64,000 nucleotides of DNA from Coprobacter tertius. Its GTDB lineage: Bacteria > Bacteroidota > Bacteroidia > Bacteroidales > Coprobacteraceae. Positions 1-64,000 of the stretch are shown in pieces (the stretch's first letter is position 1; every line of letters starts with the position of its first letter). The translations under genes were made by a program, and so were the position numbers. The notes beneath the pieces are model-generated. The model had not been told where the DNA came from. It saw only the letters and a list, made by a program, of their open reading frames with translations, and did not search any database. The DNA is taken from assembly GCF_024330105.1 (NCBI RefSeq), contig NZ_JANDHW010000002.1:186001-250000 (forward strand). Reading direction: 5' to 3'.

Positions 1-564
1 GATATTAAGAGTTTGCCCGTAAAATATAAACTGCTCAGCGGGTGTGTGATATCGGAGGAAACTCCTTTAAATAATGATTATACGAAAGTTAAACACGTTA
101 CGGTGAATAAAAAAGATGGTTCTTCTAAAGATTGGAGTATTATCGTTCATCAACTGGTTCCCGGAAAGCTTCCTCTACAAATCGTTTTTTCCAAAACTAA
201 CCCCTGCGATCTCGATTTTACCAATCCGAAGCCCTGGGCTGGATATGGAATCGATTACAGTAAACCGACAGTGGTGAGAATGGGAAATGACGGTATTGGA
301 TTTTTTGCTGCGTATGATGGGGTTGCGAAAGAGGCTTCTTTTGAATTCACAGTGGTAGGAGGAGCCGTTTTTAACGGAGAGTTCGATGTAGAAACCTCGA
401 TAGATGGTAAGAAATGGAAAAATCTGAAAACGTATAAGGAAGGGGATGTTACGGGAACGGAGATTTTGACTTTGTCTTTGCCTTCCGAAGCACGCTATAT
501 TCGTTGGATATATGCTTTGCGAGATAAGCAGAATGTTAATCTGAACAATATATATATAAAATAA
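1..564 (+). CDS. Secreted protein, C-terminal part (truncated by window start)
   Basis: The reading frame is open from the first base, so this is the 3' end of a longer gene; the TTG at position 13 is not a credible start. The last ~80 residues contain SIDGKKW, ARYIRW and a closing NLNNIYI, a pattern like the strands of discoidin (F5/8 type C)-like beta-sandwich domains. No T9SS tail is present. The segment is clearly related to the middle of the next gene (DWSI/DWAI, a shared WAG, and SIDGKKW/SADGVNW in the same order), so the two are tandem paralogues, 30 bp apart and probably co-transcribed. The function is not recognised; a surface ligand-binding role is a guess from the fold-like pattern and the neighbouring SusC/SusD pair. 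Confidence 0.6.
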   Translation, partial: DIKSLPVKYKLLSGCVISEETPLNNDYTKVKHVTVNKKDGSSKDWSIIVHQLVPGKLPLQIVFSKTNPCDLDFTNPKPWAGYGIDYSKPTVVRMGNDGIGFFAAYDGVAKEASFEFTVVGGAVFNGEFDVETSIDGKKWKNLKTYKEGDVTGTEILTLSLPSEARYIRWIYALRDKQNVNLNNIYIK

Positions 565-594
565 AAATGTTATTTACCTTAAAAACATAAGATT

Positions 595-1635
595 ATGAAA
601 AAGAAGATCTTTACTCTATTTATTTGTACAATATTTGCAGGAACATTATTCGGGCAAAGATTAACCACGTTTACAATAGAGGGTGCTGTCGCATTAAGTC
701 CATTGGGAACATTAAATCCTAAAAATAATGATGAGAAAAAAACGGGTACTGCTGAAATTATTTATCCATCGACAGTAGACTTGACAAATGTAACCGCTTC
801 GTTAAATTTGCCAGAAAGTGTAAAATTGATCGAGCCTGCTGTTTTACCTACAGATTTCAGCCAAAAAGTTACCGGTATAAAAATACAGAATGATCCGAAT
901 GCCGGGGCGGCCAACAGCGATTGGGCGATTTATTCGATTGAATGCAAAAGTTTGGCTCCAACGGAGGACGAAATAGATTTAACGTTTCCGTTAGATATTG
1001 ACAATTGGAGTTCGGAAACACATAAGGGTTGGGCGGGAACAGCTCTTAAAAATAGCGGAAATTCTACTCGCCTCGAATCGGACAGGCGTTCTATTGTTTT
1101 GTCATTTTCGTATGCTCCACAGGAACTTTCCTATGCTGTTAATGGTTCGGTTGACAGTCCTACAGCCGAACTTAATGTGGAAGAATCGGCAGATGGAGTT
1201 AATTGGACGATAATACATAAATATGATGCAGCGAATCCTATACCTGCAGGTAAAGCTACTCCTGCAGAGAAAAATAAAAGTGCTGAACTGAAGCAGGATT
1301 CCCGTTTCGTACGGTTTGTCTTAGCTAAGAAAAATAACTCCAATGTCGCTTTTACGGCGATGAAGGTAACGAAATTTTTATCCGGATTGAACACTGAAAA
1401 GGATAATGAAGATGGAATAAAAGTATATCCCAATCCGGTGACAGATATACTGAATATAGATTCGGACCGGGCCGTATCGAATATTATTGTTACCAATATA
1501 AGCGGCCAGACGGTTATGCAAGTAGCAAGGCCCAGCCGTCAGATATCTGTCTCTGGTCTTGCCGACGGTTATTATCAGGTATTGATCATACAAGCCGACG
1601 GAAGCCGTTCCGTTAAACGTATTGTAAAAAGATAA
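595..1635 (+). CDS. Secreted protein with T9SS type A C-terminal sorting domain
   Basis: 346 residues. A signal peptide covers about residues 1-20 (MKKKIFTLF... ending GTLFGQ). A central region of beta-sandwich character spans ~100-265 and resembles the preceding gene. The C-terminal ~70 residues begin IKVYPNPVTD, continue with a VTNISGQTV strand and LADGYYQVLI, and end VKRIVKR; this is the classical Por-secretion tail that directs export by the type IX system and surface attachment. No catalytic motif is visible. It precedes the SusC/SusD pair by 259 bp, from which it is separated by a strong terminator, so it is more likely an operon with the gene before it. The binding target is unknown. 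Confidence 0.75.
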   Translation: MKKKIFTLFICTIFAGTLFGQRLTTFTIEGAVALSPLGTLNPKNNDEKKTGTAEIIYPSTVDLTNVTASLNLPESVKLIEPAVLPTDFSQKVTGIKIQNDPNAGAANSDWAIYSIECKSLAPTEDEIDLTFPLDIDNWSSETHKGWAGTALKNSGNSTRLESDRRSIVLSFSYAPQELSYAVNGSVDSPTAELNVEESADGVNWTIIHKYDAANPIPAGKATPAEKNKSAELKQDSRFVRFVLAKKNNSNVAFTAMKVTKFLSGLNTEKDNEDGIKVYPNPVTDILNIDSDRAVSNIIVTNISGQTVMQVARPSRQISVSGLADGYYQVLIIQADGSRSVKRIVKR

Positions 1636-1681
1636 AGACGACTATTTGACTTAATTGCAATTTTTTATTGCTGAATGGTCG

Positions 1682-1719
1682 AGGCCCTGTCTTACTCCTG
1701 TTAGCGGGGCCTTTTTTTT
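1682..1719 (+). terminator. Rho-independent terminator
   Basis: AGGCCCTG at 1682-1689 pairs with CGGGGCCT at 1705-1712 (one G-T wobble) and is followed by eight T residues. It closes the T9SS-protein transcription unit before the SusC gene. Confidence 0.85.
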
Positions 1720-1894
1720 GATGAATCAGTTATAATTTTATAATAGAATATCCTTTGAACAATCTGAAAATCAAGTGCCGGTGAAGTTCTACGGTTACTG
1801 TGATATAGATAATGAATTTCCTGCAATATCGAAATGATGAGGATAGAATAAATATCGATAACGAACTAAATAAAATAACCTAAGTATAAATATT

Positions 1895-4800
1895 ATGAAA
1901 AACAGTAGATTATTGTTTTTTACTCTTTTGTTGTCTCTATTTGCCGTATTTCAGTTATCGGCTCAGAATGCGGAGACGGAAATAATCGGAAAAGTAACTG
2001 ATGAGAATAATGAATCCCTCCCGGGAGTAAGTATTCTTGTTAAAGGTGCTAAAACCGGTACGGCTACCGATATAGATGGAAATTTCAGAATAAACGCACC
2101 CTCCGGATCGGTTCTCGTTTTTTCATATGTAGGCATGAAAAAGCGGGAAGTGAAAGTCGGGGATAAGAAAATAATCAATGTAAAACTCGTACCGTCATTT
2201 GTAGAACTTAACGAAGTAGTAGCTATCGGATATGGAACCATGAAGCGTAAGGATCTGACCGGTTCGGTGGCTTCGGTAAATACCGAGGAACTGGCCAAAG
2301 CGCCAGTCGCCAATATGGCTGAAGCGCTGGCCGGGCGTGTTGCCGGGGTAATGGTTACCCAAAATGAGGGAGATCCCAATGCCGGTATTTCGATAAGGGT
2401 ACGAGGAGGAATCTCTATTACCCAAAATAACGAACCGTTGTATATCATCGACGGTTTTCCTAGCGAAGCGGCGGCTTTTATGGCGTTGAACCCTACCGAT
2501 ATAGAATCGATCGATATTCTCAAAGACGCCTCGTCTACTGCCATATACGGTGCGAGAGGTGCCAATGGGGTAGTGGTGGTGACTACCAAAAACGGGATAG
2601 CGGGAAAAACTCTGGTAACCTATGATGCTTATGTGGGATTTAAGGATGTATCTAAACATATGGATATGTTGAGTACCCCAGAGTTTGTTTATCTCGATTA
2701 TGAAAGGAGAAGCGCTTCGAGTGAAGGAGCCGGTGAAAGTTTTAGGAGAAATTACGGAGAGTTTGCAGACATTGGGGCGAATTATGCCCACCGGGGTGTA
2801 GACTGGCAAAGAGAAGTTTTTCGTACGGCATTCGTGCAGAATCATAAATTAAGCGTATCGGGCGGGACGAAAGACTTGAAATATTCGATGTCTTATTCTC
2901 ATCTGAACGATCAGGGAATTATGATCGAGAGTGGAGTGAAAAAGGACAATATTCGCGCTAAAATCGATCATCGGATCAATAAGAAAGCCCGGGTGACGGG
3001 TAATATTAGCTTCACCAGTATGAAGACCGAAGGAATGGGGACATCAGAAGGTGGAGGCGGTTTCGGTAAAATGACGCATATTCTTACCTATCAACCCACT
3101 GTGGGACTTAGAGCCACCGACGAAGAATTTAAGACAATGCCCGATAATCCGTGGCTCGACGATGACGGTAATACAGTACAAAATCCGGCAGCTTCGGCAC
3201 GGGCCGAGCATAATGTAAAAGAATTGAGGATATTCAATGCAAATGCCGGTCTTTCTTATGAACTGGTTAAAGGGCTTACCTTTAAGAATACCACCGGAAT
3301 GCTCTACCGCACCCAACGTAACGAGATTTTTAACGGTTCCCAATCTGTCAGCGCCAAGAGAACAAGTATTAACGGCAGTATTCGTAATGCCGAAGTCGGT
3401 AATTTTCAAACGGCGAATACTCTTACCTATAATTTGCGTAAAAGAGCTCATAAGGCCGAGTTTATGTTGGGGCAGGAATACATCGGAACCTGGAACAGAT
3501 ATTTTCAAACTACGGTAACGAATTTTCCGAACGATGATATCGGTTTAAATGACCTGAGCTTGGGTATAGCCGGTACATCCCAGTCGAATTACAATGACGA
3601 CGATAAAATCCTTTCTTTTTTCGGGCGAGTATATTATAATTTTAAAGAAAAATATATGGTGACCGGAACTTTGCGTGCCGATGGCTCTTCAAAATTCGGC
3701 CCGAAAAATCATTGGGGTATATTTCCTTCTGTTTCGGCCGCTTGGCGTCTTTCAGAGGAAGGATTTATTAAAGATTTGGGTGCATTTTCCGATTTAAAAC
3801 TACGTGTGGGATATGGTACATCCGGTATTAACCGTATCGGCGATTACGGTTCGCTGTCGATCTGGAGTGCGGTGGTCGTGCCAAATCTCGACGGAAGCAT
3901 TCCCGGTTATGTCCCTTCTCAAATACCCAATAAAGATCTCAAGTGGGAAGCGAATAAAACTTTCAACGTGGGAATCGACCTCGGATTTTTCGAACAGCGT
4001 TTAACGATCTCTCCCGAATTTTATATCAATCGGTCGAGTAATTTGCTGCTTAAATCGAAATTACCGCAGTCGTCGGGTAAAGAATATCTCTACCGCAACA
4101 TCGGTTCTACTCAGAATATGGGTATCGACCTGACGATTTCGAGCGTAAATATACAAACACGCGATTTTATGTGGAGGACGACATTGAACCTTTCCCATAA
4201 TAAAAATAAGATTCTGGCTTTGTCGGGAGAATCGCAATACCTCGAAGAATCGGGATGGGGATTTAATCAAAACGATTATCTTGTGGCAGTAGGTCGTTCT
4301 ATCGGTCTTATGTATGGTTATAAGACCGAGGGATTATATCAGGTAGATGATTTCAATTATGTAGGAGGTAAATATGTTCTGAAAGAGGGTATTCCGTATA
4401 ATCCCAATAATCAACCTCAGCCGGGTTATTGGAAATTTAAAGATAACGGAGGAAAGGTTGATGCTAAAGGGAACCCTTTAATTACCGAAGACGATAAACA
4501 AGTGATCGGTAATGCTAATCCCAAGTTTTACGGAGGTATTATAAATACATTTACTTATAAGGGCTTCGACCTGAGTATCTTCTTGAATTTCAGTTATGGC
4601 AACGATATTCTTAACGCAACCAAATTATACACGACTTTGATAGGAACCAGCAATAAGACGTCTATCGACGCTGTAAACAGTCATCATCGCTGGGTGACGG
4701 TAGGTTCCGACGGTAAAGTTATCAGTGATCCCGATGTCTTGCGACGAGTAAACAGTGGAAAAACGGTGGCTCAGTTCGGTGATATGCAAAACGGAAATAA

Positions 4801-5074
4801 AGTCATTCATTCCTGGGGTGTAGAAGATGGTTCGTTCCTGCGTATCAACAATATTTCGCTGGGATATACTTTCCCTAAAAAATGGATGCGGAAAATAAAA
4901 GTCGGTACTTTACGCATATACGTAACCGGTAACAACCTGTTTACATGGACTCCCTATACGGGATTCGATCCGGAGGTGAGCACCCGTAATTCTACCGGAA
5001 CTACACCGGGTGTCGATTGGGGTGCTTATCCGAGAAGCCGTTCGTTTGTATTCGGTTTAAGTCTGGGATTATAA
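1895..5074 (+). CDS. SusC/RagA-family TonB-linked outer-membrane protein (pair 1)
   Basis: 1059 residues, usual for the family. A signal peptide ends near SAQ (residue 24). It is followed by a carboxypeptidase-regulatory-like beta-sandwich (IIGKVTDENNESLPGVSILVKG, ~29-100, with the SYVGM strand), a TonB box-like stretch before GYGTMKRKDLTGSV (~112-125), the plug (~130-230, with RVRGG, DGFP and IYGARGANGVVVVTTK) and a long beta-barrel ending in the aromatic-rich RSFVFGLSLGL. In SusCD complexes this is the TonB-driven channel, with the SusD lipoprotein as its lid. The partner SusD starts 16 bp downstream. A polysaccharide-lyase-like gene follows, which suggests uptake of uronic-acid-containing oligosaccharides; the ligand is inferred only. 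No sigma/anti-sigma gene is next to it. Confidence 0.95.
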   Translation: MKNSRLLFFTLLLSLFAVFQLSAQNAETEIIGKVTDENNESLPGVSILVKGAKTGTATDIDGNFRINAPSGSVLVFSYVGMKKREVKVGDKKIINVKLVPSFVELNEVVAIGYGTMKRKDLTGSVASVNTEELAKAPVANMAEALAGRVAGVMVTQNEGDPNAGISIRVRGGISITQNNEPLYIIDGFPSEAAAFMALNPTDIESIDILKDASSTAIYGARGANGVVVVTTKNGIAGKTLVTYDAYVGFKDVSKHMDMLSTPEFVYLDYERRSASSEGAGESFRRNYGEFADIGANYAHRGVDWQREVFRTAFVQNHKLSVSGGTKDLKYSMSYSHLNDQGIMIESGVKKDNIRAKIDHRINKKARVTGNISFTSMKTEGMGTSEGGGGFGKMTHILTYQPTVGLRATDEEFKTMPDNPWLDDDGNTVQNPAASARAEHNVKELRIFNANAGLSYELVKGLTFKNTTGMLYRTQRNEIFNGSQSVSAKRTSINGSIRNAEVGNFQTANTLTYNLRKRAHKAEFMLGQEYIGTWNRYFQTTVTNFPNDDIGLNDLSLGIAGTSQSNYNDDDKILSFFGRVYYNFKEKYMVTGTLRADGSSKFGPKNHWGIFPSVSAAWRLSEEGFIKDLGAFSDLKLRVGYGTSGINRIGDYGSLSIWSAVVVPNLDGSIPGYVPSQIPNKDLKWEANKTFNVGIDLGFFEQRLTISPEFYINRSSNLLLKSKLPQSSGKEYLYRNIGSTQNMGIDLTISSVNIQTRDFMWRTTLNLSHNKNKILALSGESQYLEESGWGFNQNDYLVAVGRSIGLMYGYKTEGLYQVDDFNYVGGKYVLKEGIPYNPNNQPQPGYWKFKDNGGKVDAKGNPLITEDDKQVIGNANPKFYGGIINTFTYKGFDLSIFLNFSYGNDILNATKLYTTLIGTSNKTSIDAVNSHHRWVTVGSDGKVISDPDVLRRVNSGKTVAQFGDMQNGNKVIHSWGVEDGSFLRINNISLGYTFPKKWMRKIKVGTLRIYVTGNNLFTWTPYTGFDPEVSTRNSTGTTPGVDWGAYPRSRSFVFGLSLGL

Positions 5075-5090
5075 TTATCGATTTTAAAAA

Positions 5091-6797
5091 ATGTATTCTA
5101 TGAAACGTATACAATATATATTAGCTACAGCAATACTGGCGTTAACTTTTACCTCATGTGAAGATTTTTTTTCCGAATCGCATGACTCTTATTATGAAAC
5201 TAAGAATCTTTTTGTAGACCTTCCGCATGCCCGGTTGGCGGTAGACGGCATTTATCAGGTGCTTTCTAATCCGAATCATTACGGACAGTTTGAAATGGCG
5301 ATGGCTACATCAGACGACATGTATTATATAAATGGTACCAACAGCGACGGTAACCGCCGGGATATTTCTCATTATATGGTAACTCCGACTAATTCGTGGG
5401 TAGAAACGCTTTGGACTAAAAAATACGATGGTATCGATCGAGCCAATCAGGTAATAAATAATATCCGCAATATGCAGGAATATAAAGACGGTGATTCCGA
5501 AGCGTTGAAATACGAAGGGGAAGCTTTGTTTCTGCGTGCTTTGCTCTCTTATGACTTGGTAAGGTATTGGGGCGATGTACCTTATCGCACGAAAGAGGTC
5601 GTGTCGGTTGATGATGCTTATATCGGTCGCACCGATCGGGAGAAAATATACGATCAAATCGTAAATGATCTCGATAGAGCTAAGAATCAATTGCCTTGGG
5701 CTAAGGAAGGTAGCAATAGCGAGCGAGCTACACAAGGCGCTGCCCGGGGATTACTTATGCGAGTATATTTGCAACGAGCCGGATATTCTCTGAAATTGAA
5801 TGGCGCTTATTCTCGTCCTGATGATGCGATCAGGCAGAAATATTTCGAAGCCGTATTGGAGGAATTTGCCGAATTCGGGAAAAACGGGTTCCATAAATTA
5901 TATCCTCAGGGATATTTGCAATTCTGGAAAAATTTCAGTCAGGATATAGTAGACCCGGTGGAGAGCATCTTTGAAGTCGCTTTTTATACTCCCGATGGGA
6001 AAGATAACGGTGCTGGTACATGGGGTACCTATATCGGGCCTTATAATTCGGCTAAGGATCCCAAAGGAAGAGCAAATGCGTTTTTCCGGGTATTGCCCGA
6101 ATGGTTGGGGTATTATGAAGAATCCGACGGGAGGCGGGACGTGAATATTACGCATCAGGCTGTATTCGTTTCTACCAAAAATAATTACGATCAGTACTGG
6201 TGTCCCGCTAAATGGCGGCGCGAGTGGATGGGAAATAATCCCAAAGACCCGAATAATACTAATACTAATTTTGTGTATTTACGATATGCCGATGTTTTAT
6301 TGATGGCTGCAGAAGCGATGAACGAGTTGAATCGTACCGACGAGGCTGTAGATCTGTTGAATCAGGTACGTACCCGTGCCGGAGCGACTGCCCTCGATAA
6401 GGGATTCGCCAATTTCGAGACTCTTTACCAGCGAAAAGGAAAGTGGGAATATTTTACCGGAAAAGAAAATAAATCATATAGTTACAATATGGCTCAGACT
6501 TTTCTTCCGACAGGAAGTAATCAAGAAAAATTCCGGGTTGCTCTGTTTTGGGAAAGAGGATTCGAGTGCTGTTTCGAGCTTACCCGTAAATATGACCTTA
6601 TACGATGGGGTATTCTCGAAGACGCGATTAAAATGCATAGTACCAGTCCGCAAAAAAAAGGATATGCCGCCGGGTATAACGAGAAAAATCCGGGTAATAA
6701 AGGTAATTTCGTACATGGTAAACATGAGCTTTTCCCCATTCCGTTATCGGAGATAAGTATTAATACGAAAATCACCGAAAATAATCCGGGATACTGA
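5091..6797 (+). CDS. SusD/RagB-family nutrient-binding lipoprotein (pair 1)
   Basis: 568 residues. The N-terminus has a lipoprotein signal with lipobox FTSC (Cys near residue 23), so the protein is tethered to the outer membrane. The family pattern is visible: an N-terminal SusD-like region with the TPR-like RANQVINNIRNM and LFLRALLSYDLVRYWGDVP, and the C-terminal RagB/SusD part with YLRYADVLLMAAEAMNEL, LLNQVRTRAG, WERGFECCFE and HELFPIPLSEI. It acts as the substrate-capturing lid on the SusC channel encoded immediately upstream. The start is either 5091 or the ATG at 5100, which gives a more typical MKRIQY N-terminus. A very long perfect palindrome follows the stop codon. Confidence 0.95.
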   Translation: MYSMKRIQYILATAILALTFTSCEDFFSESHDSYYETKNLFVDLPHARLAVDGIYQVLSNPNHYGQFEMAMATSDDMYYINGTNSDGNRRDISHYMVTPTNSWVETLWTKKYDGIDRANQVINNIRNMQEYKDGDSEALKYEGEALFLRALLSYDLVRYWGDVPYRTKEVVSVDDAYIGRTDREKIYDQIVNDLDRAKNQLPWAKEGSNSERATQGAARGLLMRVYLQRAGYSLKLNGAYSRPDDAIRQKYFEAVLEEFAEFGKNGFHKLYPQGYLQFWKNFSQDIVDPVESIFEVAFYTPDGKDNGAGTWGTYIGPYNSAKDPKGRANAFFRVLPEWLGYYEESDGRRDVNITHQAVFVSTKNNYDQYWCPAKWRREWMGNNPKDPNNTNTNFVYLRYADVLLMAAEAMNELNRTDEAVDLLNQVRTRAGATALDKGFANFETLYQRKGKWEYFTGKENKSYSYNMAQTFLPTGSNQEKFRVALFWERGFECCFELTRKYDLIRWGILEDAIKMHSTSPQKKGYAAGYNEKNPGNKGNFVHGKHELFPIPLSEISINTKITENNPGY

Positions 6798-6819
6798 TAA
6801 GTATATTATTATAAGTGAG

Positions 6820-6878
6820 AAAGTATTTCAAGACGGGAGTATCCGGAATTTCCGGATACTCCCGTCTTGAAATACTTT
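6820..6878. terminator. 29-bp perfect palindrome, probable transcript-end hairpin
   Basis: The arm at 6820-6848 (AAAGTATTTCAAGACGGGAG and onward) is an exact reverse complement of 6850-6878, with a single T at 6849 as centre. It lies 23 bp after the SusD stop and 83 bp before the lyase gene. There is no long T tract, so it may act as an mRNA-protecting or processing hairpin as well as, or instead of, a terminator. Confidence 0.65.
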
Positions 6879-6961
6879 AGAATGGCTATTTACTTAACTT
6901 TTGATTAAAAGCCAATGTCTCTGAAAAATACGATTTGACTGATAAAATATAATTATTTCTT

Positions 6962-9607
6962 ATGAAAAAATACATATTTCTATTACTGATTATACCGGTG
7001 TTTTGTTTGTTATCGGGAAAGAAAAGCAGTTCTGTCATTCGTCCCGGAACAATAACTTTGATGCATGAGGTGCGGGAAACTCCGTTTCCGCTTAACGGGT
7101 CGATTGTTATGCAGAATCCCCCGGCATTGATGTGGCCCGATAAATATCCTCATTTGGGTGAGGTTCTCGATGGAGTGGAAGAAACCGAGATAAAACCTTC
7201 GGTTACCTATAAAGTAAGATTATCGCGTGATTCCTTATTTTTAACTGATATAGAAGAAGCGACTCTCCATTGGGCTTTTTTCAATCCTTTTCGTAAACTT
7301 GGTCACGGTAAATGGTATTGGCAGTATGCATATTGTAGTATAAACGGGGATGAATGGTCGAAAGTGTATAATTTTACGGTAGATAAAAAAGCGGTTGTTT
7401 TCAATCCGCCATCTTTAGAAATCGTACTCGAAAAATTGCCTCGGTATCATCCGAGAGTATTTCTTGACAAAAAAGATTGGGATAATTTCCGTAAACGGAA
7501 TGCCGTTAATGAAGAGGCCTGTTGGTATATCGATCACGCAAGGACGGCGATGAATCACCCGTTGAAACCGATACAGGAAGAGATAGATACTACAAAGCTC
7601 ACAGTACTCGAGAATAGTGTACAGCGAAAATCGTATATGATAAGGGAAAGCCGTAAAGTCGTAGATCGGGAAGAAGCAAATATAGAAGCACTGGTGCGAT
7701 CTTATTTACTGACAAAAGATACCGCTTATTATAAAGCGGCGATTATTCGTATAAAGGAAATGTTATCGTGGAAGCATAATCGTTATTTTGCCGGTGATTT
7801 TAACAGTTCGGTATTGTTGTCGGTAAGTGCGCTGGCGTATGATACGTTTTATGATCTTATGGGATGTAAAGAAAAAGATATGCTATTGCAGGAGATACGG
7901 GAAAGCGGAAACCTTTTTTTCGGAGAATTCGTGAATCATCTCGAAAACCGAATTGCCGATAACCATGTTTGGCAAATGACCTTGCGGATTCTGACTATGG
8001 CTGCTTTTGCTTCTTATGGTGATTTACCTGAAGCTTCTGTTTGGGTAGATTATTGTTATAATATGTGGGTTGCCCGTTTCCCGGGGTTGAATGATGATGG
8101 TGCCTGGCATAACGGAGATTCTTATTTTCAGGTAAATATACGTACGTTGATCGAAGTACCCGCATTTTATTCTCGTATTACCGGATTCGATTATTTCGCT
8201 GATCCGTGGTACAAAGGATCGATTTTATATACACTGTATCATCAGTTACCGGAGTCTGTGTCGGCCGGTCATGGTAACTCGCATGAAAATATGAGGAGTC
8301 CCAATGGGGCGAGGGTAGGGTATGCCGATGCACTGGCTCGTGAATGCAATAGTAGTTATGCAGCCGATTATGTCAGAAAGATTATAAGCCATAATGCCGA
8401 TGTATTGAAAAAATCGTTTTTAGGTAAATCGGGAGATCTTACATGGTATCGGTTAACCACAAAAAAGAAATTACCTGAAGGGGGCTCCGGTTTAGAAAGT
8501 CTCCCTCATACCAAAGTATTTCCTCAGACCGGTCTGGCTACGATGCATACCAACCTTGGGAATACCGGAAAAAATGCGATGCTTTCTTTCCGGTCGAGTC
8601 CTTACGGTTCTACTTCCCATGCTTTGGCCAATCAAAATTCTTTCAATACATTTTATGGGGGCCAGCCTATTTTTTATAGCAGTGGTCATCGTACCGGTTT
8701 TACAGATGCCCATTGTATGTATTCTTATCGGAATAGCCGGGCTCATAATACTATTCTTGCCGATGGAATGGGACAGAAGATCGGTACGGAAGGATACGGG
8801 TGGATCCCTCGTTTTTATGAAGGAAATAAAATATCGTATTTTGTCGGAGATGCTTCCGATGCTTATGGAAAAGTAATTTCTCCGTTATGGTTGGAACGAG
8901 CCCGTTTGTCCGGGATAGAATTTACACCGGAGAACGGGTGGGATAATAATAAAGTAAAGACATTCAGACGTCATATAATTATGCTTGGAGACAGCGGTTT
9001 ATTTATCATATACGACGAACTTGAAGGTTACGAACCTGTTGCTTGGAGTTTCTTATTACATACGGTGGAATTTCCCATGAAAGTTGAAAAAAAGAACGAT
9101 TATATATGGGTGAGGGGAGAAAATAAAACGGGTGTTTCGGATGCTGTTATATTCTGTTCGGATAAAATTACGACTACGCTGACCGACAAATTTTTTTCAC
9201 CGGCAGTTAATTGGTTAAATAAAACCGATGCAAAAGGGAATTTGATTGTATATAAAAATCATTGGCATTTTTCAGCTACTACAACAAAAGTTGTTCAGGC
9301 CAGATTTCTGACGATAATGGATACTCATGGGAAAAATACGGAAAAATTGAATATCAGTTATATCCGAGGTACCTGGTCGGTAGGAGAATGGAAAATAAAA
9401 TGTAATCTTACGAGTAAAGGGAAAGCATGGCTGACAATTGTTTCGGATAAAGAAGGAGTAGGTTTGTTATACAATATTTCGGATATGAAAATAGGTAAAC
9501 GAAAGGTAAAGAACGATATAAAAGGTTCTACTGTTATTATCGATAAAGTGGAGGATAAGGAAGTGAAACGAATATTGATCGATCAAATGCCCGAGTTGGA
9601 AATATAA
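6962..9607 (+). CDS. Heparinase II/III-family polysaccharide lyase-like protein (DUF4962 N-terminal region)
   Basis: 881 residues. A signal peptide covers ~1-19. The N-terminal part (~30-140) resembles the DUF4962/Ig-like region (PPALMWPD, RLSRDSLF, YWQYAYC). An alpha/alpha-toroid follows with DNHVWQMT (His335) and DDGAWHNGDSYF (Tyr388), which match the positions of the His and Tyr catalytic pair in heparinase II-like lyases. The C-terminal beta-sandwich heparinase II/III domain starts near 500 (SFNTFYGGQPIFY, HNTILADGMGQ, RRHIIMLGD). Such enzymes cleave uronic-acid-containing glycans by beta-elimination in the periplasm; the exact substrate and PL family cannot be told by eye. It follows the SusC/SusD pair and probably acts on the imported oligosaccharide. 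The C-terminus lacks a T9SS tail. Confidence 0.8.
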   Translation: MKKYIFLLLIIPVFCLLSGKKSSSVIRPGTITLMHEVRETPFPLNGSIVMQNPPALMWPDKYPHLGEVLDGVEETEIKPSVTYKVRLSRDSLFLTDIEEATLHWAFFNPFRKLGHGKWYWQYAYCSINGDEWSKVYNFTVDKKAVVFNPPSLEIVLEKLPRYHPRVFLDKKDWDNFRKRNAVNEEACWYIDHARTAMNHPLKPIQEEIDTTKLTVLENSVQRKSYMIRESRKVVDREEANIEALVRSYLLTKDTAYYKAAIIRIKEMLSWKHNRYFAGDFNSSVLLSVSALAYDTFYDLMGCKEKDMLLQEIRESGNLFFGEFVNHLENRIADNHVWQMTLRILTMAAFASYGDLPEASVWVDYCYNMWVARFPGLNDDGAWHNGDSYFQVNIRTLIEVPAFYSRITGFDYFADPWYKGSILYTLYHQLPESVSAGHGNSHENMRSPNGARVGYADALARECNSSYAADYVRKIISHNADVLKKSFLGKSGDLTWYRLTTKKKLPEGGSGLESLPHTKVFPQTGLATMHTNLGNTGKNAMLSFRSSPYGSTSHALANQNSFNTFYGGQPIFYSSGHRTGFTDAHCMYSYRNSRAHNTILADGMGQKIGTEGYGWIPRFYEGNKISYFVGDASDAYGKVISPLWLERARLSGIEFTPENGWDNNKVKTFRRHIIMLGDSGLFIIYDELEGYEPVAWSFLLHTVEFPMKVEKKNDYIWVRGENKTGVSDAVIFCSDKITTTLTDKFFSPAVNWLNKTDAKGNLIVYKNHWHFSATTTKVVQARFLTIMDTHGKNTEKLNISYIRGTWSVGEWKIKCNLTSKGKAWLTIVSDKEGVGLLYNISDMKIGKRKVKNDIKGSTVIIDKVEDKEVKRILIDQMPELEI

Positions 9608-9725
9608 CTTCTTTTTGATTTTTTTCTACTGTCTTGCCGAGACTTGCACTTTTTATTCTGAGCAGCTCGAAATATCCACGATGGCGGTCTCTTCGGTCCG
9701 GATGCGTTTTCCCCGTTTCTTATGA

Positions 9726-9810
9726 GATGTTACGCTGTCGCTCAACATGATAGGGGGCTGAGCCTTAGGCGTAGAGGTAGTTTGTCATTCTGAGGCGGAA
9801 CCGATGAATC
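9726..9810. repeat. Degenerate inverted repeat, REP-like
   Basis: The reverse complement of 9781-9810 (GATTCATCGGTTCCGCCTCA...) aligns imperfectly with 9726-9753 (GATGTTACGCTGTCGCTCA...). Spacing is about 27 bp. It is interpreted as an eroded palindromic interspersed repeat; similarity to repeats elsewhere in the genome is remembered, not tested. Confidence 0.4.
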
Positions 9811-9937
9811 TTCCCGTGACTTCTCATCAAGTCGATATCGACTATAGGGTGATTATCACTGGTGACAAGGGTAAGACTTAGGATTAGAAAGGTGGGGTTG
9901 AGGACAGACTGATAACAGGCGTGTTAGGTAGTAAATG

Positions 9938-9972
9938 AAAAAAGGGGCTGTACATATTGCATACAGCCCCTT
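9938..9972 (-). terminator. Rho-independent terminator of the LRR gene
   Basis: AAGGGGCTGTA at 9942-9952 pairs exactly with TACAGCCCCTT at 9962-9972 around a 9-nt loop. Read on the reverse strand, the stem is followed by a run of six T (9938-9943). It lies 20 bp after the stop codon at 9992. Confidence 0.85.
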
Positions 9973-9991
9973 GTATTTCGTTATAAATAAA

Positions 9992-12493
9992 TTACTTAAC
10001 GAGCGTCTTATATGACTTTCCGTCGATGGTTATGATATATATACCTTGCGGTAAATAGAACTGTGCCGTTGTTTCTGTGGCGATACGATTATCCATAAGG
10101 GCACCCTGTGCGTTCACCACATTTATTTTCGTACCGGTAGCAATGTTATTGATATAAAGGACGCCGCTTTCCGAAAAAAGAATCGGAGTTGATACGTCGG
10201 TTGCGTCTATACCGTCGACATTCGTTACGAGCATATTCGTTGTCTTGAATATGTTTTTACCATTAAATGCGGTGAATGCCGGTGTACTCATTTCGCAATA
10301 TATACTGTCTGAGGGAGCTTTCAAGAAAGTAAATACACCGTTATTTTCGGTATAGTCGGTTCCTTTTACCAAAACGGTATTCTCGTCATTGGCTACTTTC
10401 CAGGTATAAACTGTCGTTTGAGGTTCTGTGGCAATACCGGTAACATTATCCTGTGCCGACAAGTCGATATCTGCATCTGTAAGAATATCTTTTTGAATTG
10501 TTAAAGCAGCCTGGGGAGCATACGTATAATTTTTGGAAACTTTAGTTGGTAAAGTGGCCAAAGTGAGACGGTTGCCCGAGCAGTTCAGATTGGTTATCAA
10601 TGTCGGAGCTATTTTCAGATCTGAAATCATGTTATTGTTGCAGAAAACAGTAGCCAGTTTCGGACATTCGCTTACATCGAGGCTGGTAAGTTTGTTGCCG
10701 GTAAGTTGAACGTAACTTAATAGTTTGTTTGCCGACAAGTCAATCGTTGTAAGCTGGTTATTTCCGATATATAAATTTTTCAGATTGGTGAGTTTTCCCG
10801 GTTCGAAACTGGACAATGAGTTATTGTTACATTTCAGTGTACTTAATTTTGCATTGTTTTCTGAAATTTTTAATTCTGTCAATCCGTTGTTAACGCATTC
10901 GAAATATTGTAATTCGGCGTTATTTGTAATGTCGATAGTTTTAATCTGATTGCTGTTGAAACTGGCATTGTAAAGAGCCGTATTTTTACTCAGATCGATA
11001 CTTGTCAGAGAATTAGTTTCCGCGGAGAGCCGAGTTAAGGCGGTTGCTTTGGTAACATCCAGTGCTGTAATTTTTGCGGAACCTACGCTGAATCCACAAT
11101 CGAATTCGGTGATGTTGTCGCCGGCATAAATCTTGATCGTACCATCTCCTTGAGCTGCTTGCGAGAATTGAGTGGGAGCAATGGCATCGGCCGAAATCTC
11201 TTTTACCGGGGTTTTCGTACCATTACCCCAGTCGATGCACATGCCATGCAGCGGTTCATTTGCCAAAAGGGTCAGATTTACATTGTTTTCGATATCGGAT
11301 GCTTTTAACGTAATGAGTAGGGGATATTCACCGATGAAAGTATTGTTGGTTTTAAATGCGTTTGCTCCAGATAAATCGGGGAAAGCATCGGATGCCATTT
11401 CACAATATACGCTGTCTGTAAGTTCCTTCGGAAAAGTGAATACATTATTTTCTGCTGTATAGTCTGTGCCTTCGGCTAACGTTTCGCCCGAAGTAAGATA
11501 TTTCCAGGTAAATGTCGTCGTTTGTGCACTTTCTGTAGTTCCGGTGATTCCATTTTGTGCATTAAGGTCGATTTTCGATCCGGGTTCCATGTCCTTCATC
11601 ACTCTCATCGGACGTTGAGGTGCGTAAACATAAAATTTCGATACCTTGGCAGGCAATGTGGCTAATGTGAGGTAATTTTCTTTGCAAGATAACCGCGTTT
11701 TTAAAGTTGCAGGTATTTTTAGTTCGGTAATGAAGTTGTTGTCGCAAAATAAAGTAGCCAGATTGGCAAATGCGGTTACGTCGAGTTTGGTTAATAAATT
11801 ACCGGGTAAAGAAAGATAGTTCAGCAATGTATTATTCGACAGATCGATGGTCGTAAGCAAGTTGTTTCCAATATACAAATATTTTAGTTCGGTGTTTTTC
11901 GATAGATCGATCGTTGTTAATTGGTTATCATTGCACTTTAGCGTACCGAGTTTTTCGTTTTTCGAAACGTTTAAAGATTTGAGAGCGTTCAACGATAAGT
12001 CTATAGAAGTGAGTTCGGTATTATTACTGAGATCGGGAGCTACCGTCAGTCCGTTCCCATTCAAACTCAAACTGGTAAGATTTACATTTTTAGATATATC
12101 CAATCCCGAGAGGGCGTGTCCCTGAATTGTAATCTTTTTCAGTTGCGTTGCGTTATTTATATCGGCTTCCGATATTTGGGCTCCGTCTTTCAGAAAAATA
12201 CTTTCGAATGATTCGATAATATCCTCTCCGTAGATTTTTATCGTACCGTCGCCGGTAACTTCACTGTTGATGACGGTGTAAGGAAAATCGTTATAGGTAG
12301 CTATGTTATCATAGTTTATTTTGGTTCCGTTACCCCAGTCGATACTGATGCTCTGACCTGCCGAAATGGCATAGATTTCGAAATTTACATTCCCCGGTGT
12401 CGCTTTAAGTGTGATGAGGGGTGTTTCTGATTGTGCCGATGCGGAAAAAACAGTGCAAAGGCAAATAATAAAGAATAGTAGTCTTTTTTTCAT
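9992..12493 (-). CDS. Surface leucine-rich-repeat protein with internal duplication and T9SS tail
   Basis: 833 residues. Signal peptide ~1-20 (ending SASAQ). The protein is two copies of one module, at about 25-385 and 390-760. Each module starts with ITLKA and a WGNGTK segment, continues with GDGTIKIY, then a run of ~21-residue LRRs (LTTIDLSKNTELKYLYIGNN type), and closes with ATLPxKVSKxYxYAPQ and a DSxYCEM strand. The C-terminal ~70 residues (VLYINNIATGTKINVVNAQG to YIITIDGKSYKTLVK) form the T9SS type A sorting domain. LRR surface proteins commonly bind proteins or glycans; no enzyme motif is visible. The gene diverges from the metalloprotease-SusC/SusD operon and may serve it as a surface adhesin or capture protein. 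Confidence 0.85.
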   Translation of the reverse strand: MKKRLLFFIICLCTVFSASAQSETPLITLKATPGNVNFEIYAISAGQSISIDWGNGTKINYDNIATYNDFPYTVINSEVTGDGTIKIYGEDIIESFESIFLKDGAQISEADINNATQLKKITIQGHALSGLDISKNVNLTSLSLNGNGLTVAPDLSNNTELTSIDLSLNALKSLNVSKNEKLGTLKCNDNQLTTIDLSKNTELKYLYIGNNLLTTIDLSNNTLLNYLSLPGNLLTKLDVTAFANLATLFCDNNFITELKIPATLKTRLSCKENYLTLATLPAKVSKFYVYAPQRPMRVMKDMEPGSKIDLNAQNGITGTTESAQTTTFTWKYLTSGETLAEGTDYTAENNVFTFPKELTDSVYCEMASDAFPDLSGANAFKTNNTFIGEYPLLITLKASDIENNVNLTLLANEPLHGMCIDWGNGTKTPVKEISADAIAPTQFSQAAQGDGTIKIYAGDNITEFDCGFSVGSAKITALDVTKATALTRLSAETNSLTSIDLSKNTALYNASFNSNQIKTIDITNNAELQYFECVNNGLTELKISENNAKLSTLKCNNNSLSSFEPGKLTNLKNLYIGNNQLTTIDLSANKLLSYVQLTGNKLTSLDVSECPKLATVFCNNNMISDLKIAPTLITNLNCSGNRLTLATLPTKVSKNYTYAPQAALTIQKDILTDADIDLSAQDNVTGIATEPQTTVYTWKVANDENTVLVKGTDYTENNGVFTFLKAPSDSIYCEMSTPAFTAFNGKNIFKTTNMLVTNVDGIDATDVSTPILFSESGVLYINNIATGTKINVVNAQGALMDNRIATETTAQFYLPQGIYIITIDGKSYKTLVK

Positions 12494-12600
12494 ACTCCTT
12501 TTGATTTTAGTGATATAATAAAGAATAAAAACAGTTCAATTTTTTTTATAGGAAAAGCGAAAATCTTGTTTAATAAATATACAACTATTCATTTTTTTAA

Positions 12601-12608
12601 TATCTTTG
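12601..12608 (+). promoter_or_regulatory. Possible Bacteroidetes -7 element (TATCTTTG)
   Basis: Matches TAnnTTTG but has no clear TTTG -33 box at 19-21 bp. It lies 260 bp upstream of the metalloprotease start, so it implies a long leader; weak candidate. Confidence 0.25.
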
Positions 12609-12722
12609 CGACTGGCGGTAATTGCAATGCCGTTTCGTTTCTTTGCATTCTGGTACCGTTATTTACCTTAAAATTGTATTTAAAACAGCGATAAAAGTTT
12701 AGGTTTTTAAAATAGCACACTG

Positions 12723-12730
12723 CAAATATA
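12723..12730 (-). promoter_or_regulatory. Possible Bacteroidetes -7 element (TATATTTG, reverse)
   Basis: Reverse-strand match to TAnnTTTG, 230 bp before the LRR-protein start. The -33 box is not convincing. Confidence 0.25.
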
Positions 12731-12868
12731 AAAATTTTCAAACACAATATATATATTATAAAAAATAATTTGTTTAAAATTGAAGAAAATATAAGATGAG
12801 GATTTATTTAATATTCTGAATTTTAAATAAAAAGTAAAGAATTATAATTACACCTATACCATTAATTT

Positions 12869-15460
12869 ATGAAAGCAATTTTAACTACGTTATTATTGAT
12901 AGCAATGCTTATTCCTACTCAGGAAGCATTCGGTAAGACTCGTTCTAAATCAAAAAAGAAAACTCCTGCTATCGAGATGAAGAAAGACAGTGTATCTTCG
13001 TCGAGCTCAGCTTATAAAAAAGCGATTGCGGGTGCGATTAAAAAAGAGGGATTGTTTACGACTTTTTTTACTAAAGAAAATAAATTGTATTTCGAGATTC
13101 CCGATTCGGCATTCAAACATACTTATTTACTTTCGAGCCGTATTGCCGAAACCAGCAATACACAAGATTATGTTGCCGGTCAGATGGCAACACGTCCTTT
13201 CATGATAAAATTCTCGAAAGACAATAATAACGTATATGCGCATAAGGTACAGGCAAACGATATTGTATCTAAAGGAGATCCTATTACTCCTGCTTTTGAA
13301 AAAAACTTTGTCGATCCGGTTTTTAAAGGATTTAAAATTGTGGGTAAAAACGGAGACAATGTACTTATCGATGTTACCTCTTTTTTCGGTAGCAATGAAA
13401 AGATTATAAGTCCGATTAAACCCGAAAATCCTCTTACAGTATTGTTAGGTGGCAGTAAATCGTTGAAAGGTACATTTGTTAGCGACGGTTCTACTCTCAT
13501 GGGTGTAAAAACTTTTCCGCGTAATATAGAAATACGCAGTATGTTGTCATTTAATACGACTCCTTTAAATCAACCCTATACGGTTGTTGTAAACCGTTCG
13601 CTGGTTTTATTGCCTGACGAACCTATGAAGATGCGATTACAAGATAACCGAGTAGGTTTTTTCAGTTCCGATAAATCTCTTTTTACTACATCGGCCGATA
13701 AAGTGCTTCCAGTAACTTTTATTCACCGGTGGCGTGTAGAACCGAAGCCGGAAGATATGGATAAATATCTGAAAGGCGAACTGGTCGAGCCTCAGAAACA
13801 GATTGTATTTTATGTGGATACGGCATTTCCGGAAAAATGGAGAGGGGTAGTAAAACAGGGAATTGAAGACTGGAATCGTGCATTTGAAGGCGCCGGTTTT
13901 AAAAATGTTGTCGTTGCTAAAGATTATCCTCGTGACGATGCTTCGTTCGATCCCGATGACATGCGTTACAGTTGTGTAAAATATGCAGTTACATCTACGG
14001 CTAACGCAATGGGGCCGAGTTTTGTGGATCCCCGTAGCGGAGAAATACTAACCGCTGATGTAATTTGGTATCATAATATTATTTCACTATTACATAACTG
14101 GCGTTTTACACAAACGGCGGCAGTGGATTCTCGGGTGCGGAAACCGGTTTTCGACAATGATGTGATGTGTGAATCGATGCGTTATGCTGCCGCTCATGAG
14201 ATCGGACATACTTTGGGGCTTATGCACAATATGGGTGCGAGTTATTCGTATCCGGTAGATTCTTTACGCAGTCCGTCGTTTACTCAACAATACGGTACGA
14301 CTCCGAGTATTATGGATTATGCTCGTAATAATTTTATCGCACAGCCGGGCGATTTTGAAAAAGGAGTAAAACTTACTCCTCCTGTTTTGGGAGTTTATGA
14401 TCTTTTCGCTATAGATTGGGGATACCGTCTAATTCCTGAAGCTAAAACTCCTGCGGATGAGAAAGCGACTCTTTCGGCTTGGATAGAAGAAAAGAAGGGC
14501 GATCCGATGTATGAATTCGGTGCTCAACAATTCTTTGCTACAATAGACCCGACCGACCAAACCGAAGATTTGGGGAATGATCATATCAAATCGGGGAATT
14601 ATGCTATTTCGAATTTGAAGATCATTATGAATAATCTCGAAGCGTGGACCCTTGAAAAAGGTGCTACCTATGAGAATGTAGAAACAATGTATAACGAAAT
14701 CGTTAAACAATATAGCCGCCATTTACGTCATGTGATGCCTTATATCGGAGGTGTAAAATTTACCGAGATAAGACAGGGCGAAAAAGGAAACGCAAAAGAT
14801 TATTTCGATAAAGTGTCGCAGAAAAGAGCAATGATTTGGCTGGTAGAGCAAGCTCGCACTTATAATGATTGGCTTACTCCGCTTCCTTTAATGCAGAAGT
14901 TGAATTTAGATTCGGATATAAATAATAAACTGCAAAATTCGGTCGTCGCTTGTCTGTTGCAACCGGCTGCTCTTTACCGTATCAGTGAAGGGGAGAAAAC
15001 AAGTAAGGCTAATTATACGCTCGATGGATATCTCGATGATGTCACGGCAGAATTGTTTAAAGCCGCTTACAAAAATCAGAAATTGACGCCTGCCGAAATG
15101 AATTTGCAATCGACAGCTATAGATGCCATGATTTCTCTTACCGGGTTGAAAACCGCATCTGCTAAAAAAGCGGCTCTCGCTTTCGCCGATTACGAAGAAT
15201 TGATACATTCTGCCGACGAGCCTTCAGTACCTTGCAGTCATTGTGGTTTTTCACATAACGGAGAAGGTTCCGACTCGTTTATGCGTATCAATTTCGGATT
15301 GCCGGTATTGCCTGCTTATGTATCGGCTCCTATGATGACTGCCCGGCTTAAAAAAATAGAAACATTATACAAGCAAAGAGCTGCTTCGGCAGGAGATAAA
15401 GCAACGCGTGATTTCTATAATTATCAGCTAATAAAGATATCCCAGTTATTTAACAAATAA
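12869..15460 (+). CDS. Zinc-dependent metalloprotease of the DUF5117/DUF5118 type
   Basis: 863 residues. Signal peptide ~1-22. The N-terminal region (~45-130; YKKAIAGAIKKEGLFTTFF, YLLSSRIAETSNTQDYVAGQ) matches the DUF5118 part and ~130-320 the DUF5117 part of this Bacteroidetes family. The catalytic region contains AAHEIGHTLGLMHN, with zinc ligands His443, His447 and His453 and Glu444 as base, followed by a Met-turn-like SIMDY, as in metzincins. The C-terminal part has a CSHCGFSH Cys/His cluster. Probable role: extracytoplasmic peptide-bond hydrolysis. SusC pair 2 starts 11 bp after its stop, so peptidase and importer are co-transcribed, which favours a peptide substrate for this locus. No T9SS tail, so probably periplasmic or cell-associated. 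Confidence 0.85.
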   Translation: MKAILTTLLLIAMLIPTQEAFGKTRSKSKKKTPAIEMKKDSVSSSSSAYKKAIAGAIKKEGLFTTFFTKENKLYFEIPDSAFKHTYLLSSRIAETSNTQDYVAGQMATRPFMIKFSKDNNNVYAHKVQANDIVSKGDPITPAFEKNFVDPVFKGFKIVGKNGDNVLIDVTSFFGSNEKIISPIKPENPLTVLLGGSKSLKGTFVSDGSTLMGVKTFPRNIEIRSMLSFNTTPLNQPYTVVVNRSLVLLPDEPMKMRLQDNRVGFFSSDKSLFTTSADKVLPVTFIHRWRVEPKPEDMDKYLKGELVEPQKQIVFYVDTAFPEKWRGVVKQGIEDWNRAFEGAGFKNVVVAKDYPRDDASFDPDDMRYSCVKYAVTSTANAMGPSFVDPRSGEILTADVIWYHNIISLLHNWRFTQTAAVDSRVRKPVFDNDVMCESMRYAAAHEIGHTLGLMHNMGASYSYPVDSLRSPSFTQQYGTTPSIMDYARNNFIAQPGDFEKGVKLTPPVLGVYDLFAIDWGYRLIPEAKTPADEKATLSAWIEEKKGDPMYEFGAQQFFATIDPTDQTEDLGNDHIKSGNYAISNLKIIMNNLEAWTLEKGATYENVETMYNEIVKQYSRHLRHVMPYIGGVKFTEIRQGEKGNAKDYFDKVSQKRAMIWLVEQARTYNDWLTPLPLMQKLNLDSDINNKLQNSVVACLLQPAALYRISEGEKTSKANYTLDGYLDDVTAELFKAAYKNQKLTPAEMNLQSTAIDAMISLTGLKTASAKKAALAFADYEELIHSADEPSVPCSHCGFSHNGEGSDSFMRINFGLPVLPAYVSAPMMTARLKKIETLYKQRAASAGDKATRDFYNYQLIKISQLFNK

Positions 15461-15470
15461 ATCCTCAGAG

Positions 15471-18400
15471 ATGGCAAGACTTGTATATCTGATTTTTTTG
15501 TGTCTCATACCTTTCGGGACGATGGCACAGAGTAAACCTCAAATGTACACTTTGAAAGGAACGGTTACCGATCATTCGGGGGAGCCGATTACCGGTGCTA
15601 CCGTAAAGATAAAAGATACGACTACCGCAACGATTACTGATGTAAATGGTACTTTTTCGATGTTGGTTTCTGAAGGAGCGACTATATCGGCTTCGTTTAT
15701 CGGATACAGGACTCAGGACATGAAGTTGAAAGCGGGAGAAAACAACATAAAGATTGTACTTTCGGAAGATGCTCAGCAGCTCGATGAAATCGTTGTCGTA
15801 GGATACGGTACTCAGAAAAAGTCTTCGCTTACAAGTTCTATCGAAACAATACGGGGAGAAGACTTGTTGAGAATGCCTGCTATGAATGTAGATGAAGCTC
15901 TTTACGGGCAGGTTGCCGGTTTGCAGGTGCGTTCATCGACAGGAGATCCCAGTTCAGCGAAAGAGGCTGATTTACGTATTCGTGGAATTAATGGTACGCC
16001 ATTATTAGTGATCGACGGTGTACCTCGTTTCGGAAACAATACTTCGGATGGTGAAATGCGTCTTTCCGACCTGAATCCCGATGATGTGGAGAGTATCTCT
16101 ATCTTGAAAGATGCGGCTGCTGCAGCCGTTTATGGAGCCCGCGCTGCAAACGGAGTTATTTTGGTAAAGACAAAAAGGGGAAGCGGCGATCAAAAGGTGC
16201 GTGTAAATTACCGCGGCCAGTTCAATATACAACAGGCTACCGAGTTACCAGAGTTTCTCGATGCTTATAATTTTGCATTGTTATATAACCGTGCGGTAGA
16301 AAGTACACAAAGCGAGAACTATAAAAAATACGATGATAAACAATTGGAAGAAATACGGAATCATACCAATCCGAATGTTTATGGAGATGAGAATTTACTC
16401 GATTATCTGAATAAGTACGGTTATTCGACCATACATACCCTTTCGGTTACCGGAGGTAATAGTTTTGTTAAGTATTACATATCGGGAGGATATACCAATA
16501 TTAAAGGGTTGTATAGCGGAATAGGGCGTGACCGGTATAATTATGCTGTTAAACTCGATGCCAATCTGATGAAAGGGCTTACGCTTTCGGTCGATGTAAA
16601 TGGAAATATATCGGAAAATAAAAATACGAGTTATACTACTGTCGATGCGGCATATAGCTATTCTCCGTTGCAGACGCTTCGTTTTACGAATGGAAGTCTT
16701 GCCAGTTTGAGCGGAAGTAATCCATTGTTGGCAATCGATGGTTTGGGCGGTTATATTAAAAATAAAACTAACCTGAATACTCTTACTGCTACTTTAAATT
16801 ATGAATTACCTTGGGTAAAAGGGTTATCGGTGTATCTGAAAGGGACAATGGATAATAACCATTCGATAAATAAGAAATTTAATAAACCGGAGACTCTTTA
16901 TTTATATGATTCTCAAACGGGTGAATTCTCCGAAGATCCTCTTACGATCTATCCTAAAGCTAAAATATCACTTAATCAGCGTGATCAATTTATCGATAAT
17001 AAATTATTAGAGGCCGGCATAAATTATAACCGGACGTTCGCTGAAAAACATGATGTATCGGGATTACTCGTCGTAAATTATCAGGATTATAAAAATAGCT
17101 ATCTCGACGCTACCAATAATAATTTGCCGGGCCAATATCCTGAAATTATCGGAACTTCTACCGATAGTAATTTGAGCGGTAGTGAATTTTATAACCAGCG
17201 GGCTTCGGTGATCGGACGTGCGACATACGGCTATGATAACCGATATTTTATCGAAGGGAGTTTCCGTGTAGACGGGTCTACAAAGTTTCATCCTGATAAC
17301 CGCTGGGGTTTTTTCCCCACCGTTTCGGGTTCATGGGTAGTTTCCAATGAGAAATTTTTTAAGGGCTGGAATCAGCCGGTTATTTCCAATCTTAAACTGA
17401 GGGCGTCGACCGGTATTCTCGGACGAGATAGCGGAATATCGGATTATGGTTATTTGTTGAATTATATGTATACCGTTAACCAAGGGTATAATATAGGTGG
17501 CTCATACAAGCCGGGCATCGTTATGGATACGGGTAGTTATCCAAATCCGGACCTGAGTTGGGAAAAAAGCCATGATTATAACGTTGCCGGTGATTTCGGT
17601 TTTTGGAATAACCGTTTTGCTTTAACTTACGAATATTATTGGAGATTCCGTACCGATATGATTACGAGTGCACCCACTTATTTGTATCCCCCTTCTACAG
17701 GAACCGATAATAGTGTACCCTATGAAAATTTCGGTAAGATAAAAGCCTGGGGGTGGGATCTTACCCTTACGCATCGTAATTCGATAAATAAAGTGCGTTA
17801 CGATATTACCGTGACTTTATCGAAGACTCAAGATCGTGTTCTCGATTATGGAGACGAATCGTCTCTCGAACCCAATCGCCGTCGGAAAGGAAAAAGCAGT
17901 ATGGTATGGTCGGTTTATCAAGCCGACGGTTTGTTCCAGTCATGGGATGAAATCGCTAATTGGCCGATCGATCAGGATGGAGCCGGAAACTCAACGTTAG
18001 CTCCCGGAGATATAAAATATGTAGATCAAAATGGAGATCACGCTATTACGGAGAATGACCGTATTTATGTGAAAAATTCATCGTATCCGGATATCGCCTA
18101 TAGTATCAGTCTGGGTGTGAAATATAAAGGATTCTTTGTAAATGCTATGTTTCAGGGGGTTTCGGGATATCAGCAGAAAATAAACGATTTATATACTCTC
18201 GAAAGCGGTAGTTTGCAACGTTTCCAGAAATATCATTTAACCGATACTTGGACTGAAGACAATCCGAATGCCCGGTATCCGAGAATAAAATTTGCGTCTA
18301 AAACCGATAATAATCGTCGGGAATCTACCCTTTGGATACAGGATTGTAATTTTGTGCGTTTAAAATCGCTGTCTATCGGTTACGGATTGCCAGCTTCGAT

Positions 18401-18551
18401 ATTGAAAAAATGGAAAATATCGAATTTGAGTATTTCGTTGCAGGGAAGCAATTTATTTACCCTGTCGTCTCTTGATAATATGGATCCCGAATCGTTGCGC
18501 GGTTATCCTATACAACGTTCTTATGGGGTAACTCTTAATTTTGGTTTTTAA
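15471..18551 (+). CDS. SusC/RagA-family TonB-linked outer-membrane protein (pair 2)
   Basis: 1026 residues. Signal peptide ends near TMAQ (residue 20). Carboxypeptidase-regulatory-like domain (TLKGTVTDHSGEPITGATVK, ~26-100, with SFIGYRTQ), then DEIVVVGYGTQKKSSLTSSI (TonB-box region, ~105-124), plug with LRIRGINGTPLLVIDGVPR and VYGARAANGVILVKTKRG, and a barrel ending GVTLNFGF. It forms a TonB-energised channel with the SusD encoded next; the two genes are about 14 bp apart. It lies directly after a metalloprotease gene and before two T9SS proteins, one of which is also a protease. That gene content is closer to the peptide-importing RagAB of Porphyromonas than to a glycan PUL; the peptide assignment is inference. 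Confidence 0.95.
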   Translation: MARLVYLIFLCLIPFGTMAQSKPQMYTLKGTVTDHSGEPITGATVKIKDTTTATITDVNGTFSMLVSEGATISASFIGYRTQDMKLKAGENNIKIVLSEDAQQLDEIVVVGYGTQKKSSLTSSIETIRGEDLLRMPAMNVDEALYGQVAGLQVRSSTGDPSSAKEADLRIRGINGTPLLVIDGVPRFGNNTSDGEMRLSDLNPDDVESISILKDAAAAAVYGARAANGVILVKTKRGSGDQKVRVNYRGQFNIQQATELPEFLDAYNFALLYNRAVESTQSENYKKYDDKQLEEIRNHTNPNVYGDENLLDYLNKYGYSTIHTLSVTGGNSFVKYYISGGYTNIKGLYSGIGRDRYNYAVKLDANLMKGLTLSVDVNGNISENKNTSYTTVDAAYSYSPLQTLRFTNGSLASLSGSNPLLAIDGLGGYIKNKTNLNTLTATLNYELPWVKGLSVYLKGTMDNNHSINKKFNKPETLYLYDSQTGEFSEDPLTIYPKAKISLNQRDQFIDNKLLEAGINYNRTFAEKHDVSGLLVVNYQDYKNSYLDATNNNLPGQYPEIIGTSTDSNLSGSEFYNQRASVIGRATYGYDNRYFIEGSFRVDGSTKFHPDNRWGFFPTVSGSWVVSNEKFFKGWNQPVISNLKLRASTGILGRDSGISDYGYLLNYMYTVNQGYNIGGSYKPGIVMDTGSYPNPDLSWEKSHDYNVAGDFGFWNNRFALTYEYYWRFRTDMITSAPTYLYPPSTGTDNSVPYENFGKIKAWGWDLTLTHRNSINKVRYDITVTLSKTQDRVLDYGDESSLEPNRRRKGKSSMVWSVYQADGLFQSWDEIANWPIDQDGAGNSTLAPGDIKYVDQNGDHAITENDRIYVKNSSYPDIAYSISLGVKYKGFFVNAMFQGVSGYQQKINDLYTLESGSLQRFQKYHLTDTWTEDNPNARYPRIKFASKTDNNRRESTLWIQDCNFVRLKSLSIGYGLPASILKKWKISNLSISLQGSNLFTLSSLDNMDPESLRGYPIQRSYGVTLNFGF

Positions 18552-18564
18552 TAATGGCATTTTA

Positions 18565-20352
18565 ATGAATGAAAAAATGATGAAAATGAAAACAAGATCA
18601 TATATATTATCTGTTATTGCTGCCATAATGTTACTGGGTTATACAGGATGCCAGTTCAGGGATGAACCGAATGATAAGCTTTCAGAAGAGTCTATATGGA
18701 AAAGTCCTTTGTTACTCGATGAATATGTGTTGCCCTGGTACCGGAATATGGATAATGGTTTTTCGGTTTTCGTAACCACGATTATGAAAGGCATAGGACG
18801 AGAATATGAGCCTTGGTTTGGTGACCAGCTTACTGTCAGCCGATCGGATTGGTATCAGGCCGATTATGGTGATATTTTAAAAAGTTCGATGGAAGGAAAC
18901 AGCCGACGGGCCAAAACAGTATGGACAAAATATTATACGCAGATACAGTCGGTAAACAAATTGTTAGACAATGCCGGGAAAATCGCCGAAGGCGACCAGA
19001 AAACTCGGCTATTAGGAGAAGCTCATTTTTTTAGGGCTTATTATTATTATTTGTTGTTGCGCAGTTTTGGTGCTCCATTGATTATTGAACATAATTATGA
19101 CCCGTTAAATGATGGTACCAAATTCCCTCGAGCTACTTATGAAGAAACTGTAAAATTTATTGTAAGAGAGGCTGATCTTGCTCGGGATCTTTTAAAACCA
19201 GTGGAGGAAATGGAGACCGGTAGAGCTAATCGGGGAGCCGCTATTATGCTGAAGGCTAAAACTTATTTGTGGGCATCGGGTGTAAAGTTTCAAAACCAGA
19301 CAAAAAGTTTTTTGGGATTTTCCGATGACCGTTCGGCTGCTATGCTCGAAGCCGCCAAAAAAGCATATGATGAGTTAGAAGCTTTGCATCATTATGATTT
19401 AGTTCCGATAGCCGGGACTACCCGGAATGAAATCGTATCGGAATATCGTAATATATTTCTGACTAAAAATTCAATTGAGTCGATTTGGGAAGTGCAGCAT
19501 AGCGATGACGGAGATTTTAGCAAAGGTTTCGGACATAAACTCGACCGTGAATCGGCTGCTCCCTCTTTTGGGGGGACTTATGCCGCCTATGTACCTACTC
19601 ATAACCATGTTTGTGAATACCGTACGATTACGGGTAAACGTATCGACGATCCCGATACCGATTATGACGCCGAACATCCCTATGATAATCGTGATTACCG
19701 GTTTTATGCAAATATCCTTTATGATGGTTGTACTTTTAAAGATCATGTGATGGATATACATTATACTCGAGTTAACGGAGAAGAAGTTCCCGGTGAAGAT
19801 TTAAAACCTTATGGTTCCTCTACTTCGGCGACTGTTACAAGGACGGGTTATTACCTCGGAAAATTTGTCAGGGAATCTCAGAAAATCGATAATGACGAGA
19901 ATTATGCCAGCAGCCAGAATTGTATCATTTGGCGGTATGCCGAGGTATTGCTCGATTATGCGGAGATTTATTTTAAACAGAACCGCCCCGATTTAGCGAT
20001 GGAAGAGTTAAATAAAATACGGCGTCGCGTACATATGCCCGAATACGAATCGATTACCTGGGACGATATAATGAACGAACGTCGTGTAGAATTGGCTTTC
20101 GAGAAAAGTACTTACTGGGATTTGCTTCGTTGGGGAACAGCCGAAAAGGTTATGACCGGTACGACTAATCCTCTTAAAGGAATAAAAATTTACAAAGAAG
20201 AAGGAAAGCCGACCGAATATAAGGAAGTGATTGTAAACGGTAGAAATACAGTCGTACGTTATTTTAGGGAAATGCAGTATTTTCTGCCCATTCCTTGGGA
20301 TGAAATACGTTATCATGGAATAGAACAAAACCCGACGTGGCGTGAAATGTAA
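18565..20352 (+). CDS. SusD/RagB-family nutrient-binding lipoprotein (pair 2)
   Basis: About 595 residues from the ATG at 18565. A frame extension to a TTG at 18541 overlaps the SusC stop and is unlikely; ATGs at 18577, 18580 and 18586 are alternatives, and the last gives MKTRSYILSV. Lipobox GYTGC anchors it to the outer membrane. Family features: TKYYTQIQSVNKLLDN, LGEAHFFRAYYYYLLLRSFG, IIWRYAEVLLDYAEIYFKQ, NKIRRRVHMP, NERRVELAFEKSTYWDLLRWG and YFLPIPWDEI near the C-terminus. It is the substrate-binding lid of the adjacent SusC. Being larger than pair 1's SusD is normal for the family. Confidence 0.95.
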   Translation: MNEKMMKMKTRSYILSVIAAIMLLGYTGCQFRDEPNDKLSEESIWKSPLLLDEYVLPWYRNMDNGFSVFVTTIMKGIGREYEPWFGDQLTVSRSDWYQADYGDILKSSMEGNSRRAKTVWTKYYTQIQSVNKLLDNAGKIAEGDQKTRLLGEAHFFRAYYYYLLLRSFGAPLIIEHNYDPLNDGTKFPRATYEETVKFIVREADLARDLLKPVEEMETGRANRGAAIMLKAKTYLWASGVKFQNQTKSFLGFSDDRSAAMLEAAKKAYDELEALHHYDLVPIAGTTRNEIVSEYRNIFLTKNSIESIWEVQHSDDGDFSKGFGHKLDRESAAPSFGGTYAAYVPTHNHVCEYRTITGKRIDDPDTDYDAEHPYDNRDYRFYANILYDGCTFKDHVMDIHYTRVNGEEVPGEDLKPYGSSTSATVTRTGYYLGKFVRESQKIDNDENYASSQNCIIWRYAEVLLDYAEIYFKQNRPDLAMEELNKIRRRVHMPEYESITWDDIMNERRVELAFEKSTYWDLLRWGTAEKVMTGTTNPLKGIKIYKEEGKPTEYKEVIVNGRNTVVRYFREMQYFLPIPWDEIRYHGIEQNPTWREM

Positions 20353-20403
20353 TAAGAGATTTTGTTAACTGAATATAAGTACTAATTTAAATTTTTATCG
20401 ATT

Positions 20404-21288
20404 ATGAAGAAAACTTTACTATTTTTATTATGTGTCGCTTTAGGTGGAACTGTCGTAAAAGCCCAAACAAGTTTTTTTGATCCTGAAGATATTGATGCTG
20501 GAGGATGGTTGTGGTTCGATTCCCAGGCTAAAATAGATAAATATTTTGGTTATGGTAATTTACCCGACGATACGCATAAAATACAAGTGATGGACGCCCA
20601 ATTTGAAAATGAAAGCGGTGAGTTCGAAGCTTGTGAAGTAGACCCGAATATGGTAGGATATGGAACTGATGGTGTTTTGGGAGGTCCCGGAGCTATTACT
20701 GGGGGAATAAAATTACCTGGTTCAGCGGGTACGATGCAATATAACGGAGGAGGAATTTTATTGAATTTGCCTTCTTGTTCTCAAATGTCGGTATGCCTCT
20801 CTTGTGACGACAAAATGACTCCTGCTTTATTGATGGGACCCGGGAAAAGTGAACTGATCGATATGCAGTTGGTAAGAGGGTACATGCTTTTAAAGCCGCT
20901 TTCGAAAGCCGGTATTTACAGGTGGAATAATATGCAGGAGTTAGCTCATTCCGAAACGGGAGCTACGATAAAATCATCCGGACCTGTGTCGGTATATGTT
21001 GTAAATTCCCGTCCTCATCATCTTATTCTGCATGGTATTCAGGTATATACCGATGGGGTAAATGCTATCGAAACCGTGAAGAATGATAATCCGCTCGGTA
21101 TGGTTTATGCCGGAAATACGGTTACTCTGAAAGAACCGGCTCAAGTGCGAGTTTATAACGTAAGCGGTTCATTGGTAAAGAGTGAAACTTCGTCGGTAGT
21201 GGATATGAACGACCTTCCCAAAGGGATGTATATTATAAAAGCGCAAAACGGGAATATTGGCGATACTGCCAAAGTACTGGTACGCTGA
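20404..21288 (+). CDS. Small secreted protein with T9SS type A sorting domain
   Basis: 294 residues. Signal peptide ~1-20 (ending VVKAQ). The mature body (~21-215) is rich in Gly and beta-strand-like segments (GAITGGIKLPGSAGTMQYNG, PVSVYVVNSRPHHLILHGIQVY) and has a CSQMSVCLSC cysteine group around residues 125-134. The C-terminal ~70 residues end with VRVYNVSGSLVKSE and LPKGMYIIKAQNGN, the T9SS tail. No family recognised. It sits 51 bp after the SusD gene and is closed by a strong terminator, so it is the last gene of the metalloprotease-SusC-SusD operon; an accessory surface-binding subunit is a reasonable guess. Confidence 0.75.
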   Translation: MKKTLLFLLCVALGGTVVKAQTSFFDPEDIDAGGWLWFDSQAKIDKYFGYGNLPDDTHKIQVMDAQFENESGEFEACEVDPNMVGYGTDGVLGGPGAITGGIKLPGSAGTMQYNGGGILLNLPSCSQMSVCLSCDDKMTPALLMGPGKSELIDMQLVRGYMLLKPLSKAGIYRWNNMQELAHSETGATIKSSGPVSVYVVNSRPHHLILHGIQVYTDGVNAIETVKNDNPLGMVYAGNTVTLKEPAQVRVYNVSGSLVKSETSSVVDMNDLPKGMYIIKAQNGNIGDTAKVLVR

Positions 21289-21298
21289 TTAGAATAAC

Positions 21299-21355
21299 AA
21301 GCCGTTAAGTAGTATATCTTTCACTATGAATAGATAAGGATTTAACGGCTTTTTT
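21299..21355 (+). terminator. Rho-independent terminator
   Basis: AAGCCGTTAA (21299-21308) pairs exactly with TTAACGGCTT (21342-21351) and leads into TTTTTT. The loop is long (33 nt) but the stem and T tract are clear. It separates the SusC/SusD operon from the M6 protease gene. Confidence 0.8.
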
Positions 21356-21372
21356 GTCTTTCAAAAAATAAT

Positions 21373-23928
21373 ATGATGAAAAAGACAACATTGTTTACCA
21401 TCTTGTTTTCCTGTTTGATGTTTATTCCCATTGCGGCCCAACAAAATAAGGGAGAACTTAGTAATCTGGTCTGCTTCTTGCGGTTTTCCGACGAAGAAGC
21501 AGATGTATTTGAAAAAACGCCTGAATATTACCGGGCGATGTTTAATGATAATACTCCGGGTGCCAATTCGGTTTATAATTATTTTAGGGAAGCGTCTTAC
21601 GGGCAGTTGTCATGGAAAAGCGTATTTTATCCTGCAGCTGCCGATACGCGTATCGTATCATTTCAGGCTTCTCATGTGAGAAAATATTATGAAAAGAAAA
21701 GCGACAGTAATCCGGAAGGTTATGTCGATGACGAATTGGGCGCGAATGCACTTTTGAGAGAACAAAAATTGGTAAAAGAATTAGCTGATTATTTGAATAC
21801 GATCATTCCTGCCGATGCTATGATCGACGCGAACAACGATAATGTTATCGATAATATTTGTATTATTGTCAGCGGTCGATCAGCCTTGAGCGGTAGTCAT
21901 CTGCTTTGGCCGCATCGTTCTACTTTGTATACGCAAGAAGGGTATATACATGGGAAAAGGGTAAATGAATATATAATGCTCTTTGACGAAGCGAACGGTT
22001 ACGATTCGAATTGGAACGGAAAGCAGATTAATACGGGAGTTCTCTGTCATGAGATGTCGCATACTCTCGGTACCTATGATTTGTATCACTCATCATACAA
22101 AGACCTGAATCCGGTAGGGATATGGGATTTGATGTCTGATAACCAGACTACGCCGCAGGGAATGATGGCTTACACCAAATATAAATATTGTAAATGGATA
22201 GATGAAATTCCAGAAATTTCGGAACCGGGTACCTACACCTTGAATCCGGTAGGAGGTAGTACGAAAGAAAATGTGGCGTATAAAATAAAACCGATGGGTT
22301 CCGATGAGTATTTTATTGTGGAATACCGCAAGAAAGAAGGCACCTTTGAGTCGGGTTTACCTGCATCGGGTTTATTAATATATCGCATTAATCCTAAATT
22401 TACCGGGAATGAAGGGTATAACGGAAGTACGAAACTGGACGAGCAATATATTTTTCGTCCCGGGGGTACTACGACAAAAGACGGAAATATCGAAAAGGCG
22501 TTTTTCAGTCTCGAAAGCGGTCGTACTGTTTTTGGAGGAACTGCCGAAGAAAAACCTTTTTACAGTGATGGGAAAGAGGCTAAATTTGCTATAGGGAATA
22601 TTTCGGCCTGCGGAGAAACTATGACTTTCGATTTGTTGCCGTTTGCTTCTCAGATATATCTTCCTCAGCCTAATGTCTCGCTTTCCGGTGTTGCGGGCAG
22701 CAGCACGCAGGTAAAGATAGATACCAATATCGATTGGAAAGTGTCATCGCTTCCCAATTGGTTGACAGTAGAGCCGATGCAAGGTGCTGCCGGTAATGTG
22801 ACGCTTACGTTTACCACCAAGAGTCAGAATGAAGATGCCTCTGAAAGGAGTGGAGAGGTGCGTTTTGAAGGGGCAGATGATGCGAGCGTGTTTGCGATTG
22901 CTTCGGTATCGCAAAAATCGGGATTTATACAGCCGCCATATGATTTGTCGGCCTCTAAAGAGGGAACTGCCGTTACGATCACATGGAAAGCGCCTTTAGC
23001 CGGAATGCCTGTATTTACGGAAGATTTTGAAAATGAAGCTGCTATGCAGAATTGGACAATAAAGAAATCTACTAATTCGCACAATTGGGTAAGACAGGAA
23101 GCTACTACTCGTATCGAGCCTTATGACGGATCTTTCGTAGCTTATCTGGGAGAGGATATGGATTATACTCATCAGGATGAATGGTTGATATCTCCTAAAT
23201 TTTCGAACGGAAAGTCGTTGACTTTTTATTCGAAATCTACGGCGCCTCAGAAAAAGACAAAGCATAATTTTTATTACGTTATGGTAAGTAATGACGATGG
23301 TGTTACCTGGAACAAGGTATATGATTTGGTAAAAGAGGGTGAAGAAACCGTGCCTTTACGATATGTCCGCATAGATGTGGATCTTTCGGCTTATCAATCG
23401 GAAAATATGCGGGTGGCTTTTCATGCTTTCGATGATAACAATGACGGGTTATATTACTGGTGGATGGTAGATGGAATTTCTGTATATCCGGGGATGTCCT
23501 CGACTATTACCGGATATGAGATCTATCGTAACGATGTGAAAATAGGAATTTCTGATAATTGTTCATTTACCGATACTGAACCTCTGGAGGGTACAGCCGT
23601 ATATACGGTAAAAGCGTTGGGTGATTTCGGTGAAACGGCCTTTTCGGAACCTCTGGCATTTAATGGAGAGTCGGGGATAATTGATGCGGTAACAGAAAAT
23701 GTGAAGATTTATCCTACGGTAGTAGATAATATTGTTACTATCGAAAGTGAAATGCCGATCGGGAGAGTTTCTGTTTATAGTTTGACCGGAACAATCGTGA
23801 AAGATGTATATCCCGACAGCTTACGTTACGAATCGGATTTCAGCAATTTGGCATCTGGTATATATGTTATTTGCATATGTTCTGAAGACGGAACCATTTT
23901 AGCAAAGAGTAAATTGATAAAACGCTAA
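21373..23928 (+). CDS. M6-family metalloprotease with BACON-like, MAM-like, FnIII and T9SS domains
   Basis: 851 residues. Signal peptide ~1-22 (ending PIAAQ). The catalytic part contains CHEMSHTLGTYDLYH (His226, Glu227, His230, with a possible third ligand Asp236), as in M6/immune inhibitor A-type proteases. Next comes a BACON-like module (~430-520; DWKVSSLPNWLTVEP), an FnIII start (PPYDLSASKEGTAVTITWKA), a MAM/cleaved-adhesin-like domain (~550-700; DEWLISPKF, YYWWMVDGISVY), another FnIII-like part and a T9SS tail (VKIYPTVVDNIVTI to LAKSKLIKR). This is the modular plan of a secreted, surface-bound multidomain protease, reminiscent of gingipain adhesin regions. The catalytic class differs from gingipains, which are cysteine proteases. 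It probably provides peptides for SusC/SusD pair 2. Confidence 0.85.
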   Translation: MMKKTTLFTILFSCLMFIPIAAQQNKGELSNLVCFLRFSDEEADVFEKTPEYYRAMFNDNTPGANSVYNYFREASYGQLSWKSVFYPAAADTRIVSFQASHVRKYYEKKSDSNPEGYVDDELGANALLREQKLVKELADYLNTIIPADAMIDANNDNVIDNICIIVSGRSALSGSHLLWPHRSTLYTQEGYIHGKRVNEYIMLFDEANGYDSNWNGKQINTGVLCHEMSHTLGTYDLYHSSYKDLNPVGIWDLMSDNQTTPQGMMAYTKYKYCKWIDEIPEISEPGTYTLNPVGGSTKENVAYKIKPMGSDEYFIVEYRKKEGTFESGLPASGLLIYRINPKFTGNEGYNGSTKLDEQYIFRPGGTTTKDGNIEKAFFSLESGRTVFGGTAEEKPFYSDGKEAKFAIGNISACGETMTFDLLPFASQIYLPQPNVSLSGVAGSSTQVKIDTNIDWKVSSLPNWLTVEPMQGAAGNVTLTFTTKSQNEDASERSGEVRFEGADDASVFAIASVSQKSGFIQPPYDLSASKEGTAVTITWKAPLAGMPVFTEDFENEAAMQNWTIKKSTNSHNWVRQEATTRIEPYDGSFVAYLGEDMDYTHQDEWLISPKFSNGKSLTFYSKSTAPQKKTKHNFYYVMVSNDDGVTWNKVYDLVKEGEETVPLRYVRIDVDLSAYQSENMRVAFHAFDDNNDGLYYWWMVDGISVYPGMSSTITGYEIYRNDVKIGISDNCSFTDTEPLEGTAVYTVKALGDFGETAFSEPLAFNGESGIIDAVTENVKIYPTVVDNIVTIESEMPIGRVSVYSLTGTIVKDVYPDSLRYESDFSNLASGIYVICICSEDGTILAKSKLIKR

Positions 23929-23947
23929 AAAATTAATAGCAGTTAAA

Positions 23948-23989
23948 AATAAAAGCCTCTGAAATACATTTCAGAGGCTTTTATTTTTT
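23948..23989. terminator. Bidirectional terminator between convergent genes
   Basis: The 18-nt arm at 23948-23965 (AATAAAAGCCTCTGAAAT) is the exact reverse complement of 23968-23985, with T-rich flanks on both strands. It serves the M6 protease (+) and purM (-). Confidence 0.9.
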
Positions 23990-23998
23990 AGTTCTTTA

Positions 23999-25165
23999 TT
24001 AGTAAACGAATCTTCCGGTTTCCGATTCGATTACAAGCTCGTTCTTATCTGAATTTTCTACGTAACCGATAATTTGAGCGTCTATACCGAATGAACGGGT
24101 AATCTCGATGACTTCGTCGGCATGTTCGGGGGCGATATATACCTCCATACGATGGCCCATGTTGAAAACTTTGTACATTTCCGCCCAATCGGTTCCCGAT
24201 TGTTCTTGTATAATCTTGAAAAGGGGAGGGATGGGGAAAAGATTATTTTTTGTGATTTTTACATTTTCTACGAAATGCATAACTTTCGTTTGGGCACCTC
24301 CCGAACAATGTACCATACCGTGGATTTCGGGACGGAGCCGATCGAGAAGTTTTTTGATTACCGGTGCATAAGTACGTGTGGGGGAGAGTATCAGTTTACC
24401 GGCATCGATCCCCAGATTTTCGATTGCATCGGTCAACTTTAATCCTCCGGAGTAAACTAAACCTTCGGGAACTGCAGCATCGTAACTTTCGGGATATTTT
24501 TTTGCGAGGTATTTGGCAAATACGTCGTGGCGTGCAGATGTAAGTCCGTTACTTCCCATACCGCCGTTGTATTCTTTTTCATAAGTTGCTTGGCCGTAAG
24601 AGGCCATTCCCACTATTACATCTCCTCCTGTAATCCGATGGTTCGATATTACATTACTACGTTTCATTCGGCAAGTGACGGTGCTGTCTACGATGATTGT
24701 TCTTACGAGGTCTCCTACGTCTGCAGTTTCTCCACCGGTGGCGTATGCGTTTACTCCGAGTGAGCGCAGTTCGGTCAGCAACTCGTCTGTACCGTTGATG
24801 ATGGCCGATATGACTTCTCCCGGAATCAGTAATTTGTTTCTTCCTATTGTAGAGGAAACCAGTATATTATCGGTTGCACCCACACACAGCAGGTCATCGA
24901 TATTCATGATCAGAGCATCTTGTGCAATTCCTTTCCATACCGAGATGTCTCCGGTTTCCCGCCAATACATATAGGCGAGTGACGATTTGGTTCCGGCACC
25001 ATCGGCGTGCATAATATTGCAGTAATCGGGATCACCACCCAATATATCGGGAATAATTTTACAAAACGCTTTTGGGAAAATTCCTTTATCTATATTTTTG
25101 ATGGCATTATGCACATCTTCTTTCGACGCTGAAACGCCGCGCAGATTATAACGTTGGTCACTCAT
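23999..25165 (-). CDS. purM: Phosphoribosylformylglycinamidine cyclo-ligase (AIR synthase)
   Basis: 388 residues from the ATG at 25165. Catalyses ATP-dependent closure of FGAM to aminoimidazole ribotide in purine synthesis, in the cytosol. Seen in sequence: HADGAGTKSS near the N-terminus, the conserved ATGGETADVGD segment, GMASYGQATYEKEYNGGMGS, and the PurM-type GMVHCSGGAQTKV region in the C-terminal AIRS domain. It is somewhat longer than the E. coli enzyme (~345), as in the Bacteroidetes branch. An upstream in-frame TTG at 25192 coincides with a -7-like element (25190-25197), so the ATG is preferred. It is transcribed alone, convergent with the protease gene. Confidence 0.88.
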   Translation of the reverse strand: MSDQRYNLRGVSASKEDVHNAIKNIDKGIFPKAFCKIIPDILGGDPDYCNIMHADGAGTKSSLAYMYWRETGDISVWKGIAQDALIMNIDDLLCVGATDNILVSSTIGRNKLLIPGEVISAIINGTDELLTELRSLGVNAYATGGETADVGDLVRTIIVDSTVTCRMKRSNVISNHRITGGDVIVGMASYGQATYEKEYNGGMGSNGLTSARHDVFAKYLAKKYPESYDAAVPEGLVYSGGLKLTDAIENLGIDAGKLILSPTRTYAPVIKKLLDRLRPEIHGMVHCSGGAQTKVMHFVENVKITKNNLFPIPPLFKIIQEQSGTDWAEMYKVFNMGHRMEVYIAPEHADEVIEITRSFGIDAQIIGYVENSDKNELVIESETGRFVY

Positions 25166-25189
25166 GGTGGGTATTTCTTGTTTTATTTG

Positions 25190-25197
25190 CAAAAATA
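25190..25197 (-). promoter_or_regulatory. Possible -7 element for purM (TATTTTTG)
   Basis: Reverse-strand TAnnTTTG ending 24 bp before the purM ATG. No clear -33 box. It supports the ATG rather than the upstream TTG start. Confidence 0.35.
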
Positions 25198-25280
25198 GTG
25201 CAAATAATTAAAGTGCACACTAAAATGATTTGAAAATCCCCGTATTATCTGAATGTGTTTTGGGGATCGGGATAGGTATT

Positions 25281-25829
25281 TTATTTTTCGTATCGGTTAT
25301 AGGTAATGATTTCGTCGGATAACTTCCTTTTTTTATTACGATGTTCCTGTGTAGAATAACCCAGTAGAATATCGAGTAATATCCGTTTGGAAGAAGGGAT
25401 ACCGAGTAGTTTTTTAATGTTTTTTTCATCGAACCATCCGATAATACACGAACCGATTCCTTCGGCTGCTGCTGCAAGAGTTATATGTGCTGCCGCAATA
25501 CCTATATCGATGTAGGGAAAATGCTTATTTTTTACCCAGCTTCCGATATTCGAGGTAAAATTAGCATTTTCTTCTACGATAAGGATGTGTACCGGCGCCT
25601 GTTTGGTAAAATGGTTCATTCCCAATACCTTTGTAGATGTAGCGTCTGCTATTTTATTTTTTAATTCGGGGTTGTTTACAACAATAAAATGCCACGGTTG
25701 GGCATTGCATGCCGACGGTGCGATGCGAGCTGCCTCTAAGATGCGTTTTATCTTTTCGGGTTCGATTTTTCTTTCAGGATCGAATGCTCTGTCGCTCTGT
25801 CTTTTTTCTGCTAATTCGAGAAAATCCAT
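25281..25829 (-). CDS. Nitroreductase-family FMN-dependent oxidoreductase
   Basis: 182 residues, typical for small nitroreductases. The N-terminal MDFLELAEKRQSDRAFDP and the APSACNAQPWHFIVV motif (FMN phosphate and ring contacts), a central DIGIAAAHITLAAAAEGIGS helix and GWFDEKNIKKLLGIP fit the family. These enzymes use NAD(P)H to reduce nitro groups, quinones or other acceptors; the physiological substrate is not readable here. It begins one base after the ribE stop codon, so the two are translationally linked. A flavin-using enzyme beside riboflavin synthase is plausible co-regulation, although no FMN riboswitch is seen. Confidence 0.9.
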   Translation of the reverse strand: MDFLELAEKRQSDRAFDPERKIEPEKIKRILEAARIAPSACNAQPWHFIVVNNPELKNKIADATSTKVLGMNHFTKQAPVHILIVEENANFTSNIGSWVKNKHFPYIDIGIAAAHITLAAAAEGIGSCIIGWFDEKNIKKLLGIPSSKRILLDILLGYSTQEHRNKKRKLSDEIITYNRYEK

Positions 25830-25830
25830 A

Positions 25831-26436
25831 TTATAATGTATATTGCATCATCCGGCTTATGTATTTGCCGATGATATCGAATTCTATATTTACGACGGTA
25901 CCGGCCTGAATCAGATGAAAATTGGTATTATCGTGTGTATAGGGTATGATTGCGACCTGGAAACAGTTGTTCTTAGAATTACATACGGTAAGACTTACCC
26001 CGTTTACCGTAACCGATCCTTTCTCGACGGTCATATATCCCTGTGCCGCCATTTTTTTATCGAATTCGTATTCGAAAGTATAATACCAGCTACCTTCCGC
26101 TTCTTCTACCGAGGTGCATACGGCAGTATGGTCTACGTGTCCTTGTACGATATGACCATCTAATCTGCCATTCATCATCATACTGCGTTCCACATTTACT
26201 TCGTCGCCTACTTTTAGTTCACCCAAATTGCTGCGCATCAGCGTTTCTTTTACTGCTGTAACGGTATATGTATTTTCATCGATGCTTACTACGGTAAGGC
26301 ATACCCCGTTATGGGCGATACTCTGGTCTATTTTCAGTTCGTCGGTAAACGAGCATTTCAGGGTTATGTGCATATTTCCCTGTTCGTTTTTCAGAGCGAC
26401 TACTTTGGCTGCTTCTTCTACAATTCCTGAAAACAT
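25831..26436 (-). CDS. ribE: Riboflavin synthase, alpha chain
   Basis: 201 residues. Catalyses dismutation of two 6,7-dimethyl-8-ribityllumazine molecules to riboflavin. The N-terminal MFSGIVEE signature is present. The two homologous lumazine-binding halves are visible: NGVCLTVVSI and VNVERSMMMNGRLDGHIVQG in the first, and GSVTVNGVSLTVC and VVNIEFDIIGKYISRM in the second. It heads a two-gene unit with the nitroreductase. Only the riboflavin-synthase gene is in the window; the rest of the pathway is elsewhere. The sequence also goes by ribC in some organisms. Confidence 0.95.
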   Translation of the reverse strand: MFSGIVEEAAKVVALKNEQGNMHITLKCSFTDELKIDQSIAHNGVCLTVVSIDENTYTVTAVKETLMRSNLGELKVGDEVNVERSMMMNGRLDGHIVQGHVDHTAVCTSVEEAEGSWYYTFEYEFDKKMAAQGYMTVEKGSVTVNGVSLTVCNSKNNCFQVAIIPYTHDNTNFHLIQAGTVVNIEFDIIGKYISRMMQYTL

Positions 26437-26471
26437 AATGTATTTCGGTTTAAAGATTTATATTGAGATTT

Positions 26472-26479
26472 CAAAATTA
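26472..26479 (-). promoter_or_regulatory. Possible -7 element for ribE (TAATTTTG)
   Basis: Reverse-strand TAnnTTTG ending 35 bp upstream of the ribE ATG; -33 box absent or very weak. Confidence 0.3.
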
Positions 26480-26578
26480 CAAAAAAATATGGCATTCCTC
26501 CGGGTTCGACACTTAACTTTTAACCGGCTGTTTTTTTACTTTTAACAGATCGTGAAATTTTATCTGTTTTTAATTGTT

Positions 26579-26586
26579 TACATTTG
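26579..26586 (+). promoter_or_regulatory. Possible -7 element for the ATPase/TOPRIM gene (TACATTTG)
   Basis: TAnnTTTG 45 bp upstream of the ATG at 26632; -33 box weak. Suggests that this gene starts its own transcript ahead of menA. Confidence 0.4.
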
Positions 26587-26631
26587 AAAACTGCTTATTC
26601 AAGAGGAAAAGGATAAAAACGAGATAATACT

Positions 26632-28194
26632 ATGAATATCGTATTGCCAAAGAAAAACCAAAACAAAGAAGAGGTTCTATTGCAGGATCCTCATAATATT
26701 ATTATTATAGGGGCTAACGGAACAGGAAAGAGTCGTTTTGGCCGAGAAATAGAGAGGCGATATAGCGATTGCAGCTTTCGTATTTCGGCATCTGATGCAT
26801 TGTATGTAAACCCTTATCGTAAAGTTCTTCCGCATTCTATTGCCGAATTGTACGCGAAAGTAAAAAAAGAAAATGCGGTTTTGGGTAAGGAGATACTGAC
26901 CGAGTTCGATCAACTGTTGTATTTATTGCAGCAGGAGGAGTTTCATTCTCTGGTAAATCATAAAGAAAAGCTAAAACGGGGCGAAGACCCGGAAATGCCT
27001 GTGACTCGGCTCGATAAAACACAGTCGGTATGGGAAAGTCTTTTTCCGCACAGTCGATTGCTGCGTAAAGGGGGAGAAATCGAAATATGGTCGGCCGGTG
27101 ATAAAGACCCATACACTTCTTATCATATGAGTCAGGGCGAGAAGGTCGTGTTTTATCTTATCGCTTCGGTTTTGTATGCTATGCCCGAAGCGTTGATTAT
27201 TGTTGAAGATCCTGAAATATATTTGCATCGGTCGATCTTGGCTTCTTTATGGGATTCGATAGAGCAATCGCGCCCCGATTGTACATTTATTTATCTGACG
27301 CATGATATCGAATTTGCCGTTTCCAGGCCTTCGGGTATTCGGGTATGGGTAAAAGCTTATGATTCGGCACATTGTTCGTGGGATTACGAACTGATTGAAA
27401 ACCACGAAAGTTTTCCCGAAGAAATATATCTCGAGTTATTGGGAAGCCGTAAACCTATCCTTTTTATTGAAGGTACTGACAGCACCAGTATCGATATAAA
27501 GTTATATCCGCATATTTTCCCCGATTATCTGGTGAAACCTTTAGGCGGATGTACAAAGGTAATCGAGACGACCAAAGCTTTTGGAGAAATGAAAAATTTT
27601 CATCATCTCGATTCTAAAGGAATTGTAGATAGGGATCGTCGTACTCCGCATGAAATAAAATATTTACGGGAACGTAACATTTATGTTCCCGATGTGGCGG
27701 AAGTCGAAAATCTTTTGATGCTCGAGACTGTTATAAGAGTAGTTGCCAGGCGTATGCTTCAAGATGAAGACCTTGTTTTCGAAACGGTAAAGGAAAATGT
27801 CCTCGAACTATTTGCTAAAGATCTCGATGCGCAGACTTTATTACATACCCGTCATCGATTAAGGCATAAGATAGAATATATGATCGACAGGCGATTGAAT
27901 ACTATCGAGGAATTAGTCGAACATGTCGAGACACTGACCGACGATATAGATACCCGAAAAATTTATGAAGATATTCGTACCGATTTTGAAAAATACATTG
28001 TCGACCGGGATTATAATGCCGTATTAAGAGTGTATAATCAGAAAGGAATGTTGCCGCAAAGTCGCATTACACAACTGTGCGGATTGGCCAATAAAGAAAA
28101 ATATCTTAGTTTTGTACTTTCGATACTGAAAGAGAATAAAGATGATGCTGTCTTGATAAGGCAGGCGATACAAAAATGTTTCGGTATTACATGA
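26632..28194 (+). CDS. Fused AAA/ABC-type ATPase and TOPRIM-like DUF4435 protein
   Basis: 520 residues, cytoplasmic. Residues 27-34 are a Walker A (GANGTGKS), ~167-171 an ABC-signature-like SQGEK, ~187-193 a Walker B (ALIIVED), then YLTHD as the switch-His segment; this is the SMC/ABC-like ATPase core without a long coiled coil. The second half begins KPILFIEGTDS (Glu280), followed by GIVDRDRR (Asp332/Asp334) and DVAEVENLL (Glu365), the acidic pattern of TOPRIM folds and of DUF4435. PARIS anti-phage systems combine an AAA ATPase (AriA) with a DUF4435 TOPRIM protein (AriB), and single-chain versions are known; OLD nucleases have a related plan. Here it sits among housekeeping genes with no other defence gene, so a housekeeping role is also possible. 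Confidence 0.75.
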   Translation: MNIVLPKKNQNKEEVLLQDPHNIIIIGANGTGKSRFGREIERRYSDCSFRISASDALYVNPYRKVLPHSIAELYAKVKKENAVLGKEILTEFDQLLYLLQQEEFHSLVNHKEKLKRGEDPEMPVTRLDKTQSVWESLFPHSRLLRKGGEIEIWSAGDKDPYTSYHMSQGEKVVFYLIASVLYAMPEALIIVEDPEIYLHRSILASLWDSIEQSRPDCTFIYLTHDIEFAVSRPSGIRVWVKAYDSAHCSWDYELIENHESFPEEIYLELLGSRKPILFIEGTDSTSIDIKLYPHIFPDYLVKPLGGCTKVIETTKAFGEMKNFHHLDSKGIVDRDRRTPHEIKYLRERNIYVPDVAEVENLLMLETVIRVVARRMLQDEDLVFETVKENVLELFAKDLDAQTLLHTRHRLRHKIEYMIDRRLNTIEELVEHVETLTDDIDTRKIYEDIRTDFEKYIVDRDYNAVLRVYNQKGMLPQSRITQLCGLANKEKYLSFVLSILKENKDDAVLIRQAIQKCFGIT

Positions 28195-28219
28195 TTATTG
28201 TGAACGTTAATTGATCGAA

Positions 28220-29092
28220 ATGATAAAAAAATGGATACTTGCGGCTCGTCCCCGTACTTTACCGGCGTCGGCATGTCCGGTTTTTGCCGGTACGGCTTAT
28301 GCTTGGGCTTGCGGAGGCTTTAAATGCATCCCTTTTTTGTTGTGTCTGGTGTTTGCTTTATTGGCGCAGATCGCGTCTAATTTTGCAAATGATTATTATG
28401 ATTATAAGAAAGGAAGCGACGGGGAAAAACGGGTCGGGCCGAGAAGAGCTGTAGCTTCGGGTGATATTTCACCGCAGGCAATGTTAACGGTAACTGTGCT
28501 GACATTAGGTACTGCTTGCATTACGGGGCTTTTTTTATTGTTGTACGGAGGTTGGTGGCTGATCGGAGCCGGAATTTTAATCGCAATAGGTGCATTGGCT
28601 TATTCGGCGGGGCCTTATCCGTTATCGTATAAAGGATTGGGCGATGTAGCTGTTTTCGTTTTCTTCGGTCTCGTTGCGGTTAATCTTACCTATTATGTTC
28701 AGGTTTTACATTTCGATGTTTCACCTTTGCTCGGAAGTATAGCTATCGGTCTGTTATCGGTAAATATACTTATGGTGAATAATTATCGGGATGTAGAGGA
28801 GGATCAGCGCTCGGGAAAACGTACGATCGTTGTACGTTTTGGTCGTAAATTTGCCTATTACGCTTATCTTTCGAATGGTTTTATAGCTGTGGTAGTTACA
28901 GCCAGAGTGTGGTTCAGTTATCCGCTTGCAGGAATTATTCTTTCTTTGTTATTCTTGATTATCCATATTGTTACCTGGAGAGGAATCGGTAGTCATGAGG
29001 GGACAAATTTGAATACTTTTTTAGGTAAAACTGCGCGTAATTTATTATTGTTTACGTTGTTTCTTTCTTTTATGCTGATTTTCAAATTTTAA
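28220..29092 (+). CDS. menA: 1,4-dihydroxy-2-naphthoate polyprenyltransferase
   Basis: 290 residues from the ATG at 28220 (a TTG at 28211 is in frame but unlikely). UbiA-superfamily membrane enzyme that attaches the prenyl chain to DHNA in menaquinone synthesis. The first Asp-rich motif is NDYYDYKKGSD (~60-70) and the second NNYRDVEED (~190-198); they bind Mg-diphosphate. The conserved start AARPRTLPAS and PYPLSYKGLGD are typical of MenA. About eight hydrophobic segments are visible. The CPBP protease gene follows after 4 bp, so the genes form an operon. Menaquinone fits an anaerobic respiratory Bacteroidales. Confidence 0.92.
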   Translation: MIKKWILAARPRTLPASACPVFAGTAYAWACGGFKCIPFLLCLVFALLAQIASNFANDYYDYKKGSDGEKRVGPRRAVASGDISPQAMLTVTVLTLGTACITGLFLLLYGGWWLIGAGILIAIGALAYSAGPYPLSYKGLGDVAVFVFFGLVAVNLTYYVQVLHFDVSPLLGSIAIGLLSVNILMVNNYRDVEEDQRSGKRTIVVRFGRKFAYYAYLSNGFIAVVVTARVWFSYPLAGIILSLLFLIIHIVTWRGIGSHEGTNLNTFLGKTARNLLLFTLFLSFMLIFKF

Positions 29093-29096
29093 AATT

Positions 29097-30011
29097 ATGG
29101 ATCTGATCAATAAATACGCTAAATCATCGTTTACGGTAAAATTATTTGCGGCATTGGCTGTTTTTTTGTTGATGATGCTCTTTACACTTGCCGTTTTAGG
29201 AGTTGTATCTTATATCTGTTCGGGAAAATTCGCTCCTGAAAATCTGGTACGTATACTTACTGCAATACAAACGATGTGCCTGTTTGTATTGCCGCCTTTT
29301 TTTATTGCGTTTCTTTACAGTTATTCCCCTATTCATTATCTTCATCTCGACAAATTACCGTCATTCAGGGCTTTGGTCGGTGTTTTTTTGTGTATGATTG
29401 CTTCGATTCCCTTTTTAAACTGGACAGTTGCCTGGAATGAATCGATGCAATTTCCCGAGTTTATGTCTGGGATAGAAACCTGGATGAAAAATAGCGAAGA
29501 GACAGCTCGTCAAGTTACCGAGCAATTGATTTCGGTGCAAACTTTAGGAGGTTTGCTTGCTGTGATTATAATTGTGGGAGTTTTGGCCGGAATAGGAGAA
29601 GAATTGACTTTCCGTGGAATATTTCAGCGTCTGTTTCTCGATAAATTCAGGAATAAACATTTGGCTATTTGGACGGCGGCAATCGTGTTTAGTACCATAC
29701 ATTTGCAATTTTACGGTTTTATTCCCCGTATGTTGTTGGGAGCCTTTTTCGGATACCTGTTAGTTTGGTCGGGAAATATATGGTTACCTATTTTTGCTCA
29801 TTTTCTTAACAACAGTGTAGCAGTCGTATATAATTACTTAAGTAAAGAGTATCATTTTTCAAACGATTTTGAAACTATCGGTACCTCTGCTTCTTCAACC
29901 GGCTGGATGGCCTGGTGCAGTTTATTTCTTTTTGTAGTTTTGTGTATTGTTTTTTATCGGATTGCTTTCAAGCAGAATCATGTACAGGATACGGGAAATA
30001 ACGCAGAATAA
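29097..30011 (+). CDS. CPBP-family intramembrane metalloprotease (CAAX-like)
   Basis: 304 residues with about seven or eight membrane segments. Motif 1 is GEELTFRG (Glu168, Glu169, Arg173), motif 2 FSTIHLQFYG (His), and motif 3 FAHFLNNSVAVVYNY, the three conserved regions of the ABI/CPBP family. Bacterial members are membrane proteases or have scaffold roles; the substrate cannot be inferred. It lies between menA (4 bp gap) and a GNAT gene whose start lies inside its end, implying translational coupling. The region around 100-150 (WTVAWNESMQFPEFMSGIE) forms an extramembrane loop common to Bacteroidetes members. Confidence 0.88.
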   Translation: MDLINKYAKSSFTVKLFAALAVFLLMMLFTLAVLGVVSYICSGKFAPENLVRILTAIQTMCLFVLPPFFIAFLYSYSPIHYLHLDKLPSFRALVGVFLCMIASIPFLNWTVAWNESMQFPEFMSGIETWMKNSEETARQVTEQLISVQTLGGLLAVIIIVGVLAGIGEELTFRGIFQRLFLDKFRNKHLAIWTAAIVFSTIHLQFYGFIPRMLLGAFFGYLLVWSGNIWLPIFAHFLNNSVAVVYNYLSKEYHFSNDFETIGTSASSTGWMAWCSLFLFVVLCIVFYRIAFKQNHVQDTGNNAE

Positions 30012-30423
30012 AAAATTTTATTTAGATTTTCTTATATCGGCCGATCCCGATGAAGGAATGATCGATCGCTATTTGGAACAGGGTTATATGTATGTTCTCG
30101 AAGTCGATGGAAATGTCGTATCGGAGGCCGTTATCTTGCCGTTATCCGACACAGCTTGTGAACTGAAGAATCTGGCCACCAAAGAAGATTATCAGGGAAG
30201 GGGATATGCAACAGCTCTGATCGGTTATTTAATGCAGAGATATAGTCGTAAATATGATTACATGTATGTAGGAACATCGGATTCCGGTGTTTCGTTTTAT
30301 CAACGTTCGGGATTTGTGCTCGATCATGTGGTGAAAGATTTTTTTGTAAAAAATTATTCCGAACCGATATTTGAAAACGGACGACAATGTATCGACATGA
30401 TTTATCTTAAAAGAAATCTTTAA
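29980..30423 (+). CDS. GNAT-family N-acetyltransferase
   Basis: 147 residues from the ATG at 29980 (MYRIREITQNKKF); the frame extends back to 29947 but that start is less plausible. The acetyl-CoA site is visible as LATKEDYQGRGYATALI (Q/RxxGxG/A-type) at ~60-75, followed by the conserved SGVSFYQRSGFVLDHVV near the C-terminus. The substrate is unknown. The start overlaps the CPBP gene by 32 bp in another frame. It is the last gene of the menA unit and converges on the cysteine-desulfidase-like gene, with only 51 bp and no obvious terminator hairpin between. Confidence 0.85.
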   Translation: MYRIREITQNKKFYLDFLISADPDEGMIDRYLEQGYMYVLEVDGNVVSEAVILPLSDTACELKNLATKEDYQGRGYATALIGYLMQRYSRKYDYMYVGTSDSGVSFYQRSGFVLDHVVKDFFVKNYSEPIFENGRQCIDMIYLKRNL

Positions 30424-30474
30424 AATGAAGAGATACGTCGTTGATAAATTTTTACGGTTCGGGATATCGATAGA

Positions 30475-31761
30475 TCATGATTTATGAGTCATAATATCGA
30501 GAACCAATCGGTCTGTTTCATTCATGCCTTCTGCTCCGATAAGGGTGAGATTGCGAATACAAGTATCTACATCGTCGTCGATAATACCTTCGACTGAAGT
30601 TACGTATTTATTTTCCATGGCCATTATCGCCGAAAGAACTGCAGTCGATACGCCGCTTGTCAGTTTTAAGGCACAGCTTGGTTTTGCTCCGTCGCAAATC
30701 ATGCCGGTAAGGTTGGCGATCATATTTTTTACGGCGAAAGATATTTGTTCGTATTTTCCTCCCATCAGATAAGTAATTCCACAGCTCGAACCGGTGGCAG
30801 CTACGACGCATCCGCAAAGGGCCGATAATCTGCCCAGATTTTGTTTTATATATACCACTGTAAGATGACTTAGCATGAGTGCCCGTATGAGATCCTCCTC
30901 GCTTTTATCATTTTCCTCGGCATATACGACTACGGGTAAGGTTGCTGCAATTCCTTGATTTCCGCTTCCTGAATTACTCATAACAGGAATCATCGCACCG
31001 GCCATTCGTGCGTCACAAGCTGCAGAGGTATAAGATAGGATATGGGAAAAAAGGCTGTCTCCCATTACTTGGCGTTCGTATTTTCCTTTCAGAATTTTTC
31101 CTAACTGATGGCCGTATTCTCCTTCGAAAGATTGTTCGGCTGCCGCTTTATTTATCCGAGCCGTCTCGAGAATAAAACGTATCTCATCAAGCGGAGCAGA
31201 TATGGCGAATTCGTAAACCTTTTTGAGATTCAGCTCGAGAGAATGCTCTTCTGTCTCACAATCCGCTTCATTTTTCAGGTCGAGCAATACTTCATTATCG
31301 GATGCGATGTAAACAAAATGAGTGTGTTCTCGGCATATAATTGCACAGCTGCTTTTATTGCCGGATTTACATTGTATTTCGATGTATAGTTTTTCGGATG
31401 TCCCTTCTTTCAGTTTTATATCGATACGTTTTTCTTCGATCATTTTTTTCCCGGCCGTAACAGCTTCTGGAGTACTGTCACGTAAAACCTCGAGTTGATA
31501 TTCCGATTTCCCGATGATCGCCCCTAAAGCTACGGCAATAGGTAATCCTATCATATCAGTCCCCGGTATTCCTACTCCCATAGCGTTTTTTAGTATATTC
31601 GCACTTAAGAGCACCTCTATTTTTTCAGGTCTTTCCCCTAATGTTTCGGTAGCTTTTGCAACTGCTAAAGCTACTGCGATCGGTTCAGTACAACCGATTG
31701 CCGGAATTACTTCCTGATGGATGAGGGAAATGATTTGTTCTCTTTCTGATTTTGATACCAT
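30475..31761 (-). CDS. L-cysteine desulfidase family protein (CyuA/YhaM, UPF0597)
   Basis: 428 residues, the normal family length. The N-terminal AIGCTEPIAVALAVAKA holds the conserved Cys24, and the C-terminal part has GNQGIAATLPVVVYA, LSALCGCVVAATGSSCGITYLMGG and MICDGAKPSCALKL, which carry the clustered cysteines expected to ligate an Fe-S cluster. Archaeal and E. coli relatives degrade L-cysteine to pyruvate, ammonia and sulfide. The structure is akin to the alpha chain of Fe-S serine dehydratases, so activity on another amino acid cannot be excluded. It follows lptB on the same strand after 36 bp and may be co-transcribed. Confidence 0.88.
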   Translation of the reverse strand: MVSKSEREQIISLIHQEVIPAIGCTEPIAVALAVAKATETLGERPEKIEVLLSANILKNAMGVGIPGTDMIGLPIAVALGAIIGKSEYQLEVLRDSTPEAVTAGKKMIEEKRIDIKLKEGTSEKLYIEIQCKSGNKSSCAIICREHTHFVYIASDNEVLLDLKNEADCETEEHSLELNLKKVYEFAISAPLDEIRFILETARINKAAAEQSFEGEYGHQLGKILKGKYERQVMGDSLFSHILSYTSAACDARMAGAMIPVMSNSGSGNQGIAATLPVVVYAEENDKSEEDLIRALMLSHLTVVYIKQNLGRLSALCGCVVAATGSSCGITYLMGGKYEQISFAVKNMIANLTGMICDGAKPSCALKLTSGVSTAVLSAIMAMENKYVTSVEGIIDDDVDTCIRNLTLIGAEGMNETDRLVLDIMTHKS

Positions 31762-31797
31762 AATAAATAGAATCGAGTAGGAATGGTATAACTATTA

Positions 31798-32625
31798 TTA
31801 ATCGAATTTTTTACGGTGGAATATGAAGTTACGACCCAGATATTTTTCTCTTACTACCGGGTTTTCCGCTAGTTCTTCAGAATTTCCTTGAAATAGTATT
31901 TTCCCTTCGAAAAGTAAATAAGCGCGGTCGGTAATACTTAATGTTTCAGGTGCATTATGGTCTGTAATCAGGATTCCGATATTTTTTTCTTTCAGTTTAT
32001 AAACGATATACTGAATATCTTCTACCGCGATAGGATCGACGCCGGCAAACGGTTCGTCGAGCATGATAAATTTTGGATTAATAGCCAGACATCTTGCTAT
32101 TTCGGTTCTTCTTCGTTCTCCTCCAGATAGCTGATCCCCTAAATTTTTACGTACTTTTTGAAGCCGGAATTCTGCTAACAGGCTTTCGAGTTTGTCTTTC
32201 TGAAACGATTTGCTTTCTCCGGTCATTTCGAGGATAGACGCAATATTATCTTCTACCGACATTTTACGGAATACAGAAGCCTCTTGAGCTAAATACCCGA
32301 TACCGTGTTGAGCGCGTCTGTAAACAGGAAATTTCGTGATATCGAGGTCGTTAAGAAATATACGGCCTTCATTGGGAGTAACCAGTCCTACGGCCATATA
32401 GAAAGTTGTAGTTTTACCTGCACCGTTTGGGCCGAGCAAGCCGACAATTTCTCCTTGCTTAACATTGATAGATACATGGTTTACGACCGTTCTCTGACGA
32501 TATTTTTTTACGAGTTCTTCTGTCCTCAATGTCATTAACGATTGTTCGCCTTCCCGGATAGATGCTAAATCATCTGTCGGGAAATTGTTTGATTGCAATT
32601 CGATATTCTGATCGTCTTTCGGCAT
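31798..32625 (-). CDS. lptB: LPS export ABC transporter ATPase
   Basis: 275 residues. Walker A is GPNGAGKTT, signature [16 protein letters not shown], Walker [14 protein letters not shown], and switch [24 protein letters not shown] and [12 protein letters not shown] are hallmark LptB sequence. It powers LPS extraction by the LptBFGC complex at the inner membrane; none of the partners is in this window. An in-frame ATG at 32535 ([13 protein letters not shown]) matches the usual LptB N-terminus. The longer start gives a 30-residue polar extension and is still downstream of a -7-like element at 32657-32664, so either start is possible. Confidence 0.93.
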
Positions 32626-32656
32626 CTGGATTTCGTTTTTCGACTATTATTTTCGA

Positions 32657-32664
32657 CAAAGTTA
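32657..32664 (-). promoter_or_regulatory. Possible -7 element for lptB (TAACTTTG)
   Basis: Reverse-strand TAnnTTTG ending 31 bp before the longer lptB start. -33 box not clear. Confidence 0.35.
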
Positions 32665-32797
32665 TATAAAAATACCGATATCTTTTGTTCTGTCTTTTAA
32701 TTTATCTGTTTCCGATGTTATCTTCTTATGAGTCCTATATTAACGATAGATTCGTTTTTTTTAAAGATCATACCGTCTGAATCCGAGATTTTTTGTA

Positions 32798-32805
32798 TAA
32801 GTTTG
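32798..32805 (+). promoter_or_regulatory. Possible -7 element for mlaE-mlaF (TAAGTTTG)
   Basis: TAnnTTTG 43 bp upstream of the mlaE ATG. A weak CTG 18 bp upstream is the only -33 candidate. Confidence 0.4.
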
Positions 32806-32848
32806 TAGAATGAAAATGAAAATTTTCGATTCAAAAATAAGTTGAAGT

Positions 32849-33598
32849 ATGCTGTTGACCAAGTCATTATCTAAGTTTGGCGACTATGTTATCCTCATGG
32901 GCAGGGTATTTTCGATACCCGACCGATGGAGTGAATTTTTTAAACGTTATGTTGCCGAAGTATATAAATTGGGAATAGATTCTATTGCGATCGTTGTTAC
33001 CATTTCTCTATTTATTGGAGCGGTTATTACTATTCAGGTGTCCCTGAATATTATGTCTCCTTTGATTCCCCCATATACGGTAGGGCTTGTTACCAGGGAC
33101 ACTCTTATTCTCGAATTTTCATCGTCGATCATGTGTCTTATTCTGGCCGGTAAAGTCGGATCTAATATTGCCTCGGAGATAGGAACGATGAGAGTTACCG
33201 AACAAATAGACGCTTTAGATATTATGGGTGTGAATTCGGCCAATTACCTTATTTTGCCGAAAGTTGTCGCATTAGTAACTTTTATTCCGGTATTGGTTAT
33301 TTTCAGTATGTTTATGGGGCTTTCAGGAGGATACCTTATCGCTATTTTTTCAGGGATGATTTCTCCATCGAAGTATATATACGGTTTACAGAGTTATTTT
33401 CAGGAATATTATATCTGGTATTCTATTATTAAATCGTTTTTCTTTGCTTTTGTTATCAGCTCGGTCGCTTCTTATTATGGATATAATGCACGGGGAGGGG
33501 CTTTGGAAGTAGGAAAAGCCAGTACCGATTCGGTTGTCGTAAGCAGTGTGATGATTTTGTTACTCGATGTTTTACTCACAAATTTATTATTGCAATGA
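32849..33598 (+). CDS. mlaE: MlaE-family phospholipid ABC transporter permease
   Basis: 249 residues with about five membrane segments. Family features: an N-terminal amphipathic stretch, GAVITIQVSLN, the highly conserved AGKVGSNIASEIGTMRVTEQIDALDIMGVN segment (~105-135) and GGALEVGKASTDSVV near the C-terminus. It is the integral-membrane subunit of the system that moves phospholipids between inner and outer membrane. The mlaF ATPase overlaps by 4 bp (ATGA), a classic coupled pair. The substrate-binding MCE-domain protein MlaD, which often follows, is not here. Confidence 0.93.
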   Translation: MLLTKSLSKFGDYVILMGRVFSIPDRWSEFFKRYVAEVYKLGIDSIAIVVTISLFIGAVITIQVSLNIMSPLIPPYTVGLVTRDTLILEFSSSIMCLILAGKVGSNIASEIGTMRVTEQIDALDIMGVNSANYLILPKVVALVTFIPVLVIFSMFMGLSGGYLIAIFSGMISPSKYIYGLQSYFQEYYIWYSIIKSFFFAFVISSVASYYGYNARGGALEVGKASTDSVVVSSVMILLLDVLLTNLLLQ

Positions 33599-34392
33599 TC
33601 GAAGTAAAGAAAGTAAGTAAATCGTTCGACGGGAAAAAGATACTGCATGATATTTCCGCCACTTTTTATACCGGCAAGACAAATTTAATTATCGGTCAAA
33701 GCGGATCGGGTAAAACAGTACTGATGAAATCGATTGTCGGTCTGATAACTCCCGAGTCGGGGCAGATTTTATATAACGGTAAAGATTTATTGGCAATGAA
33801 TCGTAGTGAGGTACATGCTTTGCGGTCGGAAATAGGTATGCTTTTTCAGGGATCGGCCTTGTTCGATTCTCTTACCGTATTGCAAAATGTCATGTTCCCT
33901 CTTACTATGTATACGCGTAAGTCGATGGCTCAACGTATAAAAAGGGCGGAGTTTTGTCTTGAAAGGGTCAACCTGAAAGGCGTGAATAACTTGTTGCCTT
34001 CGGAGATAAGCGGGGGAATGCAAAAACGGGTAGCCATAGCCCGGGCCATAGCCTTAAATCCTAAATATCTTTTTTGCGACGAACCTAATTCGGGACTCGA
34101 TCCACGCACATCTATACTTATCGATGAGTTGGTAAGCGATATTACTAAAGAATATAATATTACTACAATTGTAAATACTCACGATATGAACTCGGTGATG
34201 GGCATCGGTGAGAATATTATTTTTCTGAATAAGGGGCATAAAGCTTGGGTTGGAAATAAAGAAGAAATATTTACCGCTAAAAACGAGGCTCTCGATGATT
34301 TTGTTTTTGCTTCCAATCTTTTTAAAATGGTAAAAAAATATGTCGTAAAAGAGCATCTCGAATCTTTTTTCGATATTAAAGAAGAGGGTTGA
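33595..34392 (+). CDS. mlaF: MlaF-family phospholipid ABC transporter ATPase
   Basis: 265 residues. Walker A GQSGSGKT, signature EISGGMQKRVAIARAIA, Walker B LFCDEPNSGLDP, switch VNTHDMNSVMGIG. The MlaF-specific DEPNSGLDPRTS form and the C-terminal extension (FKMVKKYVVKEHLESFFD) fit the family. It energises MlaE for glycerophospholipid transport to keep outer-membrane asymmetry. The start codon overlaps the mlaE stop. No terminator hairpin was recognised in the 187 bp before kdgK, which has its own promoter-like sequence. Confidence 0.93.
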   Translation: MIEVKKVSKSFDGKKILHDISATFYTGKTNLIIGQSGSGKTVLMKSIVGLITPESGQILYNGKDLLAMNRSEVHALRSEIGMLFQGSALFDSLTVLQNVMFPLTMYTRKSMAQRIKRAEFCLERVNLKGVNNLLPSEISGGMQKRVAIARAIALNPKYLFCDEPNSGLDPRTSILIDELVSDITKEYNITTIVNTHDMNSVMGIGENIIFLNKGHKAWVGNKEEIFTAKNEALDDFVFASNLFKMVKKYVVKEHLESFFDIKEEG

Positions 34393-34501
34393 AAATTTTT
34401 TATATCAAGGGTTGATAGGTAGAATAGAGACCGGCTATCGATTAAAGATAGAATCGGGAATACTATCTTTATAAATTAAAAAATGAGAATTAGTGCAATC
34501 G

Positions 34502-34534
34502 ATTGTTCTATTTTCGGAATATTGTTTATATTTG
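34502..34534 (+). promoter_or_regulatory. Bacteroidetes-type promoter upstream of kdgK
   Basis: -33-like ATTG at 34502-34505, a 21-bp spacer, and -7 TATATTTG at 34527-34534, 45 bp upstream of the ATG. This is the best complete match in the window to the TTTG/N19-21/TAnnTTTG consensus. Confidence 0.5.
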
Positions 34535-34579
34535 CACCGTATTTGCTAAATCACAAGTTTTTATTTTATTATTTGATCA

Positions 34580-35623
34580 ATGAGCAAGAAAGTTATTACG
34601 TTTGGAGAAATCATGTTGCGTCTTGCAACACCGGGTTATCAGCGATTTTGTCAGGCTACCGAATATACGGCTACTTATGGTGGTGGGGAAGCTAATGTTG
34701 CAGTTTCTCTCTCAAATTATGGTATAGATGCGTATTTTGTTACCCGTTTACCTGAAAATGACATTGCACGGAATTGTATCATGGAATTACATAAACACGG
34801 AGTAAAAACCGATCATGTAATATACGGCGGCGAAAGGCTTGGCATTTATTTTCTGGAAACAGGAGCTGTTGCACGTGCCAGTAAAGTCGTTTATGATCGG
34901 GCTCATTCCTCGATTTCGGATATAAAGCCTGGAATGATCGATTGGTATGAGGTACTAAGAGGTACGGATTGTTTTCACTGGACGGGAATTACTCCTGCTT
35001 TATCGCAAGGGGCGGCTGAGACTTGTCTTGAGGCCATACAGGCAGCCAATCGTATGGGTATTATGGTAACTTGCGACCTTAATTATCGTAAAAATCTTTG
35101 GAAGTATGGTAAAAAGGCATCTGAAGTGATGCCCGATCTGGTTGCCGGTTGTGATGTCATACTCGGCAACGAAGAGGATGCGGAGAAAGTGTTCGGTATA
35201 AAACCGGAAGGTTTCGATGTAACGCAGACCGAAGGAGAGGTAAATGCGGAAGAGTTCGAATCGGTATGCCGGCAATTGATGTCTCGTTTCCCGAGGGTTC
35301 GGAAAGTGATTATAACTTTACGTGGATCGGTAAATGCCAATCATAATACCTGGGGAGGGGTTTTGTATGACGGAAGTCGATTATATAAGTCAGCTCGTTA
35401 CGATATAACTCATATCGTCGACCGCGTGGGAGGTGGAGACTCTTTTATGGGTGGCCTTATTTACGGTTTACTGACCTATAACGGAGATGACCGGAAAGCC
35501 TTGGATTTTGCAGTAGCGGCGTCATGCCTGAAACACACTATATACGGGGATTTTAATTTAGTGACGGTAGAAGAAGTGGAAAAATTGATGAGTGGAGATT
35601 CATCCGGTCGTGTTTCGAGATAA
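34580..35623 (+). CDS. kdgK: 2-keto-3-deoxygluconate kinase (PfkB family)
   Basis: 347 residues. Phosphorylates KDG, the product of uronate breakdown, to KDPG. The N-terminal ITFGEIMLRLATPGYQRF and YGGGEANVAVSLSNYG are typical of KDG kinases; the C-terminal PfkB signature DRVGGGDSFMGGLIYGL holds the catalytic Asp287. An insertion around 215-235 (GFDVTQTEGEVNAEEFE) is seen in Bacteroidetes KdgKs. It starts the kdgK-eda-transporter unit. No regulator is adjacent, so control may depend on a distant LacI/GntR-type factor. Confidence 0.92.
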   Translation: MSKKVITFGEIMLRLATPGYQRFCQATEYTATYGGGEANVAVSLSNYGIDAYFVTRLPENDIARNCIMELHKHGVKTDHVIYGGERLGIYFLETGAVARASKVVYDRAHSSISDIKPGMIDWYEVLRGTDCFHWTGITPALSQGAAETCLEAIQAANRMGIMVTCDLNYRKNLWKYGKKASEVMPDLVAGCDVILGNEEDAEKVFGIKPEGFDVTQTEGEVNAEEFESVCRQLMSRFPRVRKVIITLRGSVNANHNTWGGVLYDGSRLYKSARYDITHIVDRVGGGDSFMGGLIYGLLTYNGDDRKALDFAVAASCLKHTIYGDFNLVTVEEVEKLMSGDSSGRVSR

Positions 35624-35693
35624 AAAATAATCTATTTTCAGAAAGAGAGACAGCAAATGTGTTGGACTTTTTGACTTTAAAAATTTAATCAAT

Positions 35694-36365
35694 ATGGCAA
35701 GGTTTTCAAAAATCAGGGTTCTCGAAACTATTTCATCTACAGGCTTGGTGCCTGTGTTTTATCATCGGGATTTAGAAGTAGCAAAAAAAGTTGTAAAAGC
35801 CTGTTATGAAGGAGGAGTACGTGCATTTGAATTTACAAATCGGGGGGATTTCGCACAGGATGTATTTGCTGCATTAGAAAAATACGTAGCAACCGAATGC
35901 CCCGATATGATCCTCGGAGCGGGATCGGTTGTTGATGCAGGGACAGCCTCGTTATACATACAATTAGGAGCTAATTTTATTGTGGGGCCTTTATATAATC
36001 CCGATATAGTAAAAGTATGTAACAGGCGACTTATACCTTATACACCCGGCTGTGGATCGGTATCGGAGATCGGGTATGCACAAGAGGCCGGTTGTGACTT
36101 ATGTAAGGTATTCCCGGCAGGAAATGTAGGAGGACCCTCTTTTGTTAAGAATTTAAAAGCACCTATGCCCTGGTCGATGATAATGGTTACCGGAGCAGTG
36201 GAACCTACCGAGGAGAATCTTTCGGCATGGATAAATGCAGGAGTGACTTGTGTAGGTATGGGATCGAATCTTTTTCCGGCTGATGCAATCGAAAAGGGCG
36301 ATTGGGAGATAGTAACCCAAAAATGCAGGACTGCACTCGAGATAATAAAGAAGTACAGGAAATAG
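35694..36365 (+). CDS. eda: KDPG/KHG aldolase
   Basis: 223 residues, usual length. Splits KDPG into pyruvate and glyceraldehyde-3-phosphate, the final step of hexuronate catabolism and the Entner-Doudoroff route. The catalytic Glu46 lies in AFEFTNRGD and the Schiff-base Lys138 in [22 protein letters not shown] and [13 protein letters not shown] match the phosphate-binding parts. It lies 70 bp after kdgK, consistent with an operon. Given the neighbours, the hexuronate role is more likely than general 4-hydroxy-2-oxoglutarate cleavage. Confidence 0.94.
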
Positions 36366-36458
36366 ACATAATTAAACTTTCTGTCTTCGATTGGTGAAGA
36401 TGGAATTTTTACTTAATGACTCACAATAAGAAAAACACTCAAAAATAAGAATTATAGA

Positions 36459-37913
36459 ATGAATACGTTACTGAATCAGAATGGTCGGATGACAAACTAC
36501 AGATGGATCATTTGTATGATGTTGTTTTTTGCGACTACGGTTAATTATCTCGACCGGCAGGTTTTGTCGCTTACTTGGAAAGATTTTATTGCTCCCGAAT
36601 TTCACTGGACTAATGACGATTACGGTGATATTACAGCGTTATTTTCTATTTTTTATGCTGTAGGAATGTTATTCGCAGGACGTTTTGTCGATTGGCTCGA
36701 TACAAAGAAAGGATTTCTCTGGTCGATTGGAATCTGGTCGGTCGGTGCTTGTTTGCATGCTTTTTGCGGAATCGCTACTTCGGGTATCGTAGCCGGAAAG
36801 TGGCTGGTCGGTTTTGAAGGGGCGAAAGATGCCATAGCTCTTGTAGGAGATGCCGGCAAAATTATTAACGTGAGCGTAGTACTTTTTATTTTTGCCAGAT
36901 TGGTGCTTGCCATCGGTGAAGCCGGGAATTTTCCGGCAGCTATAAAAGCGACTGCCGAGTACTTTCCTAAAAAAGACCGGGCATTGTCTACCAGTATTTT
37001 TAATGCCGGAGCCACGGTAGGAGCATTGGCTGCACCGGTATCGATACCGGTAATTGCTACCCATTTCGGTTGGGAAATGTCTTTTATCATTATTGGTGCT
37101 TTGGGCTTTATCTGGATGGGATTTTGGGTATTCGTATATAAAAAGCCCGATCAGAACCCCCGCGTAAATAAGGCCGAACTGGATTACATACAACAAGATA
37201 AGGGATCGGCAGAAGAGGCGAAAGACGAAACTGCAGAAGGGAAGAAGCTTTCATTTGTCGAATGTTTTAAATTCAAACAGACCTGGGCCTTTGCTTTCGG
37301 TAAATTTATGACCGATGGTGTTTGGTGGTTTTATTTATTTTGGACTCCGGCCTATTTGAGTTCGGTATACGGAATGAAGTCTTCTGACACGGGAAGCCAA
37401 GCTGCGATCTTTGTTTTATATGCGATTACGTTATTATCGATAATCGGTGGGTGGTTACCTACTTATTATGTTGATAAAAAGAATATGAATCCTTATGCGG
37501 GGCGTATGCGTGCCATGCTTATTTTTGCTTTTTTCCCTTTGCTGGCATTATGCGCACAACCGTTGGGGCATCTTTCATATTGGTTTCCAGTCATTATTAT
37601 CGGTATTGCCGGAGCTGCACATCAGGCCTGGTCGGCAAATATATTTTCAACAATTGGGGATATGTTTCCAAAAAGTGCTATTGCAACGATTACCGGTATC
37701 GGTGGTATGGCAGGAGGAGTAGGCTCGTTCTTTATCAATAAAGGATCGGGTATGTTATTTGATTATGCCGAGTTAAATAATATGCAATTGCTCGGATTCA
37801 AAGGTATAGAATCGGGATATTTTATTATTTTTTCAATTTGTGCTTTTGCCTATCTAATAGGTTGGGGAGTTATGAAAATGCTTGTTCCCAGATATAAACC
37901 GATAGAATTGTAA
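36459..37913 (+). CDS. MFS transporter of the hexuronate (ExuT-like) group
   Basis: 484 residues and about 12 membrane helices. The N-terminal TTVNYLDRQVLSLTWKDF and ALFSIFYAVGMLFAGRFVDWLDTKKG are characteristic of anion:cation symporters of the ExuT/GudP type (D/E-R motif near helix 1, G-R-D/W loop between helices 2 and 3). AIGEAGNFPAAIKATAEYFPKKDRAL is the family's conserved helix-5 segment. It probably brings galacturonate or glucuronate across the inner membrane. A loop between helices (~110-140) is longer than in the E. coli protein. Last gene of the kdgK unit, followed by a strong terminator. Confidence 0.88.
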   Translation: MNTLLNQNGRMTNYRWIICMMLFFATTVNYLDRQVLSLTWKDFIAPEFHWTNDDYGDITALFSIFYAVGMLFAGRFVDWLDTKKGFLWSIGIWSVGACLHAFCGIATSGIVAGKWLVGFEGAKDAIALVGDAGKIINVSVVLFIFARLVLAIGEAGNFPAAIKATAEYFPKKDRALSTSIFNAGATVGALAAPVSIPVIATHFGWEMSFIIIGALGFIWMGFWVFVYKKPDQNPRVNKAELDYIQQDKGSAEEAKDETAEGKKLSFVECFKFKQTWAFAFGKFMTDGVWWFYLFWTPAYLSSVYGMKSSDTGSQAAIFVLYAITLLSIIGGWLPTYYVDKKNMNPYAGRMRAMLIFAFFPLLALCAQPLGHLSYWFPVIIIGIAGAAHQAWSANIFSTIGDMFPKSAIATITGIGGMAGGVGSFFINKGSGMLFDYAELNNMQLLGFKGIESGYFIIFSICAFAYLIGWGVMKMLVPRYKPIEL

Positions 37914-37930
37914 GAGATAATTAGATTGTG

Positions 37931-37971
37931 AAAATAAAAAGAGCGACAAATTTTGTCGCTCTTTTTATTTT
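37931..37971 (+). terminator. Rho-independent terminator after the hexuronate transporter
   Basis: 20-nt perfect arms (37931-37950 and 37952-37971) around a single T, with GAGCGACAAA as stem top and T-rich ends on both strands. Confidence 0.9.
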
Positions 37972-38051
37972 ATTATCAGAACCTTAGTAAACAAAAAGGA
38001 AACGATAATGTTTATCTGTGTGTATATGAAAGAATATAAAAACAATAAATT

Positions 38052-39650
38052 ATGACACAAATTGATTTAAGCAAATACGGGATTACCGGAGTAAAAGAAA
38101 TAGTTTATAATCCCTCCTATGAAGATTTGTTCAAAGACGAGACCGACTCTTCTTTGACTGGTTTTGAAAAAGCCGAAGTTACCGATACCGGTGCGGTTGC
38201 TGTGAAAACAGGTAAATTTACAGGTCGATCGCCGAAAGATAAATATATCGTGAAAGACGCTACGACCGAAAGTACGGTTTGGTGGGACGGGCGTATAAAT
38301 CATGCGATGAGTACGGAAGTATGGATCGATCTTAAAAAATTGGTTGTAGGAGAATTGTCCGATAAAGACCGTCTTTATGTGGTAGATGCTTATTGTGGTA
38401 CCAATGAAGATACGCGATTGAAAGTACGTTTTATTATGGAAGTAGCCTGGCAGGCTCATTTCGTTAAAAATATGTTTATAAGGCCGACGGATGATGAATT
38501 GAAAAATTTCGGTGATCCGGATTTTGTCGTTCTTAACGGTTCGAAAATAACCAATCCTAAATGGAAAGAACAAGGGTTGAACTCGGAAGTATTCGTCGCT
38601 TTTAATTTAACAGAACGTATGCAGATTATCGGTGGTACCTGGTATGGCGGAGAAATGAAAAAAGGAATGTTCAGTATGATGAACTATTACCTTCCTTTAA
38701 AAGGTATCGCCTCAATGCATTGTTCGGCAAATGTGGGAATCAACGGAGATGTCGCTTTATTTTTCGGATTATCCGGAACCGGAAAAACGACTCTGTCTAC
38801 CGACCCGAAGCGTTTGCTTATCGGAGACGATGAACATGGATGGGATGATAACGGTGTGTTTAATTTCGAAGGCGGATGTTATGCGAAAGTTATCAACTTA
38901 AGCAAAGAAAATGAACCTGAAATATGGAATGCCATACGTCGGGACGCTTTACTCGAAAATGTCGTGGTACGTAAAGACGGTAGTATCGATTTTGCCGATG
39001 CTTCTATCACTGAAAATACCCGTGTTAGTTATCCGATCTATCATATCGACAATATTGTAGTACCTTCCCGTGCCGGACATGCATCAAAAATCATATACCT
39101 TTCGGCCGATGCGTACGGAGTTTTACCACCGGTATCGATACTTGACGAAAAACAGGCGCAATATCATTTTATTAGCGGATATACTTCGAAACTGGCGGGT
39201 ACCGAACGAGGAATTACCGAGCCGTTGCCTTCATTTTCTCCGGCTTTCGGTGAGGCTTTTCTTACTGTACATCCAATGATGTATGCAGCCGTTCTTGCCC
39301 GTAAAATGCACGATCATCATTGTAAGGCTTATTTGGTAAATACCGGATGGAACGGTACGGGAAAACGAATATCGATAAAAGAAACGCGCGCGATTATAGA
39401 TGCGATTCTTTCGGGAGATATCGAAAAGGCGCAAACAAAACACGTACCGATACTTAACCTGACAATACCTACTGCATTGCCCGGAGTGGATTCAAAAATT
39501 CTCGATCCGCGTGATACCTACGCAGATGTAAAAGAATGGGAGAAAAAAGCACGCTCACTGGCCAAAAAATATAACGATAATTTTGTACAGTATGCGACAA
39601 CGCCCGAAGCAGAAGCTTTAATTGAGTTTGGACCCGAAAAAATAGAGTAA
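38052..39650 (+). CDS. pckA: Phosphoenolpyruvate carboxykinase (ATP)
   Basis: 532 residues, as expected. Interconverts oxaloacetate and PEP with ATP/ADP. The P-loop is [11 protein letters not shown] (239-249), preceded by [12 protein letters not shown] and followed by [22 protein letters not shown] (metal and substrate site); [14 protein letters not shown] and [19 protein letters not shown] are further signatures. In gut Bacteroidales it often runs in the carboxylating direction, fixing CO2 into oxaloacetate for succinate production. Monocistronic, between two terminators. Confidence 0.97.
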
Positions 39651-39667
39651 AAAACTAAATGAATATA

Positions 39668-39704
39668 AAAAAAGGTTGCATAGCGTTATTATGTGACCTT
39701 TTTT
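39668..39704 (+). terminator. Rho-independent terminator of pckA
   Basis: AAAAAAGGTTGCATA (39668-39682) pairs with TATGTGACCTTTTTT (39690-39704) with two wobble pairs and a 7-nt loop. Confidence 0.75.
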
Positions 39705-39906
39705 GTTTGTTAGTTCATAATATTAAGTATCTTTAAACCCTAAATAAGGTTGGGATAAATAAAAATTACTAATGCGTAATATATATAACTCAATAGCAGT
39801 TAGATAAAATCTCAATTGAAAAACATTATGCTGAATCAACAAATAAAACAAATGAAAAGGAACAAGGGTACATATTGTTCTTAATATTGTTGTATGTAAG
39901 CTGTTT

Positions 39907-40728
39907 ATGATACGATCTTTACTATATATATTAATTTTAATATTAATTAATATGAGCTGTTCCTCAGGAAACGGAGATAAAAATACATATGTAAAAATTG
40001 AAACGGATTATGGTGTAATTACATTGAAATTATACGATGAGACTCCTTTGCATAAAGAAAATTTTATAAAACTGATAAAAGAAGGTGCCTATAACGGTAC
40101 TTTATTTCATCGAGTGATAAAAGATTTCATGATTCAGGGAGGAGATCCCACATCGGTAAATGCACCAGCAGGAAAGTCGTTAGGAATGGGTGGCCCCGGT
40201 TATACTATTCCGGCAGAAATTGTTTTTCCGACTCATTTTCATAAGAAAGGGGCTTTGGCTGCTGCTCGTACAGGAGATGATGTAAATCCGGGAAAAGAGT
40301 CTTCGGGTTCACAGTTTTATATTGTTACGGGTAAAGTTTTTTCAGGAGGAAATTTAGTTTCGCTCGAGAATAGTCTGACTAAACAGAGAGAAACCCGAAT
40401 TTTTAATCGTCTTGTCGGCGAACATAAATCTGAAATTATGCAGTTACGCCGTAATCGGGATAATGAGGGTTTGTATGAATTGCAGGAAAAACTGATTGCG
40501 GAGACTAAAGAACGTTTACAGGAAGAAGGTCCATTTGTATTTACCGACTTACAGCGGGAAGCGTATACTACCGTAGGAGGTGCTCCTCATCTCGACGGCG
40601 AATATACGGTTTTTGGAGAGGTCGTTGAAGGATGGGACGTACTTGATAAAATCGAGAATGTAAAGACCGATACGAAAGACCGGCCGAAAACAGATATAAA
40701 AATGAAGATCGAAATCGTAAGGGAATAA
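39907..40728 (+). CDS. Cyclophilin-type peptidyl-prolyl isomerase, lipoprotein
   Basis: 273 residues. Lipoprotein signal with NMSC lipobox (Cys18), so envelope-anchored. The cyclophilin core is visible: YNGTLFHRVIKDFMIQGGDP, GALAAAR, SGSQFYIVTG (active-site surroundings) and TVFGEVVEGWDVLDKI. Between SGSQFYIVTG and GGAPHLDGEYTVFG lies an insertion of about 75 residues rich in charged helix (LRRNRDNEGLYELQEKLI). It probably helps the folding of exported proteins. The M16 peptidase starts with a GTG one base after its stop, so the two envelope quality-control genes are coupled. An AT-rich gap of 256 bp precedes it, holding only the pckA terminator. Confidence 0.9.
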   Translation: MIRSLLYILILILINMSCSSGNGDKNTYVKIETDYGVITLKLYDETPLHKENFIKLIKEGAYNGTLFHRVIKDFMIQGGDPTSVNAPAGKSLGMGGPGYTIPAEIVFPTHFHKKGALAAARTGDDVNPGKESSGSQFYIVTGKVFSGGNLVSLENSLTKQRETRIFNRLVGEHKSEIMQLRRNRDNEGLYELQEKLIAETKERLQEEGPFVFTDLQREAYTTVGGAPHLDGEYTVFGEVVEGWDVLDKIENVKTDTKDRPKTDIKMKIEIVRE

Positions 40729-40729
40729 A

Positions 40730-41968
40730 GTGATAAAAGTTAACCGACATATTTTATCAAACGGATTGAGGCTGTTGCATCATTACGACGACAGCACTCA
40801 AATGGTGGCGCTTAATATCGTTTATGATGTTGGATCGAAAGACGAGGATCCTCAGCGAACGGGTTTTGCTCATTTGTTTGAACATCTTATGTTCGGCGGT
40901 TCTGTGAATATCCCTGATTTCGATACCCCATTGCAGATGGCCGGAGGGGAAAATAATGCATGGACTAATAATGATATCACAAATTATTATTCTGTCATTC
41001 CCAAACAGAATGTAGAAACTGCTTTTTGGCTTGAATCGGATCGTATGTTATCCCTTGATTTTTCAGAGAGGAGTTTATCGGTACAAAAACAGGTTGTGAT
41101 TGAGGAATTTAAACAACGAAACTTGAATCAGCCTTATGGGGATTTGTATTTGTTGTTGCGTCCTTTGGCATACAAAATACATCCTTATCGCTGGTCGACG
41201 ATAGGAAAAGAAATCAGCCATATCGCTGATGCAACACTCGATGAGGTAAAAACTTTTTTCTACAGACATTACGCACCCAATAATGCAATCCTGTCTGTTG
41301 CAGGCAATATTACGTACGAAGATACCTTATGGCTTGCCGAGAAATGGTTCGGCCCGATTGAATCCCGTGACATTGTAAAACGAAAATTGCCGCAGGAACC
41401 GATTCAGAATTCGGCTCGTTTTGGTGAAGTATCGCGAAATGTCCCTCTCGATTTGGTTACAAAAGCTTATCATATTTGTGGACGGAATCATTCGGATTAT
41501 GCCGGTGTCGATCTGCTGTCGGATATATTATCTAACGGGACTTCATCGAGGTTATATCGTGAACTGGTAATGGATCGTAAAATATTTGCCGAAATAGATG
41601 CTTATGTGACCGGAGATATTGACCCGGGACTGTTTGTCGTTAGCGGAAAGCCGAATAGAGGAGTGAATATCGAGGATGCGGATAAGATTATTACCGAGGA
41701 AATAAATCGTCTTATTATAAAAAAGGTAGATGAAAGCGAGCTGGAGAAAGTCGTCAATAAATTTGAATCTAATTATTTATTTTCAAATTTGAATTATCTG
41801 AATAAAGCGACAAATCTGGCTTATCACGAACTTATAGGTAAAGCAGAGGATATAAATAGAGAGATAAATAAATATTTAAGCGTGACCCCGGATAAATTGC
41901 TTCGTATAGCTTCGGAAACTTTTGTTCCTGAAAATTGTACGACATTTTATTATAGAGCGCAGAATTAG
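40730..41968 (+). CDS. M16 (pitrilysin/insulinase) family zinc peptidase
   Basis: 412 residues from a GTG start placed one base after the previous stop. The inverted zinc motif FAHLFEHLMFGGS (HxxEH) is at ~43-55 with the distal Glu expected in VVIEEFKQRN (~124-132). It is a single two-domain unit of the processing-peptidase type; an M16_C-type middle part is seen (ETFFYRHYAPNNAILSVAGN-like sequence around 170-190). Envelope or cytoplasmic location is uncertain because there is no signal peptide. Bacteroidetes members often occur as active/inactive pairs; only the active-type copy is present here. Confidence 0.9.
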   Translation: MIKVNRHILSNGLRLLHHYDDSTQMVALNIVYDVGSKDEDPQRTGFAHLFEHLMFGGSVNIPDFDTPLQMAGGENNAWTNNDITNYYSVIPKQNVETAFWLESDRMLSLDFSERSLSVQKQVVIEEFKQRNLNQPYGDLYLLLRPLAYKIHPYRWSTIGKEISHIADATLDEVKTFFYRHYAPNNAILSVAGNITYEDTLWLAEKWFGPIESRDIVKRKLPQEPIQNSARFGEVSRNVPLDLVTKAYHICGRNHSDYAGVDLLSDILSNGTSSRLYRELVMDRKIFAEIDAYVTGDIDPGLFVVSGKPNRGVNIEDADKIITEEINRLIIKKVDESELEKVVNKFESNYLFSNLNYLNKATNLAYHELIGKAEDINREINKYLSVTPDKLLRIASETFVPENCTTFYYRAQN

Positions 41969-42061
41969 AGATCGTGTCTTTAGAATGGGCAAGGGTATAG
42001 CGAAAAATAGGATTATTGTGAAAAACAGAGTTTTTTTAATTATTGCAAATAAAGTGCTGAT

Positions 42062-42835
42062 ATGCGATTTAAATTAATACTTTCGGTAAAACCGGAAAAT
42101 TTTGGAAATATTTTACCAGTGAGTTATCAGTATGAATTGTCTTCTTGTGTACATCGGAAGCTGACTGATAATGTGGAGTTATATGGGGATTGGTTGAGGA
42201 TGAATGGTTTTTTACCCGAAATGAATACGAAATACCGTCTGTTCTCTATTTCTAATTTTTATATTCCCCGAATCAAAGTCGAAGTCGATAGGTTGTATAT
42301 TTTGGCTAAGAGGGTTCAATTATGGATATCGTTTCTTCCTGAAAGAGGAACGGCCGAATTATTGAATCACCTGTTTTTGGGGCAAACTTTGTTGATCGGA
42401 GATCGTCACAGTAAAGTGGAATTTCTTGTAGATGAAATAATTCAGAATGAAATGCCGGATTTTACACAAACCATGAATTATTTATCTTTATCCCCGATTG
42501 TTTTAGCGAATGTACGTCCGAACAGAAGTCTTGAATATATCGGACCGGAATGTCCCGAGTATTCACAGGCCTTTATTCAGACAATTCTCGATAAGTATGC
42601 GTATTTTTACAGAAAAGAATATGCCAGTGATTTCAATTTCGATCTCGAATTACTCACTCCTGCAAAAAGAAAAGGTATCTTTATAAAAAGATTTACTGCA
42701 GATGAGACGAAAATCATCGGTTATATGTATAAATTTAAACTTACTTTGCCCCCGGTATTGCACCGCTTGATTTACAATACGGGATTAGGTGAAAAAGTTA
42801 ATTTGGGATTCGGGTGTGTCGAAGTATTAAAATGA
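42062..42835 (+). CDS. cas6: CRISPR-associated endoribonuclease Cas6, isolated
   Basis: 257 residues. The N-terminus MRFKLILSVKPENFGNILPVSYQYELSS is standard Cas6, with a possible catalytic His31 in CVHRKL. The middle has RLFSISNF, and the C-terminus carries the Gly-rich loop GLGEKVNLGFGCVEVLK that defines the RAMP fold and binds crRNA. Cas6 cuts pre-crRNA within repeats in type I and III systems. No cas gene, CRISPR array or adaptation gene occurs in this window; the neighbours are an M16 peptidase and a DUF3857 protein. Either it serves an array elsewhere in trans or it is a remnant. The reading frame and key motifs look intact, which argues for function. Confidence 0.9.
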   Translation: MRFKLILSVKPENFGNILPVSYQYELSSCVHRKLTDNVELYGDWLRMNGFLPEMNTKYRLFSISNFYIPRIKVEVDRLYILAKRVQLWISFLPERGTAELLNHLFLGQTLLIGDRHSKVEFLVDEIIQNEMPDFTQTMNYLSLSPIVLANVRPNRSLEYIGPECPEYSQAFIQTILDKYAYFYRKEYASDFNFDLELLTPAKRKGIFIKRFTADETKIIGYMYKFKLTLPPVLHRLIYNTGLGEKVNLGFGCVEVLK

Positions 42836-42944
42836 TAAATATCTTTGATTCGAAAATAACTTTATAATTTTATAAATTCTGTTATCGCGTATCTTATATT
42901 CATTCCTGCAAAAAGATAATAATAATATAGTCTTATTACCGGAT

Positions 42945-42981
42945 AAAAAATCGGGCCTTTTTAAAAGAGGCCTGATTTTTT
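42945..42981. terminator. Bidirectional terminator between cas6 and the DUF3857 cluster
   Basis: AAAAAATCGGGCCT (42945-42958) pairs with AGGCCTGATTTTTT (42968-42981), one wobble, 9-nt loop. T tracts lie on both strands. It ends cas6 (+) and the convergent transglutaminase-like gene (-). Confidence 0.85.
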
Positions 42982-44876
42982 TATTGTGTTGTACTATCGG
43001 ATTCTTTTTTCAGTACGGCTTTTACCTGATACAGTTGATTTACGTGTTTATGAAATTCATACAGTTCGTTGTATTTCGAAGCATCGAATTTTCCTGAATA
43101 CTTAATTAAGTCATATCGGGCAATTAACTTGTTATCTTGTTTGACATATCGTGTCGTAAAAGTGCCGAAAGGAGAATATATTTCGATATTCTGAGGTATG
43201 GATTCTAACGTATATCCAGAGGGTATTGTAAGTGTGATACTGTCGGTATCGTGAAATCCGTAAGGAATTATAATCGGTCGTATTCTTTCTTTTTGGGGGA
43301 GTTGTGTTATTCCTTCTCTGAAAGGATTTAAGTTTATAAACAATCTTTTCCCTGTGTTTTTAAGGATTTGTGTAGTTTTAAAGTTATAAACCAGTGATGA
43401 AAAAGGTCTTTCGTTTTCAACCTTAGTATACTCGATATTGCTTATATCAGGGTTGATGATATTTAATCGTTTTCGTATGAATTTTACTTTTTCGTCTGGT
43501 TTTAAAAGATCAAAATTCGATGTGGATATGAATTGTTTTAGTGCATTTATTTCGTTTACGAAGCCCGATATTTCTCCATTTTCATTAATACTGATATCAG
43601 CACGTATATAAGATTGGTTTTCTTGGTCGCTATAATCGGGTATTGTCGATAATTTTCCTCCATCGGGAGTTATTAGTAAGACATCATGACCGGCATGCGT
43701 TCTAAAACCAAAGGGTTCTTTAGAAGTGCATTCTAACCACAAGGTATCTTTTTGCATAGGTACGGCTACGATTTCGTGGTTAGCTTGGGCGCTGGCAAAA
43801 TCTTTTAGCAATTTTTTTTCGTTTGTATTAATAATTGTGTTATAAGCCGTTATACCTACTTCTTTTAATATTGCAGTCATATAATTAGAAAGACCTTTAC
43901 AATCTCCGAACCCCGTTTTATATACCTCGGTTGCCTCCATCGGTTGCAGTCCTCCGATACCTATTTGTATACTTATATAGCGAGTATTATTTACCAGATA
44001 ATCGTATAGTATTTTTATTTTATTTATTTGTGTTTTACATGTATCAGTCAGTTCATGTATTTTAAGCTTTAGTTCTTCTGGTAGTTTATCTCTTCCTTCT
44101 TGTAAGGCATATAGCCAGTTTCCGTAAGTTTTCCAGTCAGTCATATCTCCGGTTAAGTTTTTAAATGCGAATCTGACGGGAACTACGTACAACGAAGGAG
44201 TAATTTCTGCGAAGGGAGGAGCGTAGTATTCTTCGGTAAATGCCTGAATGGAATCGGCGCTCCAAGAATACGTATCCCCTTTTTTATCGCGGGTTATTAC
44301 AGGTTCTTTTATTCCTGAAAGAGATTTGTATTTAATCGTATTGAATCCATTTAGAGCTATACTGTATACGCTATTGATAACACTGATATTGTTTCCTTTT
44401 TGAGGGATAAATATCGGTAGACCTATAATCCTTTTTTTATATAGAGTTTCGTGTTCATAACGAACTGTATAGGGGTACTGACCTATTTGCGGTGTATAAT
44501 AATATGTTCGTCCGTCAGATGCCAAACCTTCATTGTATTCGGTAATTTTGAGATCGTTTTTTGATATTTTTTTTATTTCTTTTCCGTTTTTGTCGTAGAT
44601 AATTCCTTTGAAAGATACCAATTCCTGAAATGAATCGTTATAGGCAAAGAAAAAACCGTATTCTTTGCCGTTTTTGTTCAGTACAGTCGTAATTGTAATT
44701 TCCCGTTCTATTCCGTTATTTTCTCCTGTGAAACTAAATTCGAGTCTGTCAGCCTGTAATACAGCATCGGCATTACGGGTAAAGTATTCTGGAATATCTA
44801 TCGGTTTGTATTGGGCATTTAATGGGAAGAAACTCATAAAAGCTAAAGACAGAACCCATAAATTTTTTTTAATCAT
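42981..44876 (-). CDS. DUF3857/transglutaminase-like secreted protein, Cys-His intact
   Basis: 631 residues. Signal peptide ~1-21 (ending PLNAQ). The N-terminal DUF3857 region (~40-220) carries EREITITTVLNKNGKEYGFF and YPYTVRYEHETLYK. The transglutaminase-like core (~280-400) holds Cys326 in TGFGDCKGLSNYM and His367 in ANHEIVAV; the third position is LECTS (Glu382) where Asp is more usual. A beta-rich C-terminal domain follows. This is the only one of four adjacent relatives with the catalytic Cys and His. It starts 7 bp after the stop of the gene upstream, so it is last in the operon. Possible roles are protein cross-linking or peptidase activity in the periplasm or on the surface; substrate unknown. 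Confidence 0.85.
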   Translation of the reverse strand: MIKKNLWVLSLAFMSFFPLNAQYKPIDIPEYFTRNADAVLQADRLEFSFTGENNGIEREITITTVLNKNGKEYGFFFAYNDSFQELVSFKGIIYDKNGKEIKKISKNDLKITEYNEGLASDGRTYYYTPQIGQYPYTVRYEHETLYKKRIIGLPIFIPQKGNNISVINSVYSIALNGFNTIKYKSLSGIKEPVITRDKKGDTYSWSADSIQAFTEEYYAPPFAEITPSLYVVPVRFAFKNLTGDMTDWKTYGNWLYALQEGRDKLPEELKLKIHELTDTCKTQINKIKILYDYLVNNTRYISIQIGIGGLQPMEATEVYKTGFGDCKGLSNYMTAILKEVGITAYNTIINTNEKKLLKDFASAQANHEIVAVPMQKDTLWLECTSKEPFGFRTHAGHDVLLITPDGGKLSTIPDYSDQENQSYIRADISINENGEISGFVNEINALKQFISTSNFDLLKPDEKVKFIRKRLNIINPDISNIEYTKVENERPFSSLVYNFKTTQILKNTGKRLFINLNPFREGITQLPQKERIRPIIIPYGFHDTDSITLTIPSGYTLESIPQNIEIYSPFGTFTTRYVKQDNKLIARYDLIKYSGKFDASKYNELYEFHKHVNQLYQVKAVLKKESDSTTQ

Positions 44877-44883
44877 TCTTTAA

Positions 44884-46893
44884 TCATTTTTTTTGTATTA
44901 CAATTTGTTCGTTACATTTTCCGATCATAGCAGAATAAAAAGTTTGTAAGTCTTTGTATTCTTCAGGAAGGAAAACCGACCTTTTGTTTTCGAACATGAA
45001 TTGTATTTTGATTTTGTTTCCCGATTGTGAAGAGATAAATTTACAACTCAGTGTTTTATCGGTATTTATTATGGTTGTCGTTTTAGGGATTTCATTTATC
45101 TGATAATTTTCAGGTATACTCAATTCTATATTGTAATGTATGAGTTTATTATAATCGAATTCTATGGGGTATTTTCTGTTTACGGCGGTAAACGGAGATT
45201 CTTTAACATAATCAATTAACAATGGATTCAGGTATAACATACTTTCGTTTACGATTGCCTGTTTCGAGAATGTCGCTTTTGAAGATGCCTGGTTTAGGAT
45301 GCTGTCTGGTGCAAAACCCTGATAATCGGTAATATCACATCCAATTTCGTCCCCCCAATATTCCTTTAATTCCTCGATAGAATAATTTCCGAGAGATTTT
45401 TTGTAAGCATAGGCATTTTGTCCCGTAAACTGTATTGCAATATTTCCGGTGATAATTCCTTCATCGTTTAACTGAGCTTTAATTGTAAAACTGGCAGCAT
45501 TGCGGGAAAGATTATCTATATTTTTCCATTCTCCGTTTTCCCTGCCTTTGAAAAGACGACCTTGTTCGACAAGAAGATTTGTATCGAATACATTAATATC
45601 TCCATATTTAGAGCATCCGTCGAGATAAAAATATTTATTGTCAGCTTCTTCTACAGCGACAATAAAGGTATTTAATTTGTCTATAGTCGGAAAAGCCATC
45701 GGGATGCGGCCATTGTCACGAGTACTGATAAGTACGGGATATGCTTTTAATCCTACAGCATTGAGTGTACTGATAAGTATAAAGTTAATTTGAGCACTGT
45801 TACCTACTCCGGTTGTTAAGGCCTCTCTTATGTTTTTCCCCGAAAGGCGATATTTATTATCCCAATTTATTTTTCCTTGTACATATTTTAGTGTGGTACG
45901 AGCTTTTTCCCGGATATTTTCGATTTGAGCGATAACTTCGGTTTCTTCTTTGGGATAGGGGCATTTCATTCGTAAAAGTTTTCCGAAATTATCGTCTTCT
46001 GTAAGGTTATTTTCTAAGTCTTTCCAGGTGCGTGTGAGGGGTTGGTAGTTTCTTCCCGGAAAAGCTAATCCGTCAAGTTCGAAGGTAACTTTAGGGCAAA
46101 AATCATTAAGACACCAAATATAATTTTCGGGCTTTAATGCGGGTACTGTATCGGATATCATAATATATTTGAGCGTTTTTGTAGAAGTGTGCTGGTTTTG
46201 CATACCTTCTTGCAGAGTGAAAGTCTGTGATCCCTGTTCGGTCGTGAAATGAGGGGGAGGCCAGCCCGTGGAAATTGCGTTATAACGGTAATAGTCGGGA
46301 GCTTCGAATGATAATTTACTATGAAATACAGGAATATCTCGTTGGGTTTTCAATTCGGGAACATCCATGTAAAAATCGGAATAAAAAGTATATTTATATT
46401 CAATTACACTACCTACTTTTGCGCCGGGAAGCGTAAACTTTTTTTGCCAGTAATAATCATCGGTCTGCTCATCGAATATATATTCGTTTTTCAGTTTGTT
46501 TTTTATGATTTTACCTTTTTCGAGGTTATATACTGTGCCTTGTAGATCGATTATTTTTTCTTCGGTAGTTTCGTTGATTGTGACTTTTCTGAAATAAGGA
46601 ATCGAGATATTGGCATATTCAAGGCCTTTTTCATTGAGTATTTTTATTTTCGTTTTGTAATCGGTGACGAGTTGGAAACCTTTCTTTTCGGAGTAATCGA
46701 AATATGTTTCGGAATATTCGAAAAGGACTACCGCATCGGCTGACGAGTCGGGTGTATAGGTCGTCATTTTCAATTCGTCGTCATTTACTTTACCGTATTT
46801 AAGATTTATTTTCTGAGAGTATGAAGAGAAAATATTACATAATAATACGAATAAAAGAAAATAGCTGTTTCTTTTTTTATATACAAAGTTCAT
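44884..46893 (-). CDS. DUF3857/transglutaminase-like secreted protein lacking catalytic Cys and His
   Basis: 669 residues. Signal peptide ~1-26 (ending SYSQ). DUF3857 N-terminal half (LKYGKVNDDELKMTTY, VGSVIEYKYTF, TLPGAKVG) and a transglutaminase-like core. At the catalytic Cys the sequence is GVGNSAQINF (Ser366) and at the His it is LNTFIVAV (Thr409); the Asp is kept in YLDGCS (Asp425). It is therefore expected to lack classical transglutaminase or protease activity and may act as a binding or structural protein. About 38 bp separates it from the preceding paralogue. It is closest to the next gene in the array, with the same block order and near-identical length, which shows recent tandem duplication. 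Confidence 0.85.
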   Translation of the reverse strand: MNFVYKKRNSYFLLFVLLCNIFSSYSQKINLKYGKVNDDELKMTTYTPDSSADAVVLFEYSETYFDYSEKKGFQLVTDYKTKIKILNEKGLEYANISIPYFRKVTINETTEEKIIDLQGTVYNLEKGKIIKNKLKNEYIFDEQTDDYYWQKKFTLPGAKVGSVIEYKYTFYSDFYMDVPELKTQRDIPVFHSKLSFEAPDYYRYNAISTGWPPPHFTTEQGSQTFTLQEGMQNQHTSTKTLKYIMISDTVPALKPENYIWCLNDFCPKVTFELDGLAFPGRNYQPLTRTWKDLENNLTEDDNFGKLLRMKCPYPKEETEVIAQIENIREKARTTLKYVQGKINWDNKYRLSGKNIREALTTGVGNSAQINFILISTLNAVGLKAYPVLISTRDNGRIPMAFPTIDKLNTFIVAVEEADNKYFYLDGCSKYGDINVFDTNLLVEQGRLFKGRENGEWKNIDNLSRNAASFTIKAQLNDEGIITGNIAIQFTGQNAYAYKKSLGNYSIEELKEYWGDEIGCDITDYQGFAPDSILNQASSKATFSKQAIVNESMLYLNPLLIDYVKESPFTAVNRKYPIEFDYNKLIHYNIELSIPENYQINEIPKTTTIINTDKTLSCKFISSQSGNKIKIQFMFENKRSVFLPEEYKDLQTFYSAMIGKCNEQIVIQKK

Positions 46894-46931
46894 CGTTTAG
46901 AGGTATTTAAAATATTTATGATAATAGTAAA

Positions 46932-48917
46932 TTATTTATTTTTTTTTAAAACAATCTGTTCGGTACTTTTACTGATCAGTGCCGTGTAAAAATTCTGAAG
47001 GTCTTTATATTCTTCCGGTAGGAATAACCTTTTTTTCTTTTCGACCATAAATTGTAAATTAATTGTATTTTCGGTTGTCGATGAATAGAAACGACATATG
47101 TATGAATTATCGGGATTAACAAGCGTAGTACTTTTGGGTAACTCGCTTACGCTATAATCATCGGGGATTTTGATAGATATATTAAAATGATCGAGATTAT
47201 TATAATCGAATTCTATCGGATATTTTCTCGTCGGAGAACTAAACGGAGAACTACTCATGTAATCGACAATAAGAGGTGTAAAATATATCATATCATCATT
47301 CGTCGTAGTTTGTTTATTAAATTTTAATATAGCTGAAGCTTGGTTTATGAGGGTATCGGAATCATTTTTCTGAAAATCGTTTATTTCTATGTCGTAGCTA
47401 TTATTTGCCGATTCTTTTAGTTCGTCGAGGGTTAAAGTTCCGCATGATCTTTTAAATTCAAAAGCGCATTCACCTGTAAACTGAATTGTCATAGTACCGT
47501 CAATAAGGCCGTTTTCGTCTATTTTTGCCTGAATAAGGTAGCTGGTAGCATTTCTCGATAAATTACTCAGATTTTCCCAATGACTAACAGCAACTCCTTC
47601 GAAAAGCCGGGCATTTTCCGATAATAATTTTATATCGAGTACATTTATGTCTCCGTAAGGAGAACCGCCGTCGAGATAAAAATAAGTACTGTCTGTTTCA
47701 GCGATAGCTATAATAAAAGTATTTATTTGGTTTAGAGATGGAAATGAAGTATTAATTTTACCATTATCTCTTGTACTGATAAATACAGGATAAGCATCGA
47801 GACCGGCTGCTTTTAGCATACTTAGAAGTACGAAGTTTATTTGAGCGTTATTTCCGGTACCATTTTTTAGAGCATCGTTTGTTCCATACCCGCTGAAGCT
47901 ATAATTCCCATTCCATGATATTTTGTTCTGGACGTATTTTAATGCTTTACGGGCTCTTTCTCTCTTGTTTTCTATTTTTTTGAGGTTTTCGGCATCGTCT
48001 TTATAGGGACATTTCATTTCGAGTAATTTCCCGAAATTTTTATCGGCCATAATATTTTGTTCTAAAGTTACCCAATTTTTGGCGTAGGCTTTATAGGTAT
48101 TTCCTGGCAAAGCGATTCCATTTAATTCGAATTCGATTCTGGGGCAATAGTCATCGATACACCAAATATGGGTTTCGGGTTTTAATGCTTTTACTGTGTC
48201 GGCAATAACTTTATATTTTGTTGTTTTAGCTTGTAGGTATTCGTTTTTATATCCATTTGAAAACGAAATTGTTTGTACGCCCGATTCGCTTTTGAATACA
48301 GGTAGATCCCATCCTTTAGCTTGGGCATTGTATCGGAAATATTCGGGTGCTTCGAGACTTAGTTCACTATGCCAAATAGGGATTTTTTTCATCGTTTTAA
48401 GATCTGGAATATCTTCGATAAAGTCGGAACAAAATGTATATTTATATTCGATAACACTTCCTACTTTAGCATTAGGAAATGTAAATTTTTTTTGCCAGTA
48501 ATTCTCATCGCTCTGTTCGTCAAAAATATATTCTTTATTGAGTTTGGTTTTTATGATTTTTCCGTTTTCGAGGTTATAAACATATCCCTGTAAATCGGTT
48601 ATTTCTTCTTTTAATGATGAATTTACTTTGGAATCATAGTACGGAATTGAAATATTAACATATTTGAGACCTTCATCTTTAAGTATTTTTATTTTAGTTT
48701 TATAGTTGGTGATCAAACGTATGCCTTTATTTTCATTAAAGTCGAAATGAGAATCGGAATATTCGAAAAGTACGACGGCAACGGCTGAAGTATCAGGGGT
48801 GTACGTTGTCATCTTAAGTTCGTCTTCATTTACTTTACCGTATTTAAGACTGATGTCTTGTGCTTGAATAAGAAATAAATTCCCTAAAAAAAGGAGAGTT
48901 AAAAATGTGTGTTTCAT
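46932..48917 (-). CDS. DUF3857/transglutaminase-like secreted protein lacking catalytic Cys and His (second copy)
   Basis: 661 residues. Signal peptide ~1-19 (ending IQAQ). Same architecture as the gene downstream, with near-identical stretches such as ELKMTTYTPD and YNLENGKIIK. The Cys position is GTGNNAQINF (Asn357), the His position INTFIIAI (Thr400), and the Asp is retained in YLDGGS (Asp416). The C-terminus ends with KKKRLFLPEEYKDLQNFYTALI, shared in all three. Co-directional with its neighbours; preceded by 131 bp containing a 40-bp palindrome. Function unknown; the enzyme is presumably inactive or works by a different chemistry. Confidence 0.85.
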   Translation of the reverse strand: MKHTFLTLLFLGNLFLIQAQDISLKYGKVNEDELKMTTYTPDTSAVAVVLFEYSDSHFDFNENKGIRLITNYKTKIKILKDEGLKYVNISIPYYDSKVNSSLKEEITDLQGYVYNLENGKIIKTKLNKEYIFDEQSDENYWQKKFTFPNAKVGSVIEYKYTFCSDFIEDIPDLKTMKKIPIWHSELSLEAPEYFRYNAQAKGWDLPVFKSESGVQTISFSNGYKNEYLQAKTTKYKVIADTVKALKPETHIWCIDDYCPRIEFELNGIALPGNTYKAYAKNWVTLEQNIMADKNFGKLLEMKCPYKDDAENLKKIENKRERARKALKYVQNKISWNGNYSFSGYGTNDALKNGTGNNAQINFVLLSMLKAAGLDAYPVFISTRDNGKINTSFPSLNQINTFIIAIAETDSTYFYLDGGSPYGDINVLDIKLLSENARLFEGVAVSHWENLSNLSRNATSYLIQAKIDENGLIDGTMTIQFTGECAFEFKRSCGTLTLDELKESANNSYDIEINDFQKNDSDTLINQASAILKFNKQTTTNDDMIYFTPLIVDYMSSSPFSSPTRKYPIEFDYNNLDHFNISIKIPDDYSVSELPKSTTLVNPDNSYICRFYSSTTENTINLQFMVEKKKRLFLPEEYKDLQNFYTALISKSTEQIVLKKNK

Positions 48918-48995
48918 GGTTTTGTGTTTAAGTTTTACATTAGGCAGTTACGTAAAAATTGTAGGTTAATGAGCTGTGTGATGTATAATTTTATG

Positions 48996-49035
48996 TATAA
49001 TCTATCACTGTAAAATTTTACAGTGATAGATTATA
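48996..49035. terminator. 40-bp perfect palindrome, probable terminator or processing hairpin
   Basis: 20-nt arms (TATAATCTATCACTGTAAAA and its exact complement), no spacer, in the 131-bp gap between the first and second reverse-strand paralogues. It could end the first transcript or make a stable intra-operon hairpin that lowers expression of downstream genes. Confidence 0.6.
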
Positions 49036-49048
49036 TATGTGTGATTGA

Positions 49049-51049
49049 TTAATTTATTTTTTGGAGTTCGATGTATTCTTTACATTGTTGAGTAAGTGAA
49101 TTGTAAAAATCGTGTAATTCTCGATAGTTGTCTGGTAAATAGAACATTTTTTTTCTTTCGAAGGTATATCTGACTTGTATAATATCACTCCTTTGAGAAA
49201 TAGAATAAATGCATTTAATAGAGCTATCGGCAGAACTTAAAAAGTAAGAAGAAGGTAATTTTTTGATGAAATAACCTTGTGGAATTTCGAGATTGACTTC
49301 TATTTCGGTTTTAGTATTATAATCGAATTCTACCGGATATGTTCTGTTTTCTTCAGAAAAAGGATTTTTTTGCATAAAATTGATAATAAACGGGCTAAAC
49401 AGAATTCGATCTCCCGAAACTTCTGCTTTGGTATCAAAATCGAAAACTTCGGAATTTTGGAAAACTGTTTTATCCGGGAATTCTCCTTTATAATTCTTTA
49501 TATTTACGTTATACATCCGAGAGGAGTTATCTGTTCTTTCGGTCATACTGTTCGCCTGATCGTAAAGGCGTTTAAAATTATATGCGCATTGTCCGGTAGA
49601 TTGCATCGAAAATGTTCCGTTTACCTCTCCTGATGGTTTAAGTTTTGCTTCGATTCGGATAATTTGGGTATTTGGAACCAGGTCGTTCAAATCTATCTTT
49701 TCGCATTTACCATTCAGGATACGTGCATTTTCAGCTAGAAGTGACTCATCTAATACATTGAGTCCTCCGAATGGGGAACCGGCATCCATGAAAATATAAG
49801 ATCCGTTCGGTTTTTTTACCGCTACGATAAATGTTGTCATACGGTCGATCGATATTAAATTATCGGGTATTCGGCCTGAAGTTCGTCGGCTGAGGATTAC
49901 TGGGTAAGGTTTTAGTTTTGCAGCTTTTAAAGCGCTCATCAAAACAAAATTTAATTGTGCATTATCTCCTGTTTTATACTGAACCGTATTATTTATATTC
50001 TTAACAAAGAGCTGGTATTTTCCATTCCATTTCCATTTATCCCTTACCAAATTCAGTACGGCCAGGGCACGTTCCTCTTCGTTGGTTATTTTAAGTAGGG
50101 GTTTTATTTCTTTTTTATATGGATATTTAAGTTTGTAGTATTTACCAAAATCAGGGTGGGTATCGAGGTAATGTTCTACATCTTGCCATGTGTTGGTATA
50201 ATGATGGTATGTGCCCGGTCTGAATTTAATTTCTTTAAGTTCGAATTCCAGTCTCGGCCGAAAGTCGTCGGGGCACCATACATAATCGCCGATTTTAAAA
50301 GCGGGTATATCATTTTTAGATAATTTATAGATAGTCGTATTTGTATTTGTTGGTTTATTGGATCGGTCGATTCCAAAAAGAAATGTTTTTTTTCCTGTTG
50401 ATTTTGTAACAGAGGGTGTCGGATATCCTGATGCTTTTACATCATAGATGAAATATTCGGGTATTTCTGCTTTTTTTTCACAATGCAACATCGGGATGTC
50501 TTTTTGTATGTCCAGCATGGGGATATACATAAACAAATCGGAACGGAGAATATATTTATATTCGATGACACTTCCCGGTTTTACATCGGGAAAAGAAAAT
50601 TTCATTTCTTTTGTTATGTCGCTGGTATGCCCGTCGTAAATATTTTCCAGTGTAAGATTTTTTTGTACGATTTTCCCATTTACCAGATTATAAGTGGCCC
50701 CCTGAAGTTCTTCGATCTTTTCTTCGACGGTTTCGTTTAATGTGCGTTTAGAGTAGTACGGAATAGTAATACTTGCATATTTAAGACCTTCGGTAGTTAA
50801 TATTTTTATTTTAGCCGCATATTGCGTAACAACCTGAAAGCCTTTTATGGGATCGGCATCGTAATATACATTTGTATATTCATATATAACCGCTGCTTCC
50901 GCGCTGGTGTCTTTGGCATACGAATTCATTTTTAATTCGTCGGTAGTTACATTACCATATTTAAAACTAATATTTTGGGAATAAACGGTTATTATCACAA
51001 AAAATGTAAATAATAATACAGCACTTCTTCTTATCATATTCGATCTCAT
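49049..51049 (-). CDS. DUF3857/transglutaminase-like secreted protein lacking catalytic Cys and His (third copy, most diverged)
   Basis: 666 residues; the start at 51049 or the in-frame ATG at 51037 both leave a signal peptide (ending VYSQ). N-terminal DUF3857 region (FKYGNVTTDELKMNSY, KPGSVIEYKYILRSD) and transglutaminase-like core, in which KTGDNAQLNF (Asn363) replaces the catalytic Cys and MTTFIVAV (Thr406) the His; FMDAGS keeps Asp422. It is the most divergent of the three degenerate copies and comes first in transcription order, 38 bp downstream of a TATCTTTG -7 element. The C-terminus shares FERKKMFYLPDNYRELHDFYN with the others. Function unknown. Confidence 0.85.
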   Translation of the reverse strand: MRSNMIRRSAVLLFTFFVIITVYSQNISFKYGNVTTDELKMNSYAKDTSAEAAVIYEYTNVYYDADPIKGFQVVTQYAAKIKILTTEGLKYASITIPYYSKRTLNETVEEKIEELQGATYNLVNGKIVQKNLTLENIYDGHTSDITKEMKFSFPDVKPGSVIEYKYILRSDLFMYIPMLDIQKDIPMLHCEKKAEIPEYFIYDVKASGYPTPSVTKSTGKKTFLFGIDRSNKPTNTNTTIYKLSKNDIPAFKIGDYVWCPDDFRPRLEFELKEIKFRPGTYHHYTNTWQDVEHYLDTHPDFGKYYKLKYPYKKEIKPLLKITNEEERALAVLNLVRDKWKWNGKYQLFVKNINNTVQYKTGDNAQLNFVLMSALKAAKLKPYPVILSRRTSGRIPDNLISIDRMTTFIVAVKKPNGSYIFMDAGSPFGGLNVLDESLLAENARILNGKCEKIDLNDLVPNTQIIRIEAKLKPSGEVNGTFSMQSTGQCAYNFKRLYDQANSMTERTDNSSRMYNVNIKNYKGEFPDKTVFQNSEVFDFDTKAEVSGDRILFSPFIINFMQKNPFSEENRTYPVEFDYNTKTEIEVNLEIPQGYFIKKLPSSYFLSSADSSIKCIYSISQRSDIIQVRYTFERKKMFYLPDNYRELHDFYNSLTQQCKEYIELQKIN

Positions 51050-51430
51050 ATTAATATGGTGTTATTTGTTCAGCACTTTTGTGAATCAAAGATAAATAAA
51101 AAATTAATTTCTACTACTTTTTTCATACAGAAAAGCAATGGAGTGCATGAAAATAAAATAATATTAAATTATGTATTATTTGTTGGACTTGAATAATAAA
51201 AGTAAATATTTTTACGTGTAATGTATTTCTGTTTTAAACTTTGTATATAGTTATAAAATATTGAAATTTATTTGATTATATATGACTGCTAAAAAAAAAT
51301 TGAAATGTATGTAATTATATTTAGTTTATTATAAATTGCAGGAATGAAAAAAAATGACGTTTTAATATGAATTGCCGAAATATTTTTTTTATTTTGTCAT
51401 ATAATTAAAAAGCGATGGCTTTTCTTTAAA
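51050..51430. other. 381-bp AT-rich divergent intergenic region
   Basis: No ORF or stable GC-rich hairpin. It contains the reverse -7 element at 51087-51094 and long A/T runs. No matching complete forward promoter for the DUF349 gene could be identified. Confidence 0.5.
51087..51094 (-). promoter_or_regulatory. -7 element for the transglutaminase-like array (TATCTTTG)
   Basis: Reverse-strand TAnnTTTG ending 37 bp upstream of the first gene's ATG. The -33 region is A/T-rich without a clear TTTG. Confidence 0.45.
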
Positions 51431-53254
51431 ATGACGATTATGAATGACTCCCAAGAAACTCTTTTATCACCTGTTAATGGAGGAGAAGAGCAGAACAATG
51501 AAAAAAATTCGGTTTCTCAGGCGGAACCGAATGGTAAAAGCGAAGTAAAGTTAACTCGGCAAGACATTATCGAAAAGATAAGGTCGTTGGTTGATATGCC
51601 CGTTGAAGGGGTAAAGGATGAGATAGATCTGCTGAAACAGAGTTATTATAAAATACGTAAAGCAGAGATGGAGGTTGCGAGAAAACTTTATGAAACCGAT
51701 CATCCTGAAGCTCCCGAGACTTTTGTGGCAGAACCCGATCAGACCGAGGAAGAATTGAAAGAGTTGTTGAATATTTTTAAAGAAAAAAAGACTGCTTTTG
51801 CGGAAGAACAAGAGAAAATAAAAAATGTAAATCTGGCCAGAAAGAAAGAGATACTGGAAGAAATTAAGAGCATGTCTGAAGACTCAGATAATATAAATAA
51901 ACATTATGCCGATTTCCAACAGCTACAGCAAGCTTTTAAAGAAATAACCAATATACCGGCCGGAGAAATAAACGAGTTATGGAAGACTTACCAATTGTAT
52001 GTAGAACGTTTCTATGACTTGTTAAAGATTAATAAAGAATTAAGAGATTACGATTTCAAGAAAAATCTCGATCAGAAAGTTGCTTTATGTGAGGCTGCCG
52101 AGGCATTGGCTGACAAAGAGGATGTAATTGAGGCATTTAAGGCATTACAGGCTTTGCATGACGAATGGAAGGGAATAGGCCCGGTTGCTAAAGAATTGCG
52201 GGAAGAGCTTTGGAATCGGTTTAAAGCGGCCTCGACAGTTGTGAATAAACGGCATCAACAACACTTTGAGCATCTTAAGGAAAACGAGCAGAAAAACGAA
52301 CAGGCGAAGATCGAACTTTGTGCCGAAATAGAAGCGATCGATTTGTCTGAACTGAAGTCGTTTAGTGCCTGGGATGAAAAAACAAAACAGATCATCGCTT
52401 TGCAAGAACAGTGGAAAAGTATTGGTTTTGCTTCTCGCAAGACAAATAATTTGCTGTTTGAGCGCTTTAGAAAAAGTTGTGATGAGTTTTTCAAAAGAAA
52501 AGCCGAATATTTTAAAGAGGTAAAAGACGAGATGGCTCGGAACCTCGAGAAAAAGAAAGCTTTATGTGAAAAAGCGGAAGCTCTTAAAGACAGCACCGAC
52601 TGGAAGGCTACTACCGATGCTCTTATAGCGATACAGAAAGAGTGGAAGACAATAGGTCCTGTTGCAAAAAAATATTCCGATGCAGTTTGGAAACGCTTTA
52701 TCGGTGCCTGTGATTATTTCTTCGAACAAAAAGGGAAACAAACCTCTTCGGTTAAACAGACCGAATTAGAAAATCTGGCTCTTAAAAAAGATGTTATCGC
52801 TAAACTGGATGCTATCGATGAAAATATGGAGTCTTCTGAGGCTGTATCAAAAGTAAGGGAACTGATGAGTGAATGGAATAAAATAGGACATGTGCCTTTT
52901 AAAGAAAAAGACAAAATTTATAAAGAATATCAGATATCCCTCGATAAACATTTCGAACGGTTGAATATGCAAGAAAATAAAAAACGACTTTCTTCGTTTA
53001 CTTTTACAGTTCAACAAATGGCGACATCAGATCAGGCTCAAAATAAATTATACCGTGAACGAGAAAAACTGATGCGTACTTATGATCATCTTAAGAACGA
53101 GTTGCAGACTTATGAAAATAACATGGGATTCTTGAATATCTCATCGAAGAGCGGTAGTGGCATGCTGAAAGAAATGGAGAGAAAAATGCAGAAACTTAAA
53201 GAAGAAATGCAATTGCTGGTGAAGAAGATCGAAACGATTGACGAAAATTTGTAA
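51431..53254 (+). CDS. DUF349 repeat protein, coiled-coil rich
   Basis: 607 residues, no signal peptide, strongly charged and helical. A low-complexity acidic N-terminus (~1-45) is followed by about five DUF349 repeats, each with a W-K-x-I-G core: DEWKGIGPVAKELREELWNRF, EQWKSIGFASRKTNNLLFERF, KEWKTIGPVAKKYSDAVWKRF and SEWNKIGHVPFKEKDKIYKEY can be aligned. The last ~80 residues (LYREREKLMRTYDHLKNELQ) form a coiled coil. DUF349 proteins are conserved in Bacteroidetes and actinobacteria; no molecular role is established to my knowledge. Starts at ATG 51431 or 51440. It stands alone before the sugar-transferase operon. Confidence 0.9.
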   Translation: MTIMNDSQETLLSPVNGGEEQNNEKNSVSQAEPNGKSEVKLTRQDIIEKIRSLVDMPVEGVKDEIDLLKQSYYKIRKAEMEVARKLYETDHPEAPETFVAEPDQTEEELKELLNIFKEKKTAFAEEQEKIKNVNLARKKEILEEIKSMSEDSDNINKHYADFQQLQQAFKEITNIPAGEINELWKTYQLYVERFYDLLKINKELRDYDFKKNLDQKVALCEAAEALADKEDVIEAFKALQALHDEWKGIGPVAKELREELWNRFKAASTVVNKRHQQHFEHLKENEQKNEQAKIELCAEIEAIDLSELKSFSAWDEKTKQIIALQEQWKSIGFASRKTNNLLFERFRKSCDEFFKRKAEYFKEVKDEMARNLEKKKALCEKAEALKDSTDWKATTDALIAIQKEWKTIGPVAKKYSDAVWKRFIGACDYFFEQKGKQTSSVKQTELENLALKKDVIAKLDAIDENMESSEAVSKVRELMSEWNKIGHVPFKEKDKIYKEYQISLDKHFERLNMQENKKRLSSFTFTVQQMATSDQAQNKLYREREKLMRTYDHLKNELQTYENNMGFLNISSKSGSGMLKEMERKMQKLKEEMQLLVKKIETIDENL

Positions 53255-53272
53255 AATTGAAATAATGCTTTT

Positions 53273-53313
53273 CCGGCTCACGATGATTCCATTTAGGGGT
53301 TATTGTGGGCCGG
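53273..53313 (+). terminator. Weak hairpin after the DUF349 gene
   Basis: CCGGCTCAC (53273-53281) pairs with GTGGGCCGG (53305-53313), one wobble, 23-nt loop. No T tract follows, so a terminator role is uncertain. Confidence 0.35.
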
Positions 53314-53359
53314 TTCTTGCCATATAACAAGGATAAGGATAGTTAATTAACAGAAGCAA

Positions 53360-54754
53360 ATGAAGAACAAAAATAACGGACGGTACGGATATCTTTTGCA
53401 GACGATAATCGTAATAGTCGATTTTCTGTGTCTTAATCTGGCTTTTTTTCTTGTATATCTGTTTTCAGATGCAAATGAAGGCTTTGTCATACACGGGAAA
53501 ATAGTATGGCTGTTACTTAACTTTTCTTATGTGCCGGTAGCGTTTGTTTTCAGTCATTTTCATAATGAACGTATAATTTATGCCGATCGTGTATTTATAA
53601 AGGCTTTGATGTCTATTGGACTTCACGCACTTATATTCGGTATTCTTATTTTGTTTTTACAGGTAGAAGATGTTTCGAATAAAACGATTCTGTTGTATTT
53701 CTTTATTTTCTTTGTTCTGTTAAGTTTTTGGTGGGTGACTTCTCGGTTGTTATTGAAGAGAATACGCCGAAAAGGAATGAATTTCAGACGTATAATTATT
53801 GTCGGAGCCGGAAAGACAGGTCAACTTCTTTATAAAAATCTTCAATCTGATGCCGGGTACGGGTATAAATTTATGGGATTTTTCGATGATAATATCAGTT
53901 TAAACGGTAAGATACCTTTGTATCGGGGAACGACGGATAAAGTGGAAGAGTTTGCATTAGCAGAACATATTGATGAAATATATTGTGCTTTACCGGGATC
54001 GCAAGATGAAAAAATATTGAGGCTTATCAGGTTTACCGAACTAAATATGATACGATTTTATATAATTCCCGAAATAAATAGGTATGTATTTAAAAGGATG
54101 CATTATCATATGTTGGGGGATGTTCCGGTGTTGACCTTACGAGACGAGCCGTTGGAAAACCCTTTTTCTCGATTTTTCAAACGCTCTTTCGATATAATTT
54201 TTTCACTGATCGTTCTTTTATTTTCTCCTTTTTGGTTGTTACCGGCTGCTATTGCAGTGAAACTTTCTTCTCCGGGGCCTGTATTTTTCGTGCAAAGGCG
54301 TACCGGTTATAAAGGTCGGGAATTTAATTGTTATAAATTCCGTACGATGAGGGTAAACAATGACGCAGACCATAAACAAGCTACGCGTAACGATCCTCGG
54401 AAAACTAAAATCGGGGAGTTTTTTAGAAAAACGAATATTGATGAGTTACCCCAATTTATAAATGTTTTACGGGGTGATATGTCGGTTGTAGGACCCAGAC
54501 CTCATATGCTTCGTCACACAGCCGATTATTCGAAAGTAGTGGATAAATATATGGTTCGTCATTTTGTGCGTCCGGGTTTGACCGGGTGGGCACAAGTAAA
54601 CGGTTTGAGGGGAGAGACCAAAGCGCTTTGGCAAATGGAACGACGTGTTGAATTTGATGTATGGTATATCGAAAACTGGAATTTCTGGCTCGATATAAAA
54701 ATTATTTTCAAAACGATTGTGAATGCCCTCAGAGGAGAAAAGAATGCATTTTAA
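53360..54754 (+). CDS. Undecaprenyl-phosphate sugar-phosphate transferase (WcaJ/WbaP-type)
   Basis: 464 residues. Four or five N-terminal membrane helices (~10-130), then a Rossmann-like CoA_binding_3 region (IIIVGAGKTGQLLYKNL at ~150), then one membrane re-entrant helix and the catalytic bacterial sugar-transferase domain: KRSFDIIFSLIVLLFSPFWL, SPGPVFFVQRRTGYKGREF, YKFRTM, RKTNIDELPQFINVLRGDMS and VGPRPH, and C-terminal RPGLTGWAQVNG. It loads a sugar-1-phosphate, often glucose, onto undecaprenyl phosphate and so starts capsule or exopolysaccharide units. The UDP-glucose dehydrogenase gene follows after 28 bp, consistent with a uronic-acid-containing polymer. Confidence 0.92.
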   Translation: MKNKNNGRYGYLLQTIIVIVDFLCLNLAFFLVYLFSDANEGFVIHGKIVWLLLNFSYVPVAFVFSHFHNERIIYADRVFIKALMSIGLHALIFGILILFLQVEDVSNKTILLYFFIFFVLLSFWWVTSRLLLKRIRRKGMNFRRIIIVGAGKTGQLLYKNLQSDAGYGYKFMGFFDDNISLNGKIPLYRGTTDKVEEFALAEHIDEIYCALPGSQDEKILRLIRFTELNMIRFYIIPEINRYVFKRMHYHMLGDVPVLTLRDEPLENPFSRFFKRSFDIIFSLIVLLFSPFWLLPAAIAVKLSSPGPVFFVQRRTGYKGREFNCYKFRTMRVNNDADHKQATRNDPRKTKIGEFFRKTNIDELPQFINVLRGDMSVVGPRPHMLRHTADYSKVVDKYMVRHFVRPGLTGWAQVNGLRGETKALWQMERRVEFDVWYIENWNFWLDIKIIFKTIVNALRGEKNAF

Positions 54755-54782
54755 TGGTGTCAGGAGTAAATATAAGTTGGAT

Positions 54783-56114
54783 ATGAAAACAGCGATTGTT
54801 GGTACAGGTTACGTAGGACTGGTAACCGGGACGTGTTTTGCGGAAATGGGATTGAACGTTGTATGTGTTGATATCGATAAAAACAAAATCGATAAGTTAA
54901 AAGACGGTATTATTCCTATTTATGAACCGGGGCTTGAGGAATTGGTGAAAAAAAATTATAGTGATGGCCGGTTGAGTTTTACGACAGATCTTGCAAGCTG
55001 TATTAATGATGTGGACATTATTTTCAGTGCGGTGGGGACTCCCCCAGATGAAGACGGAAGTGCTGACTTGAAATATGTACTTGATGTGGCTCGAACAATC
55101 GGTAAAAATATGACACGGTATGTTTTAGTTGTAACGAAAAGTACTGTTCCCGTAGGTACAGCAGCACTCGTACGCTCGACCATCCAAAAAGAGCTCGATA
55201 AAAGGGGACTCGAAATAGAATTCGATGTAGCTTCTAATCCCGAATTTCTGAAAGAAGGAAATGCTGTAAATGACTTTATGCATCCCGATCGGGTGGTTGT
55301 TGGTGTCGAGTCTGAAAAAGCAAAAAAATTACTTTCGAAATTATATAAACCGTTCATGATAAATAATTTTCGTATTATTTTTATGGATGTGCCTTCAGCA
55401 GAAATGACGAAATATGCTGCTAATGCAATGTTGGCTACTCGTATAAGTTTTATGAATAATATTGCCAGCCTTTGTGAAGCCGTTGGGGCTGATATAAATA
55501 TGGTGCGTGCCGGAATCGGTAGTGATACGAGAATCGGAAAAAGTTTTCTTTATGCCGGTTGCGGATATGGGGGATCGTGCTTTCCTAAAGATGTAAAAGC
55601 GTTGATAAAAACGGCGTCGGAACATCATGTCGATCTCGAGATTCTTAAAGCAGTGGAAAAAGTAAATGCCGAACAGAAGAAAATATTATTTAGAAAATTA
55701 TCCGATTATTATCATGGAGATCTGGCTGGGAAAACTGTTGGTGTGTGGGGGCTTTCTTTTAAACCCGAAACCGATGATATGAGAGAGGCTCCGTCCCTTG
55801 TCCTCATTCATTCGTTATTACAGGCAGGATGCAAGGTAAAGGCTTATGATCCGATAGCGATGAACGAAGCTCATCGTATTTTAGGTAATCATGAAGCGAT
55901 TGTTTTTACTGATGATATGTATGATGCGGTTCTCGATTCCGATGCATTGTTGTTGGTAACCGAATGGAAACAATTCCGTTTGCCTTCCTGGTCGGTTATG
56001 AAGAAATTAATGAGAACTCCTTATATTCTCGATGGACGTAATATTTATGATGCCGACGAATTGACGCAGATGGGTTTTGTGTATGAATGTATTGGACGTG
56101 CTTATAACCGATGA
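54783..56114 (+). CDS. ugd: UDP-glucose 6-dehydrogenase
   Basis: 443 residues from the ATG at 54783 (MKTAIVGTGYVGLVTGTC), chosen because the NAD-binding Rossmann motif must be at the N-terminus; the longer frame from 54723 overlaps the previous gene. Oxidises UDP-glucose to UDP-glucuronate using two NAD+. The catalytic Cys266 lies in GCGYGGSCFPKDVKAL; EFLKEGNAVNDFMHPDRVVVG and GLSFKPETDDMREAPS are further signatures. It supplies the uronic-acid precursor for surface polysaccharide; the gene order sugar transferase-ugd-recQ with a 4-bp ugd/recQ overlap suggests one transcript. Confidence 0.95.
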   Translation: MKTAIVGTGYVGLVTGTCFAEMGLNVVCVDIDKNKIDKLKDGIIPIYEPGLEELVKKNYSDGRLSFTTDLASCINDVDIIFSAVGTPPDEDGSADLKYVLDVARTIGKNMTRYVLVVTKSTVPVGTAALVRSTIQKELDKRGLEIEFDVASNPEFLKEGNAVNDFMHPDRVVVGVESEKAKKLLSKLYKPFMINNFRIIFMDVPSAEMTKYAANAMLATRISFMNNIASLCEAVGADINMVRAGIGSDTRIGKSFLYAGCGYGGSCFPKDVKALIKTASEHHVDLEILKAVEKVNAEQKKILFRKLSDYYHGDLAGKTVGVWGLSFKPETDDMREAPSLVLIHSLLQAGCKVKAYDPIAMNEAHRILGNHEAIVFTDDMYDAVLDSDALLLVTEWKQFRLPSWSVMKKLMRTPYILDGRNIYDADELTQMGFVYECIGRAYNR

Positions 56115-58246
56115 ATGATTTGATAGCCCAGGCATACACATTGCTTAAAAAGTATTTTGGGTACGATACTTTCAGGCTATTGCAACTCGATGTAATAAAA
56201 GCTATATTACAAGGAAAAGATTGTCTGGTACTTATGCCTACTGGTGGCGGTAAGTCTGTTTGTTTTCAGATACCGGCATTGGTGAAAGACGGAACAGCGA
56301 TAGTTGTTTCTCCTTTACTGTCTTTGATGAAAGATCAGGTGGACGCATTAGTTTCGAATGGAATTCCTGCAGCAGCTCTTAATAGTTCGCAGAGTGAAGG
56401 AGAAAATCTGAATATAAAAACTCAGGCTCGTAGCGGGAAATTACGCCTTTTGTATATTTCTCCAGAACGTTTATTGCTTGAGTTGGATACTCTTATTTCA
56501 TTTCTTGATGTTTCGTTGATTGCTATCGATGAAGCGCATTGTATTTCGCAATGGGGGCATGATTTCCGGCCTGAGTATAACCGCCTTTCTGTTTTGAAAG
56601 ATAAATTCCCTCAAATACCGGTGGTTGCTCTTACTGCGACAGCTGATAAGCTTACTCGCAGCGATATTGTTACACAATTGAATTTACATGATCCCGAAAT
56701 TTTTATTTCATCGTTCGACAGACCTAATCTTAGTCTGAATGTAATTGCCGGATTCAATAAGAAACAAAAGCTTACGGCAATATACCGCTTTATCGAGAAA
56801 CATCGGGGGCAGAGTGGTATAATTTATTGTCTTAGCCGTAAAAATGCCGAGATGATTTCGTCCGAGTTGAACGGGTATGGCATACGTTCTTCGGTTTATC
56901 ATGCTGGTTTATCGAATCGGGAAAGAGAAAAAGCCCAGTATGATTTTCTTACCGATAACGTGCAGGTAGTATGTGCAACGATTGCTTTCGGGATGGGAAT
57001 AGATAAATCGAATGTGCGTTGGGTAATACATTATAATTTGCCTAAAAGTATCGAATGTTATTATCAGGAGATCGGAAGGGCCGGTCGTGACGGTTTGCCG
57101 GGAGATACATTGCTATTTTATACGTTGGGAGACATGGTCATGTTATCGAAGTTTGCCGGAGATAGTGGCCAGAAAGGGCTGAATATGGAAAAATTGAGGC
57201 GTATGCAAGAATATGCAGAATCTCCTGTTTGCCGTCGCCGTATATTACTGAATTATTTTGGGGAAGTCAGAGAACATGATTGTGGAAATTGTGATATATG
57301 TAAAAATCCGCCTCAGCGTTTCGATGCTTCCGTATTGGTACAAAAGGCATTGAGCGCATGTATACGTACCGATGAATCCATATCGATGCAAACATTGATC
57401 GATATATTGCGCGGATCTCACCGCAATGAAATAATTGAAAATGGATATGATCGTATAAAAACTTTCGGAGTTGGTTCCGATCTTTCTTTTTACCAGTGGC
57501 AGGGTTATTTGTTGCAGATGATGCAACTCGGATATTTCGAATTGCTTTATAACGAAGGTAACCGGTTAAAAGTAACTTCTACCGGATGGAAAGTGCTGCG
57601 GGGGGAATTATCGGCAATGCTCACGTTCGTAAAAAATGATATTCCGGTTAAAGGGAATAATGTTAAGAAAACAGCCGCTGTCGATCCGAAAGCAGAATTG
57701 AGCGAGGAAGAGCGACTGTTCGAATCGTTGCGCTTGCTTCGTGCCCGTATTGCGGCAGAGGAGGAGAAACCGGCTTATATTATATTTACCGATAAGGTTT
57801 TACAGGAAATGGTTACCTGTAAACCGGTGACTTTATATGATTTTGCAAAGATCAACGGGGTGGGTTTGGCCAAAGTGAGTAAATACGGGAAAATATTTGT
57901 AGATCTGATACGAAAAGAACTAAAAGTAAAAAAATCTCCCGGTGATTCGTATACCGAAACACTATTACTACTGATGCAGGATATGGGTATAGATGAGATT
58001 TGTCGTCTCCGGGGGCTGAAACCGGTTACTGTATATAGCCATATTTCTCAATTGATAAGGGAGCGAAAATATAACGATTGGTCACGATTTATTTCAGTTT
58101 ATGAAATTGAAGCTGTAGCGAAAGTAACTGCTGCTGGAGGAAATATGGAAAATCCCGAACTAAAACCTATTTTTGAAGCTCTCGGTGAAAAGATCAATTA
58201 TGGAAAGATACGTTTGGCTCTGGCTGTTTTATCTTTGAATAGGTAA
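56111..58246 (+). CDS. recQ: ATP-dependent DNA helicase RecQ with HRDC and C-terminal HTH-like domain
   Basis: 711 residues. Walker A MPTGGGKS (~42-49), DEAHCISQWGHDFR, aromatic-rich loop, IAFGMGIDKSNVRWVIHYN and QEIGRAGRDG (motif VI). RQC zinc ligands appear as the Cys cluster CRRRI...HDCGNCDICKNP. An HRDC domain follows at ~545-610 (RLLRARIAAEEEKPAYIIF), then a C-terminal extension with an HTH-like CRLRGLKPVTVYSHISQLI. It unwinds DNA in recombination and repair. ATGA overlap with ugd is unusual functionally, but such fortuitous operons are common. It converges on the CLC gene with only 4 bp between the stop codons and no room for a terminator. Confidence 0.95.
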   Translation: MNDLIAQAYTLLKKYFGYDTFRLLQLDVIKAILQGKDCLVLMPTGGGKSVCFQIPALVKDGTAIVVSPLLSLMKDQVDALVSNGIPAAALNSSQSEGENLNIKTQARSGKLRLLYISPERLLLELDTLISFLDVSLIAIDEAHCISQWGHDFRPEYNRLSVLKDKFPQIPVVALTATADKLTRSDIVTQLNLHDPEIFISSFDRPNLSLNVIAGFNKKQKLTAIYRFIEKHRGQSGIIYCLSRKNAEMISSELNGYGIRSSVYHAGLSNREREKAQYDFLTDNVQVVCATIAFGMGIDKSNVRWVIHYNLPKSIECYYQEIGRAGRDGLPGDTLLFYTLGDMVMLSKFAGDSGQKGLNMEKLRRMQEYAESPVCRRRILLNYFGEVREHDCGNCDICKNPPQRFDASVLVQKALSACIRTDESISMQTLIDILRGSHRNEIIENGYDRIKTFGVGSDLSFYQWQGYLLQMMQLGYFELLYNEGNRLKVTSTGWKVLRGELSAMLTFVKNDIPVKGNNVKKTAAVDPKAELSEEERLFESLRLLRARIAAEEEKPAYIIFTDKVLQEMVTCKPVTLYDFAKINGVGLAKVSKYGKIFVDLIRKELKVKKSPGDSYTETLLLLMQDMGIDEICRLRGLKPVTVYSHISQLIRERKYNDWSRFISVYEIEAVAKVTAAGGNMENPELKPIFEALGEKINYGKIRLALAVLSLNR

Positions 58247-58250
58247 AAAT

Positions 58251-59771
58251 CTATTCATTTGCCATGCTTCTGAAAGATCGGAATAGTTTTTCGAGATCAC
58301 GGGAATACAGTGAAATGTTTATCTGATCTCCTGGTTTTAAAATCGTATCGTTTGTCGATATAGACTTTTGGTTTCGTATAATTTTCTCAATATGACATCC
58401 TTCAGGAAATATAATTTCGGTTATTCTTTTACCCTCCATATAAGAGTCGGTGTTGATTTCAAAAGGGATAGTCAGTCTGGCTTTTGACCGGGAAAGGTCT
58501 TTCGGTAATAATTTTTGGTATAGCTGATCGTAGATGGCTTTTACCCCTGCTATATCGCTGATGAAGTAGGTTAGACCTACGACAATGGTCATGGGAACGA
58601 GTAGTTCGAATTTATGGGTCATTTCCAGTAAAAGGATGATTCCGGTAATTGGAGAACGTACAACGGCAGCGAAAGCCGCAGCCATACCTATGGCCATAAA
58701 GAACCCGAAATGTTCCGGAGACATCCATCCCATATCCACCAGAATCAAACTGAACATTTTTCCGGTAAGACCTCCGATCACAAGCAGGGGAAGAAAAATA
58801 CCTCCGGGAAATCCGGTTGCATAACATATGGTCGTAAATAAAAGTTTTATTGCTATAATTCCACAGAGAAATAATATGCCTGTGTAGACAGTCGTGCCGG
58901 CTTGGTGAATGAGAAATTGTTCTCCACCGGCGATCAAGTCGATGAAAAAATATCCGAGGATATAGGTCATGATAATGACCGAAAGTATTTTTAAATACAC
59001 GGGTATTGTTATTTCCTGGTATTTTTTCTGAAAATATAAAAGAAAAAAATTGAATCCTTTACCTACTATAGTTAAGACTACCGAGAAAGCGATAAAAGAG
59101 AGAATAAGTGCCGGTAAGCTTAATTCTGAAGGATAGGCTGCATCGATGGGGGCGTAAATATTTCCCGGAAATGCCCACTGAGCCATAGTCCCCGATATGA
59201 TAGAAGCCAGCAAAGAGGTGATAATGATTTTAATTGAATCGAATTTTTCCATCTCTTCGACTACGAATATCGATGAGGCTAAAGGAGCTATAAATGCAGC
59301 AGAAAGGCCTGCACTTGCGCCTCCGGTATATAAATATCGTTGTTCGGAGATGGAAGCCCGACTCCATTTACCGATTAGTCGAGCGACAAAAGCACCCATT
59401 TGTACTGAAGGTCCTTCTCTTCCGAGAGAAAATCCCATTCCGATACCGGTTACACCGCCGATGAATTTCGATACGAGTTCTTTAAACGGATGGTTAAAAT
59501 GAAAACGTCCGAATATCGCTCCTTCTACCTGGGGTATACCGCTGCCAGAGATGATTTTGAAATTTTTTACCAGAAAATAGATTCCTATTCCGGCAGCCCA
59601 CATCGTAAGGATAATCAGTAAATGAAACCACCACGGTTCTCCATGGGAATATAAGATTTCACGCAGAGATGAGGCTTTTTCCAGTAAATAGCGATAGGGT
59701 ACGGTAACGATTCCCGTACCGACTCCAACCAGGATACATAGTAAATATAATTTTATATTTTTCGATTCCAC
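58251..59771 (-). CDS. CLC-family chloride/proton antiporter-type transporter
   Basis: 506 residues, about 11-12 membrane segments. Anion-path motifs GSGIP (76-80), GREGP (external gating Glu119) and GFPGGIFLPLLVIGG are all present. The segment FVVEEMEK has Glu172-Glu173 at the place corresponding to the internal proton glutamate (E203) of the E. coli exchanger, which favours H+/Cl- exchange. A C-terminal TrkA_C-like domain (~435-506; YMEGKRITEIIFPEGCHIEKI) replaces CBS domains. First-strand neighbours are DUF454 and fmt, 57 bp upstream. Ion selectivity and direction remain inferences. Confidence 0.93.
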   Translation of the reverse strand: MESKNIKLYLLCILVGVGTGIVTVPYRYLLEKASSLREILYSHGEPWWFHLLIILTMWAAGIGIYFLVKNFKIISGSGIPQVEGAIFGRFHFNHPFKELVSKFIGGVTGIGMGFSLGREGPSVQMGAFVARLIGKWSRASISEQRYLYTGGASAGLSAAFIAPLASSIFVVEEMEKFDSIKIIITSLLASIISGTMAQWAFPGNIYAPIDAAYPSELSLPALILSFIAFSVVLTIVGKGFNFFLLYFQKKYQEITIPVYLKILSVIIMTYILGYFFIDLIAGGEQFLIHQAGTTVYTGILFLCGIIAIKLLFTTICYATGFPGGIFLPLLVIGGLTGKMFSLILVDMGWMSPEHFGFFMAIGMAAAFAAVVRSPITGIILLLEMTHKFELLVPMTIVVGLTYFISDIAGVKAIYDQLYQKLLPKDLSRSKARLTIPFEINTDSYMEGKRITEIIFPEGCHIEKIIRNQKSISTNDTILKPGDQINISLYSRDLEKLFRSFRSMANE

Positions 59772-59828
59772 TTCGACTTTGTTTCAATCGATAACACGAC
59801 AGGGTGAAATGATGTTCATTATGAGTGA

Positions 59829-60215
59829 TTAATTGTTGTTTTTTCTGAGTGTTTTATAAGAAAGAATATGCCATGTGACACAGATTGCCGTGATTATTAA
59901 AAAAAAAGCGATATAAATATTGCCGATTAAGTAAATCGATAATGATATTGTCAGCCAAAGGGTGGATAGGGATATTATCTTGACTTTTATCGGTAGAGCT
60001 TTATATTCTCTGTAGTTACGTATACATTTCCCAAAAACAGGTATCTCCATAACTTTACGATAAAGTCTGGGTGAACTTTTAGTATATAAATAGGCTGTAA
60101 GGAGCCAAAACGGAGTCGTAGGAAGTACCGGAAGGAATAAGCCGATCATTCCTAATACCAGACATATCGAACCGACACTTATATATAGTATTTTACGGAG
60201 GAGACCGGTCTCCAT
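59829..60215 (-). CDS. DUF454 (YbaN-family) inner-membrane protein
   Basis: 128 residues. Three or four hydrophobic segments; the family signature LVLGMIGLFLPVLPTTPFWLLTAYLYTKSSPRLY at ~20-52 is clear, and a second segment IPVFGKCIRNYREYKALPIKVKI follows. No enzymatic residues are known for this family. It follows fmt by 7 bp and is probably in the same transcript. Confidence 0.9.
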   Translation of the reverse strand: METGLLRKILYISVGSICLVLGMIGLFLPVLPTTPFWLLTAYLYTKSSPRLYRKVMEIPVFGKCIRNYREYKALPIKVKIISLSTLWLTISLSIYLIGNIYIAFFLIITAICVTWHILSYKTLRKNNN

Positions 60216-60222
60216 GATAAAT

Positions 60223-61203
60223 TTATTTGAAATATGATTTTTCTGTTAAAGTAAATCCTCTTAATAGGTCTTCTGTCGGCATTTTCTTTTTACCGGCTAA
60301 TTGGAGTACTTTAGGCCTCAGAAAGCCATCGGAACAGGCTATATCGATATATTTCCGATTATCGGTTACGATTGTTCCCATTTTTAGATTATGGTTTTTT
60401 CTTATCGGTTCCGATTCGTATATTTTTACGAGATATGGATTTTCCTCAGAAAGATACAGTTCACTCCATGCTGCAGGATACGGAGACATTCCTCGTACCA
60501 GATTATGTATGCACTCGATAGGTTGAGACCAGTCGATACGACAAGTTTCTTTGAAAATTTTGGGTGCCGGTTTTAATATATCAGCAGGCAATATTTCTTC
60601 TTGCGCAATAGTATCGTAGTTTCCGGAGAGTATATAATCTACTGTTTTTGTGACCATTTGGGCTCCCATTATCATGAGCTTATCATGTACGGTTCCTGCA
60701 TTGTCTTCGTCGAGAATAGGTATTCGTTGTTGAAGAATGATGCGACCGGTATCGATTTCGTGGGTCAGGAAAAAAGTGGTTGCTCCGGTCTCTTTTTCAC
60801 CATTTATAACGGCCCAATTAATTGGGGCTGCTCCTCGGTATTGAGGCAATAATGATGCATGCAGATTGAATGTGCCCAAACGAGGCATATTCCAAACTAT
60901 TTCCGGCAACATTCTAAAAGCTACGACAATTTGTAAATCGGCTTTCCAGTCTCGTAATTCGGTTATAAAATTTTCATCTTTGAGTTTTTCAGGTTGAAGT
61001 AGAGGTAATCCCTGAGACAATGCGTATTCTTTTACAGGAGAGAATTGTATTTTGTGTCCTCTACCGGCTGGTTTATCGGGCATTGTGATAACACCTACAA
61101 CATTATATCCTCCTTCCACAAGATGTTTTAGGCTCTCGACAGCAAAATCGGGAGTTCCCATATATACGATCCGTAGATTTTTTTTATCAATTGGTTGAGC
61201 CAT
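60223..61203 (-). CDS. fmt: Methionyl-tRNA formyltransferase
   Basis: 326 residues. Formylates initiator Met-tRNA with 10-formyl-THF. Catalytic residues Asn113, His115 and Asp151 are in TFNLHASLLPQYRGAAPINW and LTHEIDTG; the N-terminal RIVYMGTPDFAVESL and the MPDKPAGRGHK tRNA-loop segment are diagnostic. The C-terminal tRNA-binding domain is at ~215-320. Ten bp after the CLC/CBS gene, seven before DUF454. The usual partner def is not in the window. Confidence 0.96.
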   Translation of the reverse strand: MAQPIDKKNLRIVYMGTPDFAVESLKHLVEGGYNVVGVITMPDKPAGRGHKIQFSPVKEYALSQGLPLLQPEKLKDENFITELRDWKADLQIVVAFRMLPEIVWNMPRLGTFNLHASLLPQYRGAAPINWAVINGEKETGATTFFLTHEIDTGRIILQQRIPILDEDNAGTVHDKLMIMGAQMVTKTVDYILSGNYDTIAQEEILPADILKPAPKIFKETCRIDWSQPIECIHNLVRGMSPYPAAWSELYLSEENPYLVKIYESEPIRKNHNLKMGTIVTDNRKYIDIACSDGFLRPKVLQLAGKKKMPTEDLLRGFTLTEKSYFK

Positions 61204-61213
61204 ATCCTAATTT

Positions 61214-63028
61214 TTAGTCTTGAGAAAAGTGTACTAATACACGACGGTATGAATTAAATATTTTCGATTTCGAAACAAATCCTACATATTTGCCGTCTTC
61301 TTCAACAACGGGTAGATTCCAGGCGTTGGTATCGTCAAATATTTTCATTACTTTTTCCATGGGCATTCCCACAACGATTTTGGCCGGCGGGCTTACCATA
61401 AAACGACGCACATAAAACCGGTTGTATAATTCTGGACGGAACATGATATTGCGAATGTCATCTAATAATACAATCCCTAATAGTATATTGTTCGAGTCGA
61501 TTACAGGGAAAATATTTCGATGTGCGTTGGAAATGATTTTTACCATATCTCCAAGATTCATATCGGGACGTACAGATAGAAAATCTTTTTCGATAACACT
61601 ATCCATTTTCAGAAGTGTAAGCACGGCTTTATCTTTATGATGAGTAAGGAGTTCTCCCTTTTTGGCCAAACGCATCGTATAGATACTGTACGGTTCAAAT
61701 ATTTTTATTGTACCGAATGCTACGGTAGAGGTAATCATAAGGGGTAAAAACAAACTGAATCCTCCTGTTAGTTCAGCCGTAAGGAAGATTCCCATCAAAG
61801 GGGCGTGCATAACTCCCGACATTACTCCGGCCATACCCATAAGGGCAAAATTCTTTTCGGAAAGAGGAATTGAATATCCGAAATGGTTAAGTGTAAATGC
61901 AAATAAAAATCCTGACATACACCCCAGATAAAGACTGGGAGCGAATGTTCCGCCGACTCCACCCCCGCCATTGGTTGCAGCTGTTGCGAATACTTTAAGG
62001 AGAACGATGAGTCCGAGATTCAGAAAAAGTATCCAGAAATTATCCTTTAAAGGATAAAAAATACTCCCATCGGTAATGCTTTGTACGTTCCCCCCCAGAA
62101 GTTTTATGATAGAATCATAACCTTCACCGTAAAGGGGAGGTAAAAGAAAGATCGTGAGACTTAAAATAACTGCTCCGAAACCAAATTTGAGCCAAGGTTT
62201 ACTGAGTTTTCTAAAAATATCTTCGAGCCAATTGATAATACGCGTAAAATAGAGGGAGATAAATCCGCAGAATATACCGAGTAATATGACATAAGGTATT
62301 CTTTCAGCTATGAAAGGTTCGGTTTGTACAAAACTGAATTGTGCGGTAGGTCCCATAAAAATATAGGTTACAACAGCTGCCGTCGTTGATGAAATCAGTA
62401 AAGGCATTACTGATGTCGTAGTAAGGTCTATCATCAGTACCTCGAGTGTAAACAGTAATCCCGCAATCGGAGCTTTAAATATTCCTGCAATACCGGCAGC
62501 AGCACCACAGCCGACCATGAGCATTAGTACCCGTTGGTCGAGTCTGAATAGCCGCCCGATATTCGAACCTATTGCCGCTCCCGTATATACGACAGGCGCT
62601 TCTGCTCCAACCGATCCCCCGAAACCGATCGTAATCGAACTGGCTACAACCGAAGTGTACATATTGTGAGGTTTTAACCGGCTTTTACGTTGTGAAATTG
62701 CGTATAGGATGCGGGTTACACCATGACTTATATCGTCTTTTACAACATAACGTACATACATTCCCGAGAGTAAAATTCCTATTATGGGATATACCAGATA
62801 TAAGTAGTTGGCGCCATCGATAGTGAAATGTTCGGTTAACAGGTTTTGTATAAAATGTATCAGGTATTTTAGTATTAATGCGGCGAACGCTGCGAACATA
62901 CCTACGAGAAAACTAAGAATAAGAATAAAATTCTTTTCTTTGATATTTTTTTCTCTCCAGATCAGTATTTTCAGGAACCAATCTTTTTCTTTTCCTATTT
63001 CTTCTTTTGCTTCTAAATTATCTATCAT
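61214..63028 (-). CDS. CLC-family chloride channel-like protein with CBS pair
   Basis: 604 residues. Membrane part (~30-440) with VGAEAP (gating-type Glu143) and NGGGGVGGTFAPSLYLG; the GSGIP selectivity motif is changed to DISHGV. At the internal proton-glutamate position the sequence is TLEVLMID (Glu196-Val197), as in eukaryotic CLC channels (E-V) rather than the E-E of exchangers. Two CBS domains fill ~450-600 (SVIEKDFLSVRPDMNLGDMV, VVGMPMEKVMKIFDDTNAWNLPVVEEDGKYVGFV), probable nucleotide sensors. It overlaps the sugar-transferase gene by 4 bp (ATGA) and precedes fmt by 10 bp. Channel versus exchanger cannot be settled by sequence alone. Confidence 0.9.
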   Translation of the reverse strand: MIDNLEAKEEIGKEKDWFLKILIWREKNIKEKNFILILSFLVGMFAAFAALILKYLIHFIQNLLTEHFTIDGANYLYLVYPIIGILLSGMYVRYVVKDDISHGVTRILYAISQRKSRLKPHNMYTSVVASSITIGFGGSVGAEAPVVYTGAAIGSNIGRLFRLDQRVLMLMVGCGAAAGIAGIFKAPIAGLLFTLEVLMIDLTTTSVMPLLISSTTAAVVTYIFMGPTAQFSFVQTEPFIAERIPYVILLGIFCGFISLYFTRIINWLEDIFRKLSKPWLKFGFGAVILSLTIFLLPPLYGEGYDSIIKLLGGNVQSITDGSIFYPLKDNFWILFLNLGLIVLLKVFATAATNGGGGVGGTFAPSLYLGCMSGFLFAFTLNHFGYSIPLSEKNFALMGMAGVMSGVMHAPLMGIFLTAELTGGFSLFLPLMITSTVAFGTIKIFEPYSIYTMRLAKKGELLTHHKDKAVLTLLKMDSVIEKDFLSVRPDMNLGDMVKIISNAHRNIFPVIDSNNILLGIVLLDDIRNIMFRPELYNRFYVRRFMVSPPAKIVVGMPMEKVMKIFDDTNAWNLPVVEEDGKYVGFVSKSKIFNSYRRVLVHFSQD

Positions 63029-64000
63029 AAACCCTTGCCGGTAAAAACCGTTTTAATTGTGTAAATAATAATTTTCAGATCGACTAGTAGAGACATGTTT
63101 TCAAGGTAAAGAATTTCGTATTTCAGGCGTTTTATCATTTCATCTATATTACGGGCATACCCATATTTAACCATTCCCCAGGATGTAATTCCTGGTCTTA
63201 TTTGATGAAGCAGGGAATAGTGAGGTGCTTTTTTGATGATTTGGTCTATATAATATTCTCGTTCGGGACGTGGCCCTACGATCGACATATCTCCTTTGAG
63301 TACGTTCCAAAATTGCGGTAATTCATCGAGCCTGTATTTTCTCATAATACGGCCGAAAGAAGTTATTCTCGTATCGTTTTCTTTGGATAAGGAAGGTCCG
63401 TTTTTTTCGGCATCATTTACCATTGTGCGGAATTTGTATAAAGTAAATTCCTTACGCCGGAAACCGATTCTTTTTTGCCGGTAAATGACCGGTCCTTTTC
63501 CTCCGCATTTAATTCGAATAGCAAGGAAAAGATATACAGGAGATAATATAATCAGTGCCAGAGAGGAACCTATAATGTCGAAAAATCTTTTTAAATTTTT
63601 CTCACATTCCGACAAAGAACATTTGCTGATATCGATTAATGGAGTACCGTATATATTAGATAGTTTTATATGGGAGGTAAGCATTTCGAATTCGTTGATT
63701 TGTAATCTTATCGGTAGGTTTAGTGGGTAAAGTCGATTAATGACTTTGTGAAGGGTCGATCGGTTGTGCCGGTCGAGTGAAATAATAAGTTCTTCGATAT
63801 TGAATTGTTTTACCGAAGTCTCGATATCGGAAATCGAATAAACCGGAAAATTTGGAAGTAAAGGATTAACTTCTTCTTTTTCATCGTCGGTTTTTATAAA
63901 ACCTTGTATATTATATCCTAACGACCTATCTTTTTTTGTCAGTTCACGGTATAAATTTGCGGCATGGTTTCCTGTTCCTATGATAAGTGTATTGAATCCC
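63025..64000 (-). CDS. Sugar-phosphate transferase, partial at window end
   Basis: The reading frame continues without a stop to the right edge, upstream of the first internal ATG at 63684; the true start is outside. Visible order: a Rossmann CoA_binding_3-like part with NTLIIGTGNHAANLYREL and an IEELIISLDR strand, then a membrane helix (RFFDIIGSSLALIILSPVYL) and the catalytic bacterial sugar-transferase domain (KGPVIYRQKRIGFRRKEF, YKFRTM, KYRLDELPQFWNVLKGDMS, VGPRPE, RPGITSWGMV). This is the same family as the gene at 53360 but with a different acceptor loop, so a second initiating transferase, of galactose or amino-sugar type. The stop overlaps the CLC start. Confidence 0.9.
   Translation of the reverse strand, partial: GFNTLIIGTGNHAANLYRELTKKDRSLGYNIQGFIKTDDEKEEVNPLLPNFPVYSISDIETSVKQFNIEELIISLDRHNRSTLHKVINRLYPLNLPIRLQINEFEMLTSHIKLSNIYGTPLIDISKCSLSECEKNLKRFFDIIGSSLALIILSPVYLFLAIRIKCGGKGPVIYRQKRIGFRRKEFTLYKFRTMVNDAEKNGPSLSKENDTRITSFGRIMRKYRLDELPQFWNVLKGDMSIVGPRPEREYYIDQIIKKAPHYSLLHQIRPGITSWGMVKYGYARNIDEMIKRLKYEILYLENMSLLVDLKIIIYTIKTVFTGKGL

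Follow-up and report, generated by a model that had tools for sequence, protein, structure and literature searches.

A tandem array of transglutaminase-like genes in Coprobacter tertius joins an intact copy to paralogues lacking the catalytic Cys and His

Four genes for DUF3857/transglutaminase-like proteins lie head to tail on the minus strand of the window analysed here, a stretch of 64,000 nucleotides from Coprobacter tertius. They run from position 51049 down to 42981, in the order D, C, B, A. In what follows, A-type denotes the intact lineage that contains A, and D-type the phylum-wide non-catalytic lineage that contains B, C and D. The genes, and the codons on which the argument turns, are listed below.

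42981..44876, minus strand: ORF A, 631 aa, intact DUF3857/transglutaminase-like protein with signal peptide, last in the tandem
44884..46893, minus strand: ORF B, 669 aa, non-catalytic D-type paralogue, Ser366/Thr409/Asp425
46932..48917, minus strand: ORF C, 661 aa, non-catalytic D-type paralogue, Asn357/Thr400/Asp416
49049..51049, minus strand: ORF D, 666 aa, non-catalytic D-type paralogue, Asn363/Thr406/Asp422, first in the tandem
43899..43901, minus strand: codon of A Cys326 (catalytic), in a GDCK motif; Cys in 58/58 A-type proteins
43776..43778, minus strand: codon of A His367 (catalytic), in an NHE motif; His in 58/58 A-type proteins
43731..43733, minus strand: codon of A Glu382 (third triad position); Glu in 54 and Asp in 4 of 58 A-type proteins
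45796..45798, minus strand: codon of B Ser366 (Cys position), from the profile-profile alignment with A
45667..45669, minus strand: codon of B Thr409 (His position), from the profile-profile alignment with A
45619..45621, minus strand: codon of B Asp425 (acid position); invariant in 103/103 D-type proteins

Intergenic gaps are 7 bp between A and B, 38 bp between B and C, and 131 bp between C and D; an exact match to the Bacteroidetes-type promoter TTTG-N-TAnnTTTG was not found upstream of the array. All four proteins exceed the curated Pfam cut-off of 24.6 bits for DUF3857 (PF12969), with A at 48.6, B at 41.2, C at 47.4 and D at 34.3, which, together with the reading frames, confirms the head-to-tail arrangement given in the original prediction. 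For Transglut_core (PF01841), where the cut-off is 23 bits, A (30.1) and C (25.0) score above and B (21.4) just below it, and the Pfam scan returned no match in ORF D. B is 55% identical to C and 39% to D, and the three share about 20% identity with A.

A profile-profile alignment of the two families (hhalign, E 3e-58) places Ser366, Thr409 and Asp425 of B opposite Cys326, His367 and Glu382 of A. The canonical Cys and His are present in A, and B, C and D carry Ser or Asn and Thr instead, exactly at the residues that the original prediction had quoted. The third triad residue is kept throughout the array, as Asp in B, C and D but, by way of correction, as Glu382 (WLECTS) rather than Asp in A. 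Within the superfamily, an active arylamine N-acetyltransferase also has a Cys-His-Glu triad (cited in PMC4866520).

A first search turned up homologues of B, C and D in 10 of 41 genomes; a profile of the family, applied with a loose threshold, matched in 164 of 395 Bacteroidota genomes. Sixty loci were fetched, a further 13 were taken from named organisms (among them Rufibacter, Pontibacter, Salinimicrobium and Salegentibacter), and all A- and D-type ORFs of the fetched loci were aligned (58 A-type and 103 D-type proteins). Cys and His are both kept in every A-type protein, in agreement with the earlier assignment of A as the one intact copy. Among the D-type proteins, the Cys position is occupied by Ser (32), Val (29), Ile (15), Ala (9), Gln (6), Asn (5), Gly (3), Thr (2), Leu (1) and Cys (1), and the His position by Tyr (65), His (13), Thr (7) and other residues. 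Cys and His never occur together in the 103 sequences; in the one protein whose Cys position does hold Cys, the His position is Phe. The acid, on the other hand, is Asp in all 103. The homologue alignment that had been proposed as a check on whether the loss is conserved therefore answers in the affirmative.

The invariant Asp, and the Ser/His/Asp combination found at the triad positions of 10 of the 103 proteins, raise the question of whether the D-type proteins might catalyse by a different chemistry, Ser-His-Asp in some and Asp-based in others. Shifted triads are indeed known among papain-like enzymes (PMC10318531). However, no nucleophile or base is common to all D-type proteins and most have neither at these positions, the commonest states being Val-Tyr-Asp (29), Ser-Tyr-Asp (14) and Ile-Tyr-Asp (14), and the array copies themselves carry Ser or Asn with Thr. 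Nor does the D-type alignment contain another conserved Cys or His column that could form an alternative active site, an outcome that, at the level of sequence, goes against the relocated Cys and His that the original prediction had named as its refuter. We therefore regard altered chemistry as improbable.

What is most conserved in the D-type proteins is the region around the former active site. Their signature comprises G364, N370, L373, P386, S390-T391, G395, P402, N408 and D425-A426 (B numbering), and conservation is highest in residues 364–426 as compared with the remainder (Mann-Whitney p 4e-6); 12 of 63 columns in this block are conserved at 85% or more, versus 30 of 576 elsewhere (Fisher p 3e-4). 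A hydrophobic N-terminal stretch, assigned heuristically, is present in 103/103 D-type and 57/58 A-type proteins.

In the trees, the D-type proteins form a single group (support 98 and 99), as do the A-type proteins (100), and B, C and D make up one clade inside the D-type (support 99–100; 98–100 over the nodes cited). Given the monophyly of the D-type and the clade of B, C and D, the triad residues were not lost within this array. The simplest reading is that Cys and His would have been lost anciently, at the base of the D-type lineage, and that B, C and D would be later local duplicates. On this point the trees depart from the original prediction, which had spoken of a loss in three of the four copies: what they show is an old loss common to these copies. 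In Flavobacterium-like loci, two D-type copies are up to 92% identical to their counterparts elsewhere and 42–49% identical to each other. Being closer to counterparts in other genomes than to one another, such copies must be old and have been maintained as separate genes. These facts bear on the idea that the degenerate copies are decaying pseudogenes, which has the missing Cys and His in its favour. The proteins are full-length in nearly every genome and carry signal peptides, their signature is conserved over 103 homologues, and old paralogues have been retained; we give that idea almost no credence, and the earlier statement that the copies are not decaying holds.

Structure prediction, one of the checks suggested at the outset, gave a B model (AF2, 16 sequences) with a mean pLDDT of 86.7 and a pTM of 0.79. 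In the model, a helix (366–379) starts at S366, a strand (409–415) starts at T409, and the strand after it (421–424) closes with the retained D425, with the block at pLDDT >80. B is thus predicted to have the arrangement of a transglutaminase in which the first two triad residues have been exchanged. Apart from one N-terminal hydrophobic helix, the signal peptide, the modelled fold is soluble. The A model (6 sequences) reached a mean pLDDT of only 70, with the catalytic core below 50, and confidence in that core is low. Single-sequence searches of the PDB with A and B returned nothing relevant; profile searches found 3KD4, the only solved DUF3857 relative that they retrieved, and the same entry is the best PDB match of the B model, over its whole length (E 2.4e-25, TM by target 0.68). 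This structure, of BDI_1141 from Parabacteroides distasonis, is annotated as a ‘putative protease’ with DUF3857/DUF3858 and has the same three-part architecture as B. The two are about 12% identical, and close relatives of 3KD4 fall outside the D-type clade.

We then come to the genomic relationship between the two lineages. In whole-genome searches of 395 Bacteroidota genomes at strict thresholds, A was found in 91 genomes and D-type genes in 115. None of the 91 A-bearing genomes lacks a D-type gene, and 24 genomes have a D-type gene without A. The association is extreme by Fisher’s test (p 2e-67), a value that overstates independence, the genomes being related. Every strict A gene adjoins a D-type gene, as judged by comparing match positions by eye and, in the remaining cases, by reading the loci; the one apparent exception (G305) has its D-type gene cut by the contig end. 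Because the 74 fetched loci were chosen by their D-type matches, the survey of 395 genomes gives a less biased picture of pairing; in 58 of these 74, A and a D-type gene stand directly side by side on the same strand, and in 15 a D-type gene is present with no A beside it. The gap between the two has a median of 6 bp, and several pairs overlap by 1–4 bases. A is single in each fetched locus and D-type genes number one to three, in varying order (D-type first in 40, A first in 22). Distances among A and among D-type proteins are correlated (r 0.93, uncorrected for shared ancestry), as common descent would make them, and we give the correlation no weight as evidence of interaction. Co-occurrence of intact and degenerate copies, proposed earlier as a check, is accordingly borne out.

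Two explanations have to be weighed against these data. First, the pairing may be linkage only, the pairs having arisen by tandem duplication and the copies having diverged to unrelated jobs. Tandem duplication is evident, both from the 55% identity of B and C and from the copies at three loci (L105, L116 and L123), which are 53–61% identical. Yet adjacency has held across many families of the phylum even though sequence identity is low, about 30% on average, where drift after duplication would break it up, and comparable pairing exists in two other subfamilies (see below). We consider mere linkage very improbable. Second, the D-type proteins may be stand-alone binders of a ligand, peptide or polymer, through the old cleft, with A and D-type acting on the same ligand within a single pathway and forming no complex. 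The high conservation of polar residues round the former active site (N370, S390, T391, N408, D425) is in line with this, as is the persistence of D-type genes in the 24 genomes without A, which points to an A-independent role at least there. What such binding leaves unexplained is that A is never found without D-type, that adjacency is near-constant and that the genes touch or overlap; we rate it as unlikely, while keeping it in serious consideration. Taken together, A never without D-type and D-type sometimes without A fits D-type proteins being partners that A requires but that can also act by themselves, for instance in binding.

Other genes of the loci were considered as well. No neighbour other than A and D-type recurs across the whole fetched set. 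The genes that recurrently flank the Flavobacterium-like loci resemble, by sequence, tRNA deacylase, RsgA, MazG, AroA and QueA types; as candidate functional partners they were set aside, being apparently of housekeeping type and not common across families. Natural A–D fusions were also sought among ORFs of 1250–1325 aa matching the A profile, and these proved to consist of TPR repeats, DUF3857 and one intact transglutaminase core. Such TPR-DUF3857-transglutaminase proteins (about 1250 aa, Bacteroidota) share the modules of the array proteins and have an intact Cys-His-Asp/Glu triad, but they are single long chains with N-terminal repeat domains and form a clade separate from A- and D-type.

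A comparable pairing recurs elsewhere in the DUF3857 class. On another contig of the same genome, a gene for an intact 649-aa protein (C338/H377/D393) is followed by one whose 579-aa product has neither the Cys nor the His. Both genes are widespread in the order, and they are adjacent in 20/20 further loci, with the intact gene first. The intact member has Cys, His and Asp in 22/22 sequences; its non-catalytic partner never has Cys at the Cys position, and has Ser at the acid position in 19/22. A third pair type with the same layout was found at two loci, in two genomes. The 579-aa partner matches 3KD4 at E 7.5e-118, which groups 3KD4 with the non-catalytic members of this second type of pair. 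Since it also has no Cys at the Cys position, 3KD4, labelled a ‘putative protease’, appears from its sequence to be non-catalytic. Its subfamily differs from the D-type at the acid position, where it has mostly Ser as opposed to an invariant Asp. D-type and 3KD4-like partners are separated in the tree; a single common non-catalytic origin is nevertheless not rejected (p-AU 0.16), and so we do not claim that the residues were lost independently in each pair type.

We propose, with a probability of about one half, that a two-component operon found across the phylum has been expanded locally to give the array, and that in this operon the D-type proteins are binding or regulatory partners of the A enzyme. 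A-type proteins would be exported, probably periplasmic, cysteine enzymes of the transglutaminase fold with a Cys-His-Glu triad. The D-type, as their putative ancient non-catalytic paralogue, would retain all three parts, from the DUF3857 beta-sandwich through the transglutaminase core to the C-terminal beta domain, and its former active-site cleft (G364, N370, S390-T391-R392, G395, N408, D425) may hold the substrate of A, or A itself. Such binding would stabilise A, activate it or aim it at particular targets. The three D-type copies beside one A could then be several alternative partners for one catalytic subunit. Complex formation, pocket binding and regulation are inferred; the reaction of A may be proteolysis, deamidation or cross-linking. 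The original suggestion of a non-catalytic set stands in so far as the copies are conserved, exported, full-length and linked to A in 91/91 genomes, and falls in so far as it placed the loss within the array.

Transglutaminase folds without catalytic residues are used for scaffolding or binding in Rad4/XPC and in erythrocyte protein 4.2 (see also PMC10318531). These are eukaryotic, intracellular proteins without DUF3857/DUF3858 and, unlike the D-type, share no operon with an active paralogue. In bacteria, RloB of Pseudomonas aeruginosa (PMC12239564) is a transglutaminase that is inactive and has seven transmembrane helices, and hm2192 is annotated similarly (PMC12096838); like the D-type, both are transglutaminase-like domains of the bacterial envelope without catalytic residues. 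Their genetic phenotypes are suppression of protease-mutant defects and vesicle overproduction (PMC12239564, PMC12096838). RloB and hm2192 are membrane proteins, however, whereas neither the Pfam scan nor the model shows a seven-helix domain in B. The operon partners of RloB are an aspartic protease and an ATP-grasp protein; that of the D-type is an active transglutaminase paralogue. In the one paper found to use the term, DUF3857 is the name of a Xanthomonas gene adjoining lolA (PMC6341742). Our searches of openly accessible published papers found none on the function of this DUF3857 family. Single transglutaminase-fold pseudoenzymes are thus already known, and a linked enzyme/pseudoenzyme operon of the Bacteroidota envelope does not appear in the literature searched.

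As far as the sequences go, A-type genes are paired with D-type genes whose products are missing the catalytic residues, and this pairing spans gut and environmental Bacteroidota. A wider proposal, possible rather than probable, is that exported DUF3857-class enzymes are obligate assemblies with dedicated dead paralogues in at least three subfamilies, and that expansion of the dead subunit provides alternative specificities. For annotation, the ‘putative protease’ label of 3KD4 does not appear to be matched by catalytic residues. For the domain family, so far uncharacterised, the pairing would define a system of two genes that ordinary deletion and co-purification could address.

Several lineages (loci L067-L073, L075 and L109-L113) retain a D-type gene, that is, a non-catalytic paralogue, without an A-type gene beside it. 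None of the surveyed genomes from which L109-L113 derive passed the strict A threshold, and in most members of this D-type set the Cys position is occupied by Gln. In the D-type proteins of L093, L095, L100, L102, L105, L122, L125 and L130, the three triad positions read Ser-His-Asp; judged from these residues, a serine-type site within the transglutaminase fold is possible.

Next to the array itself lies a gene of another kind, which points toward the array's last gene:

Window 42062-42835, plus strand: Cas6-type CRISPR gene (Cas_Cas6_C, E 2.4e-21)

Closely spaced direct repeats of at least 24 bp were looked for across the window, and none were found.

Intact and degenerate DUF3857 genes are also paired elsewhere:

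L136:5672-7618 and 7643-9379 (contig C8 of the array's own genome, G000): second enzyme/pseudoenzyme DUF3857 pair
L166:4283-8193 and L167:2572-6474 (two other genomes, same order): third type, adjoining intact and degenerate genes

Elsewhere in G000 (C24:2326-3756), two separate Transglut_core matches fall in one 926-aa open frame. Open reading frames of ~1250 aa in L138-L151 and L157 encode TPR-DUF3857-transglutaminase proteins with Cys-His-Asp/Glu intact, which are a separate uncharacterised subfamily.

The pseudo member of the L136 pair is a homologue of PDB 3KD4; thus, this structure, labelled 'putative protease', appears to be a pseudoenzyme.
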